Source: Microcaldota archaeon (GTDB taxonomy: Archaea; Micrarchaeota; Micrarchaeia; Micrarchaeales; Micrarchaeaceae). From it: a stretch of 64,000 nucleotides of DNA. The notes under the pieces were generated by a model. The model was not told the DNA's origin and searched no databases. It saw only the letters and a program-made list of their open reading frames with translations. The stretch spans positions 62,001 to 126,000 of the forward strand of contig JAJZJM010000002.1 in assembly GCA_021810105.1 (NCBI GenBank), written 5' to 3'. Positions within the stretch are counted from its first letter, which is position 1. Every line of letters begins with the position of its first letter. Of this stretch, positions 1 through 64,000 are shown one piece after another. Made by a program: the position numbers and the translations under genes.

Positions 1-2
1 CG

Positions 3-1292
3 CTTGAGAACAGCATATTCGAGCTTATTGGCAGGGTAAGTGAACTCGGATTCAACAGTGAACGCTTCGACCGTGTTAAAAACTTCCAGAAAGAGCTCGC
101 GATAGTGCCTCTGAGCGCAAAGACAGGCGAGGGAATTGCAGAACTGCTCATGGTTGCAACTGGACTTTCCCAGAGGTATCTTGAGATGCGGCTAAACATA
201 GAGGTGAAAGGCCCTGGCAGAGGCACGATTTTGGAGAAGAAGGAGGTGCGCGGCCTTGGCACAACAATAGACGTAATACTTTATGACGGCTCTCTCAAGA
301 CTAATGACACTATTGCGTTTGCAACCTCTTCCGGAGTAGGGACAGCAAAGATAAAGGCGCTGCTGAAGACCAAACCATTGCAGGAGATACGAGAGAGCTC
401 TAGCAATTTCATGAACATAGAATCAGTAAGCGCAGCTTCCGGAGTAAAAATAAGCGGGACAGGGCTCGATGACGCTCTGCCTGGATCTCCTGTAGTACAG
501 GTAATCAATGGAGACTATTCTACTGAGATAAAATCAGAGATAAGCAATATATTCAAGACAGACAAGCAGGGAGTCGTGCTTAAGACAGACTCTATGGGAA
601 GCCTTGAGGCTCTTTCAAGGCTCATAGAAGCTGCAGGATTCAAAATAAGCAAAAAGGGAATAGGAAGCGTAACAAAAAGAGATGTCATTGATGCTTTTGG
701 GCAGCTATCGGAGAACCAGATTTATTCTGTTGTGCTTGCATTCAACGTGCCTATAGAAGAGGATGCCAAAACCGCCTCTTTCGACAGCGGGATAAAGATA
801 ATATCAGGGGACATAATATACAAGATACTCGACGAATATAAGCTTTTTGTCGATGATAGGCAGAAGAACGTGCTGAGCAAAGCGGAGAGCAGGATAGTCT
901 TCCCTGGAATGGTGGAGGTTTTGCCGCACAGCTGCTTCAGGATGTCGCATCCCGCGATATTCGGAGTCAACGTACTTGAAGGAAGAATAAAAACAGGATG
1001 GCTCCTTATGTCTGATGAAGGCGTAGTAATAGGAAAAATAAAAGGGATACAGAATGAGAAGTCGCCGTTGGAGCTTGCCAAAGCAAATGAAAATGTTGCA
1101 ATATCAATGGATGAGCCGACATTCGGAAGGCAGGTGAGGGAGGGGCAGAAGCTCTACACGAGGGTTACAGACAGCGATGAGCGGATGCTGAAAGGCGAGT
1201 TCTCCTCTTTGATAAATGAGAGGGAATCCGCATTGCTTAAGAAGATATCCGAGATAAAGAAGGCCAGCAAAACGCCCAATAGTATAACATAA
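3..1292 (+). CDS. infB: Translation initiation factor aIF5B/IF-2, C-terminal part (5' end outside window)
   Basis: Reading frame is open from the window edge (LENSIFELIGRVSELGF...VPLSAKTGEGIAELL); domain II motif EVKGPGRGTILEKKEVRGLGTTIDVILYDG and typical C-terminal domains. Confidence 0.9.
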   Translation, partial: LENSIFELIGRVSELGFNSERFDRVKNFQKELAIVPLSAKTGEGIAELLMVATGLSQRYLEMRLNIEVKGPGRGTILEKKEVRGLGTTIDVILYDGSLKTNDTIAFATSSGVGTAKIKALLKTKPLQEIRESSSNFMNIESVSAASGVKISGTGLDDALPGSPVVQVINGDYSTEIKSEISNIFKTDKQGVVLKTDSMGSLEALSRLIEAAGFKISKKGIGSVTKRDVIDAFGQLSENQIYSVVLAFNVPIEEDAKTASFDSGIKIISGDIIYKILDEYKLFVDDRQKNVLSKAESRIVFPGMVEVLPHSCFRMSHPAIFGVNVLEGRIKTGWLLMSDEGVVIGKIKGIQNEKSPLELAKANENVAISMDEPTFGRQVREGQKLYTRVTDSDERMLKGEFSSLINERESALLKKISEIKKASKTPNSIT

Positions 1293-1340
1293 ATATTATA
1301 AAAACACAAAAATAAATTGCAAAAAATATGTGTTGATGAA

Positions 1341-1754
1341 ATGAGCATTTTAACTAGACAGAGATCCGTATCCGAAGAGACATTGCAAAAGTTCGAGGAT
1401 TTGTTGATAAGCGAGAGGGTGGCGCTGGGCCTTTATATTAAGGATAAGATCACTAGAGAAAAGTTCTGTGACTGCCTATTTTCTACAGTAAAGAAGCTTG
1501 AGCACGTCAACACCCGCTACATATCTAAAGTGACTTTGTCAAATTTGGAGGAGACGGCACAAGAGATCAAGAATGGGCGCTACAATATTTTTAATTTCGA
1601 TACGTCTTTGTCCTTCATTCATAGGAGTTTGATAGTAGATGCATACCCAAGCCAGTTAAAGCAGGAAAAGCACTATGCTAAATTTGTATCGCATTTCTCT
1701 TCTGCTTCGTGGTATGGCACGCGCAAAAGAGTGGAAGCTCTTCTTAGAGAATGA
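1341..1754 (+). CDS. Hypothetical protein
   Basis: ORF 1317..1754; ATG at 1341 preferred; AT-rich TATA-like sequence upstream (aaatattataaaaac). Confidence 0.6.
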   Translation: MSILTRQRSVSEETLQKFEDLLISERVALGLYIKDKITREKFCDCLFSTVKKLEHVNTRYISKVTLSNLEETAQEIKNGRYNIFNFDTSLSFIHRSLIVDAYPSQLKQEKHYAKFVSHFSSASWYGTRKRVEALLRE

Positions 1755-1776
1755 AAAACCTGATAAAAAAGAGTGC

Positions 1777-2088
1777 CTAACCAGCAAGGCTTATCTCTAT
1801 CTGGACCGTGTCAGGAACAGGTATTCTCATTATCTGCCTTAGGGCCTGTTCGCTTCCATCTATCTCGAGAAGCCTTTTATGGAACCTTATCTGCCACTTC
1901 TCATATGTATGGCTTCCTTGATGCGCAGGTGCTTTCCTTGTTGACTGGCTTATTATCTTTGTAGGAAGAGGTATGGGGCCCTTGCACTTTATGTTGGCCC
2001 CCTGAACTATACTCTTTATCTGGCTTGCTACAGAGTCCACGTCCTTCTTGTTTGTGCTTACTAGCTTTATTATTGCGGTTCCTGCCAT
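1777..2088 (-). CDS. rps10: 30S ribosomal protein S10
   Basis: Sequence KLVSTNKKDVDSVASQIKSIVQ...GPIPLPTK...HEKWQIRFHKR-like S10 pattern; directly downstream of EF-1alpha, as in many archaea. Confidence 0.93.
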   Translation of the reverse strand: MAGTAIIKLVSTNKKDVDSVASQIKSIVQGANIKCKGPIPLPTKIISQSTRKAPAHQGSHTYEKWQIRFHKRLLEIDGSEQALRQIMRIPVPDTVQIEISLAG

Positions 2089-2100
2089 CTATTCACTCCA

Positions 2101-3369
2101 TCATTTTACAGGAGTGACATCCAGTATGATGCCTGCACCTATTGTCTCTCCCATATCACGTATGGCGAACCTTCCGAGCGGCTTGAAGTCGCTGAACTTC
2201 TCCAAAGACACGGGTTTTGTGGGCTTTATCTTTACTATTGCCACGTCTCCGGTCTTTATTGTCTGAGGGTTCTGCTCTACAGTCTGGCCAGTCTTCGGAT
2301 CCTTTCTTTCGAGTATGTCAGTGAATGTGCATGCTATCTGTGCAGTATGTATGTGGAAGACTGGGGTATATCCTCTTGCTATGACATTCTGGTGGTGCAG
2401 AACCACTACCTGAGCCTTAAATTCTGATGCCACCGTAGGAGGATTGCTTGCGGGGCCTACCACGTCTCCCCTCTTTATGTCCTTCTTCTCTATTCCTTTT
2501 ACATTGAAGCCTATGTTGTCTCCAGGCTCTGCCCTCTGCAGTTGCTGGTGGTGCATCTCTATGCTTTTGACTTCGGTCTTTACGCCTCCAGGCATTATTA
2601 TAACCTGGTCTCCGGCCTTTAGTATTCCGCTCTCTATCCTTCCTACAGGCACTGTTCCGAATCCAGATATGCTGAATACGTCCTGTATTGGCAATCTAAG
2701 AGGCTTGTCTGTTGGTTTTTCCGGTACCTTGAGCAGATCCAATGCCTCAAGAAGGCTTGGGCCTGTATACCATGGAGTCTTTGCAGATTTCGTCTTTACA
2801 TTGCTGCCCTCTATGGCAGAGTACGGTATAAAGTTAACCTGATCCAGCTTGAAGCCGAACGACTTTAGCAGGTCTCCTACAGATTTCTTTACGTCCTCAT
2901 ATTTCTGCTGCGAGAATTCTACTTCGTCCATTTTGTTTACTCCGACTATTACCTGACCTACGCCAAGTACGCTTATAAGTATTGCGTGCTCCCTTGTCTG
3001 AGCCTGTATTCCGTCCTTTGCGCTGACTACCAAGACTGCCGCATCTGCCTGGCTTGCTCCAGTTATCATATTCTTTACGAAGTCCCTGTGGCCAGGTGCG
3101 TCTATTATAGTAAAGTAGTATTTTGCTGTCTGGAAATCCCTGTGCTGTATGTCTATAGTGATTCCACGTTCACGCTCTTCCTTTAGCGTGTCCATAACGA
3201 ATGCGAATTCGAAAGTAGGCTTGTTTACCTTAGCCGCCTCTTCCTTGTACCTTGCCATATCTCTGTCAGTTATCGCCCCTGTTTCGTAGAGGAGCCTTCC
3301 AACTGTCGTAGACTTTCCGTGGTCTACGTGACCTATAAAGATCAAATTCATGTGTGGTTTTTCTGCCAT
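2101..3369 (-). CDS. tuf: Translation elongation factor EF-1 alpha
   Basis: [38 protein letters not shown] motifs. Confidence 0.98.
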
Positions 3370-3621
3370 AGTTTCACCTAAATCAATATAAATGCCTATT
3401 TTCTGTCGAGGAATAAGCAGTATGTTTCTGTAGAAAACTAATAAAAACCTATGCCTTTTAAGCGGGAAATAAAATTACGCCCAAAATCTCTTAATTTAAC
3501 AATGCGACTAAACCGCATTTGCCTGTTTTAGAGTTTTGCGCGGGAGCCTAATTTATAGAAAGGTTTTTATAACAATTTGTTCATATCAGACGTGCCGCTA
3601 AAGCGGTAGAACGGTGACTTG

Positions 3622-3741
3622 ATGAAAGATGTATATGTTTTGGCAGCAGCAGAAGAAGAAGACGAAGGCGACGACGAAGAAGGAGATGATGACGAAGATT
3701 GGGAAGACGATGAAGAGGATGATGAAGAAGGCGATGAATAA
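3622..3741 (+). CDS. Small 39-aa highly acidic protein (not in the ORF track)
   Basis: ATG at 3622: MKDVYVLAAAEEEDEGDDEEGDDDEDWEDDEEDDEEGDE*; GGTGA Shine-Dalgarno-like sequence just upstream; AT-rich TATA-like sequence at about 3550-3570. Confidence 0.6.
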   Translation: MKDVYVLAAAEEEDEGDDEEGDDDEDWEDDEEDDEEGDE

Positions 3742-3853
3742 TCCTCTTCCTGCATATCGCAGTCAATAAAACCTTTCCTTATCGAAAGAGTATTAAGCTT
3801 TAAGGCGCAGTATCTTAATGCCAGCTGTTTCTAGTTTCTAGATGTGAAAAACC

Positions 3854-6007
3854 ATGGTAAACGGGTTAGAACTTACGGTTGCAAGCGCACTCGTAACTGA
3901 TGATGGAAAGAGCATAGCCAGGATAGACTCTAAAGCGAGGAAGCTTTTGGAGGTAAGCTCTGGAGATGTTGTGGAGATAAAAGGCAAGCGCAGGTCTACG
4001 GCAGCCATAGTTATGCCCGCTCACCAGCAGGATGAAGGCCTGGATTTCGTACGCGTAGACGGGAGGATAAGGCAGAACCTTGGAATAGGAATAGGCGATA
4101 GGGTATTTGTAACCAAAGCGGATGCAAAGGATGCAGAGAAAGTCATACTGGCTCCACCTCCAAATCAAAGAACCCCGATATCACCGGATTTTGCGGAATA
4201 TGCCAAAAATAAGCTTGATGACAAGCCTCTTGTGAGGGGAGACGTTGTACCGATACCTATGTTCGGATACGTATTCAACTTCATAGTTGCGCAGACTTCG
4301 CCTCACGGAGTTGTAAGAGTGGGAAGGCGCACAGAAGTGGTTGTAAGATCTGAACCAATATCCGAATCAATGGTCAAGATAGGAGATGTTCATTACGAAG
4401 ATATTGGGGGCCTAAAGAATGAGATACAGAAGATAAGGGAGATGGTAGAGCTGCCCATAAGGTATCCAGAATTATTTGAAAGGCTTGGGATAGAGCCGCC
4501 GAAAGGAGTGCTTCTGTTTGGAGCGCCTGGAACTGGAAAGACGCTGCTTGCGAAAGCTGTCGCAAACGAATCTGATGCTCACTTTATAGACATATCAGGC
4601 CCTGAACTTGTCAGCAAATTCGTAGGGGAGAGCGAAGAGAAGCTTAGGGAGATATTCAATGAGGCAAAAGAGAAAGCGCCAACTATAATATTCATGGATG
4701 AGATAGACGCAATGGTGCCTAAGAGAGAGGAGGCGACAAACGAAGTAGAAAGAAGAATGGTATCACAGCTTCTTGCGCTTCTAGACGGAATAGGATCCAG
4801 AGGCCAGGTAATAGTAATAGGCGCAACAAACAGGCCGAATGCGATAGACCCTGCGCTTAGAAGGCCAGGAAGATTCGACAGAGAGATAGAGATAGGAGTT
4901 CCAGATAGGAATGCGAGAAAGGAGATACTCCAGATACATACAAGAAACATGCCGTTAAAAGACGTCAACCTTGACGAACTCGCAAGCATGACACACGGTT
5001 ACACTGGCGCAGACCTTACAGCGCTTGCAAGGGAGGGGGCGATGTGCACGCTCAGAAAGATACTTCCGATGATAATAGACAAGAAGTCCATACCTAACGA
5101 GATACTGATGAACCTTAACGTGACCATGGATGATTTCATAAACGCTTTCAACAGCATACAGCCAAGTGCGCTCAGGGAGGTCTTTGTAGAGAGGCCCAAT
5201 GTACACTGGGAGGATGTTGGAGGCTTGGCATCTGTAAAAGAGCAGCTGAAAGAGGCTGTTGAGATGCCTGTAAAGAACCCAGAAGCGTTCGAGAAGATGG
5301 GCATACGCCCTGTGAAAGGCATACTTCTTGTCGGAGCGCCAGGAACTGGAAAAACTATGCTTGCTAAGGCCGTGGCCACAGAAAGGGAATCAAACTTCAT
5401 CTCTATAAAAGGGCCTGAGCTGCTCAGCAAATACGTAGGTGAGAGCGAAAAGGCGACGCGAGAGGTATTCAGAAAGGCGAGGCAGGCGGCCCCGTGCATT
5501 ATATTCATAGATGAGATCGACTCGATAGCGGGCACGCGCGACGGAAGCAGGGGAGATTCCATGGTAACTGAGAGAGTCGTGGACACCCTTCTAACTGAAT
5601 TGGATGGGCTGCAGGATATGAAGGGAATAGTTGTGCTTGCTGCAACAAACAGGCCAGATATAATAGACCCTGCGCTTATGAGACCGGGACGTTTTGACAA
5701 GATAATAGAGATACCAATGCCTGATGAGGAGACAAGGTTGTCGATATTAAAAGTGCACACAAAGCGCATGCCATTATCAAAGGAGATTCGCCTTGAGGAG
5801 CTTGCTGTGGACCTGGAGGGCTACACTGGTGCAGAGATAGAAAATGTGTGCAGAGAAGCTGGAATGCGGGCTATACGTATGAAAAAGGCGAGCGTATCCA
5901 AAGAGGATTTTGAATTCGCGCTAAAAGAGATAAAACCTGCAGTGCCAAAGCATCTGGCAGAGAAGATAAAGAAATTCAAGTCTGAGCCGGAAAATATGTA
6001 TAGGTAA
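3854..6007 (+). CDS. cdc48: CDC48/VAT-type AAA+ ATPase (two AAA domains)
   Basis: Two Walker A ([36 protein letters not shown]), two Walker B, two arginine-finger regions; N-terminal CDC48 N domain. Confidence 0.98.
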
Positions 6008-6149
6008 TTGCATGGCTGATGAAAACCCAAACTGGGTAGGCATGGGAATTGCAGCCGTACTTGTATTGATAGGAATTGCTGCTATTGTTGGCGCGTATAG
6101 ATACGGTTTCGCTGGCATAGGTTCGTTTGCTTCATCAATATTCTGGTGG

Positions 6150-6330
6150 GTGACATCCTCCCACCACTGAAGGTGGTGGGCTTCCAATGACGGTTTTTTG
6201 ATTGGTCATCTTGAACCACCAAGTATAGTTCCTGATTCACCGACGGCTGCCTCCTGTAGTTGAGGTCTTACAACGTCTCCAGAGGCGTTACTTCCCGCAT
6301 GTCCTGCGGTAGTCAGGATATTTATTGAGG
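6150..6330 (-). ncRNA. Candidate TnpB omega RNA (reRNA) at the right end, extent approximate
   Basis: Position (3' end of tnpB plus right-end hairpin) matches known TnpB systems; minus-strand RE ...cccaccaccttcagtggtgggaggatgtcac followed by flank ccaccagaatattgatgaag as putative guide. Confidence 0.45.
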
Positions 6331-7480
6331 CATTCAAATCTCTGTCAATCTTCAGTCCACAATTTTGACAGAGATATGTCCTTTCACTCAATCCTATATC
6401 CTGTATGTTTCCACATTTACTGCATGTCCTTGTTGTGTTCCTTGGGTTCACGCCGACAACCCTGCAACCAGCACTTTCAGCCTTGTAACAAAGATATTGG
6501 GTGAAATTGCCCCAAGAAGCATCCGTTATCTGTCTTGCAAGATTATGGTTCTTTGCCATGTTTGCAATCTTCAGTTCCTCGTATGCAATGGATGAGTATG
6601 AATTTACAAGACGATATGAGGTCTTGTGAAGAAAGTCGTCCCTCTGCCTTGCGATATGTTCCGATATCCTTGCAAGTTTTATCTTTGCCTTTCTCCTATT
6701 CTTGCCCCCTTTCTTCTTGTTTGAGAGCCTTCTCTGGATTGTTTTCAGTTTGTCGATGGATTTATTCGAGATTCTCGGATTTGGGATTCTTGTTCCATCA
6801 GACAAAGTTGCATATTCCTTTAGTCCCAAGTCCATCCCTACTTGTGGTTTATTGTTTGAGAAGAGAGAGGTATCTTCCTTTTCAGTGGAAAATGTGATAT
6901 ACCATTCCTGCGATTTTGTCTGTTTTATCGCCATTGTTTTTATCTTTCCTTCCATATCTCTGTGGTTGACAAAGTTTATCCTGCCGATTTTTGAAACGGA
7001 AACCATTTTCTTTTCGAGTTTGAAACCAGATTGTGGGTATGTCAATGAAGAGATGTATGATTTGAAACGTGGGAAACCTCCCTTGACTTTCTTTCCCTGT
7101 TTTCTTTCCTTTATCCTTCTGAAGAAGTTCTTGTATGCCCCTGAGACTCTGTCCGCGACATTCTGGCAGACTTGGGAATATAGTTCATTGAATTCTGGGT
7201 TCTTCTTTTTGAGTTTTGTAATCCACTTGTTCATGTCGTATTTCGTGAAGGTCTTTCCTGTTTCCTTGAAGTATTTTTGTGATTGTTCAAGAAGGAGGTT
7301 GTAGAGTTGTTTCGATAGATACATCTGACGGTTGAGTGTTGATTTCTGCGACTGCGACGGATATGCCCTGTATTTGTACGTCTTTTTCAAGATGAACATA
7401 TCCTTTTCACCATTAAATCTTATATGTGTTGCGGTTCGCTTTCATCCCACGATTGAAATCGTGGGTTTTCCCGCTCACAT
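6157..7480 (-). mobile_element. IS200/IS605 superfamily, tnpB-only (IS1341-type) element; boundaries approximate (+/- about 7 nt)
   Basis: Intact tnpB without tnpA; terminal hairpin cccaccactgaaggtggtggg at the right end (about 6160-6180) and cccacgattgaaatcgtggg at the left end (about 7446-7465); splits a small gene. Confidence 0.8.
6206..7399 (-). CDS. tnpB: RNA-guided endonuclease TnpB (OrfB), apparently intact
   Basis: RuvC-like GMDLGLKEYATLSDG, YEELKIANM, CSKCGN...CQNCGLKIDRDLNASINIL zinc finger and final Asp. Confidence 0.95.
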   Translation of the reverse strand: MFILKKTYKYRAYPSQSQKSTLNRQMYLSKQLYNLLLEQSQKYFKETGKTFTKYDMNKWITKLKKKNPEFNELYSQVCQNVADRVSGAYKNFFRRIKERKQGKKVKGGFPRFKSYISSLTYPQSGFKLEKKMVSVSKIGRINFVNHRDMEGKIKTMAIKQTKSQEWYITFSTEKEDTSLFSNNKPQVGMDLGLKEYATLSDGTRIPNPRISNKSIDKLKTIQRRLSNKKKGGKNRRKAKIKLARISEHIARQRDDFLHKTSYRLVNSYSSIAYEELKIANMAKNHNLARQITDASWGNFTQYLCYKAESAGCRVVGVNPRNTTRTCSKCGNIQDIGLSERTYLCQNCGLKIDRDLNASINILTTAGHAGSNASGDVVRPQLQEAAVGESGTILGGSR

Positions 7481-7742
7481 TTATAATCGGAATATTCTTC
7501 TTTTTCTTTATAATTAGGTGGTGGCTGTTCGGAGGGTCCTGCCAATTTCCATTTTATTCCGGGAGAAGGAGATACAGGCATAATGGAGACGCGTACTATA
7601 TACTGAAAGAGAGGTACGCGAAAGGAGAGATATCAAAAAAAGAGTATGAAGAGAGAATGAAAGGTCTTGATGAATATTAAGTTGCTGAATGCTGCGAATT
7701 GTTGCAGTATGTTTTTAATCCTTCATGGCAATCTATTTGCAA

Positions 7743-7859
7743 GGAGGGGTAGCTCAGCCTGGTTAGAGCGCTAGACTCATATGCTAAGCATTATGAGTGA
7801 AGAGCTATGTGCTATGACGAGAAATCTAGAGATCGCGAGTTCAAATCTCGCCCCCTCCA
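7743..7859 (+). tRNA. tRNA with CAU anticodon (Met or Ile2), containing an intron of about 42 nt in the anticodon loop
   Basis: Acceptor GGAGGGG/CCCCTCC, anticodon stem CTAGA/TCTAG with loop CTCATA^A, T-arm GCGAG-TTCAAAT-CTCGC; intron tgctaagcattatgagtgaagagctatgtgctatgacgagaa. Confidence 0.9.
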
Positions 7860-7905
7860 AGTCCATGCTGCGATGCCCAATGGCTTCGGTGTTTGGAAAA
7901 CAGAA

Positions 7906-8478
7906 CTAATATAGAAGCAGTACAACCAAATCTTCGAAAAAATAATGCTTTTTAAATAAGAGCTGGGCGCCTTTTGTTGCAATATCTTTCTCGTAATGGT
8001 TATGTCCGCTTTCGAGGAGCAGAGCTATGCCACCCTTATCAAGAAAACCCTTGTACTTTTCCAGAAACGATTCTATAAGCTCCCTGCCCTCTTTGCCGCC
8101 ATCAAGCGCCCTTTGGATCTTGTTTTCTTTCATGCTTTGTATCGGCTTTGATGGGAGATATGGAGGATTGAATATTATGGCATCAAACGCACCGGTTATG
8201 TTTGAGAACATGTCGCTCTTCAAGAATCTGCCGTTTACTCCGTTTGTCTTAGCATTCTCTTCCGCGCACTTTATCGCTTCAGTGTCAATATCTGAGAAAG
8301 TCACATCGCACCCTTTCTTTGCAGCTACAATGCCCTGTATGCCAGAACCAGTCCCGAGATCGAGGACCTTTCCGCGGGTATGCTTCTCTACAGCTTCCGC
8401 CAATAAAAAAGAGTCCTCCCTGGGAAAATAGACGTCGTTTTTGCACTTCAGCGTGAGTGTATCCGCAATCAATCCCAT
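7906..8478 (-). CDS. HemK/PrmC-family class I methyltransferase (Mtq2-like)
   Basis: VLDLGTGSGIQGIVAAKKG and catalytic NPPYLPSKP motif. Confidence 0.9.
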   Translation of the reverse strand: MGLIADTLTLKCKNDVYFPREDSFLLAEAVEKHTRGKVLDLGTGSGIQGIVAAKKGCDVTFSDIDTEAIKCAEENAKTNGVNGRFLKSDMFSNITGAFDAIIFNPPYLPSKPIQSMKENKIQRALDGGKEGRELIESFLEKYKGFLDKGGIALLLESGHNHYEKDIATKGAQLLFKKHYFFEDLVVLLLY

Positions 8479-9701
8479 TCCCCTATAGATTCGATATCCT
8501 TCAGCGCTTTCTCCTTATCGGGCTTCTGCCCGGCACCCACGCCCCTCAATAAAATTGATGCGATTATTGATATCACAACAGTAGCAAATATTATGATAGA
8601 GTATGAGAGACTGCTTATTATGCCGGCATCGAGTGCGATTATCGCTATCGCAACCCCTACCGCGCCCCTCCCTGAGAGAATCCCTGCTGCCCTCCTGTTC
8701 TTTTTTGGATAGCTTCCCGGGATTATTTTGCTGGAGAGCTTGTGCGTAAGCGTATAAGAAGAGACTATTGCCGCTGCTATTATAACTGCGACTCCGATTG
8801 CTATCTTAATAGACATGTCTGCATAATCCAGTAGGGCACTTGCCCCAGCGATCCCGAAAAAGAGTGGTATGAAAAATCCATCCGTTATTCTGCCAAAGGT
8901 TCTTGTAACCCTTCCATATGCGCTCCTGCCAGAAATTATGGAGTGCACTATAAGCCCTGCAAAAAATGCGCCGACTATGTATGTTATCCCTATGTAATTG
9001 AAGAGCGCAGCTAAGAAAAATCCGAATATAAGTATTATGCCATATGCGATGTTGCTGCTTTTTAGAAGGGGCTTGATGCGCCTCATCGCTTTATTGAGCC
9101 CCTTTGCATAGCGCCTTACTATTTTTTCTGCTGCGATGATTATGAATATCAGTATGCCCGTCTCTATCAGCACAGTTTCCGCACTTGAGAAAGGCCTTGA
9201 TATGAAGATAAGCAGCACAAATGCGAGTATGTCTGTTAGTATTACAGACGAGAGTATGAAGTAGCCTGTCACCTTATCAAGAAGCTTATATCTTCTTACC
9301 AATACCGAGATTATGGATATTGAAGGCACGGTTATTGCGAGAGACATTGCAAAACTTTCTGTGGAACCAAAGCCAAGAAGCAGGTATGCCAGAGAGGATA
9401 CGAATATTAGAGGGAGTATGAAGCTTGCTACGGAAAATGAAAACGCTTTGCTTATGCTCTTGGTTATCAACTCTGTCCTCATGCCCATACCTATGAAGAA
9501 CATTATGAAGAAGAGGGAGATAGACTCTATTGCACTCAATTGCAGGGATAGCTGTATTATGCCGAAAACTGTGGGTCCAAGTATCAGTCCCGCTAGAAGA
9601 GCACCAGCAACAGCCGGCAGGTCAAACTGCTCGAATACCTCTCCCACTATTATTGTAGCTGCAAGAATTATCAGAACCTGGCCTATTATTTCAAATGGCA
9701 A
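8469..9701 (-). CDS. CPA2-type cation:proton antiporter (KefB-like membrane domain)
   Basis: Multi-TM; VVGEVFEQFDLPAVAGALLAGLILGPTVFG; SGRGAVGVAIAIIALDAG. Confidence 0.88.
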   Translation of the reverse strand: MPFEIIGQVLIILAATIIVGEVFEQFDLPAVAGALLAGLILGPTVFGIIQLSLQLSAIESISLFFIMFFIGMGMRTELITKSISKAFSFSVASFILPLIFVSSLAYLLLGFGSTESFAMSLAITVPSISIISVLVRRYKLLDKVTGYFILSSVILTDILAFVLLIFISRPFSSAETVLIETGILIFIIIAAEKIVRRYAKGLNKAMRRIKPLLKSSNIAYGIILIFGFFLAALFNYIGITYIVGAFFAGLIVHSIISGRSAYGRVTRTFGRITDGFFIPLFFGIAGASALLDYADMSIKIAIGVAVIIAAAIVSSYTLTHKLSSKIIPGSYPKKNRRAAGILSGRGAVGVAIAIIALDAGIISSLSYSIIIFATVVISIIASILLRGVGAGQKPDKEKALKDIESIGEWD

Positions 9702-9778
9702 TGCAGCACCTCTGGATATTTGTATATTTTAGTTAACTATTTTATTTATTATATCCACTACAGAAACATTTATAGAGT

Positions 9779-10810
9779 TTGGAGCAAAACAGTTACGTCT
9801 ATTCGAGTGTTACAATGAATCAAGGCAGCGGAATTCAGGATGCGATAGTGGTCAACTCTCTTGTGAAGAGATTCGGAAGCTTCACAGCAGTTAAAGGAAT
9901 ATCTTTTTCCGTAAAGGCTGGGGAGATATTCGGACTTCTCGGGCCGAACGGAGCCGGAAAAACCACAACTATATCAATGATGACCACTGTGCTCAGCCAT
10001 ACATCCGGAACAATCAAACTTTTCGGAGTTGATGCTTTGGCTGCCAAGGATAGCGCAAGACAGATGATAGGGATAGTGTTCCAAGACCCTTCTCTAGACG
10101 ACGAACTTACAGCTTGGGAAAACCTTGACTTTCATGCCAGGCTGTACGGAGTTAAAGAGGGTAAAAAAGAGATAATAGAGAAGGTGCTCAGGCTTGTAGA
10201 GCTTCAAGACAAAGCTGACAGGCAGGTAAAGACATTTTCTGGAGGGATGAAAAGAAGGCTTGAGATTGCCAGAGGCTTCATACACCATCCAAAAGTGCTC
10301 TTCCTTGATGAGCCGACATTGGGATTGGACCCTCAAACAAGAAGAAACATCTGGGATTACATAACTAAGCTGAACAGGGAGCAGGGGTTGACGATAATAT
10401 TGACAACGCACTACCTTGAGGAAGCAGATTCGCTCTGCAACAGAATTGCAATAATAGATCATGGCAAAATAATAAAATCAGGCACTCCTGATGAGTTGAA
10501 AAGGTCTCTTGGGGGAGACGTTGTAAGGATAGGAGTTGGAAGGAAAACGGAACTTATGCGCTTGCTTAAAGGAAAGCCGTTCATAATTAGCGTGAAGGAA
10601 TCGGATGAAGGCCTTGAGATATCCGCTAAAGATGGCTCTAAGGCGATTCCTATGATAACCAGGATAGCAGACACTAAAGGCATAAGCATATCGTATGCAA
10701 CAGTGAAGCGGCCCAGCCTAGAAGATGTATTTATACACCTGACAGGGAGAAATATACGCGAGGAGGGGGCTGATAGAGAATCGTCATGGAAAAAATTCAG
10801 GGGGAGATGA
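9779..10810 (+). CDS. ABC-2 type transporter ATP-binding protein (DrrA-like)
   Basis: GPNGAGKTTTISMMTT, FSGGMKRRLEIARG, VLFLDEPTLGLDPQTR. Confidence 0.95.
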   Translation: MEQNSYVYSSVTMNQGSGIQDAIVVNSLVKRFGSFTAVKGISFSVKAGEIFGLLGPNGAGKTTTISMMTTVLSHTSGTIKLFGVDALAAKDSARQMIGIVFQDPSLDDELTAWENLDFHARLYGVKEGKKEIIEKVLRLVELQDKADRQVKTFSGGMKRRLEIARGFIHHPKVLFLDEPTLGLDPQTRRNIWDYITKLNREQGLTIILTTHYLEEADSLCNRIAIIDHGKIIKSGTPDELKRSLGGDVVRIGVGRKTELMRLLKGKPFIISVKESDEGLEISAKDGSKAIPMITRIADTKGISISYATVKRPSLEDVFIHLTGRNIREEGADRESSWKKFRGR

Positions 10811-11589
10811 TGACAGGGACAATCGATGCTGTGTATACAATTTGGCTTAGGGAGATGAAGAGGTTCCTAAAATCAAAATCAAGGATGGTAGGCAGCGGAG
10901 GCCAGCCGCTAATCTGGCTAGCGATTGTTGGCGTAGGGCTTGGAGCAGCATTCGCTTTGAAGGTAAACGGCAGCGTGCCATACCTTACGTTTGTGTCTCC
11001 AGGACTAATAGGCATGACCATACTTTTCAGCTCGATATTTGCTGGCGTGAGCGTTATATGGGACAGGCAGTTCGGATTCCTTAAGGAGATACTTGTAGCC
11101 CCTGTTTCAAGATTGAGCATTGTTCTCGGCAAGATAGCAGGCAGCAGCACAATTGCGGTTATGACAGCCCTTCTAATACTTGTTGTAGTGATAGTATTCG
11201 GGATAGTCCCTATAGCAAGCTTGTCCGTATTGGGGATAATAGAGCTCCTCATATTCATGCTTCTTACATCGGCTACATTCGTTGCAATGGGCCTGATAAT
11301 AGCCGCACTGATAAACAACATAGAGAGCTTCCAGGTGCTCATAAACTTCCTTGTAATGCCGCTTTTCTTCCTTTCCGGTGCGCTCTTTCCCATAAGCGGT
11401 GCGCTTCCGATATGGCTTGATGCATTATCGCATATAGACCCGTTATTCTATGCGATCGATGGAATGCGCGCATCGCTGATACATTTCTCCACTTATCCGC
11501 TCATCGTAGACATGGCCGTCACAATAATATGCGCCGTAATCTTCATAACAATAGCAACGGCACTGTTTAGCAGGATAGAGGGGAAATGA
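10786..11589 (+). CDS. ABC-2 type transporter permease
   Basis: Multi-TM ABC2 membrane pattern; overlaps the ATPase gene end. Confidence 0.92.
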   Translation: MEKIQGEMMTGTIDAVYTIWLREMKRFLKSKSRMVGSGGQPLIWLAIVGVGLGAAFALKVNGSVPYLTFVSPGLIGMTILFSSIFAGVSVIWDRQFGFLKEILVAPVSRLSIVLGKIAGSSTIAVMTALLILVVVIVFGIVPIASLSVLGIIELLIFMLLTSATFVAMGLIIAALINNIESFQVLINFLVMPLFFLSGALFPISGALPIWLDALSHIDPLFYAIDGMRASLIHFSTYPLIVDMAVTIICAVIFITIATALFSRIEGK

Positions 11590-11675
11590 CCCTTCAATAT
11601 GTTTAAATATCTGGGAAGAATAATAGATATTACCACGTTGTTACGGCACGGCAAAGCATTTTGAAGGGAGTGTTT

Positions 11676-11999
11676 ATGACTGTTGAAAAAAAGTTACCAG
11701 GTGAGAGAGGAGCCACTACTAAAGACTTCACTCTAGACTTATTTCCGGAAAGCATGGAACAATGGAATAGAATTATCCGCGAATCAGCCATTCCTCTTAC
11801 TGAAAAAGATGCCAGAGAAATGGATGAGGAAGGCATAGATGAAATACGCGGCAGAGCTGCAACTTTAAAGTTTAGCGGCGAACTGGGAGCCGGAAAAAGC
11901 CTTAATGAAGCCGCTGCTGAATCTGAAAAGGTCAGACATGCTCAGATTCCTGATCCAGGAATATACATGAAAAGGTTTAGAAGGGCGACTGAAAAATGA
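11676..11999 (+). CDS. Hypothetical protein
   Basis: ORF with ATG at 11676 (MTVEKKLPGERG...). Confidence 0.55.
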   Translation: MTVEKKLPGERGATTKDFTLDLFPESMEQWNRIIRESAIPLTEKDAREMDEEGIDEIRGRAATLKFSGELGAGKSLNEAAAESEKVRHAQIPDPGIYMKRFRRATEK

Positions 12000-12016
12000 T
12001 ATATTGAGTTGGTCGA

Positions 12017-12214
12017 ATGCCAAGTGCAGGTCACTTAAAACTCATGGATGATGTATGCATAGACACCACCCAGAATTCTATAATAATACCAATTGAGACA
12101 GTTGAGCGCGCTGAGCGTTTTGCAAAATTTGTTGCATTGGAGCAAAGACTCCTGAGGCGCCTTGAATCCGAATATGGCACTCCGGAAGATATGCTTAGAA
12201 AATTAAAAAGGTAA
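12017..12214 (+). CDS. Hypothetical small protein
   Basis: 65-aa ORF following the preceding gene. Confidence 0.5.
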   Translation: MPSAGHLKLMDDVCIDTTQNSIIIPIETVERAERFAKFVALEQRLLRRLESEYGTPEDMLRKLKR

Positions 12215-12270
12215 TGTAGCACGTCTTCCAATTGCTGATTTGGCTTTTTCTTTTTAGATTTCAAAGGTAG

Positions 12271-12499
12271 TGGCGGGCCGTAGCCCTCCTTCTGTTTTAG
12301 GCAGCATTAGACTGAGCGGCGTAAAGCCTTGCATACTCATCTGCGCATTTCCCCAGCCGTTTCATCCGCTTGTATGCGCTCGTAGTGTCATCGCTTTATG
12401 CATATTCGCGGTATCGTTTCTGTTCCGGTTATGGCCTTAAGCCGTATGCGCTCTGTATGGGAGGAGCTTCCTCCTTTCGGTAAGCTGCCCACCCGCCAC
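12271..12499 (-). ncRNA. rnpB: RNase P RNA
   Basis: Minus strand: P1 GTGGCGGG...CCCGCCAC closing helix, CR-I-like GGAGGAAGCTCC, ACAGAAACGATACCGC core motif, 3' ACAGAAGGAGGGCTACGGCCCGCC. Confidence 0.88.
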
Positions 12500-12559
12500 T
12501 GTTATTAAGTGCAAAATCGTTTTATTATGCTTTTCTGTATGAGATGCCGAAGAGCAAGC

Positions 12560-12781
12560 TTAAGCAAGCTTTATGTCTGAGCCAGTCACAGTTTTCCTTT
12601 TTGCATGGGCGGCAAGTTTTACCGCCTTCTGGGCAATCTCGAAAGCATTCCTATTCAGGCGCTTCTGCATCTCTGATGCCGCTTCATCGCTTACCCTGAA
12701 AGCGCCCGCCTCTTTCAGTATCTTCTTTATAGTTCCTTTAGTTATGTACACCAGACCACGTCCTTTCTTATTACAAGTCAA
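12560..12781 (-). CDS. Archaeal histone
   Basis: Histone fold: ITKGTIKKILKEAGAFRVSDEAASEMQKRLNRNAFEIAQKAVKLAAHAKRKTVTGSDIKLA. Confidence 0.95.
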   Translation of the reverse strand: MTCNKKGRGLVYITKGTIKKILKEAGAFRVSDEAASEMQKRLNRNAFEIAQKAVKLAAHAKRKTVTGSDIKLA

Positions 12782-12787
12782 AGCTTT

Positions 12788-14902
12788 TTATACCTGTGAT
12801 AAAACTTTCTCAGCAACATCTTTTCCTAGTATTGCTGGTATCCTTGCCCTGTTGCTTCTTATCTCAGCTATGCTTTTTATACCGTGATTATACAGCATTC
12901 TCGCCCTAACTCTTCCTACCTGCTGCAGCCTTATCAGGTCAAGCAGCTCATCCTTTATACCGTATCTCAATCTGACTCTCATGTCTATAAGCTTTCTTTG
13001 CGGCTTTTTCAGTATCTTTGCAAGCTCTATAGCGGAGTATATGAGCCAATCCGCATTAGTCACTTTAGTATATAAAGCGCCGGGAGTTGAAGAATATTTC
13101 TCAACTATCTCCGGTTCCTTCATCTCCTCTGCCCAGTCATTTAACATCAAGGCTGTTGCAAATGCGCCCTCTGGATCATAGTTACCGTAATCCTCTGGAG
13201 AGAACTCCTTAAGCCTTCCTTTTGAGGTGTTGTACATATATGCTGTGAATTCTTCCTCTGCAGATGAGGTTACCCTTACATACGGCCGCATCTCGAGAGT
13301 GTTGCATATCATGAATAAAGCATCTATGGGCTTTTTAGCATCCTCAAGGGAGTCTATCATCCATTTTGCAGAGAGGGGGTCTATGTAAAGCTCGCTAACT
13401 CTGCTTCCAAGCTTTGTTGCAGAATATTTTCCCCATTGCCCCTCTATCATCTCCCATTTTGCCAGATCCTCTAAGACCTCTCCTATAAGATTGTCTATAT
13501 GGCTCCGCTTTCCATACTGGAGAGCGTAGAAGCTCTTTGCAAAAAAGGCCTTCATGCTCTCTGGATCGTTTACTATGTTTGCAGATATCAAGGAGAGCAC
13601 GTGCGACCTTAGAACAGGCACAACTCCAAGGCTTGATTCTATAGGATCCGGAGATGCGGCTATGTAATTAGCGAATAGCTCCTTCATTCTCTCTTTTGTA
13701 GGCGCTATTATCAACGCCCTTCCTTCAGTATCGTATCTTGGCCTGCCAGCCCTGCCGAACAGCTGCAGCACCTCATTTACGCCCAAGCTGTCGCTCCCAT
13801 AACCCCCATATCTGTACAAGTCCCTGACAAGGACTGTATGCGCAGGCATATTTACCCCAAAGCCCAGGGTGGTTGTGGAGCACATTACTTTGATCATGTT
13901 TTCCTTGAATGCATCCTCGAGGATCTGTCTTTGGGCGTTAAGCAGGCCAGCGTGGTGAAACGCAACTCCGCTTTTGACAAGCTTTCCAAGCTTTTCGCAC
14001 TGCTCGGTAGGCCGTTCTAGGACACCGGTTACCTGCTTGCTTATCGCTGAGAGTTTTTCAGCATTGCCTTTCGACAATGCATCTCCGAGCTCGGCTGCAA
14101 GCCTTTTGGCGCCAGCCTCAGCGTTCCTGCGTGTAGAATAGAAGATCAGTATCTGCTTTTTCTGAAGCAGAGTATCTTGCACCACCCTGACCTCCGGTAT
14201 CTTGCTGCTTCCATCAAGCATAACCTCTGTCTCAGGATATTCCTCTCCGTAATAGACCTTTGAGTCCAGAGTAACGCCTTTCGAGAGCTTTACAGGCCTG
14301 TAATCGCTCTCTATGAGCTCTGCATTCAGCCATTTGGCTATCTCTTTTGCATTTCCTATTGTGGCGCTGAGCGCTATCAGCTGCGCCTCGCTCATTGAGA
14401 TTATCTTGGTTATAAGTACCTCAAGAGCAGGACCGCGGGAAATGTCACCCAGCATGTGTATCTCATCGAATACAAAGCAGCCGACCCTGCCAAGCCATTC
14501 TATGCCATGGCGCATGAGGCTGTCAAATTTTTCGGTTGATACGAATATCATGTCGTACTCTGATAACCAATCATCCTGAGAGTCGAGGTCGCCTATCGAC
14601 ATAGCGGTTTTTATGTATGGATACGCCTGCTTGAACTCATTGAACTTTTCAGTAACTAGCGCGCGCATGGGCGCTATATAAACAGCTTTTCTTCTCTTTG
14701 AAAGTATAGAATTAACGCATCCGATCTCAGCTATGAGGGTCTTGCCGCTTGCTGTGGGGGCTGCAACGACTATATTATTTGAAGAGAGCAATCCGTGATT
14801 TATCGAGAGCTCTTGCGGAGGGGTCAGCTTGTGCATCCCTCGGCCAGTTATAGATTCTATTATCTCATATGGCAGTTTACCTTTTAGAGAGAGGACATCC
14901 AT
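12788..14902 (-). CDS. hel308: Ski2-like DNA helicase Hel308
   Basis: AAPTASGKTLIAEIG, FDEIHMLGD, SATIGNAKEIAKWLNAELIESDYRPVKL, QLFGRAGRPRYD; C-terminal HhH. Confidence 0.93.
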   Translation of the reverse strand: MDVLSLKGKLPYEIIESITGRGMHKLTPPQELSINHGLLSSNNIVVAAPTASGKTLIAEIGCVNSILSKRRKAVYIAPMRALVTEKFNEFKQAYPYIKTAMSIGDLDSQDDWLSEYDMIFVSTEKFDSLMRHGIEWLGRVGCFVFDEIHMLGDISRGPALEVLITKIISMSEAQLIALSATIGNAKEIAKWLNAELIESDYRPVKLSKGVTLDSKVYYGEEYPETEVMLDGSSKIPEVRVVQDTLLQKKQILIFYSTRRNAEAGAKRLAAELGDALSKGNAEKLSAISKQVTGVLERPTEQCEKLGKLVKSGVAFHHAGLLNAQRQILEDAFKENMIKVMCSTTTLGFGVNMPAHTVLVRDLYRYGGYGSDSLGVNEVLQLFGRAGRPRYDTEGRALIIAPTKERMKELFANYIAASPDPIESSLGVVPVLRSHVLSLISANIVNDPESMKAFFAKSFYALQYGKRSHIDNLIGEVLEDLAKWEMIEGQWGKYSATKLGSRVSELYIDPLSAKWMIDSLEDAKKPIDALFMICNTLEMRPYVRVTSSAEEEFTAYMYNTSKGRLKEFSPEDYGNYDPEGAFATALMLNDWAEEMKEPEIVEKYSSTPGALYTKVTNADWLIYSAIELAKILKKPQRKLIDMRVRLRYGIKDELLDLIRLQQVGRVRARMLYNHGIKSIAEIRSNRARIPAILGKDVAEKVLSQV

Positions 14903-15061
14903 GCCTAATCTCTCGCAATTAAACTATTTATTTATAGCAGATATTTCATTTTTTGCAAATAAACAAAGGCAATTTAACCATGAAGCTGCAATGAACGATT
15001 ATTTTATATCTTATTGCGTATAACTAATGTTTTAATGAGAACGCAGGAATGCCGTGTAAAA

Positions 15062-17722
15062 ATGAATGGCCAGCTTGCGCTGGAGTTTATGATTGTATAC
15101 GCGATAGTACTTGTAGTGTTCGTAGTCATATTCGGATTGGTTGCGAATGAAAGATCTGCGACTTTGGGGGCGCAGGAAGCATCTCTGATGGAACTTATAG
15201 CGCAGAACGTTGCTGGAGGGATAAACCAGGCATTGAGCGCGGGTAGCGGTTATTCTGTAAGCATCCCTCTCACAGCAGGAGTCGGTTATATACCCTATAC
15301 CCTTCTTGTATCAACCAGTGGATTCATAAGCGCGCAGACGACTGTTGGAAAGGAGAATATTACTGGCATAGCTACCAGCAACGCAAGGAACCTTGTGATA
15401 AACGGAGCATTGATAAGCAGTTCTAACGGAATAAGCCTTTACAGCACGCCCACTTATCTTGGTGATGTTAATTTTTCTAACATAAAAGGCACAATATACG
15501 TTGATGAACCCATACCCTCTTTGTATTCGCTTGCTGGCATTCCCATACTTAGCCAGAAAGCCTCGCTAAAGCTCCCCTATTTCTCAGGGAGCAATAGCAT
15601 GATAACAGCTTTCAGCTCTGGCTATTCGAATCTGGAGATAACAAAAAACTTTACTGTTGAAGCCTGGGTTTATCTTTCGCCCCAGTCAGTACAATATTAT
15701 CCCATAGCTGGAGAGTTTGGAAGCTCTGCACAGCCCTTCATTTTGGCAGTGAGCGATAATGTCCCGGTAGTCCAGGTAAATGGACTCACGGAAAGCGCAT
15801 TCGCCAATGCGACTATCACTCAGGGGGGATGGTATGACCTTGCAGCTACATACAACGGAGTGTCCGCAACATTGTATATAGACGGCGTGCCCTCTGGCGG
15901 AAATACGATAGCAACTCCACCTTCAGGAGTTACAAATTTCAACATAGGCGCAGCACCATTCACAGCGTCCTTTTTTACAGGTTACATCGCAGACGTACAG
16001 CTATACAATGCATCATTGAACCAATCTCAGTTGGCAGACTTATATGCGGCAGGCCCTACAGCAAACCCAACGAATGAACTTTCGAAACTGCGAGGTTGGT
16101 GGCCGCTTAACGGCAACTCAAATGACTATTCAGGCTATGCTACACCCACAGCACAGCAAGACATAAGTTATCAGAATGCGGTTGACCTTAACATAGAGAC
16201 TCCAAGCCTTGCTGGAAGAGGTCTTGGAGGAGTTCCTCTTGCAATAGAATCAACTAATAATACACTGGGAGGGAGCAACAGCATTGCAATAGACTCTTAT
16301 AACGGGGGGCTACAAAGCACGCTAGTAACTTCGAACAACATAAATAAAACAACAAAAATACAAGTATTGCCTTTCCAGGGAAGCCTGTCCACAACTCCGG
16401 ACCTTAAAGGGTGGTGGCCTCTTGATACGGGAAACAGCACAGTAGCACCGGACTTTAGCGGAAACGGAAATTCTGGGAATTTTATTGATGGAAATTATTT
16501 TAGCCCAAACTCCACTACGAATTTCCTAACTGCGCAGTTCAATGGACAGAGCAGCTACATAAACGGCACTGGGATATATGCCTTCCCAATATCAAATTTC
16601 GAATGGGTTTATCCAGTAAATTATGGCAACAGCAATTTTGAAGTAATATCCGAATGGATAGGCTCAGTATATCAGCTCGCAATTAACGGAAATGGAGACC
16701 TTGTTTTGTGGAACGGTGCAAATGATTATGCTGGTCCGAATGTTCCTTTAAATGAATGGAGCCTTGTAGGATTTTATCTTAATAAGACCGATCTTGCACT
16801 TTATGTTAATGGGAAAAAAGAGACTTATTCGGTTAGCGGCACATATTTAACTACTCCAGTGTATAATTCCTGGATAGTCGGATGGCAGAATTGCTGCGGA
16901 AACAGGCATTTTAATGGATCGATATCAAACATAGAGGTATACAATGGCTTGTTTTCCAATACCGCATACCAACAATTATATAGCGAAGGCGTAACAGGCA
17001 CTCCTTTGGCAAATTATGGGTTGGTGGGATGGTGGCCGCTCTCTGGAACTGCCAAGAACTTAGCTATGGCATCAACTCCAAACGACTCAACTCCGCATAA
17101 TATCACATATAATTCCATAAATTACAATGGAATATTTCAGAAAAATCAGACAGAATTGCCTCTTTTCAACGGCAACACCGCTTATGTGAGCATACCGACC
17201 TCAAATGCGATTGACCCGATAGGAAATTTTACAGTACTGGCGTGGGCGAACCCTAGAGCATACAACACTAGCGGTGGGTTAATGTGCGTAGTTTGCAAAT
17301 GGGGGCAGACATATACAAAAGATGAGTATTTTATCGGTGTAGACGGTACAGGGCAGATGTTCGTAGCGATAGGAAACGGTGTGGACGAGAATGGACATAC
17401 ATCTAACCAAACCATACCCATAAATTCATGGACCCAGGTAGGCTTGGAATACAACATAAGCGGAGGGGCAGGTACCGAATATGGAATAATAAACGGGAGA
17501 AGATTCGTAATGTCTAAAGATTCTGGAGGCAGCAGCGTCCCTGCGAATCCAGTAGCTTTGGGCATAGGAGCCGAACTAGGATATGCTGTTCCATTCAGAT
17601 TTTTCAACGGCTCCATAGTGGGCGTTCAGGTTTATAACAGCACACTGACACCTGCCCAGATAGAGCAGCTCTATCTCCAGGGATTGCCGGTTCCTGAATC
17701 AATGAATGTTTCAGCGGGATGA
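15062..17722 (+). CDS. Large pilin-like surface protein with several LamG/concanavalin-like modules
   Basis: N-terminus MNGQLALEFMIVYAIVLVVFVVIFGLV (pilin-like); repeated GWWPLxG...DYSG and FTVEAWVY/FTVLAWAN LamG motifs. Confidence 0.8.
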   Translation: MNGQLALEFMIVYAIVLVVFVVIFGLVANERSATLGAQEASLMELIAQNVAGGINQALSAGSGYSVSIPLTAGVGYIPYTLLVSTSGFISAQTTVGKENITGIATSNARNLVINGALISSSNGISLYSTPTYLGDVNFSNIKGTIYVDEPIPSLYSLAGIPILSQKASLKLPYFSGSNSMITAFSSGYSNLEITKNFTVEAWVYLSPQSVQYYPIAGEFGSSAQPFILAVSDNVPVVQVNGLTESAFANATITQGGWYDLAATYNGVSATLYIDGVPSGGNTIATPPSGVTNFNIGAAPFTASFFTGYIADVQLYNASLNQSQLADLYAAGPTANPTNELSKLRGWWPLNGNSNDYSGYATPTAQQDISYQNAVDLNIETPSLAGRGLGGVPLAIESTNNTLGGSNSIAIDSYNGGLQSTLVTSNNINKTTKIQVLPFQGSLSTTPDLKGWWPLDTGNSTVAPDFSGNGNSGNFIDGNYFSPNSTTNFLTAQFNGQSSYINGTGIYAFPISNFEWVYPVNYGNSNFEVISEWIGSVYQLAINGNGDLVLWNGANDYAGPNVPLNEWSLVGFYLNKTDLALYVNGKKETYSVSGTYLTTPVYNSWIVGWQNCCGNRHFNGSISNIEVYNGLFSNTAYQQLYSEGVTGTPLANYGLVGWWPLSGTAKNLAMASTPNDSTPHNITYNSINYNGIFQKNQTELPLFNGNTAYVSIPTSNAIDPIGNFTVLAWANPRAYNTSGGLMCVVCKWGQTYTKDEYFIGVDGTGQMFVAIGNGVDENGHTSNQTIPINSWTQVGLEYNISGGAGTEYGIINGRRFVMSKDSGGSSVPANPVALGIGAELGYAVPFRFFNGSIVGVQVYNSTLTPAQIEQLYLQGLPVPESMNVSAG

Positions 17723-18293
17723 TGGGATGCAGATTAAGAATATGGCAAGGATAGGTTCGTTCAAAGCACAGTTCTGGAGCTTTGACCTTGTATTTGCAAT
17801 GGTTATTTTCATGTCGGCTATAACTATACTCGCAATAACTTGGTTAAATATAAGCAACCAGCTTTCTATATCTACTGGAGGAATAACTACATTGATGCAA
17901 CTTCAGGCACAGCAAATAGGGCAGAACCTCGTATCGCAAGGCACTCCTGGAAATTGGGAGGGCTTGGTTAATACATCAGCACCAGCTACATACAGCAAAA
18001 TAGCTGCAGGGCTGGCATCATCTCAAGGCTCTTCCAGCTTATCATCCAAAAAGCTTTACACATTGATCTCAATGGTAAATCAGAATTACTCTGATGCAGG
18101 CCTTACTTTCGGTGCCACATATGACTATTACATAATAATTAACGGTGGCGGTTTAAACGTAACAATGGGGAGGAACCCCACTACAAATGGGGCAGTTACG
18201 ACCTTCGTAAGCACCAGAAGCGCATTCATTAACGGGATACCGGTTATAATAAAAGTATATTTGTGGAGCAGTAACCCTAGTGCAGTGGGTTGA
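17706..18293 (+). CDS. Pilin-like single-TM protein
   Basis: N-terminal hydrophobic segment FDLVFAMVIFMSAITILAITWL; overlaps both neighbours. Confidence 0.7.
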   Translation: MFQRDDGMQIKNMARIGSFKAQFWSFDLVFAMVIFMSAITILAITWLNISNQLSISTGGITTLMQLQAQQIGQNLVSQGTPGNWEGLVNTSAPATYSKIAAGLASSQGSSSLSSKKLYTLISMVNQNYSDAGLTFGATYDYYIIINGGGLNVTMGRNPTTNGAVTTFVSTRSAFINGIPVIIKVYLWSSNPSAVG

Positions 18294-20476
18294 GATTTGA
18301 TCATATGAAAACAAAGGGATTCGTATTTACCATAGATGCGATCTTTTCATTAATTGTAGCTGCCGCTGCCGTTGGCATACTTATATATGCACATTTCTCA
18401 GAACCTGCAAGCTTTCAGGTAACTAGCGCAGAGGCTTTGAGCACAGCACAGGCACTGATACAGATGCCTTTAAGCGCTTCAACATCGCTTGTCGCCCAGG
18501 CTGCTACAAGTTCAGGCGAAGCCACTGGGCCCTGGCCCTATTATGCCCAGGGATATGGGCTTGCATCTAGTGCAGCTTATGGGCCTCTAATGCCGCAACT
18601 TCTGTTTCAATACACAGCCGCAGGAAGCATAACCTCTACTCCGTCTGTAGCCAATGGAAAGGTTGTTTTTGCCTCAGGCAGCACTATATACTTAATAAAC
18701 GCCAGCACAGGAAATGTAGAGAACCCGTACCCTATTACGATATCAGGCAGCGTGATTTACCCAATATTCTACAGGACAAACATAATCTATGAAAATAGTA
18801 CTGGATATATGACTGAACGGAACGATGCTGGCAATGTTATATGGAGCAGTGCGGATCCGGTCCCAACCACACCGGTAGCCATAGAGGATAATTACATAGC
18901 ATACGGCTCCGGAGATAATGTATATCTTATAAACCCAACCAATGGCACACAGACAGCGTCTTTTACTTTGGCTGCTGTTGCTAAGCTTCCCGCTTACAGC
19001 TCTGGCGAGTTCTTTGCCAGCACATCGCAGCCTGGCTCAAGCAACTATCTTTACGGGCTTACCTTTTATGGAGGGGCCCTTCACCAGACCTGGACATACT
19101 CTCTTAAAAAATGGAACACTACCAACCCGGCAGTTTATGACGGAGTAGTAAGCGTTGGAACTGGAGACCAGATCTATGGATTGAGTTTGGGAGGCAGCCT
19201 TTTGTGGTCAACCTCAGCAGCCCTAAATGTTACTGCAGGAGGAGCTGCTGCAGATAATGGATATTACTTTTACAGCACTGCAAGAAACATATTAGAAGTG
19301 AATTTAAGCACTGGCAGCACAGAAAACGTTTTCAACATACCTTATACGAGCTATAACGAAACCCCGTCCGTAACATCCCAAGGAGTCTACGTATTTGCAA
19401 ATAAAACACAGTTTATGGCATTTCCTTATTCCGGAGGCAGTTCTCCATCGTGGGACTCTTATGTATTAAGCCAAAGCACGCTTCCATATCAGAACATTGC
19501 CCTTGCGTATGGAAACGCTTATGTCAGCGGCGGAGACACGTTGTATGCATTCGGCACGTGCAGGGGCAACCCCCAAGAAAGTCTGCTGCAAGCGATAGCA
19601 GGCATGTACATTGACGGAAACGGAGGCTGTGCAGCCCTGCTCCTAAATGCCTCATATAATTCAAAAAGTGCTACGATACTCATAAATGGAACTTATGCTC
19701 CGAGCATCTCTGTTGCAAACTTTAACGGGGTCAACAGTATAATAGCAACAAACACCAGCAAGAAGTATCCTATGTCTAGTATTACCATTACAGGCTGGTT
19801 TTACGTGAGCGCATTTAACTCGGGAAACGGAGTCCAAGAGTGGTGGACAGATATCAGCGAGTCTCCAACAATAGGACTACAGTCATACCCGAATACATAT
19901 CCTGGCTATACATCCACAGGATTTACTTTATGGATACATAACGCTACAGATTCTACTTCAGGCTGCGGCACAGGGAATATACAAATTAATAAATGGTATT
20001 TTGTTGTTGCGAGGATTAATGACACAAATGCAAACATGACAGTAAACAATGGAGAATATAACTGCAATTTTAATTTTGTAAATGATGGAGGGGCGGTATC
20101 AATGCCAGATATAGGAACTTACTGCCCAACCTGCGTAGGTGCAGGTTCTGTAATGTACGGAAAAGAGGAAGACATACAGATGTACGATACTGTTATCAGC
20201 CCATCAATGATTCAGACTCTCTACTCCGAAGGCATAGGTGGCTTGCCTCTTGCAAACCTTTCTGACGTTCTTGTAGGGTGGTGGCCTCTCAATGGAAATG
20301 CAAACGACTACTCAGGCAACGGCAATATAGGCTATCCTTATAGCATCACTTATGGCAGCACAAACTTTACTCCTCAGTCTCTTTCATCAGCGTATGACGT
20401 AGGAGCTTATAGCTTCCCGCTCCCCCTAGCAGGCCTAAAAGGATTGTATAATGTAAGCGTGGTGGTATGGAAATGA
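18290..20476 (+). CDS. Surface protein: N-terminal TM, PQQ-like beta-propeller repeats and C-terminal LamG module
   Basis: KGFVFTIDAIFSLIVAAAAVGILIYA; repeats KVVFASGSTIYLINASTGN / YIAYGSGDNVYLINPTNGT; ITITGWFYV...VGWWPLNGNANDYSGNG. Confidence 0.75.
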   Translation: MRFDHMKTKGFVFTIDAIFSLIVAAAAVGILIYAHFSEPASFQVTSAEALSTAQALIQMPLSASTSLVAQAATSSGEATGPWPYYAQGYGLASSAAYGPLMPQLLFQYTAAGSITSTPSVANGKVVFASGSTIYLINASTGNVENPYPITISGSVIYPIFYRTNIIYENSTGYMTERNDAGNVIWSSADPVPTTPVAIEDNYIAYGSGDNVYLINPTNGTQTASFTLAAVAKLPAYSSGEFFASTSQPGSSNYLYGLTFYGGALHQTWTYSLKKWNTTNPAVYDGVVSVGTGDQIYGLSLGGSLLWSTSAALNVTAGGAAADNGYYFYSTARNILEVNLSTGSTENVFNIPYTSYNETPSVTSQGVYVFANKTQFMAFPYSGGSSPSWDSYVLSQSTLPYQNIALAYGNAYVSGGDTLYAFGTCRGNPQESLLQAIAGMYIDGNGGCAALLLNASYNSKSATILINGTYAPSISVANFNGVNSIIATNTSKKYPMSSITITGWFYVSAFNSGNGVQEWWTDISESPTIGLQSYPNTYPGYTSTGFTLWIHNATDSTSGCGTGNIQINKWYFVVARINDTNANMTVNNGEYNCNFNFVNDGGAVSMPDIGTYCPTCVGAGSVMYGKEEDIQMYDTVISPSMIQTLYSEGIGGLPLANLSDVLVGWWPLNGNANDYSGNGNIGYPYSITYGSTNFTPQSLSSAYDVGAYSFPLPLAGLKGLYNVSVVVWK

Positions 20477-23040
20477 ACCATGGAAAAAAGAAAAAGGGAG
20501 TGCTGCTCACTCTTGTAACACTTGTGCTTTTCATACTCATGCTTGGTGAGCTTATCACCTATGTAGTCATAACTATAAATTACGATCAGCTCAGCTCAAC
20601 TGGTGCATCTGCGCTTGATTCCTCTACATTCCTTAACTTCATATCAGGAAGCGCGCCTAGCTTCCTTTCGACAAGCCTTTCGAGCGCGGTTAGCGCTTTG
20701 ACAACATATGAGGGAACGCCCTCTCTAAGGCAGTATCATTTCATAAACAATACCGCTTTGGCTCTCTCGGGCCTGATGAACAATGGAACATTATACGGAT
20801 CAAATTCTGTATCTTCATATATGGAAGGGGAGACTTTGCAAGCTTACGAAAATGTTTTATATAATAAGGCGGCAAGCGTTGGTGCAAACCTTTCATTGAG
20901 CAATCTTTCCATAAGCGTATTTCAATCAAGTCCATTTTATTTGAGTGCGAGGCTTCTTGGAAGCGCTGTTCTGAATTCGAGCACAGGTACGACCACATTC
21001 CCGATAGACGTAGTTGGCAATTTGAGCCTAAATGGTACGAAAGACCTCCTAAGCGTCCAGAATGGAAATCCCATAGCGATAAAGAGCATGCCGAATTATC
21101 AGTTCACTACGCTTATAGGAAATACCCTTGCGGTATCTGGGAGTAGAAGCCCTTACAGGTTTGTATACGCTCCTGCAATATATAGCTCATCCGGATGCCC
21201 AGGAACAGCTCCGGCTTTCAACTATATTCTATTTACGCCGACATGGTCTGGAGGCAGCCTCTGCACAAACATGGTAGGTTTGGTTACAGATTCAGCCTCT
21301 TCCCCTCCGTTAGTGCCATATTTAGTCTACAATGGCGTTAATATATTTAACAATATTCCTTCCGGAACATCTGTACTGCTGAATGGCGCAGGTTTGTCTG
21401 TCCTTGGATTGGACGGAATCCAGAAGGGCATACAGCAAGGCTATTACTTTGGATCAAATTCTTCGCCATCTTATCTGCAGACGTCAGAAGTTTCCACAAC
21501 AAGAGGTTCGGAAAATGGGCTTTTCTCTTTCAACTTATTGAACAGACAGGCTGCGCAGTTCAATGGAGAGAACAGCATAAGCACACCATTACAAACAGTA
21601 ACTTCATCTTTTACTATAGTATTGTGGGTTAACGCTGCAAATACTTTAAAAATGGAAAGTAGCAATGGATATACATTATTCAATTCTGGAGGGACAAACA
21701 ATTTTCAGATGTGGCTAAATAACGGCGGAGGAGTGGGAGCTACACCAGGCAATGGTGATGAGGAGCTTGGTTTGGGAACTAATTATTACCACGGTTATGG
21801 GATAAATGGTGGCTCTTGGAATATGGTTGCTGTTTCGATATCAAATGGTAAGGCAAATTTTTATGCAAATGGCGCTGGACCTTATACTATATCCGTAATA
21901 AGCGGCCCTTATTCATTTAATTCTCTTGCAATTTCACAGTCTGCGGCAGGCATTTCGCAGTTTACCGGATACATTTCAAATGTTCAAATTTACAACACTT
22001 CCCTCACACCTGCACAGGTATCACAACTCTATATCAGAGGTATTGACGCACCTCCGCTCACCAATTCCAGCCTTATAGCATGGTATCCTCTAAGCGGCAA
22101 TGCAAACGACTACTCAGGCTATAATAACAATGGAACTCCTTACAATGTTATATATTCGGCAATGCCTGGCTTTACCGAAGACCCCATATTTAACACTGTT
22201 CTGAATAGATATCACTCTTCTGTAGTAAAAGGAGTTCTGAACTGCGACAACCTTAATCAGTGCAGCAATGCCGCACTGCCGCACCTTTATCTCGGCGCAC
22301 GCAGCCTCTCAGTAAGCAATGGCAATGTTCTTAATGAGACATCTGCACTTGGTCTTGTAAATGGGTCTGTGCCAAATGCGGTTTTATTCAGCGGTGGTGA
22401 TGTAGAGGCAAATAGCATACCGGCAAATGTTTTGGGCTCGAATTCGAAAACCGTATCAGCATGGGTATATCCGACATCATACTCATCGGAAAGCGGGATT
22501 GTTGTACTTGGTCCGAACGGCGGAGGAAATGCTGGTCAATCGTTCCGTTTTGTAATTGACAGCAGCGGAGATCTTGGCCTAGATGTAAGCAACGGCGTTG
22601 CGTACTCTACCCTTGTAGTGCCTTTAAACTCATGGAGCTTTGTCACTGCAACATATGGAGGCGGAAGCTACCAGGTTTATCTGAACACTACGGGACAGAC
22701 AATAAGCGGACTGCCAGTGCAGGACCTAGCCGCAGGAAATCTAGGAATTGGATACAACTTCGTTAACAGCATCCCGTTCTATGGCTATATATCTGATGTG
22801 CAATTGTACGACGCTCAACTAAGCCAATCGCAGATACAATCCTTGTTCCAGAACAACAGCATTAGCGGCAATACTCTGGTAGGAGACTGGCCCCTCTCAA
22901 GCTACATACCGGGAACATACAACAAAACTGCAGATACAGTTGCTGGAGATAATGCAACATTCTACAATTCCAGCGGAGGGGCATGCTCTGCTCAAGGCGT
23001 ACTTAGAGAAAGCTGTGGCGCTGTGATATCGCAGCCATAA
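20467..23040 (+). CDS. Large LamG-containing surface protein with N-terminal TM
   Basis: TLVTLVLFILMLGELITYVVI; two LamG-like modules (FTIVLWVN..., KTVSAWVYPT...), IAWYPLSGNANDYSGYNN; ATGA overlap with upstream gene. Confidence 0.78.
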   Translation: MEMNHGKKKKGVLLTLVTLVLFILMLGELITYVVITINYDQLSSTGASALDSSTFLNFISGSAPSFLSTSLSSAVSALTTYEGTPSLRQYHFINNTALALSGLMNNGTLYGSNSVSSYMEGETLQAYENVLYNKAASVGANLSLSNLSISVFQSSPFYLSARLLGSAVLNSSTGTTTFPIDVVGNLSLNGTKDLLSVQNGNPIAIKSMPNYQFTTLIGNTLAVSGSRSPYRFVYAPAIYSSSGCPGTAPAFNYILFTPTWSGGSLCTNMVGLVTDSASSPPLVPYLVYNGVNIFNNIPSGTSVLLNGAGLSVLGLDGIQKGIQQGYYFGSNSSPSYLQTSEVSTTRGSENGLFSFNLLNRQAAQFNGENSISTPLQTVTSSFTIVLWVNAANTLKMESSNGYTLFNSGGTNNFQMWLNNGGGVGATPGNGDEELGLGTNYYHGYGINGGSWNMVAVSISNGKANFYANGAGPYTISVISGPYSFNSLAISQSAAGISQFTGYISNVQIYNTSLTPAQVSQLYIRGIDAPPLTNSSLIAWYPLSGNANDYSGYNNNGTPYNVIYSAMPGFTEDPIFNTVLNRYHSSVVKGVLNCDNLNQCSNAALPHLYLGARSLSVSNGNVLNETSALGLVNGSVPNAVLFSGGDVEANSIPANVLGSNSKTVSAWVYPTSYSSESGIVVLGPNGGGNAGQSFRFVIDSSGDLGLDVSNGVAYSTLVVPLNSWSFVTATYGGGSYQVYLNTTGQTISGLPVQDLAAGNLGIGYNFVNSIPFYGYISDVQLYDAQLSQSQIQSLFQNNSISGNTLVGDWPLSSYIPGTYNKTADTVAGDNATFYNSSGGACSAQGVLRESCGAVISQP

Positions 23041-23053
23041 GGCGGGCTAAGAG

Positions 23054-24061
23054 CTAAGCGGCCGCACCAATTCCTGCAAATAGGAGTCCAAGCACCTTTA
23101 GCACAATGAAGTATATCACAAAACCTGCAAGTATGAAAACCGGGAGGTATTTCAGCCCTTTAACAGGACTTCCCGAAGAGATTGCAGACATTATAAGACT
23201 GGCAAATCCCGTTATAACAGCTATAGCTACAAGCGAGAAATCCCTATAAGCGCCAGGAGTAATCTGTGGCGGAGAAGGTTTTAGGAAAGAGACTCCGACT
23301 GTTGGAAGCCCTCCGGGATTAGATGCGAGTATTCCTTTCCACACCGTATCTGTAACTGTTATCATCTGGCCAGTAAGTCCATAGAGGACTGGAGCGGCAA
23401 TCACTCCGGCAAACGCAATAAAAATGCTATACATGAAGAGCTGACCGGATACCTCTTTCTGCACCATCTGCTGCGACCTAACCTCCTTGGCTATCTGCTC
23501 CATAAGGTCTGCGAGGCCGCCTCCAAATCTCAGAGCTTCAAGTATCATCCTTATAGAGTGCGTAAGCTGGTAAGACCTATACTTTTGCCCTACAGCGGTA
23601 AGCGCTTTATCTATAGTTTCGCCTCCGAATACCCTTCTGCTCATGTCCTTTATGTCATCCGAAAAGAAGCCAAATTCCGGCCTTGATGCCAGCAGAAGTG
23701 CCCTGTCCAGTGCCACTCCGCTTCTAAGATTAGCTGATGTTATCTGGAAGTAATCAGGAAGTATCTCCTCCATTTTGGACTTTCTTTTATCAATCAGATA
23801 TTCCAGGTACACATATGTGAACGCTACAAAGAAACCTGCTGCGCCAATTCCTACAAGGAAAGCCTCTATTGTAGGTATGCCTATGAAGAAAAGGGCGAAG
23901 GCAAAAATTACCAGAACTGCGACTCCGCCGACTATTACGTATTCCAGCAATTTATTTACGCTAATCTTAAGTCCAGCAAGGTCTATTTCCCTTGATAGCC
24001 ATACGGCAACGCTTCTTGAAACAAGCCTCTCGAAATTTATTGCCATAGCATCACATTGCAA
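23054..24061 (-). CDS. Type II/IV secretion F-domain membrane protein (TadC/ArlJ-like)
   Basis: TM segments plus ALDRALLLAS...GGLADLMEQIAKEVRSQQMVQKEVSGQLFMYSIFIAFAGVIAAPVLYGL. Confidence 0.82.
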   Translation of the reverse strand: MQCDAMAINFERLVSRSVAVWLSREIDLAGLKISVNKLLEYVIVGGVAVLVIFAFALFFIGIPTIEAFLVGIGAAGFFVAFTYVYLEYLIDKRKSKMEEILPDYFQITSANLRSGVALDRALLLASRPEFGFFSDDIKDMSRRVFGGETIDKALTAVGQKYRSYQLTHSIRMILEALRFGGGLADLMEQIAKEVRSQQMVQKEVSGQLFMYSIFIAFAGVIAAPVLYGLTGQMITVTDTVWKGILASNPGGLPTVGVSFLKPSPPQITPGAYRDFSLVAIAVITGFASLIMSAISSGSPVKGLKYLPVFILAGFVIYFIVLKVLGLLFAGIGAAA

Positions 24062-25319
24062 AGACAGGCCTTGAGCCTCTTATAAGTTGCAGGAAGACTA
24101 TCTGCATGAAAATCAATCCCACTATTGCACCTTCAAGTATTGCGATATTGACAGTGAATATTGATATGAATGTTGTGAGTATTGTTGCTATTGCAATACC
24201 CATGCTGGGGAGGATGACCCCGAACAGCATATAAAACATAGCTATCGCATTCAGCCTTTGGCCATATTTTCTAAGCGCTATAACCCTCTCTTCCGAAAGC
24301 TCGTCGATTGTGCTCTGCATGGCGCTCACAACGTTTGCTCCGGCCTTTATGCTTACCGAAGCCTGTAGCATTATTTTTCTGAACGATTCGCTTTTCGTTT
24401 CTGCGGTAGTCTGGTCTATCGCCTCCTCTAAAGGCATTCCAAGCTGAACCCTTTGCGTTATCCTGGCGAATTCTGCGCTGGCGTCTCCGTAGCCCGTACT
24501 GACTGACACAATTGCATTGTAGAGCGGCATTCCGGATCTCAACGATATTATCATATCCCTTGCTGCAAAAAGTATGTCTCGCTCCACATTCTTTGACGAT
24601 TTTTTCGATTTCTTAAGAGGGAATCCCATAAATGATTTTAGTGCAAACTGGTAAACCGCAAATCCAATTGCGAATGCGAGCAGTACGCCTACAGCAGGGT
24701 TAATTCCAAGGCGGCTAAAGAGCAGGAATATGGTAATTGCCATAACTACAGATATCATCATCGCGGTTATCATCATCCTCTTGATAAAATCGTAGATAGT
24801 CCCTTTGACATTCTGGTCTTTCAGCGCATCCTCTAACTTTCTATTTTTTATAGCGAGTCTCCTTACATATGCATTCAACGGGCCGCCTTTCTGCCCCTGC
24901 CTGGGCTGCTGCTTTTGATCTCCATGCCTATTTGCAAATAATGGCGGCAATTCTGACTTTTTAAGCTGTGGCTTCTGATTTATGTTTTGTCCCACCCTTG
25001 CATCTGAAAAGTTAATTTGAGGCTGTGCTGATGGCGTTGGTTGCTGTGGAGAATTTTGCTGCGGTGCTTTTAGCGAAAAGAAACTGCGTGCTGGAGCAGA
25101 AGCGTTTATCTTAGAGGCCTGCTGCTCTGCGGTGGGGATACCATAGTTTATGTCTATCTTTTTAAAATTGCTTTGGCTCTCTTTTTCCTGGTTTGGGTTT
25201 GCAGACCTTGATGGGCCCTGCGAAAATAGAGACCCTATGCCCTTCTTAGGCTTGGGCTGCAGCTCTATCTGCTTCCCGTCAACGGTTATTATTTTTTTGT
25301 CCTCTTTTTTGAAAAACAT
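24051..25319 (-). CDS. Type II secretion F-domain membrane protein with a long N-terminal disordered region (TadB/ArlJ-like)
   Basis: RDMIISLRSGMPLYNAIVSVS...MLQASVSIKAGANVVSAMQSTIDELSEERVIALRKYGQRLNAIAMFYMLFGVILPSMG. Confidence 0.85.
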   Translation of the reverse strand: MFFKKEDKKIITVDGKQIELQPKPKKGIGSLFSQGPSRSANPNQEKESQSNFKKIDINYGIPTAEQQASKINASAPARSFFSLKAPQQNSPQQPTPSAQPQINFSDARVGQNINQKPQLKKSELPPLFANRHGDQKQQPRQGQKGGPLNAYVRRLAIKNRKLEDALKDQNVKGTIYDFIKRMMITAMMISVVMAITIFLLFSRLGINPAVGVLLAFAIGFAVYQFALKSFMGFPLKKSKKSSKNVERDILFAARDMIISLRSGMPLYNAIVSVSTGYGDASAEFARITQRVQLGMPLEEAIDQTTAETKSESFRKIMLQASVSIKAGANVVSAMQSTIDELSEERVIALRKYGQRLNAIAMFYMLFGVILPSMGIAIATILTTFISIFTVNIAILEGAIVGLIFMQIVFLQLIRGSRPVFAM

Positions 25320-25324
25320 CTAAA

Positions 25325-26014
25325 TCAATTTGCATTTACTCTGCTCGAAAGCATATCTATCGCCTGGGCCAGCCTTTGCTCTCTCAAAAGCCTAAGTTGA
25401 TAATCGTTCTCTGCATATGACTCCCTTTTTTTAAGCTCTTTATTCTCTTCATTGACCTCCTTTGCCAGACCATATAGCTCTTCTTTGACTATGTATATAT
25501 CTTCGTTGTTGAATGCACCTCCCTTTATTCCTTCTATAATCCTCTCAAGCTCCGCCACCTGATCCATCATAGACAGATTCGGAAGGACAAGATCCGATAT
25601 GTTGACTCTTTTAAGTTTACTATCAGAGAATAATGGGATATTGAGCGGGAGTACTTTTGTAAGCTGTTCAAGCTCCTCTTTTGCGTTATTTTCCGCTTTG
25701 ATGGTAACCGGAGTGCCGGCCTGCACAGGTGCATTCTGCATTTCCGGCTGGGGCTGCGCCTGCTGTTCTGCCGACCTTCTTTCAACCTGGATAGGCTTTT
25801 GGTGGGAGAACATCCTCCCTTTTCTCTCAATCTCATTGATCAATGAGAGTATGTCTTCATAATTCTGAGGCGCTGGCTTTGATTCTGAAACAAAGCTTCC
25901 CGACATGTCTATCTCTGCGGATTGCATTTTAACAGAGCTTTGTTCTATCTCTTCGATTAATTTAAGCGCGCTTTCGTATTTACTGGGCGTACGCCCTTGC
26001 TCCTGCATAATCAT
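25325..26014 (-). CDS. Hypothetical protein of the pilus operon
   Basis: ORF in tight minus-strand operon; Q/E-rich, coiled-coil-like C-terminus. Confidence 0.7.
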   Translation of the reverse strand: MIMQEQGRTPSKYESALKLIEEIEQSSVKMQSAEIDMSGSFVSESKPAPQNYEDILSLINEIERKGRMFSHQKPIQVERRSAEQQAQPQPEMQNAPVQAGTPVTIKAENNAKEELEQLTKVLPLNIPLFSDSKLKRVNISDLVLPNLSMMDQVAELERIIEGIKGGAFNNEDIYIVKEELYGLAKEVNEENKELKKRESYAENDYQLRLLREQRLAQAIDMLSSRVNAN

Positions 26015-26022
26015 ACCCTATC

Positions 26023-27564
26023 TCATTTAACTTCTGAAAACATGTCGCTTGAAAACTTTAACTTATTCCTTACTATTTCTATGACCTTCTCTTTGTTCCT
26101 GTAATAGTTTGCGATGACCTTTCCTGCATCGTTGACGCTGAAAACTTCATTCTCCACCATCCACTTCAGTATCTCAGTTTTCTCCGCCAGTTCGTTATTT
26201 ATATCATTCATAGTGTACCCGGAATACATGATAAGCGTATCTCCAAGTCTTGTCATCTCGCTTAGCTGGCCGAATGAATCCTCTCTGAGGTTCCACTTGT
26301 AAATGACATTAACGTCTCCAGAACGCAATACCTCAGCATATTCTAGGATTCTTCTCATTCCCTTAGATCTGTGCCTGAATGCGACAACAATGCCGCCGAT
26401 TGCATTGAGCATTATCTTTGGCACATCTATAGGCGGATTTGTCATTCTAATTATAACGTCCTGCGCATTGTCTGCGTGCAATGTCCCGTATACAGCGTGC
26501 CCGGTATGTATGGCCTCGAATAGTGTTTCTGCATCTTTTTTCGTTCTTACCTCTCCAACTATAACTATGTCAGGCCTTTGCCTCAACGCGTTTATAGTGA
26601 GATCGTACAAGGTAATCTCTCCCTTGCCTTCTGGGTTAGGCTGCCTTGTTACCATGGGCACCCACTGAAGCGTATCGGGAAGGGTAAGCTCTCTTGTCTC
26701 TTCTACAGATATCACTCTCCTGTTTGGGGGGAAGAAAATGCTCATTGCATTCAGAAGGCTTGTCTTTCCACTTGCGGTTCCTCCTCCGATTATTAGGCTT
26801 ATCTCGTTCTGTATGCAAAGCCATATCATAGCCCCTATTTCAGGGCTTGTAGTCATATTCTTTATGAGAAGCGGCATAGTCCATGGGTTCTTCGAAAATT
26901 TCCTTATGGTTATTGTATTGCCCTGCTCGGAAATAGGATACAAAGTGGCATTTACTCTAGAGCCATCAGGCAATGCTGCATCCATGAGCGGCGAAAGAGT
27001 ATTTATCTCCCTGCCTACCAGTCTGCCAACTTGCGATGCAACGTCATATATTTGATCTTCGCTTGCGGGTTTGAGGTTTGTTTTGCACCACCCAAACTTT
27101 TTATGGAAGACCCATATGTGGCTGCTTGCTCCATTAACCGTTATCTCTTCAAGATTATCGTCTGCTAGCGGAGCCTCTATGTCTCCAAGCCCGAGCATCA
27201 TGTTAACTATGTATGCTATTAGTAGATCCTTTGTTTTGCTGTCGGTCCCTGGAAGATATTTATCTATAAGAAGGCTGCTTACGTCTTTGTATTTGGCCCT
27301 CATCTCTGCCTGGTATCTCTTGTCCTGTATTCTGGTTGTATCTATAGGCACGCTGGATACCAAATCCCCCCTTAATGAAAGGAGAAGAACCCTTGTTGCA
27401 GCTCCTATTCCAGGTATTGTTATCTGGTATAAAGGAGTATACTCATCCTGAGTTTCTATTATTTCTATATCTACAGACATGCCATTGGCATTAAGGTTGT
27501 ATTTTGCCAGCGTATTTATCTGTTTGTCATCATGGTTATTTTTATTATCCTCCATTTTATGCAA
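26023..27564 (-). CDS. Type II/IV secretion ATPase (ArlI/TadA/VirB11-like)
   Basis: GGGTASGKTSLLNAMSIFFPPNRRVISVEETRELTLP...PDIVIVGEVRTKKDAETLFEAIHTGHAVYGTLHAD. Confidence 0.95.
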   Translation of the reverse strand: MHKMEDNKNNHDDKQINTLAKYNLNANGMSVDIEIIETQDEYTPLYQITIPGIGAATRVLLLSLRGDLVSSVPIDTTRIQDKRYQAEMRAKYKDVSSLLIDKYLPGTDSKTKDLLIAYIVNMMLGLGDIEAPLADDNLEEITVNGASSHIWVFHKKFGWCKTNLKPASEDQIYDVASQVGRLVGREINTLSPLMDAALPDGSRVNATLYPISEQGNTITIRKFSKNPWTMPLLIKNMTTSPEIGAMIWLCIQNEISLIIGGGTASGKTSLLNAMSIFFPPNRRVISVEETRELTLPDTLQWVPMVTRQPNPEGKGEITLYDLTINALRQRPDIVIVGEVRTKKDAETLFEAIHTGHAVYGTLHADNAQDVIIRMTNPPIDVPKIMLNAIGGIVVAFRHRSKGMRRILEYAEVLRSGDVNVIYKWNLREDSFGQLSEMTRLGDTLIMYSGYTMNDINNELAEKTEILKWMVENEVFSVNDAGKVIANYYRNKEKVIEIVRNKLKFSSDMFSEVK

Positions 27565-27567
27565 CCA

Positions 27568-28863
27568 TTATTTTTTCTTGGGCTTGCCTATGTTCCTCGC
27601 ATCGGAAGACGCTTTATCCAGCCTTTTTTTCATTCCAGAGATCTTTGCTTCGCTCTTTTGAGTTTTGCTCTGCAGGGACTTTATGGCAGAATCTTTTTGC
27701 TCTGGGGAAAGGTGAGCCATTGTAATGACTCCCTTCAGTTCAACTTGCATCTTTTCCAATTCTTTCTTTGTTTCGCTTATTTCATTCTCAATCTCTGAAA
27801 ACTCCTTCTTTGTCTTACTCAATTCCTCATCAATTTCGGGAGCGTCCCCGAATTTGCCCTTGATGTTTTTTATATTGTTCATTAAATTGTCTGACAATGC
27901 TTTGGCCTCGGCATTCTGCTGCTTTATTTTCTCTATGGACTTCAAGTAAGCATTGTTGAATTCTTCTTTGAGGCGTTTTATTCTCCTTATGCTTTCTTCC
28001 TTATCTCTAATCTGATTTTTGGCTTCCTGTGATATGGCATCCAAAGACCTGAGCCTTGCCTTAAGTGCGTTCTCAATCGCTTTTGCCTCCTCTTGGTACC
28101 CTTTTACCTTTTCGTCCAGGGACCTCTTGCTCTGCTCTATCTCTTTCTCTATTGATTTTGCCTGATCTATTACGTTCTTCTTTAGCTCGTCTATAGAATT
28201 ATGCGCGTTTCTGCTTGCCTGAATTAACTCATTATTTACAGATGCGACGTTCTTCTGAAGCTCCGACATCTTTACTTTTATCTCATCAGAGGCTATGGAA
28301 TCAGGAGAGGTGGGTGAGTTTATAGAAGTAATTTTTGAAGATAACTCCTCTGCTTTTTTGTTAGCAGATTCATACTCTGCCTCTAGATTTTTATAAAGAT
28401 TCTCTACAACTCTGCTGTTATGCTCTATTAAGCCGTATATATTATTCAGAGCTCCTATCGCCTTCTTCATCTCGGGCAATTCTTCCGCTTCAACCTTTTC
28501 CGCTTCGGCTATTGCTCCGCGCATACTTCTTAAATTGTTCTCGAGGTTTTGGAGAGATATGAGCTGTGAAGAAGTAGTCTCTTGCATGGCTGCGGCTTTT
28601 AGCTGAATGTCAGATTTTATGGTTTTTTCCTGCTCTTGAGTCAAGTTTAATGGAGATATAAACATCTTTCCGACTTCATAACTTATCTTAACCATGCCTC
28701 CTTTCTCTAGTATTTTGGCCCAATTCTCAACCACGCTGGTATCGGTATTTAATTCACCCGCAAGAGTAGCCAGATCCGTCTTCCCACTGCTCTTCAAGGT
28801 CTCTATCAGGGTGTCGATAGTCGTCTTTGTTTCTGCGTCGGGCTGCATAGCCATCAAAATCAC
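27568..28863 (-). CDS. Winged-helix-like N-terminus plus long coiled coil, pilus-operon protein
   Basis: TDLATLAGELNTDTSVVENWAKILEKGGMVKISYE followed by heptad-rich region. Confidence 0.65.
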   Translation of the reverse strand: MILMAMQPDAETKTTIDTLIETLKSSGKTDLATLAGELNTDTSVVENWAKILEKGGMVKISYEVGKMFISPLNLTQEQEKTIKSDIQLKAAAMQETTSSQLISLQNLENNLRSMRGAIAEAEKVEAEELPEMKKAIGALNNIYGLIEHNSRVVENLYKNLEAEYESANKKAEELSSKITSINSPTSPDSIASDEIKVKMSELQKNVASVNNELIQASRNAHNSIDELKKNVIDQAKSIEKEIEQSKRSLDEKVKGYQEEAKAIENALKARLRSLDAISQEAKNQIRDKEESIRRIKRLKEEFNNAYLKSIEKIKQQNAEAKALSDNLMNNIKNIKGKFGDAPEIDEELSKTKKEFSEIENEISETKKELEKMQVELKGVITMAHLSPEQKDSAIKSLQSKTQKSEAKISGMKKRLDKASSDARNIGKPKKK

Positions 28864-28998
28864 GCCTTATATAGCTTACACTAATAAGCTTAAAATACAT
28901 TAGGGCTTTAGGGAATTCGAGTAAATTAAGAGATAAAATATGCTTAAAACCCGCATTGTAGAAAATGCAGCCGGATCTAATGTTGGCGCTGCTTTTGT

Positions 28999-29757
28999 TT
29001 ATATCAGATTTTTATAGAATAGAGAGAAGAATACAGCGATTATTATCATGAAGATAATTGTTGTAATTGGTATTGGAGTAAAGAACAGCATTAGCAGGAA
29101 TATGGCTGCCATTGTTCCAAAATATACGCGCTTATCCCATGCCAACACCTTGCTTCCGTCTAGAGGGAAAACAGGAAGCATGTTGAAAAAAGCCAATATT
29201 ATGCTTATGAATAACGTTATATACAGGACTGCGAATAGGTATGAGCTTTGAGGTGGGTTGATTATTGTTAGCATTGCCAGGAACACTCCAAAAACTACAA
29301 AATTGGTAAGCGGGCCTGCGAGCGATACGATTCCATATTGCTTCTTGTTAAAGCTGTGAGCAAAGATAACTGTAGCGCCCGGTATACCAAGAAGAAAACC
29401 AAAGGCTCCGGTAGCTAAAGTTATTAGAAGGCCGCTCATGGAACTTCTGAAACCTGCTATTGCACCATAATGCTGCGCAACAAACTTGTGCATAAGCTCA
29501 TGGAGGATGAAGCTGAGAGAAACTGCAAGTGCCGCTATGGGCAGGAAGTATAAGAAACTGCTTAGGATTCCTCCTTCTGAGCTTGCGCCGAAAATACCTC
29601 CGGAAAGCGTAAGGGACATAGCAATTATAAGAACTATATCAGACATTAGTATATTTTTAATCTCAATCATACTTGAGAGGTTCTCTCGCATGCTATATGA
29701 TTGCCAGAAACAAATATAAATAATGAAGGCATTGAATATATCTTTGTGTAGCTCCAT
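28999..29757 (-). CDS. Site-2 protease family (M50-like) membrane metalloprotease
   Basis: LHELMHKFVAQHYG (HExxH) and NMLPVFPLDGSKVL. Confidence 0.9.
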   Translation of the reverse strand: MELHKDIFNAFIIYICFWQSYSMRENLSSMIEIKNILMSDIVLIIAMSLTLSGGIFGASSEGGILSSFLYFLPIAALAVSLSFILHELMHKFVAQHYGAIAGFRSSMSGLLITLATGAFGFLLGIPGATVIFAHSFNKKQYGIVSLAGPLTNFVVFGVFLAMLTIINPPQSSYLFAVLYITLFISIILAFFNMLPVFPLDGSKVLAWDKRVYFGTMAAIFLLMLFFTPIPITTIIFMIIIAVFFSLFYKNLI

Positions 29758-29822
29758 AGTCTAGTGGTCAAGGATACCAGGCTCTGGACCTGGGGACCCC
29801 AGTTCGAATCTGGGTGGAGCTA
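29750..29822 (+). tRNA. tRNA-Gln (CTG)
   Basis: Acceptor AGCTCCA/TGGAGCT, anticodon arm CCAGG-CTCTGGA-CCTGG, T-arm CCCAG-TTCGAAT-CTGGG. Confidence 0.95.
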
Positions 29823-29917
29823 TGCTTAAAACGGGGTTATATATAGACACTTCATTTTGAACATCTTTCAAACGTAAGGTTTATGTTCCTTTACCTCCCT
29901 AACTCATCGGGGATAAA

Positions 29918-30340
29918 ATGACTTATTATCATAGCGCGAATAGACGAAGAATACCATCTTTATCTAAACTTTTAATAATAATTTTCGCTGTATTGATAAT
30001 AGTAGTAATGTATCTTTTATTGTTTAACCCAGCACTTCCTAAGAGTGTATTGGCAGTCTTATCTCCTGTAATATACATTACCGAGCTCCTGATCTTCATC
30101 CTAGGATTGCTTCTATTGAATGGCTTCGGCTTGGGTGCAGATGACCTAGGAATGTGGGGTATGGGGATTTTATCAGTAGTGCTAATACTTTTGGGTATGT
30201 TTTTCTTCTTTGGTAGTGCTTTTGTTCCACGAGCGTATGCTGGCTTTGAAGAATGGTTTGGTATAGTTTTAGGCATACTTGGATTGTTTGCAGGATTCAG
30301 AACGAGAAGAAGGATGGGCACTTTCGTTTATGTAAGGTAG
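29918..30340 (+). CDS. Multi-TM membrane protein
   Basis: 140-aa hydrophobic ORF. Confidence 0.65.
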   Translation: MTYYHSANRRRIPSLSKLLIIIFAVLIIVVMYLLLFNPALPKSVLAVLSPVIYITELLIFILGLLLLNGFGLGADDLGMWGMGILSVVLILLGMFFFFGSAFVPRAYAGFEEWFGIVLGILGLFAGFRTRRRMGTFVYVR

Positions 30341-30344
30341 TATT

Positions 30345-31286
30345 ATGGCCAACATGAAGATGCTTTTAGTGCTAGCATGTATAGTGATAGTAGTATTAGT
30401 GCTCTTCATACTTTTCGGCCAAGAGCGCATCTCAACTTCACCAGTTACATCTACCGCATTACAGAGCACTTCTATTCCAGCAACAATCTCCACAACAACT
30501 ATTGCTCAGACTATATATAATCCAACTAGCTATCAAGGTCAGGCTCCAGTAATATTTACTAATAACACCATATTGACTGGCAATATAGTAACTAGCGGTA
30601 ATATAACTATTTTATTGCGAGGGGTTGTCGTTAACACAGAAGGCTATAGCTTAATTTCAGGTGGAACATTTGATAATCAAGGGAGCATAGCCGCTGGCTT
30701 AGCTACCAATGGGAATGAAAGCTCCACGTATTCATATGGGGGAAGTGGTGGAGGCGGCTGGGCTTTTGGTTGCGGAAACGCTGGAGGTGGCTCTGCAGCG
30801 TATAATGGTGGAAGCAGCGTGGTTGCAGGTGGTTCAGGTTTGAACAACGGATTTGATCAAGCTGCTGGAAGTGGAACTTCTGGAAGTACTCCATCTCCCA
30901 AATTAAATACTTTGGACATACAAACAATGTACAATAACAACGTTCAACAATATCTAGAAGGAGCTGGCGGAGGGTCAGCATATAATTGCGGTAGCTCAGA
31001 ATCAGGAGGCAGCGGTTCGTATGGAGTATATATTCAAGCAGATAACGTAATCGCAGGAAACATTAACACTGCTGGGCAATCAGGATCAGGAGCTAATGAA
31101 GAGGCCAGCGGAGGTGGTGGAGGAGGAGCGATATTGATAGGCTATGGTCTAGGCGGCTATCTCTCAGGCACATATAACTACAGCGGTGGAGCAGCAGGGA
31201 TTACTGAATACGGAAAAGCTGGAAGTGGTGGTTCCGGAGGAATTATAACATACAATTACAGTTCTTCGCCACCAATAACACCATAA
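30345..31286 (+). CDS. Glycine-rich surface protein with N-terminal TM
   Basis: N-terminal TM MLLVLACIVIVVLVLFILF, Ser/Thr linker, Gly-rich GGSGGGGWAFGCGNAGGGSA segments. Confidence 0.7.
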   Translation: MANMKMLLVLACIVIVVLVLFILFGQERISTSPVTSTALQSTSIPATISTTTIAQTIYNPTSYQGQAPVIFTNNTILTGNIVTSGNITILLRGVVVNTEGYSLISGGTFDNQGSIAAGLATNGNESSTYSYGGSGGGGWAFGCGNAGGGSAAYNGGSSVVAGGSGLNNGFDQAAGSGTSGSTPSPKLNTLDIQTMYNNNVQQYLEGAGGGSAYNCGSSESGGSGSYGVYIQADNVIAGNINTAGQSGSGANEEASGGGGGGAILIGYGLGGYLSGTYNYSGGAAGITEYGKAGSGGSGGIITYNYSSSPPITP

Positions 31287-31328
31287 TTCAAGCCTTCTTC
31301 CTTAAGTTAAACTCATGTGCATGATTGC

Positions 31329-31865
31329 TTAGATTTTAAGAAACACTTGCGTTAGCGTTTCTAATAAAATGATAAGCCCACCAAATAGAGGTATTAATCC
31401 CGTTTCTAAGATGAACAATATAATGCGTATTGATGAAAGGCTCAAGGTTGCAAGAGAGATACCGGTATTTGATATAATCAAATAAGAAAAAAGTAAAATT
31501 ATGAATGAAATTATCAAGTAGTATTCTACTGTAAATAATCTAGAATTAAATGTTTCCTCTTTTAATTTCATTGCCTCTTTTTTAATTTTTGGGTAGAACA
31601 ATAAGAGCAATGGTGCTGCTGTAATAAATACGCCCAATATTATAAGCAAAAATCCTAATGTGTTCGCTAGCTGCTGGTGATTGTTTACTATGATAAATAA
31701 CAATAAGAAAAATCCTCCAACAATAGCTAGAAAAGCCCGCAGTATGCGATATATCATAATCAAAAACATGAGAAATAGCGTACTAAACGGCAAAAGGGTT
31801 AGCCAAAATGCAAAGAAATACACAGATATATTTTGCTTCCAAGAGGCCTTATCGGGGAGGTGCAT
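31329..31865 (-). CDS. Multi-TM membrane protein
   Basis: 178-aa hydrophobic ORF. Confidence 0.55.
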   Translation of the reverse strand: MHLPDKASWKQNISVYFFAFWLTLLPFSTLFLMFLIMIYRILRAFLAIVGGFFLLLFIIVNNHQQLANTLGFLLIILGVFITAAPLLLLFYPKIKKEAMKLKEETFNSRLFTVEYYLIISFIILLFSYLIISNTGISLATLSLSSIRIILFILETGLIPLFGGLIILLETLTQVFLKI

Positions 31866-31943
31866 TATGTCGCATCGATTTAGGTTTGCTCAATTTTACC
31901 AAATCTCTTTTTGCCGCCACCTCAGCAATGCTTATAAAAAGCG

Positions 31944-32399
31944 TTGATTAAATATAGTGTTGGTGGTCATTTGGCCGACAAGAAGTTCTCTGGCATTAGC
32001 GGGCACGTGATTGTGTGCGGTTATGGGATAGTAGGCAGCAAGGTAGTCTCATCGCTTATAGAGCACAATATAGGCTTTGTAATAATAGAGAATGACCCCA
32101 ATATAGTCAAAGTCATTGAAGAACTGGGATATAATGTTATACAGGGAGATGCAACATCCTCTCGCATACTTAAGAGCGCCGGAGTTGCATCTGCAAAAGC
32201 CATAGCGGTTGTAATGGACAATGATGCCAAAAACCTTTTTGCGGTTCTTACTGCAAGGGACCTTAACAAAAAGATCTTCATAGCAACTAGGTCAAATGAC
32301 GACTTCATACGGGAGAAGCTTGTTGATGCTGGAGCCGACTTCATTGTAATGCCACAGAAGACCGCCAGCATAGAGATAGTGGATGAACTTATGAGATAG
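31944..32399 (+). CDS. TrkA-N/RCK domain protein (no TM)
   Basis: GHVIVCGYGIVGSKVVSSLIEHNIGFVIIENDP...VIQGDATSSRILKSAGV. Confidence 0.88.
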   Translation: MIKYSVGGHLADKKFSGISGHVIVCGYGIVGSKVVSSLIEHNIGFVIIENDPNIVKVIEELGYNVIQGDATSSRILKSAGVASAKAIAVVMDNDAKNLFAVLTARDLNKKIFIATRSNDDFIREKLVDAGADFIVMPQKTASIEIVDELMR

Positions 32400-32407
32400 G
32401 TGCGTAT

Positions 32408-33184
32408 TTGAATGTCCCTGAGATAGAAAGAAAAAGCGTTGCTGGAAGAACCCTAATAGCGCTGGCAGCCATTGCGGTCATAGTGGCGATTCTCACCCTT
32501 TATTTTGTATACAGCATATCGCATGATTTTTATGTATCTGCATATTACACGATAGGCACGCTTTTCGATGCGGTTGGGATTAATGTAATGCCTACGCTTC
32601 AGGCATACGCACCGCCATTCAGCGAAAGATTCGATGCGCTAATTGCGCTGTCAATAATAGATGGATTTGTAAAAATTGTTGCTGTAGGTATTGCCCTTGC
32701 TGCCATAGTTGAGATACTGTCAAATAGCAATATAATAACAAAAGTGAACTCTTTGAAAGCAAAGAGGCTCAAGAACCACACTATAATATGCGGGTATTCA
32801 GATATAGGAGCGAATGTGGCGATGGAACTTAAGAAAAGAGGACAGAACGTAGTTATAGTTGACAAGAAAGCAGAAACTGCAGAGACCCTTTTTGAATTCG
32901 GCTATAAAATAGTCAACGGTGACTTCACCTCTGAAGAGACATTGAAAAGCGCAGGCATAGAAAAGGCCCGCGCCATACTGTTTGCAGCTGAAGACGATCT
33001 CGCCACCCTTATAGGGATTATAACCGCCAAGCATTTGAACGACAGTATAAAAATAATTTCTAGGGCTTCCGAGGAAGCTTCTGTTACTAAGATGCAGAGA
33101 GGGGGTGCCGAAATCTGCGTTGTGCCAGAGATACTAGGAGGGATACGCATGGGAGATGCGATAAGGTCGAAGGTGGCAACATGA
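32408..33184 (+). CDS. TM segments plus TrkA-N/RCK domain (K+ channel-like)
   Basis: NHTIICGYSDIGANVAMELKKRGQNVVIVDKK; pore-like YTIGTLFDAVGINVMP. Confidence 0.85.
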   Translation: MNVPEIERKSVAGRTLIALAAIAVIVAILTLYFVYSISHDFYVSAYYTIGTLFDAVGINVMPTLQAYAPPFSERFDALIALSIIDGFVKIVAVGIALAAIVEILSNSNIITKVNSLKAKRLKNHTIICGYSDIGANVAMELKKRGQNVVIVDKKAETAETLFEFGYKIVNGDFTSEETLKSAGIEKARAILFAAEDDLATLIGIITAKHLNDSIKIISRASEEASVTKMQRGGAEICVVPEILGGIRMGDAIRSKVAT

Positions 33185-33903
33185 AATCCGGAGACGCTAG
33201 GTATATTGTACTTGCTGCTGCGCTTGTACTATATGCAATTGCTGTAGCATTGACACTTAGCGAGGGAGTAGACCTGAAAACCGCGATAATATGGAACCTC
33301 CTTGCATCTTTGTACATATACTATAGCCTTATACAAGCGAATATAGTATCAAGCCCGGCCATATTGATTGCTAGCCTGATGGATGCATTCGTATTTGCAC
33401 TACTAACCGTATTCCTTGCAGGATGGTTTATGGGGATAATACGCAGGATAAACGTATCCGAATATATTTCTTCGATTAGGATAAAAAGGCTGCGAGGCCA
33501 CGTAATCATAGCGCCGTATAACAATTTCTCAAAGACGCTCGCGGAGGAGATGCAGAAAAAGAAGATTAAATTTGTTGTCATGGCAGAAAACCCTTTGCAG
33601 GTAGCAAACCTTTACAGCAAGCATATGCTTGCGATAGTTGGAGGAATTAAGAACAAGGAGTCGTTCAAAGTTGCTGGCCTGAATAATGCAAAACATATTG
33701 TAGCTTGCGGAGATACGGATATAGAGAATGCCCTAATAGCCATAACTTCAAAAGACATAAACCCGAATATAAAAATAATCTCACGTGTAATAGAAGAGGA
33801 CAATATTAAAAAACTCGATAAGGCGGGAGCTTCACTTATAGTGATACCAGGAATAACGGCAGGAGAGAGCATATCAAGCGAGATTGCGAAGAGAGTTCTG
33901 TAA
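33181..33903 (+). CDS. TM segments plus degenerate TrkA-N/RCK domain
   Basis: GHVIIAPYNNFSKTLAEEMQKKKIKFVVMAENP; ATGA overlap with preceding gene. Confidence 0.8.
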   Translation: MKSGDARYIVLAAALVLYAIAVALTLSEGVDLKTAIIWNLLASLYIYYSLIQANIVSSPAILIASLMDAFVFALLTVFLAGWFMGIIRRINVSEYISSIRIKRLRGHVIIAPYNNFSKTLAEEMQKKKIKFVVMAENPLQVANLYSKHMLAIVGGIKNKESFKVAGLNNAKHIVACGDTDIENALIAITSKDINPNIKIISRVIEEDNIKKLDKAGASLIVIPGITAGESISSEIAKRVL

Positions 33904-33966
33904 GTGCACTGTTAGAGGAATATCGCTCTCCTTGCAATGCGGAAGATGGCACAGACCATATCGCTT

Positions 33967-35103
33967 TTAAGAAGTAAGCTTGGATTTCATTTTTTTCCCT
34001 ACTTTGAAGTAGTAAGATTTAAAGCCGGACTTCGTATCAGCCATAGTATAAGTTCCTTTTAAAGCGGGTACAGGCATTCCTGCATGGAAATTATAATTTT
34101 CATTTGAAACTAATTTTATTTTCCTCAGCACCTCTCTGCCCTCAGGGGTATTCTTCAGTTCTTTTACTATTGCATCATGATATGACTTTTGAGTGATGTT
34201 AGCCTCTTTTTCAGCGGTATCAACGTTTTTTTGGAGTGGTTTTCCTTCTCTTTCTAATTTCTTCTGCAGGGCTTCCTGCCTTACGCGGCCCCATCGTGCA
34301 GAACCGAATGCATCGGGATCAGCAGCTCTGCTGAGCCTATCTTTCGAAAAGCGCGACATAACCGATGTAGACGCGCCATATATACTTGCTGCGGGTCCAA
34401 GAGAGATTATTGTCCTTGGGGCATTTCCGCTTGTCACTTTCTTTCCACCATATAGCCAGGTGCTGAAGCTGCCAACATCATATTTCTTTTTTTCGCTTAC
34501 AAAACTGCCTACGGCTTGTGTGGAGAATGCTTTTGGATTATTTTTAGATGCATCCCTACCGTATATGAAACCATGGCTTTTTGGAGCCATTGCACCAGGT
34601 ACAACGGCCATGTTCACATGCTGGCTTAAGATTGATTCTGCAGAGACTACCTTTCCTGTAGCGGCTTCGTGAGTCTTGGCTTTTCCGGATACTGCTATGG
34701 CAGCTGCAGCCAATGCCGCCTTTTCACCGTTACTCAAGTTTGTACCCCCTAACTTGCCTGTGGCTGCAGCATCTTCGAAATTATTTATGATTTTAGCCCG
34801 CCTGGCTGCCATTTTTGCCTCAAAATCCTTATTGCCAGCACCTTTAATTGTACCACCTGCTGCTCCTCCCATCTTACTAAACGCTTTTGTGCTTCCATAG
34901 GATTTCCCGAACCCTTTGATAGACTTACCAGTCCCTCCGCCTCCTATTCCAGAGCCTACGCCTATAAGAGCACCTATCCCGAAAATCTGGAATAGGTCTG
35001 TGCCCCTGGATAATCCAGCAGCAGCTGCAATCAATATTATTATTATCACTATAGGTATGAATGCGTATATCGCACCTAAAGACATTACCAGAGCTTGCAG
35101 CAT
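33967..35103 (-). CDS. Hypothetical protein, N-terminal TMs and basic Gly/Ala-rich region
   Basis: Directly downstream of the giant surface protein gene on the same strand. Confidence 0.65.
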   Translation of the reverse strand: MLQALVMSLGAIYAFIPIVIIIILIAAAAGLSRGTDLFQIFGIGALIGVGSGIGGGGTGKSIKGFGKSYGSTKAFSKMGGAAGGTIKGAGNKDFEAKMAARRAKIINNFEDAAATGKLGGTNLSNGEKAALAAAAIAVSGKAKTHEAATGKVVSAESILSQHVNMAVVPGAMAPKSHGFIYGRDASKNNPKAFSTQAVGSFVSEKKKYDVGSFSTWLYGGKKVTSGNAPRTIISLGPAASIYGASTSVMSRFSKDRLSRAADPDAFGSARWGRVRQEALQKKLEREGKPLQKNVDTAEKEANITQKSYHDAIVKELKNTPEGREVLRKIKLVSNENYNFHAGMPVPALKGTYTMADTKSGFKSYYFKVGKKMKSKLTS

Positions 35104-35142
35104 ATTCTCATCAATATAATTGGTACTTTTTAGATATAAATA

Positions 35143-38100
35143 CTATGCCTTGGTATTGGGTTTTAGACGTATGATTAGGTATATTGCAATAGCGCCCGCC
35201 AAAGCCATAACTGCAACAGAAGTAATATCGCCGAAAGAGAGGTAATATGTGCCTATATTCAATGATGTGTAAGTGGAATTTGGAGCAACGGAATAGTTGA
35301 ACTCTATACTTGGTATGAGAAGGGGCCTGAGCTGTTCTGCTGTGTTGCTGCTTTGGGGCTGCTGCAGAGGCGGCTGATAGAATACCTGGGGCTGCGGCGA
35401 TGGAGAGCCGTAATAATTTGCCTGGATTCTTGCAGTTCCAGTGCCGCATGCTGTAAATGTGTATCCGAAATCCCCTGCGGAGTTGGTAGTAGCCACTCCT
35501 AGGAGCCCAAGCTGAGATGTCAATACGCCAGTTCCATTTACATAATCAGGGACACAGTATTCGATATTGCCATTGGCTGATGTTCCAGTCTGAGGAAGGC
35601 CGAAATCCCCGTATATATTGCACTCCCAAGTATTTGCAGGGGTGAGCAGGCTTGTGGGTTGCGGAGGGCATTGCCCTAGAGAATTGTATTGCGTATTGAA
35701 GGTTACCACGTTCGCGAGCTGTGACCCGATAGCCCCTTGCCCTAATGGCGGCACATTGGAAGAGAATACAGGATTTGCCAGGGTACAGTCGCTGCCTGTG
35801 CCAAATGCACATTGCTCTGCGTATGCATAATATGCTGCAGGATTTGTGCTAGGGCTCAGGCCATCCGTGTAGAAATTAATGTTTGTATCGTAATAGAGAT
35901 ATATTGGACTGTTAGCCGGAAGAGGGGAAAGTTGGGTGCTGAATGCTGAGGGATAGTATCCAGCTATGCCGTTCACGGTTATGGTTGTCTCATTTGTGTT
36001 TGTGGGGCTGAGCGATGATACGGTATTCAGGTTTATGCTTGTTATATTTGCAAGATCTACGTCCAATGGCATGTTTATCGTGTTATTGAATTCGTCTATA
36101 TATGTGTAATTAAACCTGTTGTATCCGAGAACGCTTGGGTTGTATATTAAATCCAGGCCAATCGTGTACAGGTAAGATTGGGCTTTCAGCTGGTTAAAGA
36201 GCTGCGCGAAATTAAGCACATTTGCTGATGAATACGTAAGTATGTTGTTACCGGAGAATAGGTTGGATGGGTTATAGTAATAACCTGCAGCTGAGCAGAA
36301 TTTGCATAGTGCATTGAAAGCTACCGGCTGTTGCTCTATCGCATTTTCAGCTGAGAAACCGGGGAAGCTGCCGTAAGAGGATGTTTGGATGAAATTCTCC
36401 TGAGAATAATTATACGAATGGCTTGCATTTATCACAAGAGAAATTGGTTTTGATGGTATCACTCTTAGAGGTATGTTATTAATGCAGACTGGAGTCTGCC
36501 CTCCATTTTGCGTATTGGTAATTCCGCACCCTGTTAGCAGGTAGTTGCCAGGGTAAGGGCATGCGTTTCCTCCGGTACATAGGGTGTATTGCAGTTCAGG
36601 CCCTGGTGTAGATGCTTGGGATAGGACCTGTCCTGTAGCAGCGTCCTGGATTGTGAGCGATGTGCTGTATTGAGGTTGTACTATTCCAAGAGTATAAGTT
36701 GGCATCTGGCCGTTTGGTGGAGGGACTCTTGTCCTTGCCCAGTTTACCGTTAGAGAACAGCTGCTGCATCCATCGTTGGTATTTCCAGCAGCGTCTATTC
36801 CAAACATCAGATATTGCGGGCCTATGGTTATCGTGCTATCTGCAAAGCTAGTGTAAGTATTGTATGAACCATCATAAGCATATGCAGAGACTGCTTCGCT
36901 GCCGGTAGAATACCACCCGATTCCTTGAACGTACGGATTGGCACCGTTGTTTATGCTGTTTGTGACTCCAGTACCCATGCTGCCATCTGCCTCAATAGGC
37001 TGGAATAGAAGATGGAAACTGCCGTATCTGCCGAAAAGGGAGAGATATGAATTCTCAAATCCCGTAGGTTGGATTTGCGATGTTGAAGTATAGCCAGTGT
37101 TGAACGTATTGGATGCCCCTAGCCCTACAACAGACCTGACAGCATTGTGGCTTGTTGCGTTAATTTCAAATATATTCGGATATGCGTATGTGCTAGTTGT
37201 ATAGAGCAGAGAGTATCCATAGTTGGGATATACATAGCCGCTAGGATATGTGAATTTTATCCCATTATTTATTAATGGCGGATTTGCGTATTTGTCATTT
37301 ATGCTATTCCACCCTGAAGGCATGCTAGTCCCTGCAAAATTCCAATAGTTGGTAAAGACACTCGCGCCATCATCAAATTCGCCGTATGTGCTCGGCTGAT
37401 AGGCTCCAGAATAGGTAGAGTATAATCTGGGTGCTTCTCCTGTATCTTGGGTGTTGAAGAAGTTTACATTCATTGGACCGAAGCCTATCGCTATCGTATT
37501 CACAGTGTTAGATATCTTAAGCCAGTATGTGGCTGTCATTGTGTTTGATGCGCCTGACTCTAACCAAGAAGGGATTATCTGCCCGTTGTTTGGATAGAAC
37601 CATTCTACGTTGAAAGGCGTAGCGTTGACATATTGGGGGTAATCTGCAAGGTCTATCTTAATTTCCTGCTGCACTGTTGGAGAGTTCACAGTTGTCCATG
37701 GGCTTGGCGAACCCGGGGTTCCTAATGTAATAGGTATGTAGTACTCTACGCCAGGCGGGAGCGTTGCGGATATCTTGGAACTTCCGGGAGGGAATGTGTA
37801 GTCATGCACGGTTATAAGGTCTTCTATGCCAAATGCCTGAGGGGTGTTTGCTATGTTTACAACAAGAGTTCCTCCAGGGTTTGTAGAGGTAGATGGAGTA
37901 GAAGCATATGGAGGATACGTCAAACCTTTAGGAGAAACGCTTTGGTTTATGTAAGCCTCTCCAAAAATCCTATTATCAAAAATATTTACGTAAAGCTGGG
38001 GCGGGAATATCAGACCTGCATCTGATAGGTTGGCTGTGAAATACTGCTTTGTATTTTCAAATTGCGCCAGAAGCAACCCGCTCTGTATAGTCTCATTAAG

Positions 38101-41100
38101 CACGCTGTTAGCGCTTACGGCTGATGAAAGCCCGTATGCTGTGCCAGATGAGGCTTGCGCCGGGCCGAAGTCCAAAGGATTCGCTATGCATATCGCATTG
38201 TTTGTCAAGCTGTTATCGACCTGCGGAAGCCACGCCTGAGTTAAAGCGTATGAGTAGCTGTATGGGACAAGAAGGCTTCCTGATATGCTGCTTTTCAGGA
38301 AAGAAATCCCTGGCTCACTTGGAAACGATGAGACAGTTGTAACTGGGGGGATTATCAGCAGGGTTGCTGATACAAAATTACCAGCATACTGGCCGCTTAT
38401 ATCTTTTGCGTATATGGTATAACTGCCGGTTCCGAGGCTATTGGAATTTATTGTGCATGTTTCTGTATTTCCATTTACTGCCTGCGACGGGCTGCACACA
38501 GCCTGAGCTGCACTGTTTTGTATCTGTGTTCCTAATGGCATCTCTATATCGCAGGTGTCTGTAGAAACAATGCAGGACGCGATTACATTAACGCTTTGCC
38601 CTAATGTAGCTACGCTCGGGTTTATGCTTATTATCGGACTAAATGAAGAAGCGACAATTAGGTTTGCAGATGCGTATGAGAGAGATCCAGGGCTTCTCGA
38701 ATAAAATGTAAAAGTACCTGCGCCGAGATCTATGGAGTTGAATGTGCACGTGTCTGTGTAGCTGCCGCTGCTTGATGAGGAAATACACGAAGCAGGCAGA
38801 ATAGAAGTGGGGATAGGCTGATTTAAGGGCTCTTCTATGTCACACGTTCCTGTCGAAACTGTGCATTGCGCTATAACATTCTGCCCAATAATCACAGCGC
38901 TTGGAGATAACTGTAGGGTTGGCAATGGTTGCTGCTGGGAAGACGAGCCAGATGAAGAAAATGAATAGCTTGCCATTCCAGCATGGCTCTCGGAACTTTG
39001 GCTGGATTTGGAGTATGATAAAGTTGAGGGTATGGGGATTGGAGCTGCAGTGTATATGCTTGGATTGCCCAACCCCTCTGCATATGTAAAGGCATCAGGC
39101 ATGCCGCTAAACGGAACTGTAGAAGTACTGAGCTCGTCTATGATTTGGCATGGAGTATTAGATAGTGTAGATGCCCACGACTGCATGCTTGATACAGCCG
39201 CCTCCCATGTTTTGTCTATTCCTATATAGCAGTTTCCAGACGCTATAGGAGTAGATGCTATTCGCGTATAATTATACGGGTCAAAATGCAGCGCTGCTAT
39301 CTCATTATAGAATAGACCTACACAGTTTGGAGGAGAATATGTACCGCCAAAATAGTTAGAATATGTGTAACAGAGGTTGTTTGTGTATGGTATTGGGCTG
39401 CTATAAGCGCCTTCGTCCAGATATATGGTGTTATTGAAATCGGATGATATTGAAAAGTTAGGCGGCAGTATGTCAGGATTAGGCGTAGATCCGTCTTCTA
39501 GAGGAGTTGCCCATTCTGCCCCTATAAATGGGCCGTCTGGAGGGAAACCTCCAAAGTTCTGCGACTCTTGCGGTGCATTTGCTGCTGAGTAAGTGCATCC
39601 GAAAGAGCAATAGCTAAGGTATTTTGCGCTGCCTTGACCGCTTTGGTACCATATGGAAAAGTTGGCAGATAGTGGCCATCCGTATGGCGGGTTCGAATAC
39701 GCACCAGTATATCCAGTGCTAAGGGAAGCGCCATTCGGATTGAACATATCCTGATATGTTGTCGGATGAATTGGGATCTCTGTGCCGTTATATGTGAATG
39801 CCCTTAGCATCAGTATCACGTCGCTTGCTGTATGCCCGCTGCAGAATGTACAGCTGTTAGCATTGAACAGCCATTCATCCAATACATAAAGTATGCCGCC
39901 AGAATCTGCAACACCGAGAGGCACGTGAACTATTTGGGCATTTCCATTGTAACCAGCATCGCCGATTTGAGATGTGGGATTGGAGTATACCATTTTAAGC
40001 AAACTGGAATTGAAAGGCCCACCGCCTTGAAGATAATCAGATATGCTTAGATTATACCCGCTTGATACATTATTGTATGCAAGATTTATTGCCCCTGAAT
40101 AGCTTGGATTAAGCGTGTTGCCGTAGTATACCAAATGATATATTAGCACCCTTGGCATCCCTCTTTCGCTCACATAAAGATACTTGCCATCAGGGGATAC
40201 CGCCATTGATGCGGGGTAACCGTTCCCCAATGAAGATGCAGGCGCGACATCCTGCCCGAACTGAGATGCGTAAGGGCCACCTACCACATTAGCTGCAGCT
40301 ACAATCCCGTTATTTGATATCACAAGAAGATCGAATCCTTTCCCAGGAGATGTTTGGGCGAAAGCTTGCGGGGGTGTAACGTTAGCAGTCATTATGAATG
40401 TGTCTCCCTCACTGTCAGAAGCAATGGCTATGGGCATAGTGTATTCTGGAGGTGGAGTAAAGCATTCTTCGCCATCGTACCTACATATGCTTTGCGAGCA
40501 TTCTGATGAGGGGTTACAGTAGTTTAGCCATGGGTAGAAACCGCTCGTCAGGTTTGTCAGGTTGTACATTTTTGTAACGTATCCTGTAGACGATTGTATT
40601 GCACTCACATTATACCAGTATGCAGATATAGCCTTCTGGAAATTTGGAGCTGATGAACCAGATTCGGACTCAGCTATAGCATTGGATGGAGAATACAGCA
40701 CAGGGTTGAAATAGCCTCTTGGCGCAAGGGTTATTCCATACAGATAATACATCTTGTTTGTGCACTGCTCTGTGCTAGGGCATGATGGAGTACTGCTGAC
40801 CGCAAACATGTAGTTTGATGCTGACGGAGCCAGATAAGAGGTATTAGTAATATTCGAGATCGAGTATGAAGTCCCTATCGGTTTTGCATTTGTTAATCCA
40901 AATTCATTGCTTGCGGTTATATAGTTTGCAGCAATTATAAAGTTTTTAGACTGTACTTCAAGCCCGTTATACGCATCGGTACCTGGCACAACCGGTGTTG
41001 TGCTGCTACCGAAAAATGCTGAGTATGAAAGCTGCGTAAGTACGCTATTGGTGCTCATGAAAATTCCGGAGGTGCTGCCGCTCATGTTCCCTCCGCCTAT

Positions 41101-42534
41101 CATCAGAGGGTCTATAAAATTCCCTGGCGACTGGATGTTGTGCGGGCTGTATACATAGTAAGATTCGTTGAGATATGACATTCCGTTGTTGAATATGCTT
41201 CCGGACGATATCGGAATGGAAAAGTTGTACAAGAAATATGGCATGTAGGGGAAGTTTTCGAAAGTAAGGGAATTTGACGGAGCAAAACCTGCAGTTTCTC
41301 CATTTGGCGTATTGTATGCTGTCCAATATTCAGGAGTATCAGAGTACTGGTAAACACATACGGGATTTTGTGTATTGCCTTGGTAATTTAATACTCCATT
41401 ATAGCCTGCAAGGTGCCATGCGCTCAATATACTTGGAATATAGCATTGACTCATTTCTATGGCATTCGCCCCGTGTTGGCTACCTAGTTGGAAATTGGAG
41501 TATGTTTGATTATTGAACGATATGTAATTTTGCTTTGGGGTTTGGGTTACTGGAACCGGGACTTGGTTGTAAGATTTTATGGAGTTTATGTCTGAGATTG
41601 CAGAATAGTCATAACTATACTGGCATGCCTGGTTGTTAAAATCCTGTGTCACCAGGAGAGAGTTGAACGCTTGTGAATTTTGCCAGTCGTAGCTTAAAGC
41701 GGATGGGTTGCCAAGTTTTGCAGTCCATGTCCATATTCCGCTCTGCTGGTCAGAAGGTATTGGAGAGAAAACATTTGTAAAGGTGTCATAGCCGTTAGAG
41801 GTATTCGCCGAGCTTAATCCGGAAACAGAGTTGTATGCCTCTCCGGCGTATGCGAGATTAGTAATTGAAAGCTGCCCGCCTTGCTGATTTGCTTGTACAT
41901 TTGCTGTTGCGGGAGTCGTAGGCCCCCATGAAATATAAAGGTTGCCGGTGTCAGAAGTGCTTATAGGTGCACTTGAAGCAAGGCATTCGTCTCCCCCTAT
42001 TACAGGAGATGATTGGCTTGAAACTACATACTCCCATGTATTTGCAGGGTTTGGCGTATTAGGGCACGTTATAAGCCATTGCGGATTGCCAGAATCGTAA
42101 GCAATTACATTCATTGTAACTGGGGTTGTCTGTACCCCGCCGAACTGCTGAGGGGTGAGCTGCCCGTTGCCTGCTGATGAATAGTACGATGAAGGAGTCG
42201 TTGCTGTCAATGTGTTTGAAAAATCGCACTGCCCAACAGAAGCCGTGTCTACCGTGCATGGGAGTATAGTTGTTGTTGTAGATGTGGTAGTGGTAGAGGT
42301 TGCGGAGCACGATGCATCTTGAGGTGCGCTACATTTTGCCAGGTAGGGGCAGGATTGAGGGCACGAATATCCTGGAATTATCCTAGCGCATGCATTGCAG
42401 GTATAATATGCTGTTGTTGTGCTTGAAGTTGAAGATGCCATGGCTATTGAATTTAACAAAGAAATGCAGAGTATGAGCATGATGCAAAGCATAAAGCGAT
42501 GGGCATAATGCTGAAGAGGGTTCATCTGCATCAC
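35143..42534 (-). CDS. Giant 2463-aa surface protein: signal peptide, beta-propeller-like region, two Ig-like repeats, DUF2341-like module, C-terminal TM
   Basis: N-terminal LCIMLILCISLLNSIAMA; Ig-like repeats LSPSAVIIGQNVIAQCTVSTGTCDIE and INPSVATLGQSVNVIASCIVSTDTCDIE; C-terminal VAVMALAGAIAIYLIIRLKPNTKA. Confidence 0.85.
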   Translation of the reverse strand: MMQMNPLQHYAHRFMLCIMLILCISLLNSIAMASSTSSTTTAYYTCNACARIIPGYSCPQSCPYLAKCSAPQDASCSATSTTTTSTTTTILPCTVDTASVGQCDFSNTLTATTPSSYYSSAGNGQLTPQQFGGVQTTPVTMNVIAYDSGNPQWLITCPNTPNPANTWEYVVSSQSSPVIGGDECLASSAPISTSDTGNLYISWGPTTPATANVQANQQGGQLSITNLAYAGEAYNSVSGLSSANTSNGYDTFTNVFSPIPSDQQSGIWTWTAKLGNPSALSYDWQNSQAFNSLLVTQDFNNQACQYSYDYSAISDINSIKSYNQVPVPVTQTPKQNYISFNNQTYSNFQLGSQHGANAIEMSQCYIPSILSAWHLAGYNGVLNYQGNTQNPVCVYQYSDTPEYWTAYNTPNGETAGFAPSNSLTFENFPYMPYFLYNFSIPISSGSIFNNGMSYLNESYYVYSPHNIQSPGNFIDPLMIGGGNMSGSTSGIFMSTNSVLTQLSYSAFFGSSTTPVVPGTDAYNGLEVQSKNFIIAANYITASNEFGLTNAKPIGTSYSISNITNTSYLAPSASNYMFAVSSTPSCPSTEQCTNKMYYLYGITLAPRGYFNPVLYSPSNAIAESESGSSAPNFQKAISAYWYNVSAIQSSTGYVTKMYNLTNLTSGFYPWLNYCNPSSECSQSICRYDGEECFTPPPEYTMPIAIASDSEGDTFIMTANVTPPQAFAQTSPGKGFDLLVISNNGIVAAANVVGGPYASQFGQDVAPASSLGNGYPASMAVSPDGKYLYVSERGMPRVLIYHLVYYGNTLNPSYSGAINLAYNNVSSGYNLSISDYLQGGGPFNSSLLKMVYSNPTSQIGDAGYNGNAQIVHVPLGVADSGGILYVLDEWLFNANSCTFCSGHTASDVILMLRAFTYNGTEIPIHPTTYQDMFNPNGASLSTGYTGAYSNPPYGWPLSANFSIWYQSGQGSAKYLSYCSFGCTYSAANAPQESQNFGGFPPDGPFIGAEWATPLEDGSTPNPDILPPNFSISSDFNNTIYLDEGAYSSPIPYTNNLCYTYSNYFGGTYSPPNCVGLFYNEIAALHFDPYNYTRIASTPIASGNCYIGIDKTWEAAVSSMQSWASTLSNTPCQIIDELSTSTVPFSGMPDAFTYAEGLGNPSIYTAAPIPIPSTLSYSKSSQSSESHAGMASYSFSSSGSSSQQQPLPTLQLSPSAVIIGQNVIAQCTVSTGTCDIEEPLNQPIPTSILPASCISSSSSGSYTDTCTFNSIDLGAGTFTFYSRSPGSLSYASANLIVASSFSPIISINPSVATLGQSVNVIASCIVSTDTCDIEMPLGTQIQNSAAQAVCSPSQAVNGNTETCTINSNSLGTGSYTIYAKDISGQYAGNFVSATLLIIPPVTTVSSFPSEPGISFLKSSISGSLLVPYSYSYALTQAWLPQVDNSLTNNAICIANPLDFGPAQASSGTAYGLSSAVSANSVLNETIQSGLLLAQFENTKQYFTANLSDAGLIFPPQLYVNIFDNRIFGEAYINQSVSPKGLTYPPYASTPSTSTNPGGTLVVNIANTPQAFGIEDLITVHDYTFPPGSSKISATLPPGVEYYIPITLGTPGSPSPWTTVNSPTVQQEIKIDLADYPQYVNATPFNVEWFYPNNGQIIPSWLESGASNTMTATYWLKISNTVNTIAIGFGPMNVNFFNTQDTGEAPRLYSTYSGAYQPSTYGEFDDGASVFTNYWNFAGTSMPSGWNSINDKYANPPLINNGIKFTYPSGYVYPNYGYSLLYTTSTYAYPNIFEINATSHNAVRSVVGLGASNTFNTGYTSTSQIQPTGFENSYLSLFGRYGSFHLLFQPIEADGSMGTGVTNSINNGANPYVQGIGWYSTGSEAVSAYAYDGSYNTYTSFADSTITIGPQYLMFGIDAAGNTNDGCSSCSLTVNWARTRVPPPNGQMPTYTLGIVQPQYSTSLTIQDAATGQVLSQASTPGPELQYTLCTGGNACPYPGNYLLTGCGITNTQNGGQTPVCINNIPLRVIPSKPISLVINASHSYNYSQENFIQTSSYGSFPGFSAENAIEQQPVAFNALCKFCSAAGYYYNPSNLFSGNNILTYSSANVLNFAQLFNQLKAQSYLYTIGLDLIYNPSVLGYNRFNYTYIDEFNNTINMPLDVDLANITSINLNTVSSLSPTNTNETTITVNGIAGYYPSAFSTQLSPLPANSPIYLYYDTNINFYTDGLSPSTNPAAYYAYAEQCAFGTGSDCTLANPVFSSNVPPLGQGAIGSQLANVVTFNTQYNSLGQCPPQPTSLLTPANTWECNIYGDFGLPQTGTSANGNIEYCVPDYVNGTGVLTSQLGLLGVATTNSAGDFGYTFTACGTGTARIQANYYGSPSPQPQVFYQPPLQQPQSSNTAEQLRPLLIPSIEFNYSVAPNSTYTSLNIGTYYLSFGDITSVAVMALAGAIAIYLIIRLKPNTKA

Positions 42535-42681
42535 AAAATTAAATTGGAAGTTTCTTCTTAAATACCTTTGCTAATCGATTGTTGACGGAAAGAAAGATCC
42601 TTGTGAATTTTATTCGGATTTGTTTTTTCTGCTTTTTAGTAAGTAATATTAATTTTTAATTTATGATATTATTGTGATTAA

Positions 42682-43347
42682 GTGGAGATTAACAAGACTC
42701 TGTTCTGGATAGGTCATGCGAGTTTCTACATAAAAGCGCAGGGAAAGACAATTTTCATAGATCCTTTCAACATAACGCCTGCAATAAAAGAGAAGGCCGA
42801 CTTGGTTCTCATAACACATGCGCACTCAGACCATTGCAGCAAAGACCAGATAGAAAGGGTGCTAAAGCCAGAGGGAGAGGTTATATGCCCGCAGGGCTGC
42901 CTTGATAATGATATTTTTAAGAACTTTACGCTGAGCAAACCAGGCTTCAAAACCGATTTTAATGGAATATCTATAGATGCTGTGCCGGCTTACAATGTAA
43001 AAAAAGAGAGAGCCCATTTCCACCCCAAGAAAAATAATTGGGTTGGTTACGTAATAGACATTGAAGGCTTCAAGATATACCATGCTGGAGATACAGATTT
43101 CATAGACGAGATGAGACCCTTGCGTGGCTTGGGGGCATCGTTGCTCCCTATGGGAGGAACCTATGTTATGGATGCTAACGAAGCAGCTTCGGCTGCGAAT
43201 GCAATAGGGGCGCAATATGCAGTGCCTATGCATTACAAGGCGCTGCTTGGCAGGGAGGGATCTGCAAACGCAGAAAAAATATTCAGGGAAAAAGTAAGGA
43301 ATGCACTCTTTATGAAAGAGGTGCAGGAGCCTTTTTACTCCTTTTGA
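42682..43347 (+). CDS. MBL-fold metal-dependent hydrolase (UPF0173-like)
   Basis: ADLVLITHAHSDHCSKDQI, YHAGDTDFIDEM, PMHYKALLG. Confidence 0.92.
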   Translation: MEINKTLFWIGHASFYIKAQGKTIFIDPFNITPAIKEKADLVLITHAHSDHCSKDQIERVLKPEGEVICPQGCLDNDIFKNFTLSKPGFKTDFNGISIDAVPAYNVKKERAHFHPKKNNWVGYVIDIEGFKIYHAGDTDFIDEMRPLRGLGASLLPMGGTYVMDANEAASAANAIGAQYAVPMHYKALLGREGSANAEKIFREKVRNALFMKEVQEPFYSF

Positions 43348-44144
43348 AGGCTTGAAAGCTTATTCGATACATTAAGGAGCGCTTCTGGAGATAGAGTAAA
43401 TACCCTAGAATCGCACTCATCGAAAGAGTCTGCGATCTTCCTGGCTTCCGCTTTGTCTAGACCAAGCATTGAGGAAGAATCCTGTATGGCGTTCCTAAGT
43501 TTCTTATTCTTGTGCTCCATTATCAAAGAGATAATATCGGAGCTTTTTTCGCTTATATCTGCCCCTTTTGGTTTGAGATATACAACTTTCGAGTCTACTT
43601 TGGGAGGAGGATAGAAGCTTGAAGATGGCACCCCCATTATTTCGGATATCCTGAACTGGAGGCTGCAGAAAACGCTTAGCCTTGAATACTCATTTGTGCC
43701 TGGCTGTGCCATCATCCTGTTTACGAATTCCTTCTGGAGGCAAAGCACAGCCGGCATGCCTTTCCTGGAAATCCAGAAAAGAAGCTTGCTTGAAAGCTGA
43801 TAGGGCACATTAGATGCAACTATGTCTGCATTTTTTGATTCTCTGTCAGCAACTTCAAAAAAATCTTCATTTATGAGCTTCAGGTTCTTGCTGTTGAGGT
43901 TTGCAGAAAGGAATTCGGAAAGTTTTTTATCTATCTCTATGGCGGTTACAAAATCTGCTTCTTCGCAAAGCCTCCTAGTTAGTATCCCAAGCCCTGGACC
44001 CAGCTCCAGCACGCGCTTGCCAGAAACGTGGACCGCTTCCGCTTTAGCAACACCGTCATCCAAAAGAAAATTCTGGCCAAGTCTCTTATTGAACCCTATA
44101 GATTTGATTATTCTTTTATAGTATTCTGGATCGATGGCTTTCAT
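43335..44144 (-). CDS. ksgA: rRNA adenine dimethyltransferase KsgA/Dim1
   Basis: LGQNFLLDDGVA, VLELGPGLGILTRRL, ADIVASNVPYQLSSKLLFW. Confidence 0.95.
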   Translation of the reverse strand: MKAIDPEYYKRIIKSIGFNKRLGQNFLLDDGVAKAEAVHVSGKRVLELGPGLGILTRRLCEEADFVTAIEIDKKLSEFLSANLNSKNLKLINEDFFEVADRESKNADIVASNVPYQLSSKLLFWISRKGMPAVLCLQKEFVNRMMAQPGTNEYSRLSVFCSLQFRISEIMGVPSSSFYPPPKVDSKVVYLKPKGADISEKSSDIISLIMEHKNKKLRNAIQDSSSMLGLDKAEARKIADSFDECDSRVFTLSPEALLNVSNKLSSLQKE

Positions 44145-44196
44145 AATTAAGATTCATCACAGAATCTATTTAAATCTGAGATGAGCATCACACAAT

Positions 44197-45669
44197 ATGC
44201 TGATGAAAGGGCAGAACGCTGTAGAATTTCTTTCAAACTACACCTTCGTAATATTGATAATAACCGTTGCGATAGTGTTTGTACTGATACTTGCAAACGC
44301 CCCTAAGTCTGTCTTCCCAAGCGAATGCAATATTTACGGAGGATTTTCGTGCGCAGGAACGATATATAGCATAAATACAACAGCAAATTCGGGATCTAGG
44401 TTATTTGTCGAAATAGCAGATAGCGAGCCAGGGATAGTCAATATAAGCAGTTTTAGCGCGACAATAGGGCAGTATAAAAGCAATGCGTGGTATTGCACCC
44501 CTAAGGTTGCGATGGAAGGGCAGAAGGTATACTGCACAGCCAATTTCGCTTATACTCCAGCTTTGGGAAATGTGTATAGCGGAACATTCAATGTATCTGC
44601 AAATTACTGTCCTGAAGGATATGGATTAAACTATTCCTGCGCTTCGAGCAGCAGCTATTCCTATATAGCAACAATTGAGACACAGGCTGAGAAGCAGCAA
44701 GTTTACATGGGACCGTATTACTACCTTCCGCTCACTGCAACGAATTTAGCATTGAGCGCACCAACTCAGGCAGGGTTCCAGATGCAGGTTAATCTAACTT
44801 CCTCTTCGTATTCTCAATATGAGAGAAGCGACCTTGGAAATCTCAGATTCTATTATGGCGCCATGGAATTGAACAGTTGGTGCGAGTCTGGATGCAATTC
44901 TAATTCTAGCAAAACTATATTCTGGATTAAGCTTCCGAATTCAATACCTGCAAACAGCGCCACATCGCTGCAGCTTTATTTCTTGCCTAATAACATCGAT
45001 TACAGCGGAAGATATGCTGGAGAGGCGCCTCAACTCAGCCCCATATATGCAGAATATGATAATGGAGAAAGCGTTTTCAATTCATATGCCAATTTTGCTG
45101 GAACAAATCTATCAAGCAGTTTTACACCTTATGTTGGCACCAATGGGAATATATCTGTAAATAATGGCCTTAAGTTAAAAGTACTCAATGATGGATGCAC
45201 TAGCACATGGGCAGGGATAATATACAATAACCCCATATATAGTGCGGACTCTGTAGTTGAAACTTACAGCTCAGGGGTGAGAACGTCCGGACCTGAAGAC
45301 GTGGGGATATATGTAAAGAACAGCGATATAGCTACAGGATACGCCGGCGTAGCAGACACTTGGGGATGGGGCGGCGGATCCATAGCTGGAGGATATTACA
45401 ATATTGGCAACCCATTCGATATAAGCTCTGGCGGAGGAGTAGCTAGCATTTACTGGCTTGCTAATGGAAATGAGGGGATAGGATGGAACTATGTTTTTGT
45501 TTCCTCTTCTAACACAGGAGAGATCTGGAACTCAAGCTTATATGCAAGCATACAAACTGGGCAGTGCTCTCCAAATGCAAATATGGTTTATTATTGGTTC
45601 CGCGTTAGAGACTATCCTCCTGATGGAATCATGCCATCGGTTAGCACTGGGTCTATAACTGCAGTCTGA
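44197..45669 (+). CDS. Pilin-like surface protein with DUF2341-like module
   Basis: N-terminus MLMKGQNAVEFLSNYTFVILIITVAIVFVLILANAP; LRFYYGAMELNSW...GEAPQLSPIYAEYDNGESVFNSYANFAGT. Confidence 0.8.
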   Translation: MLMKGQNAVEFLSNYTFVILIITVAIVFVLILANAPKSVFPSECNIYGGFSCAGTIYSINTTANSGSRLFVEIADSEPGIVNISSFSATIGQYKSNAWYCTPKVAMEGQKVYCTANFAYTPALGNVYSGTFNVSANYCPEGYGLNYSCASSSSYSYIATIETQAEKQQVYMGPYYYLPLTATNLALSAPTQAGFQMQVNLTSSSYSQYERSDLGNLRFYYGAMELNSWCESGCNSNSSKTIFWIKLPNSIPANSATSLQLYFLPNNIDYSGRYAGEAPQLSPIYAEYDNGESVFNSYANFAGTNLSSSFTPYVGTNGNISVNNGLKLKVLNDGCTSTWAGIIYNNPIYSADSVVETYSSGVRTSGPEDVGIYVKNSDIATGYAGVADTWGWGGGSIAGGYYNIGNPFDISSGGGVASIYWLANGNEGIGWNYVFVSSSNTGEIWNSSLYASIQTGQCSPNANMVYYWFRVRDYPPDGIMPSVSTGSITAV

Positions 45670-45706
45670 ATGAAAGCTCTATATAGTTTTACTTCGACTT
45701 TATTTT

Positions 45707-46048
45707 ATGGCAAGGAGCATAAGCAATCTGGAAGATGAAATGAGGAATCTCGAGGAGCGCGAGGCAAGAGACTCGCCTTCTGGCCAATCTTCTGCAGCAA
45801 ATAAAACAGAGATAGGAATTGTAGACCGTTTTTTTGACAAGGCGGGCGTTGCCGCAGTTGTCCTTTCCGGAGAGCTGGATGTCGGAGACATTATAGAGTT
45901 TGAAAAAGAGGGACAGGCTGTAAGGCAAAGAGTTGAGAGCATGCAGATAGAGAGGCAGGACGTATCCAAGGCATACGCGGGAGACTCGGTTGGCATAAAA
46001 ACATCTGTGCCAATAGAAAAAAATAGTAGGGTTTACAAGCTTCAGTGA
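45707..46048 (+). CDS. Small translation-elongation-factor-like (EF-Tu domain 2-like) protein
   Basis: GIVDRFFDKAGVAAVVLSGELDVGDIIEFE...QIERQDVSKAYAGDSVGIKT. Confidence 0.8.
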   Translation: MARSISNLEDEMRNLEEREARDSPSGQSSAANKTEIGIVDRFFDKAGVAAVVLSGELDVGDIIEFEKEGQAVRQRVESMQIERQDVSKAYAGDSVGIKTSVPIEKNSRVYKLQ

Positions 46049-46075
46049 CATTCGGAAGAGCATATTGCAAGATGC

Positions 46076-46147
46076 GCCCAAGTAGCTCAGTGGTAGAGCG
46101 TCTGCATGGTAAGCAGAAGGTCGGGGGTTCAATTCCCTCTTTGGGCT
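46076..46147 (+). tRNA. tRNA-Thr (GGT)
   Basis: GCCCAAG/TTTGGGC acceptor, anticodon arm TCTGC-ATGGTAA-GCAGA, T-arm GGGGG-TTCAATT-CCCTC. Confidence 0.93.
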
Positions 46148-46186
46148 ATCCCAATAATCAAAAAGGTATTTAGCTTTTCTATTTGA

Positions 46187-46720
46187 ATGAATTTAGAGAA
46201 TATGGCAAGAAAAGGCTTTTTGCACAGAAACCCTGCGGGATTCGCCAGAGTTATAGAGATAATTTTTGGAATAATATGGGGAATAGACGGAACCTTCAAG
46301 TTTCTTCCTGGCGTAGTCCAGGCATTTCCTGGTCTTATACTTCAGGCATCTGCAGGACAGCCTTCCTGGCTTTCAGGATGGTTCACGTTCTGGGCGCATG
46401 CCACTCTTGGCAACCCTGCGGTATTTGTTTATAGCGTCGGTCTCTTTGAGCTAGCGCTTGCGTTTTGCCTTATCTTTGGATTCATGAGAAGAATAGGCTA
46501 TGCTGGTGGATTCGTGCTAAGCCTGCTTATATGGTCTGTCCCTGAAGGCTTTGGAGGACCTTATGGCCCTGGCTCAACAGATATAGGAACCGGCATAATA
46601 TACGCCGTAGTATTCCTGCTTCTTATGGCTATAGCCCTGACAAACAAGGAGAATAGGACTTCGCTGGATTATATAATAGGAAAAAGGTTTAAAGGCTGGC
46701 GAAAAGTATTTGCCTTCTGA
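46187..46720 (+). CDS. DoxX-like membrane protein
   Basis: Four-TM protein, RVIEIIFGIIWGIDGTFKFLPG...LFELALAFCLIFGFMRRIGYAGG. Confidence 0.7.
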   Translation: MNLENMARKGFLHRNPAGFARVIEIIFGIIWGIDGTFKFLPGVVQAFPGLILQASAGQPSWLSGWFTFWAHATLGNPAVFVYSVGLFELALAFCLIFGFMRRIGYAGGFVLSLLIWSVPEGFGGPYGPGSTDIGTGIIYAVVFLLLMAIALTNKENRTSLDYIIGKRFKGWRKVFAF

Positions 46721-46763
46721 AAGCAAGGCTTAATATTTTTGTGTGGTATAGTCTTTGGTTTAC

Positions 46764-47849
46764 ATGGATATAGAGACAAAGCTGGACGCCTTCAGATGCT
46801 TTGCAGAAGAGATAGTGACAATTGAAGAGCTTAAGGGATTGCTAGAGACAAACAATCATCCATTGGCTTATGACGGTTTTGAACCTTCGGGACTTGCACC
46901 CATACATTTCGGGCTTCTGCGTGCGAAGAACCTGAAGCGTGTGCTATCTGCAGGAATAAGATTCAACCTCTATCTTGCAGATTATTTTGCATTCCTGAAC
47001 AACAAGCTCGGAGGAGACTTGGAGCATATCAGGACTGCGGGTGAGTATTTTGTGGAGATATGGAAGGCTTGCGGAGTCGACATGTCAAAAGTCAATGTCG
47101 TATGGGCGAGCGAGCTTATGGATACAATAAACTATTGGGACAGGTTTATGAAAGTAGGCAAAGCGACCACAATAGAACGTATAAAACGTGCCGTAACCAT
47201 AATGGGAAGAAAGGAGGGCGAAAACCTTTCTGCAGGTATGCTTTTTTACCCTGCGATGCAGGTAACAGACATATTTCAAATGGACATAGATATATGCCAG
47301 CTCGGCATGGACCAGAGGAGAGCCAACATACTTGCAAGGGAGATTGCAGATAAATATAAGTGGAAAAAGCCTGTTGCCATACACCATCCCCTAATGCTAG
47401 GGCTGCAAGGTACAGCTGCTGGCAAAGACACGAAAAAAGACTATGAAGCAATGGCTGAGTTCAAGATGTCAAAATCAAATCCAAAAAGCGCAGTGTACAT
47501 GCATAACACTTACAAAGAGATAAAGGAAAAGATTGGAAGCGCATATTGCCCAGAGCGAGTTGTTGAGGGCAACCCTATGTTCAACTTCATAAAACTTATA
47601 ATAATAGACTCTCCGGAAGACCATATAACCATAGAGCGCCCAGAAAAATTCGGAGGAAACATAGAGGCTGCAGGGTATGGAGAGCTTGAGCGGCTTTACA
47701 CTGCAGGCAATATCCATCCTCTTGACATAAAGAATTTTGTTGCTGATAAACTAGAGCAGCAGATACGCCCTGTAAGAGAGCATTTCGAGAAAGACAAGAG
47801 AGCAAGGGAACTTTACGAGGCAGTGCAGAAATATCAGATAACAAGATGA
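46764..47849 (+). CDS. tyrS: Tyrosyl-tRNA synthetase (archaeal type)
   Basis: YDGFEPSGLAPIHFGLLRAKNL (HIGH-like), QLGMDQRRANILAREI, KMSKSNP. Confidence 0.95.
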   Translation: MDIETKLDAFRCFAEEIVTIEELKGLLETNNHPLAYDGFEPSGLAPIHFGLLRAKNLKRVLSAGIRFNLYLADYFAFLNNKLGGDLEHIRTAGEYFVEIWKACGVDMSKVNVVWASELMDTINYWDRFMKVGKATTIERIKRAVTIMGRKEGENLSAGMLFYPAMQVTDIFQMDIDICQLGMDQRRANILAREIADKYKWKKPVAIHHPLMLGLQGTAAGKDTKKDYEAMAEFKMSKSNPKSAVYMHNTYKEIKEKIGSAYCPERVVEGNPMFNFIKLIIIDSPEDHITIERPEKFGGNIEAAGYGELERLYTAGNIHPLDIKNFVADKLEQQIRPVREHFEKDKRARELYEAVQKYQITR

Positions 47850-47852
47850 TTG

Positions 47853-49097
47853 TCAGAATCTGCCCAACTTGTACAGCTTTTTCAGGCAATCCGCGTATGC
47901 CTTGATCTGCTTTTCCTTGCTATATTCATTAGCAATATCTCTAGAAAGAGCTTTCAGCCTTTTTCTGAGATTATCGTCGGAAAAATATGAGACGATCTTG
48001 CGCCTAAGCTCATCTGCATCGTAAGGATCGAAGGTGTAAAGCCGCTTTCCAAATCTTTCTGTTATGTCCCTGTTTATTGCAAGCCTGGAAAGCAGGAGCC
48101 CGCAGCCAAAATATGCAGCCTCTATCATCGTGGCGTTGAAAGACTCCCATACCGAAGGCAGCACATAAAGGTCTGCTAGCGCATAGTAGTATCCAAGCTC
48201 CTCCTCTGATACTCTTCCAGGCATGATTATTCTTCCGTCGGATTTTGACATATTGAGATAGAGAGACATTGACTTGCCCTCTCCCGCTATCACTAGCCTG
48301 AACTCATTTCCTTTTATCCCTTGAAATGCGAGTATCAGAGTGCTTATGTTCTTTTGGGCTTCTGACAACCTGCCCAAATACAATATTGTTTTCGTAGCAT
48401 TGGGCAATTTCAATCTCTTTTTCAGATTTTTTAGCTTGGCTCTGCTTATTTTGAGATTTTCCATTAGGACGCTGCTGTGTATAATCGCAACATTTGGATT
48501 TAGCCTCTCGATTTTATCCTTCTGCTCTTTGTTGAGGGCTATAACTCCGTCAAAAAATCTGAAGAAACTCTCCTGCGAAGCGTTCAGCCCCTTATACATA
48601 CCGGTTCCGAATGTCAATGAGAGAGCATTATAATCGAAAGCGTTTTTGTATTCTCCTGAAGCGTTAGCATGTTCTATATAGATTATTTTCGCTTTTCCGA
48701 GGAGCCGCTTTATGCGTTTAAGCACAACATAATCCTGTATTGAGCTTGCTAATATTATATCTGGCTTTATCCTCTCAATCCATTTTTCAGCCCCTTCCAA
48801 GTATACTCCTGTCAGCGAGTATATCGAATAATATGCGATTCTGCCTGGAATGCTTTCTGCAATTCCGTTTAACCCCAATCTGTGCAGTATCTTTCTTGCA
48901 GAAGCCTGAACCTTTACTTTTCCTCCGGAAAGCGTGAATGCCCTTTTGCTTGGATTTATGTAAGGATTTCCATATCCAAGGTAGTAAGTCTCTATGCCGT
49001 GCTCTTCGAGACCATTAAACAGACTTCCTGCTACTCTTGCCCCGCCGCCTAAAGAAACGCCCGCTTTCGCGCTCGTGTCTATTATAAGTACTTTCAT
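47853..49097 (-). CDS. Glycosyltransferase family 4-like
   Basis: GT-B pattern: TILYLGRLSEAQKNISTLILAF...ADLYVLPSVWESFNATMIEAAYFGCGLL. Confidence 0.88.
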   Translation of the reverse strand: MKVLIIDTSAKAGVSLGGGARVAGSLFNGLEEHGIETYYLGYGNPYINPSKRAFTLSGGKVKVQASARKILHRLGLNGIAESIPGRIAYYSIYSLTGVYLEGAEKWIERIKPDIILASSIQDYVVLKRIKRLLGKAKIIYIEHANASGEYKNAFDYNALSLTFGTGMYKGLNASQESFFRFFDGVIALNKEQKDKIERLNPNVAIIHSSVLMENLKISRAKLKNLKKRLKLPNATKTILYLGRLSEAQKNISTLILAFQGIKGNEFRLVIAGEGKSMSLYLNMSKSDGRIIMPGRVSEEELGYYYALADLYVLPSVWESFNATMIEAAYFGCGLLLSRLAINRDITERFGKRLYTFDPYDADELRRKIVSYFSDDNLRKRLKALSRDIANEYSKEKQIKAYADCLKKLYKLGRF

Positions 49098-49104
49098 TAA
49101 TTCA

Positions 49105-50652
49105 CTAAAAAACTGGGCCGTACCTCTTATCGTTCTTTGATGCCATGCCGAAATAATGCATTACTGTAGGTTGCACATTATATACATACAGCTTTTTTCT
49201 GGCTATTTTGCTGCAATCGATTTTATTGCCGTATGAGACCACTCCGAAAATTCCGTTTCTTAGATGATCGCCTGATTTTGGCATCTCCGGCTCCATAAAC
49301 AGGTTGCCGTCCTTAAGGAATCCAAAAGACTCTAGAAGATATCCCTCTTCGGCCTGCGCCATTATGTCAGGGGCTATGAAAAGTTTTGTTCCTTCATAAT
49401 ATTCATCTCCATCCCAGACATTTATTATCAGGGGCTTGCCTTTTTCGTCCTTAATATTCATCAGGTCGCGCATTATTCTTTTTTTAAGCGCCAGCTTCTC
49501 AGCTGCTTTTACTGATCCATGGGTAAACCTGCCATCATTTATGTATATGGTAGTCACAGGGCAGTTCGCTATGTTTGCAAACGCTTTTGTTTTTGACATT
49601 TCATAGTCGAAATCGTGTATCCTGTTGTAATTTACGCCGGATGTTCCGGATAATGAATTTGCGAGTATTGCGCGCGCCATCCTTTTACCCACGCGGGGCA
49701 GCTTATCGTATATGGCTTTCCTTGAGCCGCTTCTGTGGACTGATCGGAGTATCTGCTCCCTTAGCTTATACTTGATCGCCATCCCCTGGCTTCTCTCGTT
49801 TAAACCTTCCTCTATCTCTTTTTTGAATTTTGAATATCCCTCTTTCATTAGCCAGCCGTTCATGAGAAACATTTTCTTTATTGGCTGGGCTCCGTGATCT
49901 GATATAACCATCACTGTGGCGCCCTCTTTTTTGGCGCGGCGTTCTGTCCACTTTAGAAACTTCGATATCTCTTCATAGAGCGGCACAACGCAGCTTGCCC
50001 AGTTCTTTTTATTCAATGAGAAGTGCTGCATTCTGTCAGTTTCTGTGAAACAGATAAATGACAGGTTATAATCATTTGCATCCATAAGATCCTTGCTGAC
50101 TTCTGCCCTTTTCCTTATCCCTTCTTTGTATATATTTGAGGCTTCCTCTATTGGAAGCTCACCATTTTTCATTTCCGCTTCTATCTCAGGCTCTCCTTTG
50201 AAATCATGCCTATCTGCAGCCTCTTTTATAGAATTAGAGCTGAACTTGGGCGGCAACGGGAAGCCAGTTATCATGTCTATATTCCTGCTTGTGGGAGTCC
50301 TTACAAGCATTGCTGGAGTCATCACAAGACTTCGAAACCCTTTTTGCGCAATGCTTTCCCAAAAAGGAGGCTTTATGCCTGGATCGTAATAAACTACGGA
50401 TCTTGTATAGTCCGGCTCCATTTTAAGGAACTCTGGCACGCCGTGCTGCCCTGGCCTGAAACCCGTATATATGCTCGGCCATGAAGGGCCAGTCATTGGA
50501 GGCAAAGTGGACTCCATGTCTATAAGCGCACCTTCCTTCATTATCTCTGAAAAACCTTCCAGATCTGCTTTTTTTAGATAATTGCGGATTATCCATAAAG
50601 GCGCTGCGTCTATTCCTATGATGTATAATTTTCTATCTTTTTCTGCAGGCAT
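49105..50652 (-). CDS. Alkaline phosphatase superfamily / type I phosphodiesterase-nucleotide pyrophosphatase
   Basis: IIGIDAAPLWII...LPPMTGPSWPSIYTGFRPGQHGV...VMVISDHGAQP. Confidence 0.9.
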   Translation of the reverse strand: MPAEKDRKLYIIGIDAAPLWIIRNYLKKADLEGFSEIMKEGALIDMESTLPPMTGPSWPSIYTGFRPGQHGVPEFLKMEPDYTRSVVYYDPGIKPPFWESIAQKGFRSLVMTPAMLVRTPTSRNIDMITGFPLPPKFSSNSIKEAADRHDFKGEPEIEAEMKNGELPIEEASNIYKEGIRKRAEVSKDLMDANDYNLSFICFTETDRMQHFSLNKKNWASCVVPLYEEISKFLKWTERRAKKEGATVMVISDHGAQPIKKMFLMNGWLMKEGYSKFKKEIEEGLNERSQGMAIKYKLREQILRSVHRSGSRKAIYDKLPRVGKRMARAILANSLSGTSGVNYNRIHDFDYEMSKTKAFANIANCPVTTIYINDGRFTHGSVKAAEKLALKKRIMRDLMNIKDEKGKPLIINVWDGDEYYEGTKLFIAPDIMAQAEEGYLLESFGFLKDGNLFMEPEMPKSGDHLRNGIFGVVSYGNKIDCSKIARKKLYVYNVQPTVMHYFGMASKNDKRYGPVF

Positions 50653-50739
50653 CCAATACCACTACTCATAGCCCAATATTCTTATTTAGACTTTAGACTA
50701 TAGTGTTTTCTCCTGCTTAAAAAGATTGCTATACCTTTG

Positions 50740-51435
50740 CTAACGCTTGCTTCTGGTACTTACTCCTATCATATGAAATTCGTTGTCATAACCTATGGCT
50801 GCCTTAAACGCATCAGGCTCCATAGTTACGGTTATGTCAGAATATGGATCGTTTATATAGAAAGTATCCTTGTCGTATCCCTTCACTACGACCCAATGCG
50901 GAGAAGACTCAAGCTCTGGGTTTATTGATTTTGCATCTATAACAACAATAGGTATCTTTCCGCTGTTCAGAGCTTTCTTTATAGTATTTATGCTCGCCTT
51001 ACCGTACATCTCCTTGACCTTTAGTGTGCGTGCCTTTTCCTTTACCTCATTGAATGATGCGGTTAGCGTGTCAAGGTTTATTCCCTCGTATACTGCAAGC
51101 CTTTTTTCGTAGCCTTCGTCCTTTACGTCACTTACAATTTCGGTTTTTGCTCCTCTCTGCGCCAGTGCGTATGCGAGTCCGTATCTTGAACCGTACCAGA
51201 CGCTGCCTGCGACTGCCTGCTGCCATATCTTATATTCTGTATCTTTAGACATTTGCATCTTTTTGTTGATATGCTTTAGCACCATCATTGCACATGCTGC
51301 CGAACTTGTAAACCTCTCAGTCTGAGCATAATTAGGAATGTCAAACATTTTAGATTCCCTTTGTCTTGGCCCGTGTTTTGATGCTAATCTGCTGTTTTTT
51401 GGTTTTTTGTTTGTTGTTTTTCTGTTCATTTTCAC
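50740..51435 (-). CDS. C39-like peptidase-fold protein, probable catalytic Cys lost
   Basis: FDIPNYAQTERFTSSAACAMMVLKHI and SSPHWVVVKGYDKDTFYINDPYSD. Confidence 0.7.
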   Translation of the reverse strand: MKMNRKTTNKKPKNSRLASKHGPRQRESKMFDIPNYAQTERFTSSAACAMMVLKHINKKMQMSKDTEYKIWQQAVAGSVWYGSRYGLAYALAQRGAKTEIVSDVKDEGYEKRLAVYEGINLDTLTASFNEVKEKARTLKVKEMYGKASINTIKKALNSGKIPIVVIDAKSINPELESSPHWVVVKGYDKDTFYINDPYSDITVTMEPDAFKAAIGYDNEFHMIGVSTRSKR

Positions 51436-51450
51436 ACCTTTAAAATAAGA

Positions 51451-51549
51451 TGCAGGGAGGGAGATTTGTTCGCAATTGATTGAACTCCCGCAGGCCTAAG
51501 CCAACGGATCTTGAGTCCGTCGCGTTTGACCAAGCTCCGCCATCCCTGC
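51451..51549 (-). tRNA. tRNA-Leu (CAA) with 14-nt insertion (candidate noncanonical intron) in the T-loop at 51466-51479
   Basis: Acceptor GCAGGGA/TCCCTGC, anticodon arm ACGGA-CTCAAGA-TCCGT, long variable arm GGCTTAGGCC, T-stem GGGAG/CTCCC with 21-nt loop TTCAA-tcaattgcgaacaa-AT. Confidence 0.9.
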
Positions 51550-51727
51550 ACCTTTATCTTTTGTTCATAATATAAATAATTCTTTGCATCTGCATTCTCA
51601 CATTGCAACTAATGCTATTGATTGCTGGAGATATTTAAAGGTTCCCGCTCTTTTTAAGATAGCTTTATAAAGGTATTGTTATAACAGTAATGCTTTAAGA
51701 TTTGTACGCGAGGAATAAAACCTGCTG

Positions 51728-51883
51728 TTGTCATGTGGAAGAACTCTTAAAGTAACAGAAGTAAGAGAGAGGCGCAGAAACCATTTCCGTTATGTTGAGT
51801 GCTGTGGAAATGTGCAACATAAAGGAATAGAATTTTCTGGATTGAGGCATCGACCACTTCAGAGGATAACTTCAAATGGCTAA
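51728..51883 (+). CDS. Possible short zinc-ribbon/Ogr-like protein or its remnant (TTG start; not in ORF track)
   Basis: Frame reads SCGRTLKVTEVRERRRNHFRYVECCGNVQHKGIEFSGLRHRPLQRITSNG*; TATA-like ctttataaag upstream. Confidence 0.3.
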   Translation: MSCGRTLKVTEVRERRRNHFRYVECCGNVQHKGIEFSGLRHRPLQRITSNG

Positions 51884-51887
51884 ACTG

Positions 51888-52820
51888 TTAGCATTTTCTT
51901 AAAATCCTTACCCTGTGCATCTGACACTTAGAGAAATTATTTTCTATCATATTAAACATATGCTGTCTTAACTCTATTGCATGGCCAACGCCATTGATTG
52001 ATATTACCCTTTTATATATCCTAAGTGACTTGATAAAGTTATCTGCCATGTACAGGTTCCTAAAAGATTCAACATAAGTGTTTATCTTGTTTATCTTATA
52101 TTTCTTATAGAAAGGGTATGGCGTATGTAAGTTCACCTCTTTTGCAAGTAATTTAATAATCGGCTCTTTTGCTATATATTTATTAACCAGTCCCTGCATG
52201 GAAAAGTCTATACATTTAGAGATACTTCCTAATTTATATTTTCTCTGCAATGAATCAAGCAGATTTCTATACTGATAAAGTGGACGTTGGTTATAGACGA
52301 AATCTGATATAATATTGTTTTTTGACAGTTCGTAAGCATCTGTTGCAGAGAGTTTTAGAACTCTGTTTGCGTTATAAGCCGCAGTTATGTAAAAGAAAAG
52401 AAATAGTTCAATGCCATCGTCCATTTTAAGGTAAAAGTTGACTAGGTCTCTGAGAGGTGCATCAGAAAACCCGATTTTTATGCTGTGCATCTTTGCAAGA
52501 TAAAATGGCCATTCTATATCGTCATTATATGATGCCTGATTACGGTTCATCCTTGAATCTATACTCCTTCTTGAAATGTCCATAGGCTGCTCTAATAAGA
52601 CCATTTCTGGTTTAACTCTATCAAAAAGATCCGATACAAAATCGCGGAATGCTTGGTCCCTTTTAGTATGCATTGATGGAACCATGACAAATAATCTATT
52701 CGAAAACGTATATGAGATGGTGTTATCCTGTATTCCTTTCTTTATTTCTGCGATTCTTTCATTATCCAAGCTGCAAATCTCTTCGTATAATTTTTTAATA
52801 GAAGACATTTTCTTTGCCAT
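51888..52820 (-). CDS. TraB/Tiki (EreA/ChaN-fold)-like protein, candidate peptidase
   Basis: FVMVPSMHTKRDQAFRDFVSDLFDRVKPEMVLLEQP and C-terminal ISINGVGHAIELRQHM (GxxH) resemble TraB/Tiki motifs. Confidence 0.6.
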   Translation of the reverse strand: MAKKMSSIKKLYEEICSLDNERIAEIKKGIQDNTISYTFSNRLFVMVPSMHTKRDQAFRDFVSDLFDRVKPEMVLLEQPMDISRRSIDSRMNRNQASYNDDIEWPFYLAKMHSIKIGFSDAPLRDLVNFYLKMDDGIELFLFFYITAAYNANRVLKLSATDAYELSKNNIISDFVYNQRPLYQYRNLLDSLQRKYKLGSISKCIDFSMQGLVNKYIAKEPIIKLLAKEVNLHTPYPFYKKYKINKINTYVESFRNLYMADNFIKSLRIYKRVISINGVGHAIELRQHMFNMIENNFSKCQMHRVRILRKC

Positions 52821-52824
52821 TACC

Positions 52825-53814
52825 TTACCTTAACTTTATTTTCTCAACTTCTACAGTCTCCTTTCTCAAAAGGTTTATATTGCATTGTCTTCCACTTTCA
52901 TTTTTTACGAAATTTAGATGTTTAAACCTTTCCCCTGATTTTGACCAAATTTCTTCCCATGACTCCTTGAAAAGGTTACCCATTACCAATGTGCGTATCG
53001 TAACGCACGGAGTAACCGAACCATCAACAAAGACACCTGCTCTGAATAATCCGGCTGTGCAGGTCTTAAAACCGTAACTCTCTGACAGTGGAGGTTTTCC
53101 GTTAGAGCAACTACTTTCTTCTACCACGCCCTTTACCTTTACGTCTTCTCTGTTCATATCTTTAGTTAGCTTGATTGCATTTTCACGTATATTGAGCATT
53201 TCAGGAAGTTCAAGTTTCATGTCAAACCATCTCTTGCCCAAAATAAAAGTCGGTTGAAGTGTTTCAAGATTGAACATTCTCAGTGCCTTATATTTTGAAA
53301 GTGCATACTCCTCAGTCTTCAATACGTCATTGCGATTTGCATTTGTAAGAATGAGCCCTATAGAGAAAGGTATTTTATTTTTTTCTAGAACATCTAGGCC
53401 AGCAAGCGTCCTTTCTGTGAGACCTCTTGTAGCGTCATTAACTTTCGAATCTGCACTATCTATTGAAACTTGTATAGATAGCCCTTTTGTGACCTGCTCT
53501 TTTAACTTCAGAAGTTTCTCTTCTCCCATTGATGAAAGCAACGTTCCGTTTGTGCTTATCCCTACAGTGTGATTAAAAGTTTTAAGCGCAAGTTCTATTA
53601 TTTCTAATATATCATTCCTTAAAAATGGCTCGCCACCTAACAGAATAACTTCGAATGGAGCAGCCTCCTTTTGCGTCTTATCAAAAAGGTAAGCTAGATT
53701 CTGGAATGGTGGTGTTATATTGGTAAATGGTTGGGCATAGCAATAATGACAACGAAGATTGCATATATGATTTACTTCAAATTCAATTCTAAAAGGATAG
53801 CTAGGTAAAATCAT
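52825..53814 (-). CDS. Radical SAM enzyme with SPASM/twitch-like C-terminus
   Basis: FEVNHICNLRCHYCYAQP (CxxxCxxC), ILLGGEPFLRNDI; C-terminal CTAGLFRAGVFVDGSVTPCVTIRTLVMGNLFKESWEEIWS...GRQC. Confidence 0.92.
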   Translation of the reverse strand: MILPSYPFRIEFEVNHICNLRCHYCYAQPFTNITPPFQNLAYLFDKTQKEAAPFEVILLGGEPFLRNDILEIIELALKTFNHTVGISTNGTLLSSMGEEKLLKLKEQVTKGLSIQVSIDSADSKVNDATRGLTERTLAGLDVLEKNKIPFSIGLILTNANRNDVLKTEEYALSKYKALRMFNLETLQPTFILGKRWFDMKLELPEMLNIRENAIKLTKDMNREDVKVKGVVEESSCSNGKPPLSESYGFKTCTAGLFRAGVFVDGSVTPCVTIRTLVMGNLFKESWEEIWSKSGERFKHLNFVKNESGRQCNINLLRKETVEVEKIKLR

Positions 53815-53824
53815 CTAAAACACT

Positions 53825-54307
53825 TTATGCTTTGATATTCAATTGTTCCAGTACTGCTTGCTGATTTTCTGATAGTGTTTCTGATGGTTCTTCAATCATT
53901 TCTCTTAATAGCCATATTACTGTGTTATTGACTAAGAATATTTCTCTGGTCTCTACGTTCTTTACGAAACCATAGTCTTCAGTATCTTTGCGTATTTTGA
54001 TAAGATCAGCTAGTTTCTGCTCTGCCGTTTTTCTAACTGACAAATCTTCTCTTTTTTCAGCATTTTTTTCACTATCTCGGGCAATAGTTTTTGGCTGATG
54101 AATACTCATATCCGTATATTTTACATTATCGTAAACCTTATCTGCCCAATCACCATCTTTATCATTCCAATTTGTATCTCCCCACCATATGTCATTATGC
54201 CAAGCTTGTTTTGCCCTTGTAAATTCCTGATCTGCCGATCGTGCATATAGACGTATGCTTATTTCTCCTTTTGTAGGGCATTCCTTTGTTGTTTTTTCCA
54301 TTTCCAT
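53825..54307 (-). CDS. Candidate radical-SAM peptide substrate/precursor with repeated aromatic-X-Asp/Asn motifs
   Basis: AWHNDIWWGDTNWNDKDGDWADKVYDNVKYTD; sits directly upstream of the radical SAM gene with a 10-nt gap. Confidence 0.6.
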   Translation of the reverse strand: MEMEKTTKECPTKGEISIRLYARSADQEFTRAKQAWHNDIWWGDTNWNDKDGDWADKVYDNVKYTDMSIHQPKTIARDSEKNAEKREDLSVRKTAEQKLADLIKIRKDTEDYGFVKNVETREIFLVNNTVIWLLREMIEEPSETLSENQQAVLEQLNIKA

Positions 54308-54358
54308 TGTTTCGCCGTTTATTTTTTTTATTTTACAAATGTATGTAGACTGTTAATT

Positions 54359-54378
54359 TTGCTCAATATTGCTCAATA
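54359..54378. repeat. Perfect tandem 10-bp repeat (TTGCTCAATA x2) in the promoter region of the radical SAM cassette
   Basis: ttgctcaatattgctcaata, about 52 bp upstream of the 54307 start codon, next to a TATATA sequence. Confidence 0.8.
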
Positions 54379-54684
54379 TATATGCGTGCTCGTGATATCT
54401 ATTGAGAGTGACCTTCCTGCAGTATGCTTCGTCGTGCGAGTTGTTTGCATTGTTTTGTGTCTGAGCGCTGGCTGCTTTCTTCTTGCTACCTTTGTCCTTA
54501 TGAGCAACGCCTTATAGCAGCTTGCGCAAGAAAGTCTTCTTTCTACAGGCATGCTGCCAGTAAGGAATGCCGATGAGGGCAGCACGATCTTTACTTCGCC
54601 TCTGCCGAGCTCTTTTTCGCATACAGCACATTTCGCTATTCCTCCGGCTACACTATATCGAGTACCTAGTTCTGCAACGTTCAT
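54373..54684 (-). CDS. Small zinc-ribbon-like protein
   Basis: CAVCEKELGRGE...LSCASCYKALL; basic C-terminus. Confidence 0.6.
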   Translation of the reverse strand: MNVAELGTRYSVAGGIAKCAVCEKELGRGEVKIVLPSSAFLTGSMPVERRLSCASCYKALLIRTKVARRKQPALRHKTMQTTRTTKHTAGRSLSIDITSTHIY

Positions 54685-54818
54685 ATCCCATACCCATCCT
54701 TGACAACCTCGCGGCGTCTATCCCTTCCTTTCCCCTCCCTTGAATAGATTTTCATTTTTCAGATATTTATACTTTATTGATTTTGCTGAAAAGCGGAAGT
54801 GAGCCACACGTATGCTTC

Positions 54819-55901
54819 TTAATGCGATCCGCCAACTAGCGAGACCATCTCATTTATCCCAGCATTGGTTTTGATTCCATCCGGGTCGAAATGCGTGTAT
54901 GTGGCAACATAACCCCTCGCCTTGAGTTTTTCTATGATTGATGCTGGGCTGACAGATGGTATTTTTTGAGATTTTGTTATTACTGGAATAGAATAGAAAA
55001 AGGGCGTATCATACTCTTCCCCAATCCTTTTCATCATAGCCACTTCACTCTTTTCCTGTATGTTGTTTTCAAAATATCTTATCAGGTTTGCAGCATCTTT
55101 CTTATTGCATAGACTTCCAAGCCACATTCTTCCCGACACCTTTGCCTTACTTCCGCAGTTGCCGCATTTGGTTTGGCTGTACTGAATGCCAATGTAGCTG
55201 CTTCTCCACTTACATGACTCACAGTAAACAGCATAGCCGCACTTGCCTATAGATTCTAGTGCGCTCTTGCTTCCATGCACGAGCTTTATGAATATCCTGA
55301 AGTAATGTGCCTGAAAAACCGCAATGCTAACCTCTATGCCGAAATTGAACTGTGCGGCTATGCCTATTATGTAGTTTATAAGTATCCTTATGCCTGCTTC
55401 ATGGCACAGCTCGTTGTGGAGAGGGATTGCGCCATATAGCCTTACGCATGCCTCTTTATGCGCGCCGCATAGCACTGCGGTGTCTGTTGCAGTAAGCATA
55501 AGATAGGTGCCGCCTTTAGCGATCTTCATTGCATCATATACGTAAGGGTGCAGGCCGCCAAATGGGTCTATGTCTATGAAGTCAAATTTCTCTTCTGATG
55601 AATTAGAAAACTCTTGAAAGGAGGTTTTCAGGATTTTGGGCTTAACATCGTTTAGAGAGGCATTCGCCTTTATTGCCCTTACAGCGGAGGGATTCATATC
55701 CAATATTGTTACCTCATTTGCTTTTGATTCAAGCATGTACCTTATGCCGCGTATCCCCGTTCCTCCGGTAGCATCCAGCACCTTGCTGTTTTTATTTGCT
55801 TTCGCCTGCATGAATCCTACGCTAAGGTCGCGGATGAATTTTGCCTTTGAGTTTAAAAACGCGGATTGTTGCCTTATTTTAGCCTTTCCCTCTCTGTACA
55901 G
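54819..55901 (-). CDS. trm1: tRNA (guanine26-N2)-dimethyltransferase Trm1; N-terminus extends upstream of the first ATG
   Basis: VLDATGGTGIRGIRYMLE, DIDPFGGLHPYVYDAMK, GPIPLHNELCHEAG-like region, CxxC zinc motifs; upstream in-frame YREGKAKIRQQSAFLNSKAKFIRDLSVGF matches the Trm1 N-terminal pattern. Confidence 0.9.
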   Translation of the reverse strand: MYREGKAKIRQQSAFLNSKAKFIRDLSVGFMQAKANKNSKVLDATGGTGIRGIRYMLESKANEVTILDMNPSAVRAIKANASLNDVKPKILKTSFQEFSNSSEEKFDFIDIDPFGGLHPYVYDAMKIAKGGTYLMLTATDTAVLCGAHKEACVRLYGAIPLHNELCHEAGIRILINYIIGIAAQFNFGIEVSIAVFQAHYFRIFIKLVHGSKSALESIGKCGYAVYCESCKWRSSYIGIQYSQTKCGNCGSKAKVSGRMWLGSLCNKKDAANLIRYFENNIQEKSEVAMMKRIGEEYDTPFFYSIPVITKSQKIPSVSPASIIEKLKARGYVATYTHFDPDGIKTNAGINEMVSLVGGSH

Positions 55902-56150
55902 TCAATCACCAAATATGCCTTTTATTGCGTCTAATATCCCATGAGCATAGGATATGCAGGAGAATGATGTATAGAAATCTCCTTTATCGAGATAGCTCTT
56001 TGCGTCTTTAGCATACATCATTGACATCTCCACCATCCTGGCCACCTTGTTTTCCTTATGCAGTGAGGATATTGATGCAAAATTTGTTTGGAATGCAGTT
56101 ATGTCTTTTTCTATCCTGACTTTTATAGCAGTGCTGTCATCTGTTGCCAT
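55902..56150 (-). CDS. DUF357-like small protein
   Basis: MATDDSTAIKVRIEKDITAFQ...KDAKSYLDKGDFYTSFSCISYAHGILDAIKGIFGD. Confidence 0.75.
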   Translation of the reverse strand: MATDDSTAIKVRIEKDITAFQTNFASISSLHKENKVARMVEMSMMYAKDAKSYLDKGDFYTSFSCISYAHGILDAIKGIFGD

Positions 56151-56206
56151 GTGTTCACCGCTACTATTAATACTTTTATCTTTTATAGTAATATCGGTGT
56201 TTTGGC

Positions 56207-56803
56207 ATGGCAGAAATCTTGAGCGATTATACTCAATCATTGGTAAAGGACATGGATAAAGAGGCTGGAACAAGGTTTTCATTATCTATATCTGAAGCGA
56301 TCAACAATCTCGACAAGTATGCAACTAGGCCAAATATAGGGGTCACCATATCGAATATGAAGGAATATGCAAATAAATACATAGACAATGCCCTTGGTTC
56401 CGTTTCTAAGGAAGCGAAAGATATGGAGGATGACCTTTCAAGGGCAGACTCCATAACTAGACAGCTAACCCAGAACATCTCTATGCAGGCAAAACAGCAC
56501 GAAGTGCCAATTATAAAACCGTTTAATGTGGCACGGGATATATCCAAGGAGGAAACAATAGAGATAGACTCTATCGACGACCAGACGATTAAGCTTATGG
56601 AAAGGCTTGCGCTCAGATCCGATATGATTGCTGATTTTAGTTATAAATTCAAAGAGAAGGCGGTGGGCTCTTGGCTTTTCAGCGGAGCCAAAAACTATGT
56701 GGTAAACGTGCATGTGCCACAGAACGAGGCAATGAACCTGGAGTTGGCCAGGGAAGAGCTGAACGGAGTTTTTGATGCGGCTTCGCATTATGTGAGTGGT
56801 TAG
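56207..56803 (+). CDS. Hypothetical protein
   Basis: 198-aa ORF overlapping the start of the downstream kinase gene. Confidence 0.7.
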   Translation: MAEILSDYTQSLVKDMDKEAGTRFSLSISEAINNLDKYATRPNIGVTISNMKEYANKYIDNALGSVSKEAKDMEDDLSRADSITRQLTQNISMQAKQHEVPIIKPFNVARDISKEETIEIDSIDDQTIKLMERLALRSDMIADFSYKFKEKAVGSWLFSGAKNYVVNVHVPQNEAMNLELAREELNGVFDAASHYVSG

Positions 56804-57389
56804 CATAAAAAAAGAGGGGCACGGACTTTTTATAGCTGTTACAGGCACTCCGGGAGCCGGGAAGAGCACATTTGCCAAAGAGATATCAGATGATCTCGGC
56901 ATCACCCTAATAGAGATAAATTCGATAGTGGAATCTTACAGGCTTTTTTCAGAAACAGATGATGATGGGGCAAAAATCGCAATGATAAAGCCGTTGACAA
57001 AGAAGATAAAGCAACTCGCAGGGGAGAGTTTGAAAAATGGTGCGGCTTTGATAGTGGGGCACCTTGCATGCGAACTTGGGATAAGGTATGATATAGCCAT
57101 AGTTGTCAGATGCCAGCTCGAGATATTGGAACAGCGCCTTCTGGATAGGGGTTATGGGACAGAGAAACTGAAGGAAAATCTTATGGCTGAGGCGCTTGAT
57201 TATTGCGGAGTTGCTGCCCAGGAGAGAAGCGATGAGGTACTTGAATTGGATGGTAGCGCGGACAAGGATGTTGTGATAGATTACCTGAAAGCAAGGATTG
57301 AAGGAAAGCCTGGTGCGCAGCCAAAACTCAAGCAAATAGACAGGATGCCGGAATTGCTAAAATTCATCGAGGCTGGGAAGCTACCTTAG
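56796..57389 (+). CDS. AK6/Fap7-like adenylate kinase
   Basis: IAVTGTPGAGKSTFAKEISDDLGITLIEIN...GHLACELGIRYDIAIVVRCQLEILEQRLLDRGY. Confidence 0.9.
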   Translation: MVSIKKEGHGLFIAVTGTPGAGKSTFAKEISDDLGITLIEINSIVESYRLFSETDDDGAKIAMIKPLTKKIKQLAGESLKNGAALIVGHLACELGIRYDIAIVVRCQLEILEQRLLDRGYGTEKLKENLMAEALDYCGVAAQERSDEVLELDGSADKDVVIDYLKARIEGKPGAQPKLKQIDRMPELLKFIEAGKLP

Positions 57390-58125
57390 AAACGAAATCC
57401 ATTATCGCCTCCTTTACCTTCTCAGGCTGCTCGAAATGGGGTTCGTGGCCAGCGCCTTCGATTATGTCTATTTCAGCATTCATTTTTTTGCCAAGAAGAA
57501 TTCCGTAACTCAGGGGCACTGTGGCATCATCACGGCCCCATATAAGCCGCACTGGCTTCTTTATGTCTGCAATCATTCCATCCTCTATATCTTCGCTGCT
57601 GTGATCAGAGAATATAATACTCCTCATTATGCTCTCTTTATTTTCATTCAGTTCCATTACGGACGACATAAGCCTCTCCCTGTCAGCTTGAAGCTTGCCA
57701 GAAGAGGAAAGATCGTCGAACTGCTCTTTTATTCCTGCGGTATCCTCCAGCACTACGCCTTTAAGTCCGCAGGGTTGGGATGCGTAATATGCAGCCACCC
57801 ACCCTCCATACGAATGGCCGATTATTATGCTGTCGCCATTATTTTGAAGCGCTATGAACTCCCTTAAGAATTGGAATTGAGCGCTCACAGTGTAATCAAT
57901 ATCCGGAGCTGCAGATTGGCCGTGCCCTAACATGTCTATAAGGTATATGTCAAGGTCATCAGGCATATGCTCCATGAGGCGCTTCCATACAAGAGTGCTG
58001 CCTCCGAGCCCGTGAATAAAGATCATCTTCTCGCCATTTCCTTTATGGTGCTTGAAATGCATGTCTCCCAAAGAGGTTTCTGCAAACTCGTCTGCAAAAT
58101 CTGATTCGTAGTCCATAGTATGCAC
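57364..58125 (-). CDS. Alpha/beta hydrolase
   Basis: FIHGLGGSTLVWKRLMEHM, GHSYGGWVAAYYA, terminal GAGHEPHFEQP. Confidence 0.92.
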   Translation of the reverse strand: MHTMDYESDFADEFAETSLGDMHFKHHKGNGEKMIFIHGLGGSTLVWKRLMEHMPDDLDIYLIDMLGHGQSAAPDIDYTVSAQFQFLREFIALQNNGDSIIIGHSYGGWVAAYYASQPCGLKGVVLEDTAGIKEQFDDLSSSGKLQADRERLMSSVMELNENKESIMRSIIFSDHSSEDIEDGMIADIKKPVRLIWGRDDATVPLSYGILLGKKMNAEIDIIEGAGHEPHFEQPEKVKEAIMDFVSKVASQPR

Positions 58126-58127
58126 GG

Positions 58128-59501
58128 TTATTTTGCAGGCTTGCCGTAGAAGAAGTGTATTGGTCTGCCCAAAGCCGCTTCTGCAACTTCCTGAATGCCC
58201 TCGCTGTATGTGGGATGTGGGTGTATGGTGTCAGCTATGTCCTCTATAGTGGCCCCCATCTCTATAGCAAGCGCAGCCTCTGCTATCATTGAGTTGGCGT
58301 CAGGAGATACAATTTCAATGCCCTTTACAAGGCCATCATCCTCATAAGAGACTTTGACAAACCCTTTTGTAGTATCAAGCGCAACCGCCCTGCCAAGGCC
58401 TGTGAGAGGAAACTTTGTCACTTTTACTCCTTCGGCCTCTTCTATGCTTCCGGCTATTGCGATTTCAGGGTCGGAGAATATAACAGCAGGCACTACTATG
58501 TTTGAATAAGAGGAGTTTATTCCTGATGCCACCTCTCCAGCCACGACCCCCTGCCTTATTGCCTTATGAGCAAGCATGGGTTCCCCTATGACGTCTCCGA
58601 CTGCCAATATGTTCGGGTCCGAGGTCTGCAGTCTTCCATCAACTTTTATGAATCCGTCCTGGCTAACTTCGACTTTTGTATTTTCGAGGCCTAATCCTAC
58701 AGTATACGGAGATAATCCAGTAGCAACAACAATTATTTCTGCTTCTACGCTGCTGCCATTGCTAATTGAGACAGCACTCCCTTTTCTTTCCACTGGGTTA
58801 ACACCAGTAAGTATAGATATTCCGAGTTCTGACATCCTTCTTTTGACGAGGTCTACAGCATCCCTATCGAAATGGGAGAGCACATCCGACCTTGCAAGTA
58901 TTGTAACCTTTGTACCGAGCTTTGCATAAAGAGTCCCTATCTCAACAGCGACATATCCGGCACCTATTATCAGCATGCTTTTGGGGATTCTATCAAGCAT
59001 CAATGCATTCTTGTAATCTATTATAGTATTGCTGAATTCAAATCCTCTGAGCGGCCTTGGAATGGAACCTGTTGCTATTATTGCTTTTTTGAATTCCAAG
59101 GTAATACCATCTGTCAACTGTAAATTGTTGGAGGAGAGAAATGTTGCTGCTCCTTTTAGCACGTCAACTCCATTTGATTTGCATAGGAATGCCACCCCAT
59201 CTTCCAGTTTCTTCGAGACCCCCATCCTCCAATCAAGCATCTTCTTTGCATCTAAAGAAACAGAGCCGATGTTTATGCCGAATTTTTGGGAATGCTGGGC
59301 CTCATAAAATATGTCGGATATGTGGATAAGAGTCTTTGAAGGTATGCATGCGTAATTAAGGCAATGGCCGCCCAATTTTTCTTTCTCTACCAGGGCAACG
59401 CTTTTTCCAAGCTCTGCTGCCCTTATTGCTGCAACATATCCTCCTACGCCTCCGCCTATTACAGCTATGTCAACCTGCTCTGGCAGAGAACCCATTACCA
59501 T
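58128..59501 (-). CDS. lpdA: Dihydrolipoamide dehydrogenase-like FAD/NAD disulfide oxidoreductase
   Basis: GGGVGGYVAAIRAAELGK, GGHCLNYACIPSKTLI, HPHPTYSEGIQEVA. Confidence 0.93.
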   Translation of the reverse strand: MVMGSLPEQVDIAVIGGGVGGYVAAIRAAELGKSVALVEKEKLGGHCLNYACIPSKTLIHISDIFYEAQHSQKFGINIGSVSLDAKKMLDWRMGVSKKLEDGVAFLCKSNGVDVLKGAATFLSSNNLQLTDGITLEFKKAIIATGSIPRPLRGFEFSNTIIDYKNALMLDRIPKSMLIIGAGYVAVEIGTLYAKLGTKVTILARSDVLSHFDRDAVDLVKRRMSELGISILTGVNPVERKGSAVSISNGSSVEAEIIVVATGLSPYTVGLGLENTKVEVSQDGFIKVDGRLQTSDPNILAVGDVIGEPMLAHKAIRQGVVAGEVASGINSSYSNIVVPAVIFSDPEIAIAGSIEEAEGVKVTKFPLTGLGRAVALDTTKGFVKVSYEDDGLVKGIEIVSPDANSMIAEAALAIEMGATIEDIADTIHPHPTYSEGIQEVAEAALGRPIHFFYGKPAK

Positions 59502-59557
59502 TATACCACTCTAACGAGTATGATAACTTCTTTATAAAATAGTTTGTTAAAAAAGGT

Positions 59558-61000
59558 TTACCCTTTGGTTACTCCGAGCGGCACAAGCTTTGCAACTATT
59601 CCTGATATTTTCGCACCTTCTATGCTGGCCACTACATCGTCTACATTCTTGTATGCCCATTCAGCTTCCTCGCTTACCAGCTTCTTGCTCCTTACCCTTA
59701 TCTCTATGTTCTTTCTTTTCATCTCATCCAATGTCTTTGAAGAGGTTATTTCCCTTAGCGCCTGGTGTCTTGACATCACCCTTCCAGCACCATGGCAAGA
59801 CGACCCGAACGTCTCTGTCATGCCCTCTTTCCTTCCTGCAAGCACATAGCTTGAAGTACCCATGCTGCCCGGTATAAGAACAGGCTGACCGTATTCCCTA
59901 TATGCCGAAGGAATCTCCTTCCTTCCGGGGCCGAATGCCCTTGTGGCTCCTTTTCTGTGCACATACAAACTCATTCTTTTACCATCGACATCATGCTCCT
60001 CAAGTTTGGCTGTGTTATGGCACAGGTCGTAAACAAGCCTCATATCCAATTCATCTGCGCTTCTCTTGAATGTGTCTGCAAAGCTCTTTCTTATGAAATG
60101 CGTCATTATCTGCCTATTCACAAAAGCGAAGTTAATAGCAGAGCACATAGATGCCCAGTATCTGTCAGCCTCTTTACTGCCCACATGAGCATAGCTAAGC
60201 TCTACATCAGGAAAAGTTATATTATATTTTTTCTGGTAATCCATAAGCACTCTTATGTAGTCACTACATATCTGATGGCCATAGCCTCTGGAGCCGCTAT
60301 GAAGCATTATCACAACCATATCTTTTTCTAGCCCGTATGCCTTGCCTATCTTTTCATCAAATATTTTATCTACTTTCTGCACTTCTGCAAAATGGTTGCC
60401 TGCCCCAAGTGTGCCAAGCTGTTGTATGCCCCTTTTCTTGGCTAGATCGCTCACTATGCCATAATCTGCGCCTTTCATGTGCGTCTCTTCCTCAGTTCTT
60501 TCGGGATCTTCGGGGAATCCGTAGCCCTCTTTGACTATATAGCCTACTCCTTCTGTTGCTATCCTCTCCAGCTGTTTTTGAGTAAAACCAAGGTGCATCT
60601 TGCTTCCTACGCCGCTTGGCACATTCCTGAACATGGCATCCATAAGCGCACCGAACTTTGGCCTTAGCTCTTTCTCCGTCAGGTTGGTCTTGATTAGCCT
60701 TACACCGCACCCTATGTCAAATCCTATCGCGCCTGGCGATATTATGCCATCATTGGCATCAAACGCGGCTACGCCGCCTATGGGGAAGGAATATCCCTCA
60801 TGCGCATCAGGCATTAGGAGCATGTTCTTGACTATAGAAGGAAGTTTTGACGCGTTTGTAGCTTGATTCAGAGTCCTGTCTTTTTCGATAGCATTTCTGA
60901 GTGGCTCATTCGCATATAAGCGTATAGGCACATTCATGCCGGAATTCTTATCCTTCTCGATTTCCCAAAGGAAATCATTTATTTTCTTTATCTCAGCCAT
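59558..61000 (-). CDS. rtcB: tRNA-splicing ligase RtcB
   Basis: MPDAHEGYSFPIGGVAAFD, GAIGFDIGCGVRLIKT, LGAGNHFAEVQ, HSGSRGYGHQI, GSMGTSSYVLAG. Confidence 0.96.
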   Translation of the reverse strand: MAEIKKINDFLWEIEKDKNSGMNVPIRLYANEPLRNAIEKDRTLNQATNASKLPSIVKNMLLMPDAHEGYSFPIGGVAAFDANDGIISPGAIGFDIGCGVRLIKTNLTEKELRPKFGALMDAMFRNVPSGVGSKMHLGFTQKQLERIATEGVGYIVKEGYGFPEDPERTEEETHMKGADYGIVSDLAKKRGIQQLGTLGAGNHFAEVQKVDKIFDEKIGKAYGLEKDMVVIMLHSGSRGYGHQICSDYIRVLMDYQKKYNITFPDVELSYAHVGSKEADRYWASMCSAINFAFVNRQIMTHFIRKSFADTFKRSADELDMRLVYDLCHNTAKLEEHDVDGKRMSLYVHRKGATRAFGPGRKEIPSAYREYGQPVLIPGSMGTSSYVLAGRKEGMTETFGSSCHGAGRVMSRHQALREITSSKTLDEMKRKNIEIRVRSKKLVSEEAEWAYKNVDDVVASIEGAKISGIVAKLVPLGVTKG

Positions 61001-61111
61001 TTTTTAACCCGCTTTATTCGATAGACATCTCCTGTATACTTTTTAATATGCTCCTTTAAGAACCCATTCACTCTGCCATTTTTGGATATTTTGCACATCT
61101 TCAGGGATTGC

Positions 61112-62599
61112 CTAAGTTAGATTTGGCGGATAGCATGTTGCATTTGTTGGAAGGTATATCTGTATGTAAGAAGAGTTGTACGCCAATGTAAAGTTTTTAA
61201 TACCGATTATCAGCGTAGGGGAGACTCCGGCGCCATCTATTATAACTATGGGATATTTCGCCTGCTCGTTTGTTAATATAGTATAATTGATACCTTGCTG
61301 TTCAAGCAAGGCAGTAACCATTGGGGTTATTGTTTTACTCGAATATCTTATGAAAGGGGAATACGCATTCATGTGCTGATAAAGCATAGGTATCCATGCG
61401 TTTGATATGAATCTGCATCCGGCAAAGCCCAACGAGGATAGCTGGCTGTACGCCTGCACATATACGTTGTTCTGATTGTTGGCATTGTAATATTCTACAA
61501 TAGCAGTATTCGAAGTCACATATGTGTAGCATACCGCTATGATTAGCACAATTATAGCAGCTATAGCAACGTAGTATTCTAAATTCCTCCATTTTTGCAG
61601 CATGCTGCTGAGAATCGATACGGACAAGAGAATGAATGAAGTAGCAAAAAGATAGCCAAACCGCTCTTGGGTAAAGAAATCATTGTGTGGAAGTACAAAA
61701 ACATAACCTATAAGGGAAAGAGCAAAGAATGAGATAAGCACTTTGTACTTTTTCCAATTCACGCCCCATACCTTTCTCCTTTTTCCCTTTACCCATGCTG
61801 CCAGCCCCAACACTCCAAGCGCAAGAGGATATGCGACCACTGCGAGTATAGCGAGCGGATAAACTGCAATGTAACCTCCGGACGTCACGGCATTAGATAA
61901 AGCAGACTCATAACTGTATAGCGGATTGCCGTATATAAGATAATTGAAGAGCAACCATGGAGATGTTGTTATAATCTCGAACAGAAGTCCAAAGATCACC
62001 TTCTTTTTTGTTCCAAGAAGTAAAACCATTGGTGTAAGTATGAGGGTCGGATATTTGGCCAGGCCTGCGAGTGCCAGAAATACTCCTGATATGCTGCGTT
62101 TTTTGTATATAAGCACCATCGCAATCAGCACGAAAATTACGGATAACCCTTCCATGCCATTCGGCACAAAGAAGAAGTATATTGTATATGGATTCAGGAA
62201 CGCGGCGTAAAGAAGAAGAGTGTTTATCCTCATGTATTTTCCAACAGCATAAAGCGCAGCTGCCGCACCCAGATATACGATTATCATATATGGAAGCACG
62301 GGTTCTGAGAAGAGTAAAGATAGAAGTGCGAATATCGGAGTGCTGAGAGGAGCCCTATACGGCTCTGCGTAATACACCAGATTATTCAGATACTCTCCTA
62401 TGAAAGCGTTCTTTGCCCCTACTGAGTCGTTCTTTAGATAATTAATGAGAGTTTTACCGAGAAGAGAATGAGCAGTTATGTCCCATTGCGGGCCTCTGAA
62501 GTGGAAAAGCACCAATAATATTAGAAGAGGCAATGCTATAAGGACGAACAGGAGAGCAATTCGCAAAGGGCTTTCATTTTTAGGTTTTATCTCCATCAA
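61112..62599 (-). CDS. Multi-TM glycosyltransferase-like protein (GT-C type)
   Basis: About 10 TM segments with N-terminal GT-C-like loop and C-terminal extracellular domain. Confidence 0.65.
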   Translation of the reverse strand: MMEIKPKNESPLRIALLFVLIALPLLILLVLFHFRGPQWDITAHSLLGKTLINYLKNDSVGAKNAFIGEYLNNLVYYAEPYRAPLSTPIFALLSLLFSEPVLPYMIIVYLGAAAALYAVGKYMRINTLLLYAAFLNPYTIYFFFVPNGMEGLSVIFVLIAMVLIYKKRSISGVFLALAGLAKYPTLILTPMVLLLGTKKKVIFGLLFEIITTSPWLLFNYLIYGNPLYSYESALSNAVTSGGYIAVYPLAILAVVAYPLALGVLGLAAWVKGKRRKVWGVNWKKYKVLISFFALSLIGYVFVLPHNDFFTQERFGYLFATSFILLSVSILSSMLQKWRNLEYYVAIAAIIVLIIAVCYTYVTSNTAIVEYYNANNQNNVYVQAYSQLSSLGFAGCRFISNAWIPMLYQHMNAYSPFIRYSSKTITPMVTALLEQQGINYTILTNEQAKYPIVIIDGAGVSPTLIIGIKNFTLAYNSSYIQIYLPTNATCYPPNLT

Positions 62600-62611
62600 A
62601 GCACGCGTGCA

Positions 62612-63106
62612 TCAAGCCAAACCTACAGCCTTAAGCAGCCTGTTAAAATCTTTTTTCTCTACCCAATCCACTTTTAGATACTCTATTATTTCATTATCAG
62701 ACATGCCTAACCTCTTTGCTTCTGCAACACCTCCTTTGTATGCCTCTATCTCTGTCGGGCTGTCCACATACTCAAAATTATCATCAAAAAGGTTTTTACC
62801 GTCCATGCCCTGCTTTATATGGGTAAGCTCATGTATTACATCCAGGTATACATGACGCTCATCTGCCCTCTTTATGTAATCATAATTGCACCCTATGGAT
62901 AGGTTCCTGTCGTCTACCCATAGATAACCCCATTTGGTTGAGACAAGCATTACCTTTAACCCAGAAAGGACTTTATTAGTGTCTTTGCCGAATATCTTTT
63001 TCACAGCATCTACATTTTCAAACCCTTTGAAAATATCTGTGAATTTATAATATGCGAGCTTTACATTCTTGTTAATTCTGACTCCTAATATTTTTTTACT
63101 TTTCAT
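62612..63106 (-). CDS. Putative zinc metallopeptidase-like protein
   Basis: DVIHELTHIKQ (HExxH) and downstream SPTEIEAYKGG. Confidence 0.65.
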   Translation of the reverse strand: MKSKKILGVRINKNVKLAYYKFTDIFKGFENVDAVKKIFGKDTNKVLSGLKVMLVSTKWGYLWVDDRNLSIGCNYDYIKRADERHVYLDVIHELTHIKQGMDGKNLFDDNFEYVDSPTEIEAYKGGVAEAKRLGMSDNEIIEYLKVDWVEKKDFNRLLKAVGLA

Positions 63107-63135
63107 TTAATCAGAAGAAGATTGTATGCTTCACT

Positions 63136-63735
63136 TTATATCTTTTTCTGCCTGTGAAGAAGCTTGTCAACAAAAGTTATTCCTTTCCAATACCTTTCCT
63201 CTTTCCAATAGTCCCCGCGCATGTTGTATCCTCTTTGCTCCCAGAATCCTGGCTTGTCTTCCTCCAGAACCTCTATTCCGTCAATCCACTTGGTGCTTTT
63301 CCAGAGGTATAATGTGGGTACGAATGCCCTTATAGGACCTCCGTGCTTTGGCTCAAGAGGCTTGCCATTGACCTTGAGGGCAAGCATGCAATCATCATTT
63401 ATGTACTCAATTGGGACGTTGGCTGAGTAGTCAACATAGGAGGAGAGAAGCATTAGGTATCTGCCTTTTGCGCCTGCCATTTTCAATAAATAATTGAGAG
63501 ATATACCTTCCCATTCATCTCCCAACCTGCTCCACCTTGTAACGCAATGCATATCAAGTTTTTTTATTATCCTGGGCATTTTCATTAGCTCGTCCCAGCC
63601 GAGCGATATCTCTTTATCTACTTTGCCGAATATTTTCAACCTGTAGCTTTTCAGGTCGATCTCTGGCGTGTCTGTTGCGCTCAACACAGGCCATGTTATT
63701 TTAGTAACAACTTGGCCTGGCGGTACTCCTTCCAT
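63136..63735 (-). CDS. Sulfite oxidase-like / MsrP-like molybdopterin oxidoreductase
   Basis: LDMHCVTRWSRLGDEWEGISL; GGPIRAFVPTLYLWKSTKWIDGIEVLEEDKPGFWEQRGYNMRGDYW. Confidence 0.88.
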   Translation of the reverse strand: MEGVPPGQVVTKITWPVLSATDTPEIDLKSYRLKIFGKVDKEISLGWDELMKMPRIIKKLDMHCVTRWSRLGDEWEGISLNYLLKMAGAKGRYLMLLSSYVDYSANVPIEYINDDCMLALKVNGKPLEPKHGGPIRAFVPTLYLWKSTKWIDGIEVLEEDKPGFWEQRGYNMRGDYWKEERYWKGITFVDKLLHRQKKI

Positions 63736-63816
63736 ATTAGTAAATATGCCTTGGAAATATTAACACTTTCTGTGTCGTATGCCGGATAAAGTTTTTAATA
63801 CTTGTTATTGTTATAT

Positions 63817-64000
63817 ATGCGTGATTTAATGGGATTTGCTGATACATTGAAAGGTGCATTTAATGCAATATTGCATCCAAAAAGCGGCACAACGCAGAGC
63901 ATGTCGATAGGAGGAGCACTGAAGTTCTACTATACGATTATGATTATACCCCTTATATTAGGCATAGTGCTAAGCTATGTTTTTGGCGGTGCGGCAACTG
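63817..64000 (+). CDS. Membrane protein, N-terminal part (Yip1-like?), runs off window
   Basis: MRDLMGFADTLKGAFNAILHPKSGTTQSMSIGGALKFYYTIMIIPLILGIVLSYVFGGAAT... Confidence 0.55.
   Translation, partial: MRDLMGFADTLKGAFNAILHPKSGTTQSMSIGGALKFYYTIMIIPLILGIVLSYVFGGAAT

Follow-up and report, generated by a model that had tools for sequence, protein, structure and literature searches.

Results

Organization of the locus

The window, by which we mean the whole 64,000-nucleotide stretch of Micrarchaeota DNA analysed here, belongs to a genome of 821 kb and contains three consecutive minus-strand genes, here called A, B and C. The ORF positions confirm the layout given by an initial annotation of this DNA, with gaps of 10 nt between A and B and 4 nt between B and C.

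53825..54307, minus strand: gene A, an ORF of 160 aa; precursor-like, with homologs only beside gene B
52825..53814, minus strand: gene B, an ORF of 329 aa; a radical SAM enzyme with a predicted Twitch-type auxiliary domain
51888..52820, minus strand: gene C, an ORF of 310 aa; TraB/Tiki-superfamily-like

The cassette had also been described as AT-rich, and indeed its G+C content is 35.5%, versus 43.5% for the window, a value as low being found in only 0.3% of windows of equal length. The quoted sequence motifs are likewise all present, namely CNLRCHYC and CTAG...GSVTPC...GNLFKESW...GRQC in gene B and VPSMHTK...KPEMVLLEQP...NGVGHAIELRQHM in gene C. No transporter adjoins the cassette, no flanking repeat able to explain mobility was found around it, and Rfam, promoter and terminator scans returned nothing useful.

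Two neighbouring features deserve mention in their own right. A C39-like peptidase gene (50740-51435, minus strand; DUF3335, 3.7e-25) was weighed as a possible leader peptidase of the cassette and was rejected as a member, because it occupies the same site in relatives that lack A, B and C; the genus conserves it near this position (91% in G008, the closest genome of the same genus that has the region). A tRNA-Leu-like gene (51451-51549, minus strand; anticodon CAA) has the acceptor stem GCAGGGA/TCCCTGC and a T arm that is enlarged; it was missed by ARAGORN and is near-identical in G008. It perhaps holds a short intron, and of 200 shuffles only 1 folded equally well.

A and B are an invariant pair

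Among 301 genomes of the Micrarchaeota phylum, A and B each occur in the same 8 genomes and at the same 10 places: the window genome, G009, G055, G217, G023, G093, G091 and, at three places, G230, a draft bin in which two of the three copies may be strains. The two genes are adjacent at all 10 places, 2-20 nt apart and in constant order. The pair is absent from the other genomes of the window's genus (0/8), and no relatives were found in viral contigs. A genome-wide scan with the window B alone found nothing, while one with a three-row B alignment found 6 loci, all in Micrarchaeota. Comparison of two copies within one relative indicates purifying selection on A, B and C, with dN/dS values of 0.22, 0.06 and 0.12, respectively.

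Gene A resembles a three-part precursor

Gene A matched no family in Pfam or NCBIfam, and its profile gave only weak, unrelated matches among PDB sequences. Three segments can be told apart in its alignment and AF2 model.

54221..54256, minus strand: leader-like motif of A, residues 18-29 (IRLYARSADQEF), from the alignment; AF2 strand at 18-22
54110..54202, minus strand: core-like segment of A, residues 36-66, from the motif test; low pLDDT
53828..54016, minus strand: C-terminal domain of A, residues 98-160; conserved, with three strands then two helices in the AF2 model

The N-terminal motif is common to all A proteins (alignment consensus LIPYARSADQEF, with E28 invariant and Q27 nearly so), as is the C-terminal stretch I.IR...GFV.N..T..IF.....T...L, and the segment between these conserved ends varies among loci in length, sequence and number of aromatic triads. 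In the AF2 model, built from ten sequences, pLDDT is below 50 over residues 28-71 and 73-96 and reaches 80-88 in blocks of residues 101-160, which form the three strands and two helices; an extra strand at residues 18-22 falls within the N-terminal motif, and the overall pTM is 0.52. Since the C-terminal domain holds the only other strands, the N-terminal strand presumably pairs with them, as read from the secondary-structure string rather than from coordinates.

The window A contains the triads 36 WHN, 42 WGD, 47 WND, 54 WAD, 59 YDN and 64 YTD (residue numbers), which places all six previously reported W/Y-x-D/N motifs of residues 36-66 exactly where they had been quoted. Across eight independent A cores, 37 of 45 core aromatics have D, N or Q at the +2 position, whereas 20,000 composition-preserving shuffles gave a mean of 10.6 and a maximum of 22, and 0/20,000 reached the observed count. 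Spacings of -2, -1, +1, +3 and +4 stay at chance level in the same test, and aromatics in the N- and C-terminal ends of the window A lie outside the +2 rule. The triads themselves differ from locus to locus: the G217 core reads WDD WHD WDN WDN WGN WDN and that of G093 WDN WDN YKD YVN YKD, W-x-Q occurs five times in the G230 and G091 cores, and the G009 core mixes W-x-D and W-x-Q. In two close copies, the W and Q of all five triads are unchanged and a middle residue is altered (WTQ/WNQ). The +2 test thus supports the initial annotation in its claim that A is the substrate of B by way of aromatic-x-D/N motifs, with the motif now widened to include Gln. Homologs that keep the operon and lack the motif had been named as the observation that would speak against this claim, and the comparison did not overturn it: 7 of the 8 independent A lineages keep 3-7 triads while the rest of the segment changes, and a paralogue, the third A copy of G230, has one clear triad only, YSN.

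As a separate observation, the G093 precursor has an in-frame TGA (L020 20-22) just upstream of the leader motif and about 20 nt from the contig end, which reflects either an assembly error or decay.

Could A instead be a tryptophan-rich structural or binding protein, with B acting elsewhere? The folded C-terminal domain of the AF2 model and the purifying selection on A would suit such a role. We nonetheless consider it very improbable, given that A and B are never found apart among the 301 genomes, that the triad segment is predicted to be disordered, and that its length and triad number vary while the ends stay constant. Conservation of the genes elsewhere, purifying selection and a core +2 motif far above shuffled sequences together set the cassette apart from chance; it is real, conserved and very probably of the RiPP type. 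At the same time, two features of A count against a RiPP cassette: it is long for a RiPP precursor, and the core does not lie at the C terminus. The lack of an adjoining transporter, the single triad of the third G230 copy and, for B, the scores under the family cut-offs and the missing second auxiliary-cluster motif described below weigh on the same side.

The C-terminal domain of A is reminiscent of PqqD-type RREs, with three strands followed by helices and a leader strand predicted together with them. It differs in having two helices only and no Pfam PqqD match (PF05402), and its Foldseek matches to RRE structures (5v1u, ThcOx) are not significant, with E values of 1.3-2.3. No separate PqqD-like protein was found in the window genome.

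Gene B is a radical SAM enzyme of probable Twitch type

Gene B matches the Pfam families Radical_SAM (8.6e-19) and SPASM (1.8e-8) and contains two cysteine motifs.

53740..53763, minus strand: CX3CX2C radical SAM cluster motif of B (C18, C22, C25), present in 10/10 sequences
53005..53061, minus strand: CX12GX4C auxiliary-cluster motif of B (C252-C270), present in 10/10 sequences

The aligned B enzymes are 43-52% identical to the window B, and CX3CX2C is invariant in the 8 aligned sequences. Four cysteines are conserved in the auxiliary domain, one before and one after CX12GX4C in addition to its own two, and C236 and C311 are the further ligand candidates. A full SPASM domain has the seven-cysteine motif CX9-15GX4C-CX2CX5CX3C-C and binds two auxiliary clusters; the second auxiliary-cluster motif, CX2CX5CX3C, is absent from 10/10 B sequences, so that a single auxiliary cluster would be expected. 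Judged by its cysteines, then, B is of the Twitch type rather than full SPASM, and the earlier label of SPASM-like holds for the Pfam match but not for the cysteine set. The radical SAM domain begins right at the start of B, leaving no recognition domain ahead of CX3CX2C.

Among the best 25 NCBIfam matches listed, B lies below every curated cut-off. It scores 75.7 bits against a cut-off of 650 for the peptide cross-linker WgkB (3.4e-21, over the radical SAM domain), 44.6 against 450 for DynA and 44.5 against 340 for PapB, and equally well with non-peptide enzymes such as the heme synthase AhbD (77.0 bits). With no cut-off passed, and with peptide maturases (ScmE, WgkB) and heme enzymes mixed among the best matches, B is not assignable to a known maturase family. 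PADLOC matches the radical SAM domain of B to pVip (2.7e-19), which would make B a viperin-like or other defence enzyme. We find this scarcely credible and reject a viperin identity, because the NCBIfam viperin model gives B 49.8 bits where its cut-off is 180, and because B carries an auxiliary-cluster domain and is constantly partnered by A.

The chemistry of the pair

Radical SAM enzymes such as OscB, XncB and YxdB form cross-links at Trp-x-Asn/Asp and Tyr-x-Asp, from a ring carbon to C-beta (PMC11002830). These Trp and Tyr precedents, taken with the +2 rule, make an i,i+2 cross-link from ring to C-beta the most likely chemistry in A, although Gln is absent as a cross-linked residue among the precedents and its presence in the triads counts against a cyclophane (PMC11002830). 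The triceptide or 3-CyFE systems (XncB, OscB, MscB, YxdB; PMC11002830) likewise place an auxiliary-domain radical SAM enzyme beside an aromatic-x-Asn/Asp precursor with i,i+2 spacing. The present cassette differs from them in being archaeal, in a B that lies under all curated cut-offs shown and is apparently Twitch rather than seven-cysteine SPASM, in its use of Gln, and in a core flanked by an N-terminal motif on one side and by a folded C-terminal domain on the other.

Radical SAM peptide maturases perform many reactions (PMC11002830), and B clusters with no single family and has a Twitch-type cysteine set, so the same A-B pair might carry out hydroxylation, epimerisation or splicing, or form other links within the triads (ether, C-N). 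We regard such chemistry as rather unlikely, for the fixed two-residue spacing fits an i,i+2 cross-link, whereas a modification of one residue has no obvious need for a partner at +2.

The bioactive peptide itself might also be questioned. The pathways to PQQ and mycofactocin likewise combine a radical SAM enzyme, a small protein partner and a peptidase, and this shared layout, together with the lack of a nearby transporter, would suit A and B as makers of a peptide-derived redox cofactor. That role seems improbable to us, since A and B are confined to 8 of 301 genomes and patchy within the genus, and since their cores hold 1-7 triads where a cofactor pathway should show a single fixed core along with a conserved client enzyme.

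A changing set of peptidase-like neighbours

The third gene differs from place to place. Of the 10 places, 4 have a TraB/Tiki-like protein, another 4 have one type of HExxH protein, 1 has a second HExxH type and 1 has no such gene; a peptidase-like neighbour drawn from three unrelated families thus lies within 84 nt at 9/10 places, and at 5/10 it stands co-directionally and directly behind B. What is conserved is therefore the peptidase-like neighbour and not TraB, and the expectation that all three genes would co-occur is not borne out: TraB is absent at 6/10 places and is one of three interchangeable neighbours. At the three TraB places other than the window, the gene is divergent and 65-84 nt from A. 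In G055, G217, G023 and G093 the neighbour is a protein unrelated to gene C, with HExxH plus a downstream Glu (H183, E184, H187 and E204, unchanged across 4 sequences); the third G230 pair is followed by the second HExxH type (HELIH), with a weak SprT-like match; and in G009, which has no peptidase neighbour, B ends 20 nt from a tRNA-Glu gene. The B tree is near star-shaped, with 5 of 7 inner branches open, so that no count of peptidase swaps can be drawn from it.

The gene C family has H51, E77, R254, G277 and H280 invariant in 11 sequences. Its first His motif, Glu, Arg and final GxGH, along with a weak Ere-type match, are shared with the superfamily of TraB/PrgY, ChaN, Ere and Tiki, from which it differs in falling under the Pfam cut-offs (best E 0.0051 for PF01963 and 0.019 for PF04187 among its relatives, and no significant match for the window copy) and, in the window copy, in reading PSMH at the first His motif. 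The AF2 model has a pLDDT of 87.7; its fold matches are weak, with Ere-type 3b55/2rad at ranks 4-5 (E 0.07-0.09), and the sole match below 0.001 is to a chain of Tetrahymena complex IV. A search of the gene C profile against PDB sequences found nothing. The invariant His, Glu and Arg, the GxGH motif and the Ere-type match thus bear out the initial assignment of this protein as TraB/Tiki-superfamily-like, if weakly by score.

Two further observations concern these neighbours. A Micrarchaeota family of HExxH proteins, about 280 aa long and without a Pfam family, occurs in 26 of the 301 genomes and mostly stands alone (loci L076-L091 and L092-L109). Fragments of TraB-like and HExxH genes lie near intact cassettes (L069, that is G230:C20, and L055, L057 and L058), a locus of repeated duplication and decay.

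In CPR bacteria, Tiki/TraB and zincin-type peptidases occur in graspetide loci, where they were proposed to remove leaders (PMC8939145). Branch 2 of these loci recalls the present cassette in its tiny-genome lineages and in its zincin, Tiki/TraB and SPASM radical SAM neighbours (PMC8939145). The cassette, however, lacks an ATP-grasp ligase, its presumed cross-linker being the radical SAM enzyme, and the features reported for the graspetide precursors are not found in those of the cassette (PMC8939145). Given the peptidase neighbours of those loci, an exchange of peptidases is plausible and also not entirely new.

Gain, loss and the retained peptidase

Synteny with G008 delimits the stretch that carries the cassette.

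51672..54379, no strand: stretch with the cassette, missing at the syntenic site in G008

About 260 nt stand in its place, and the gene order of G008 is otherwise that of the window: TyrRS, glycosyltransferase, phosphodiesterase, C39-like, nothing, orf103 and TRM. In G232, a Nudix gene and the HExxH-II gene flank a site from which A'B' is missing, and a remnant (L061 2534-2656) that matches the last 41 residues of B' adjoins the intact HExxH-II gene, showing that A'B' was deleted there and the peptidase gene retained; that gene is open, with a dN/dS of 0.35 versus G230. Loss of the cassette thus occurs on occasion, and perhaps gain as well.

This retention bears on what the neighbour does, and leaves immunity as open as maturation. 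TraB/PrgY proteins are pheromone inhibitors, which favours an immunity or product-degrading factor over a maturation protease, as do the intact HExxH-II and TraB-like genes that G232 keeps without A'B' and the mostly standalone occurrence of these families in genomes without A and B (TraB-like in 12 and HExxH-I in 26 of 301). Yet standalone copies may serve another cellular role, which would also explain a retained peptidase, the pattern expected of an immunity gene, and a place directly behind B is expected of a maturation protease too. An immunity role is quite possible, in our estimation, and is compatible with A and B as a RiPP pair.

Discussion

We propose that A is a three-part precursor in which an N-terminal recognition motif is followed by a disordered core of W/Y-x-D/N/Q triads and then by a folded domain at the C terminus. 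This domain, joined by the N-terminal motif as an added strand, would present the core to B, which would generate a 5'-deoxyadenosyl radical and then oxidise each triad. The likeliest product would be a C-C bond from the aromatic ring to the beta-carbon of the residue at +2, giving a three-residue cyclophane with a change of -2 Da per triad, and the neighbouring peptidase-like protein would either release the modified core or protect the producer from it. Gene linkage, the triad pattern, selection, the predicted disorder of the core and fold of the C-terminal domain, and the peptidase-like residues of the neighbour come directly from the data; modification, ring chemistry, recognition and the part played by the peptidase are deduced from them. 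Overall, we think it reasonably likely that the cassette is of the RiPP type, acts by this scheme and is mobile or frequently lost.

A more specific version of this scheme can be advanced tentatively: recognition might occur in cis, the C-terminal domain binding the leader strand and displaying the looped core, with a Twitch-type B installing 1-7 cyclophanes on W/Y-x-D/N/Q and interchangeable peptidases acting in maturation or immunity and persisting after the cassette is lost, the whole forming a RiPP class of DPANN archaea. According to a 2025 survey, archaea, among them DPANN, have clusters for ranthipeptides and sactipeptides, and the portion of it available to us describes no A-B cassette (PMC12144867).

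It would be unusual for the core of a precursor to be followed by a folded domain, and the formation of several rings by an enzyme with one auxiliary cluster would bear on the role of these clusters. If the proposal is correct, genome-reduced archaea of the symbiont type make cross-linked peptides that can be tied to named genes, and these peptides might serve in host contact or in rivalry.

Follow-up and report, generated by a model that had tools for sequence, protein, structure and literature searches.

A three-gene cassette of Micrarchaeota and a probable new archaeal family of ring-bearing ribosomal peptides

A small, seemingly mobile cassette of three genes in the 0.82-Mb genome (five contigs) of a Micrarchaeota archaeon probably belongs to a new archaeal family that makes ribosomal peptides with rings. 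The gene content of the genome, which includes an archaeal-type Trm1, agrees with an archaeal origin. The cassette lies on the minus strand of the 64,000-nucleotide stretch of DNA analyzed here (hereafter the window) and encodes a precursor protein, P0001 (160 aa; 53825..54307), a radical SAM/SPASM enzyme, P0002 (329 aa; 52825..53814), and a TraB/Tiki-like putative peptidase, P0003 (310 aa; 51888..52820). The precursor is paired with the radical SAM (rSAM) gene, the spacing of its aromatic motifs is conserved, the peptidase-like gene is swapped among the relatives, and a sister species carries an empty site. Very likely P0001 and P0002 form a system in which a peptide undergoes some kind of rSAM modification. 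The more specific reading, a ribosomally made, post-translationally modified peptide (RiPP) whose rSAM enzyme would make repeated three-residue (i to i+2) cyclophanes, appears likely.

Translation of 53825-54307 (minus strand) confirmed six aromatic-x-D/N motifs in 31 residues of P0001, as the sequence-only reading of the window had described: W36-H-N, W42-G-D, W47-N-D, W54-A-D, Y59-D-N and Y64-T-D. This segment, from W36 to D66 (residues 36-66; 54110..54202, minus strand), is the core, and the motifs are the predicted crosslink sites. The fifth Trp of the core, W41, precedes W-G and is not a motif. When the core residues other than Trp and Tyr were permuted, D, N or Q was expected at position +2 of 2.0 of the seven Trp/Tyr residues, and was observed at six (p about 0.0012). 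The run of motifs is therefore beyond chance. Since relatives of P0001 directly adjoin an rSAM gene of the same kind at nine further loci, P0001 is a real gene. A known folded domain, which would speak against modification sites, was searched for in Pfam, NCBIfam and PDB sequences and none was found for P0001; no curated family of Pfam or NCBIfam covers the precursor. The single-sequence AlphaFold2 model of P0001 had a mean pLDDT of 35.6, too poor for reading fold or disorder.

When 295 genomes of the class were searched with the precursor as a single sequence, relatives turned up in four genomes besides that of the window. An rSAM profile (A1), built from six rSAMs and run on 302 genomes of the phylum, identified ten loci in eight genomes with E below 1e-100, three of the cassette copies being in one of these carriers. 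All ten rSAM loci adjoin a related precursor. The profile of the C-terminal domain of the precursor recovered these ten loci, with no further credible match in the 302 genomes; nine of the ten were contained in the profile, and the information that it adds is the absence elsewhere. Several weaker matches were set aside: a precursor match in G291 spans stop codons, a C-terminal-domain match in G198 belongs to a DNA-polymerase-like protein, and those in G279, G072, G028, G032 and G255 had E above 0.001 and lay in long open frames.

Comparison of the precursors showed a three-part architecture, in which a conserved N-terminal motif is followed by a variable core, and the C-terminus is a conserved domain of about 60 aa. 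The N-terminal motif, ISIRLYARSADQEF in the window (residues 16-29; 54221..54262, minus strand) and LIPYxRSAxQEF in its common form, is conserved better than any other part of the precursor (47% mean pairwise identity) and is a probable leader recognition element. The mean pairwise identity is 25% in the core and 32% in the C-terminal domain (residues 98-160; 53828..54016, minus strand), which is a candidate follower or docking domain. The core is thus variable while the N-terminal motif and the enzyme (41-53% identity of the cassette rSAMs to P0002) are conserved. The suggestion that the usual order of leader and core is inverted was wrong as stated, since the core sits between conserved blocks on both sides. 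By eye, the strand-strand-helix pattern of the C-terminal domain recalls the RiPP recognition elements (RRE), and no profile test agrees. The domain gave no Pfam match, no match to an RRE in PDB and an hhalign probability of 0.2% against PqqD/RRE, and PF05402 was not found in 41 relatives. The pattern is no evidence of RRE kinship.

The cores vary in length and composition, as seen in G270 (GWDDVWHDGSGTWDNNHPGWDNGGTPWGNYGDGWDN), G233 (AVWEQESWNQEAWDQGPKWVQESWDQN), G099 (AWDQSNPWHDQFGWTQSSSWHDGGGWTDQWRD), G141 (MWDNWDDVKPWDNDIAWDNVPW), G147 (VYEDWKDVYCMWGQ) and G210 (SWDNTWDNGSSYKDDTYVNSQYKD). In the cores of eight distinct precursors, one near-duplicate being excluded, the repeated aromatic-x-(N/D/other) pattern of triceptides is present and specific to one offset: D, N or Q occupies +2 of 37 of the 42 Trp/Tyr residues, compared with 10.8 +/- 2.7 expected. 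None of 20,000 shuffles reached 37, the maximum being 23. Both residues contribute (29/32 Trp and 8/10 Tyr), and the excess persists when the window core is excluded (31 observed vs 8.8 expected). At offsets -3, -2, -1, +1, +3 and +4 the D/N/Q fraction in the eight cores is just 12-38%. Two close G233 cassettes differ by two substitutions within the W/Q stretch (ES-W to EQ-W and WNQ to WTQ), and neither touches a motif residue. Thus the spacing of W/Y-x-D/N(/Q) is conserved in homologues and the intervening residues are variable, which is the pattern that the sequence-only reading had named as support. Of that reading, the proposal of repeated modification sites is well supported by these sequence comparisons, the spacing being kept and a peptide-type radical SAM/SPASM gene always following; its inverted order is the part that did not stand. 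One precursor counts against the cyclophane reading: that of the second cassette on contig 20 of G233 has no Trp and a single clear motif, YSN.

In G210 (L024, contig 14, near 6400) the precursor has three Tyr motifs (YKD, YVN and YKD) and two WDN; an in-frame stop lies just upstream of its core, close to the contig end.

Proteins that bind other molecules can contain D/N-rich repeats with aromatic residues. The segment might accordingly be a Trp/Asp-rich stretch for binding of a metal, a glycan or a protein, with the rSAM enzyme acting on something else. The rSAM gene is, however, coupled to the precursor at 10/10 loci, no binding domain was found in Pfam or NCBIfam, and the core is variable between conserved flanks. 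We therefore regard this explanation as very improbable.

The gene of P0002 starts 10 bases past the precursor stop on the same strand, and an rSAM with SPASM or Twitch adjacent to the precursor, a feature of triceptides, was found at all ten loci. P0002, a predicted cyclophane synthase, has radical SAM (PF04055, E 8.6e-19) and SPASM (PF13186, E 1.8e-8) domains above the cutoffs. The CX3CX2C motif (C18, C22 and C25) and C252, C270 and C311 are invariant in ten sequences. We take C252 and C270 to match the C-x(9-15)-G-x4-C opening of the SPASM domain. The auxiliary cluster region has three invariant Cys only, fewer than a full SPASM, with the later cysteines down to one. All NCBIfam matches listed for P0002 were far below the cutoff (best 78 bits vs the 400-bit cutoff), and no curated model of NCBIfam places it in a described maturase family. 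Peptide maturases are among its partial matches (WgkB, ScmE, mycofactocin, PapB and DynA). Since P0002 is far below every NCBIfam cutoff, homology alone cannot give the reaction.

It is worth considering, therefore, that the rSAM enzyme modifies W/Y-x-D/N by another reaction, such as formation of an aryl ether or a C-N link, hydroxylation, epimerisation or a beta-carbon change at Asp/Asn/Gln. SPASM enzymes catalyse many reactions, P0002 reaches no functional family cutoff, and the enzymes of darobactin and dynobactin form C-O and C-N links on Trp cores (PMC11002830). Epimerases and hydroxylases, however, would need no pair of an aromatic residue and D/N/Q two residues apart. That both are required, with D/N/Q exactly two positions after the aromatic residue, is the hallmark of an i, i+2 link, and another reaction is in our judgment improbable. 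Thioether chemistry is disfavoured because the cores are nearly free of Cys (none in eight of nine, one in the ninth), so that the core Cys required of sactipeptides and ranthipeptides is lacking.

The cyclophane reading agrees best with the triceptides, among which OscB links Trp to Asn/Asp, XncB Trp to Asn/Arg and YxdB Tyr to Asp, each from i to i+2 (PMC11002830). As in the systems of XncB, OscB, MscB and YxdB (PMC11002830), a SPASM-type rSAM adjoins a precursor with repeated aromatic-x-N/D motifs, and Trp-x-Asn, Trp-x-Asp and Tyr-x-Asp, all known substrates of triceptide enzymes, are found in the motifs here. Unlike the triceptides, the present cassette is archaeal, its rSAM matched no curated family above cutoff and has only three invariant auxiliary Cys, and many WxQ units are present. 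Further differences are the length of the precursor, its three parts with the conserved C-terminal domain, and the TraB/Tiki or HExxH peptidase-like partner. The enzymes of darobactin and dynobactin (DarE and DynA) likewise make links on Trp-containing cores, and the DynA model matches P0002 weakly. Those products, however, are short cores that carry fused bicycles with C-O or C-N links (PMC11002830), whereas here there are many separate units bounded by motifs.

The third gene of the window cassette begins 4 bases after the P0002 gene. Its product, P0003, carries the motifs PSMH ... GVGH, which read GFMH ... GLGH in relatives; proteins of this TraB/Tiki-like group have GxxH close to the N-terminal end (as PSMH in the window) and GxGH close to the C-terminal end. 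The TraB_PrgY_gumN profile matched one P0003 relative at E 0.049, below the cutoff. The single-sequence AlphaFold2 model of P0003 had a pLDDT of 33.6. A gene of this type is found in the window, in the first cassette on contig 20 of G233, on contig 7 of G233 and in G206. In five other cassettes (G270, G141, G210, G147 and the second one of G233) the third gene encodes instead a protein with an invariant HExxH followed by an acidic E/D pair, with no Pfam family above cutoff. In the G099 cassette neither type of peptidase is adjacent. Thus nine of the ten cassettes have an adjacent putative peptidase, drawn from two unrelated families. The swapping of one putative peptidase for another in the same cassette supports a role in processing, short of proof, and P0003 is predicted to be a maturation protease.

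There is another possible interpretation of the third gene, namely that it is an immunity gene or an unrelated passenger and that the core is never excised; this would be compatible with crosslinking of the core. The slot holds two unrelated families, its orientation varies, G099 has nothing in it, and the membership in TraB is weak. Both fillers are nevertheless peptidase-like, with the invariant HExxH in one and the GxxH pair in the other, and the same two peptidase types occur in RiPP loci of CPR bacteria. We thus consider an immunity gene or passenger with an unexcised core rather unlikely.

In those CPR loci, which encode graspetides, a SPASM maturase is found with zincin and Tiki/TraB peptidases, proposed for leader cleavage or maturation (PMC8939145). 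The loci of ATP-grasp branches 1 and 2 (PMC8939145) resemble the present cassettes in coming from ultra-small, symbiont-type prokaryotes and in the same combination of maturase and peptidase. They are bacterial, however, and are defined by an ATP-grasp ligase, none of which was seen beside the cassettes examined here. In archaea, DPANN included, RiPP clusters with rSAM types among them have been predicted (PMC12144867, PMC10105419), to which the present cassettes are alike. Validated archaeal RiPPs are lanthipeptides only (PMC12144867), the characterised ones being haloarchaeal, and the named rSAM types (ranthipeptides and sactipeptides) use Cys, unlike the cores here. A search of open-licence papers for cyclophane RiPPs of archaea, DPANN or Micrarchaeota gave no description of this family, and a description in a subscription journal is possible. 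Crosslinked RiPPs characterised so far are mostly bacterial.

The limits of the cassette were examined by comparison with the sister species G087, which lacks the segment at approximately 51672..54379 as a unit. Identity is 83% in one aligned flank (window 50500-51671) and 78% in the other (54380-55900), with about 260 bases between them in G087 as compared with 2.7 kb in the window. The cassette was thus gained or lost as a unit. In further members of the genus the flanking genes are likewise close together and the cassette is absent. The three cassette genes have a G+C content of 35%, vs 43% for the window. No transporter or immunity gene common to the cassettes was found; this, like the lack of an adjacent peptidase in G099, counts against the cyclophane reading. 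The upstream ORF at 54373-54684 encodes an unrelated protein, is present at the empty site too, and was rejected as a cassette gene.

Beyond the other end of the cassette lies a gene for a C39-like peptidase (50740-51435, minus strand; DUF3335, E 3.7e-25), which follows a tRNA gene. It occurs in eight of nine genomes of the genus, with 70-91% identity in the seven others, and is not a cassette member because seven of its eight genomes are without the cassette. Neither ARAGORN nor Rfam detected the tRNA gene, for tRNA-Leu(CAA) (51449-51550, minus strand). The T-loop measures 21 nt where 7 are usual, with about 14 extra bases that are probably an unusual intron; when these were removed, ARAGORN read tRNA-Leu(caa). 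A similar insertion is present in G087.

On contig 20 of G233 (L008) two cassettes, at 2083-3602 and 6188-8402, lie about 2.6 kb apart in opposite orientation and with different third genes. Remote radical SAM relatives (27-29%) occur on two viral contigs of IMG/VR (L026 and L027). Searches of plasmids gave rSAMs at 26-33% and a search of phages one rSAM at 26%; matches of the precursor to phages were chance matches only.

According to the cyclophane reading, P0001 would be the precursor of a RiPP, and P0002 would recognise its conserved N-terminal motif, its conserved C-terminal domain or both. The enzyme would abstract a beta-hydrogen from Asp, Asn or Gln at i+2, and the i+2 carbon would then be joined to the aromatic ring of Trp/Tyr at i. 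The product would be a chain of cyclophanes, each of three residues, with as many as six in the peptide of the window. The cassette peptidase, TraB/Tiki-like here and HExxH zincin-like in relatives, may then excise the crosslinked core. The product may have a role in competition or cell-cell interaction. Gain or loss of the cassette as a unit between related archaea fits such a role, and the patchy presence, the variable cores and the processing gene suit it.

A further proposal is made tentatively, as a possibility that we would not yet favour. The cassettes may belong to a class of archaeal rSAM peptides that has so far gone undescribed, with an enzyme that modifies Trp-x-Gln too and is guided by the C-terminal domain of the substrate; the core would be placed between leader and follower. 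Exchangeable TraB/Tiki and zincin peptidases would release the stapled peptide, and this product would act in conflicts between ultra-small archaea and their hosts, or in the attachment of one to the other.

If the cyclophane reading is true, this chemistry would be extended to archaea by a compact cassette of precursor, enzyme and peptidase in a 0.8-Mb archaeon, with an enzyme that apparently accepts many WxD/N/Q and YxD/N sites within one substrate. It would also open an initial route to a peptide with which archaea of this kind may affect their neighbours or hosts.
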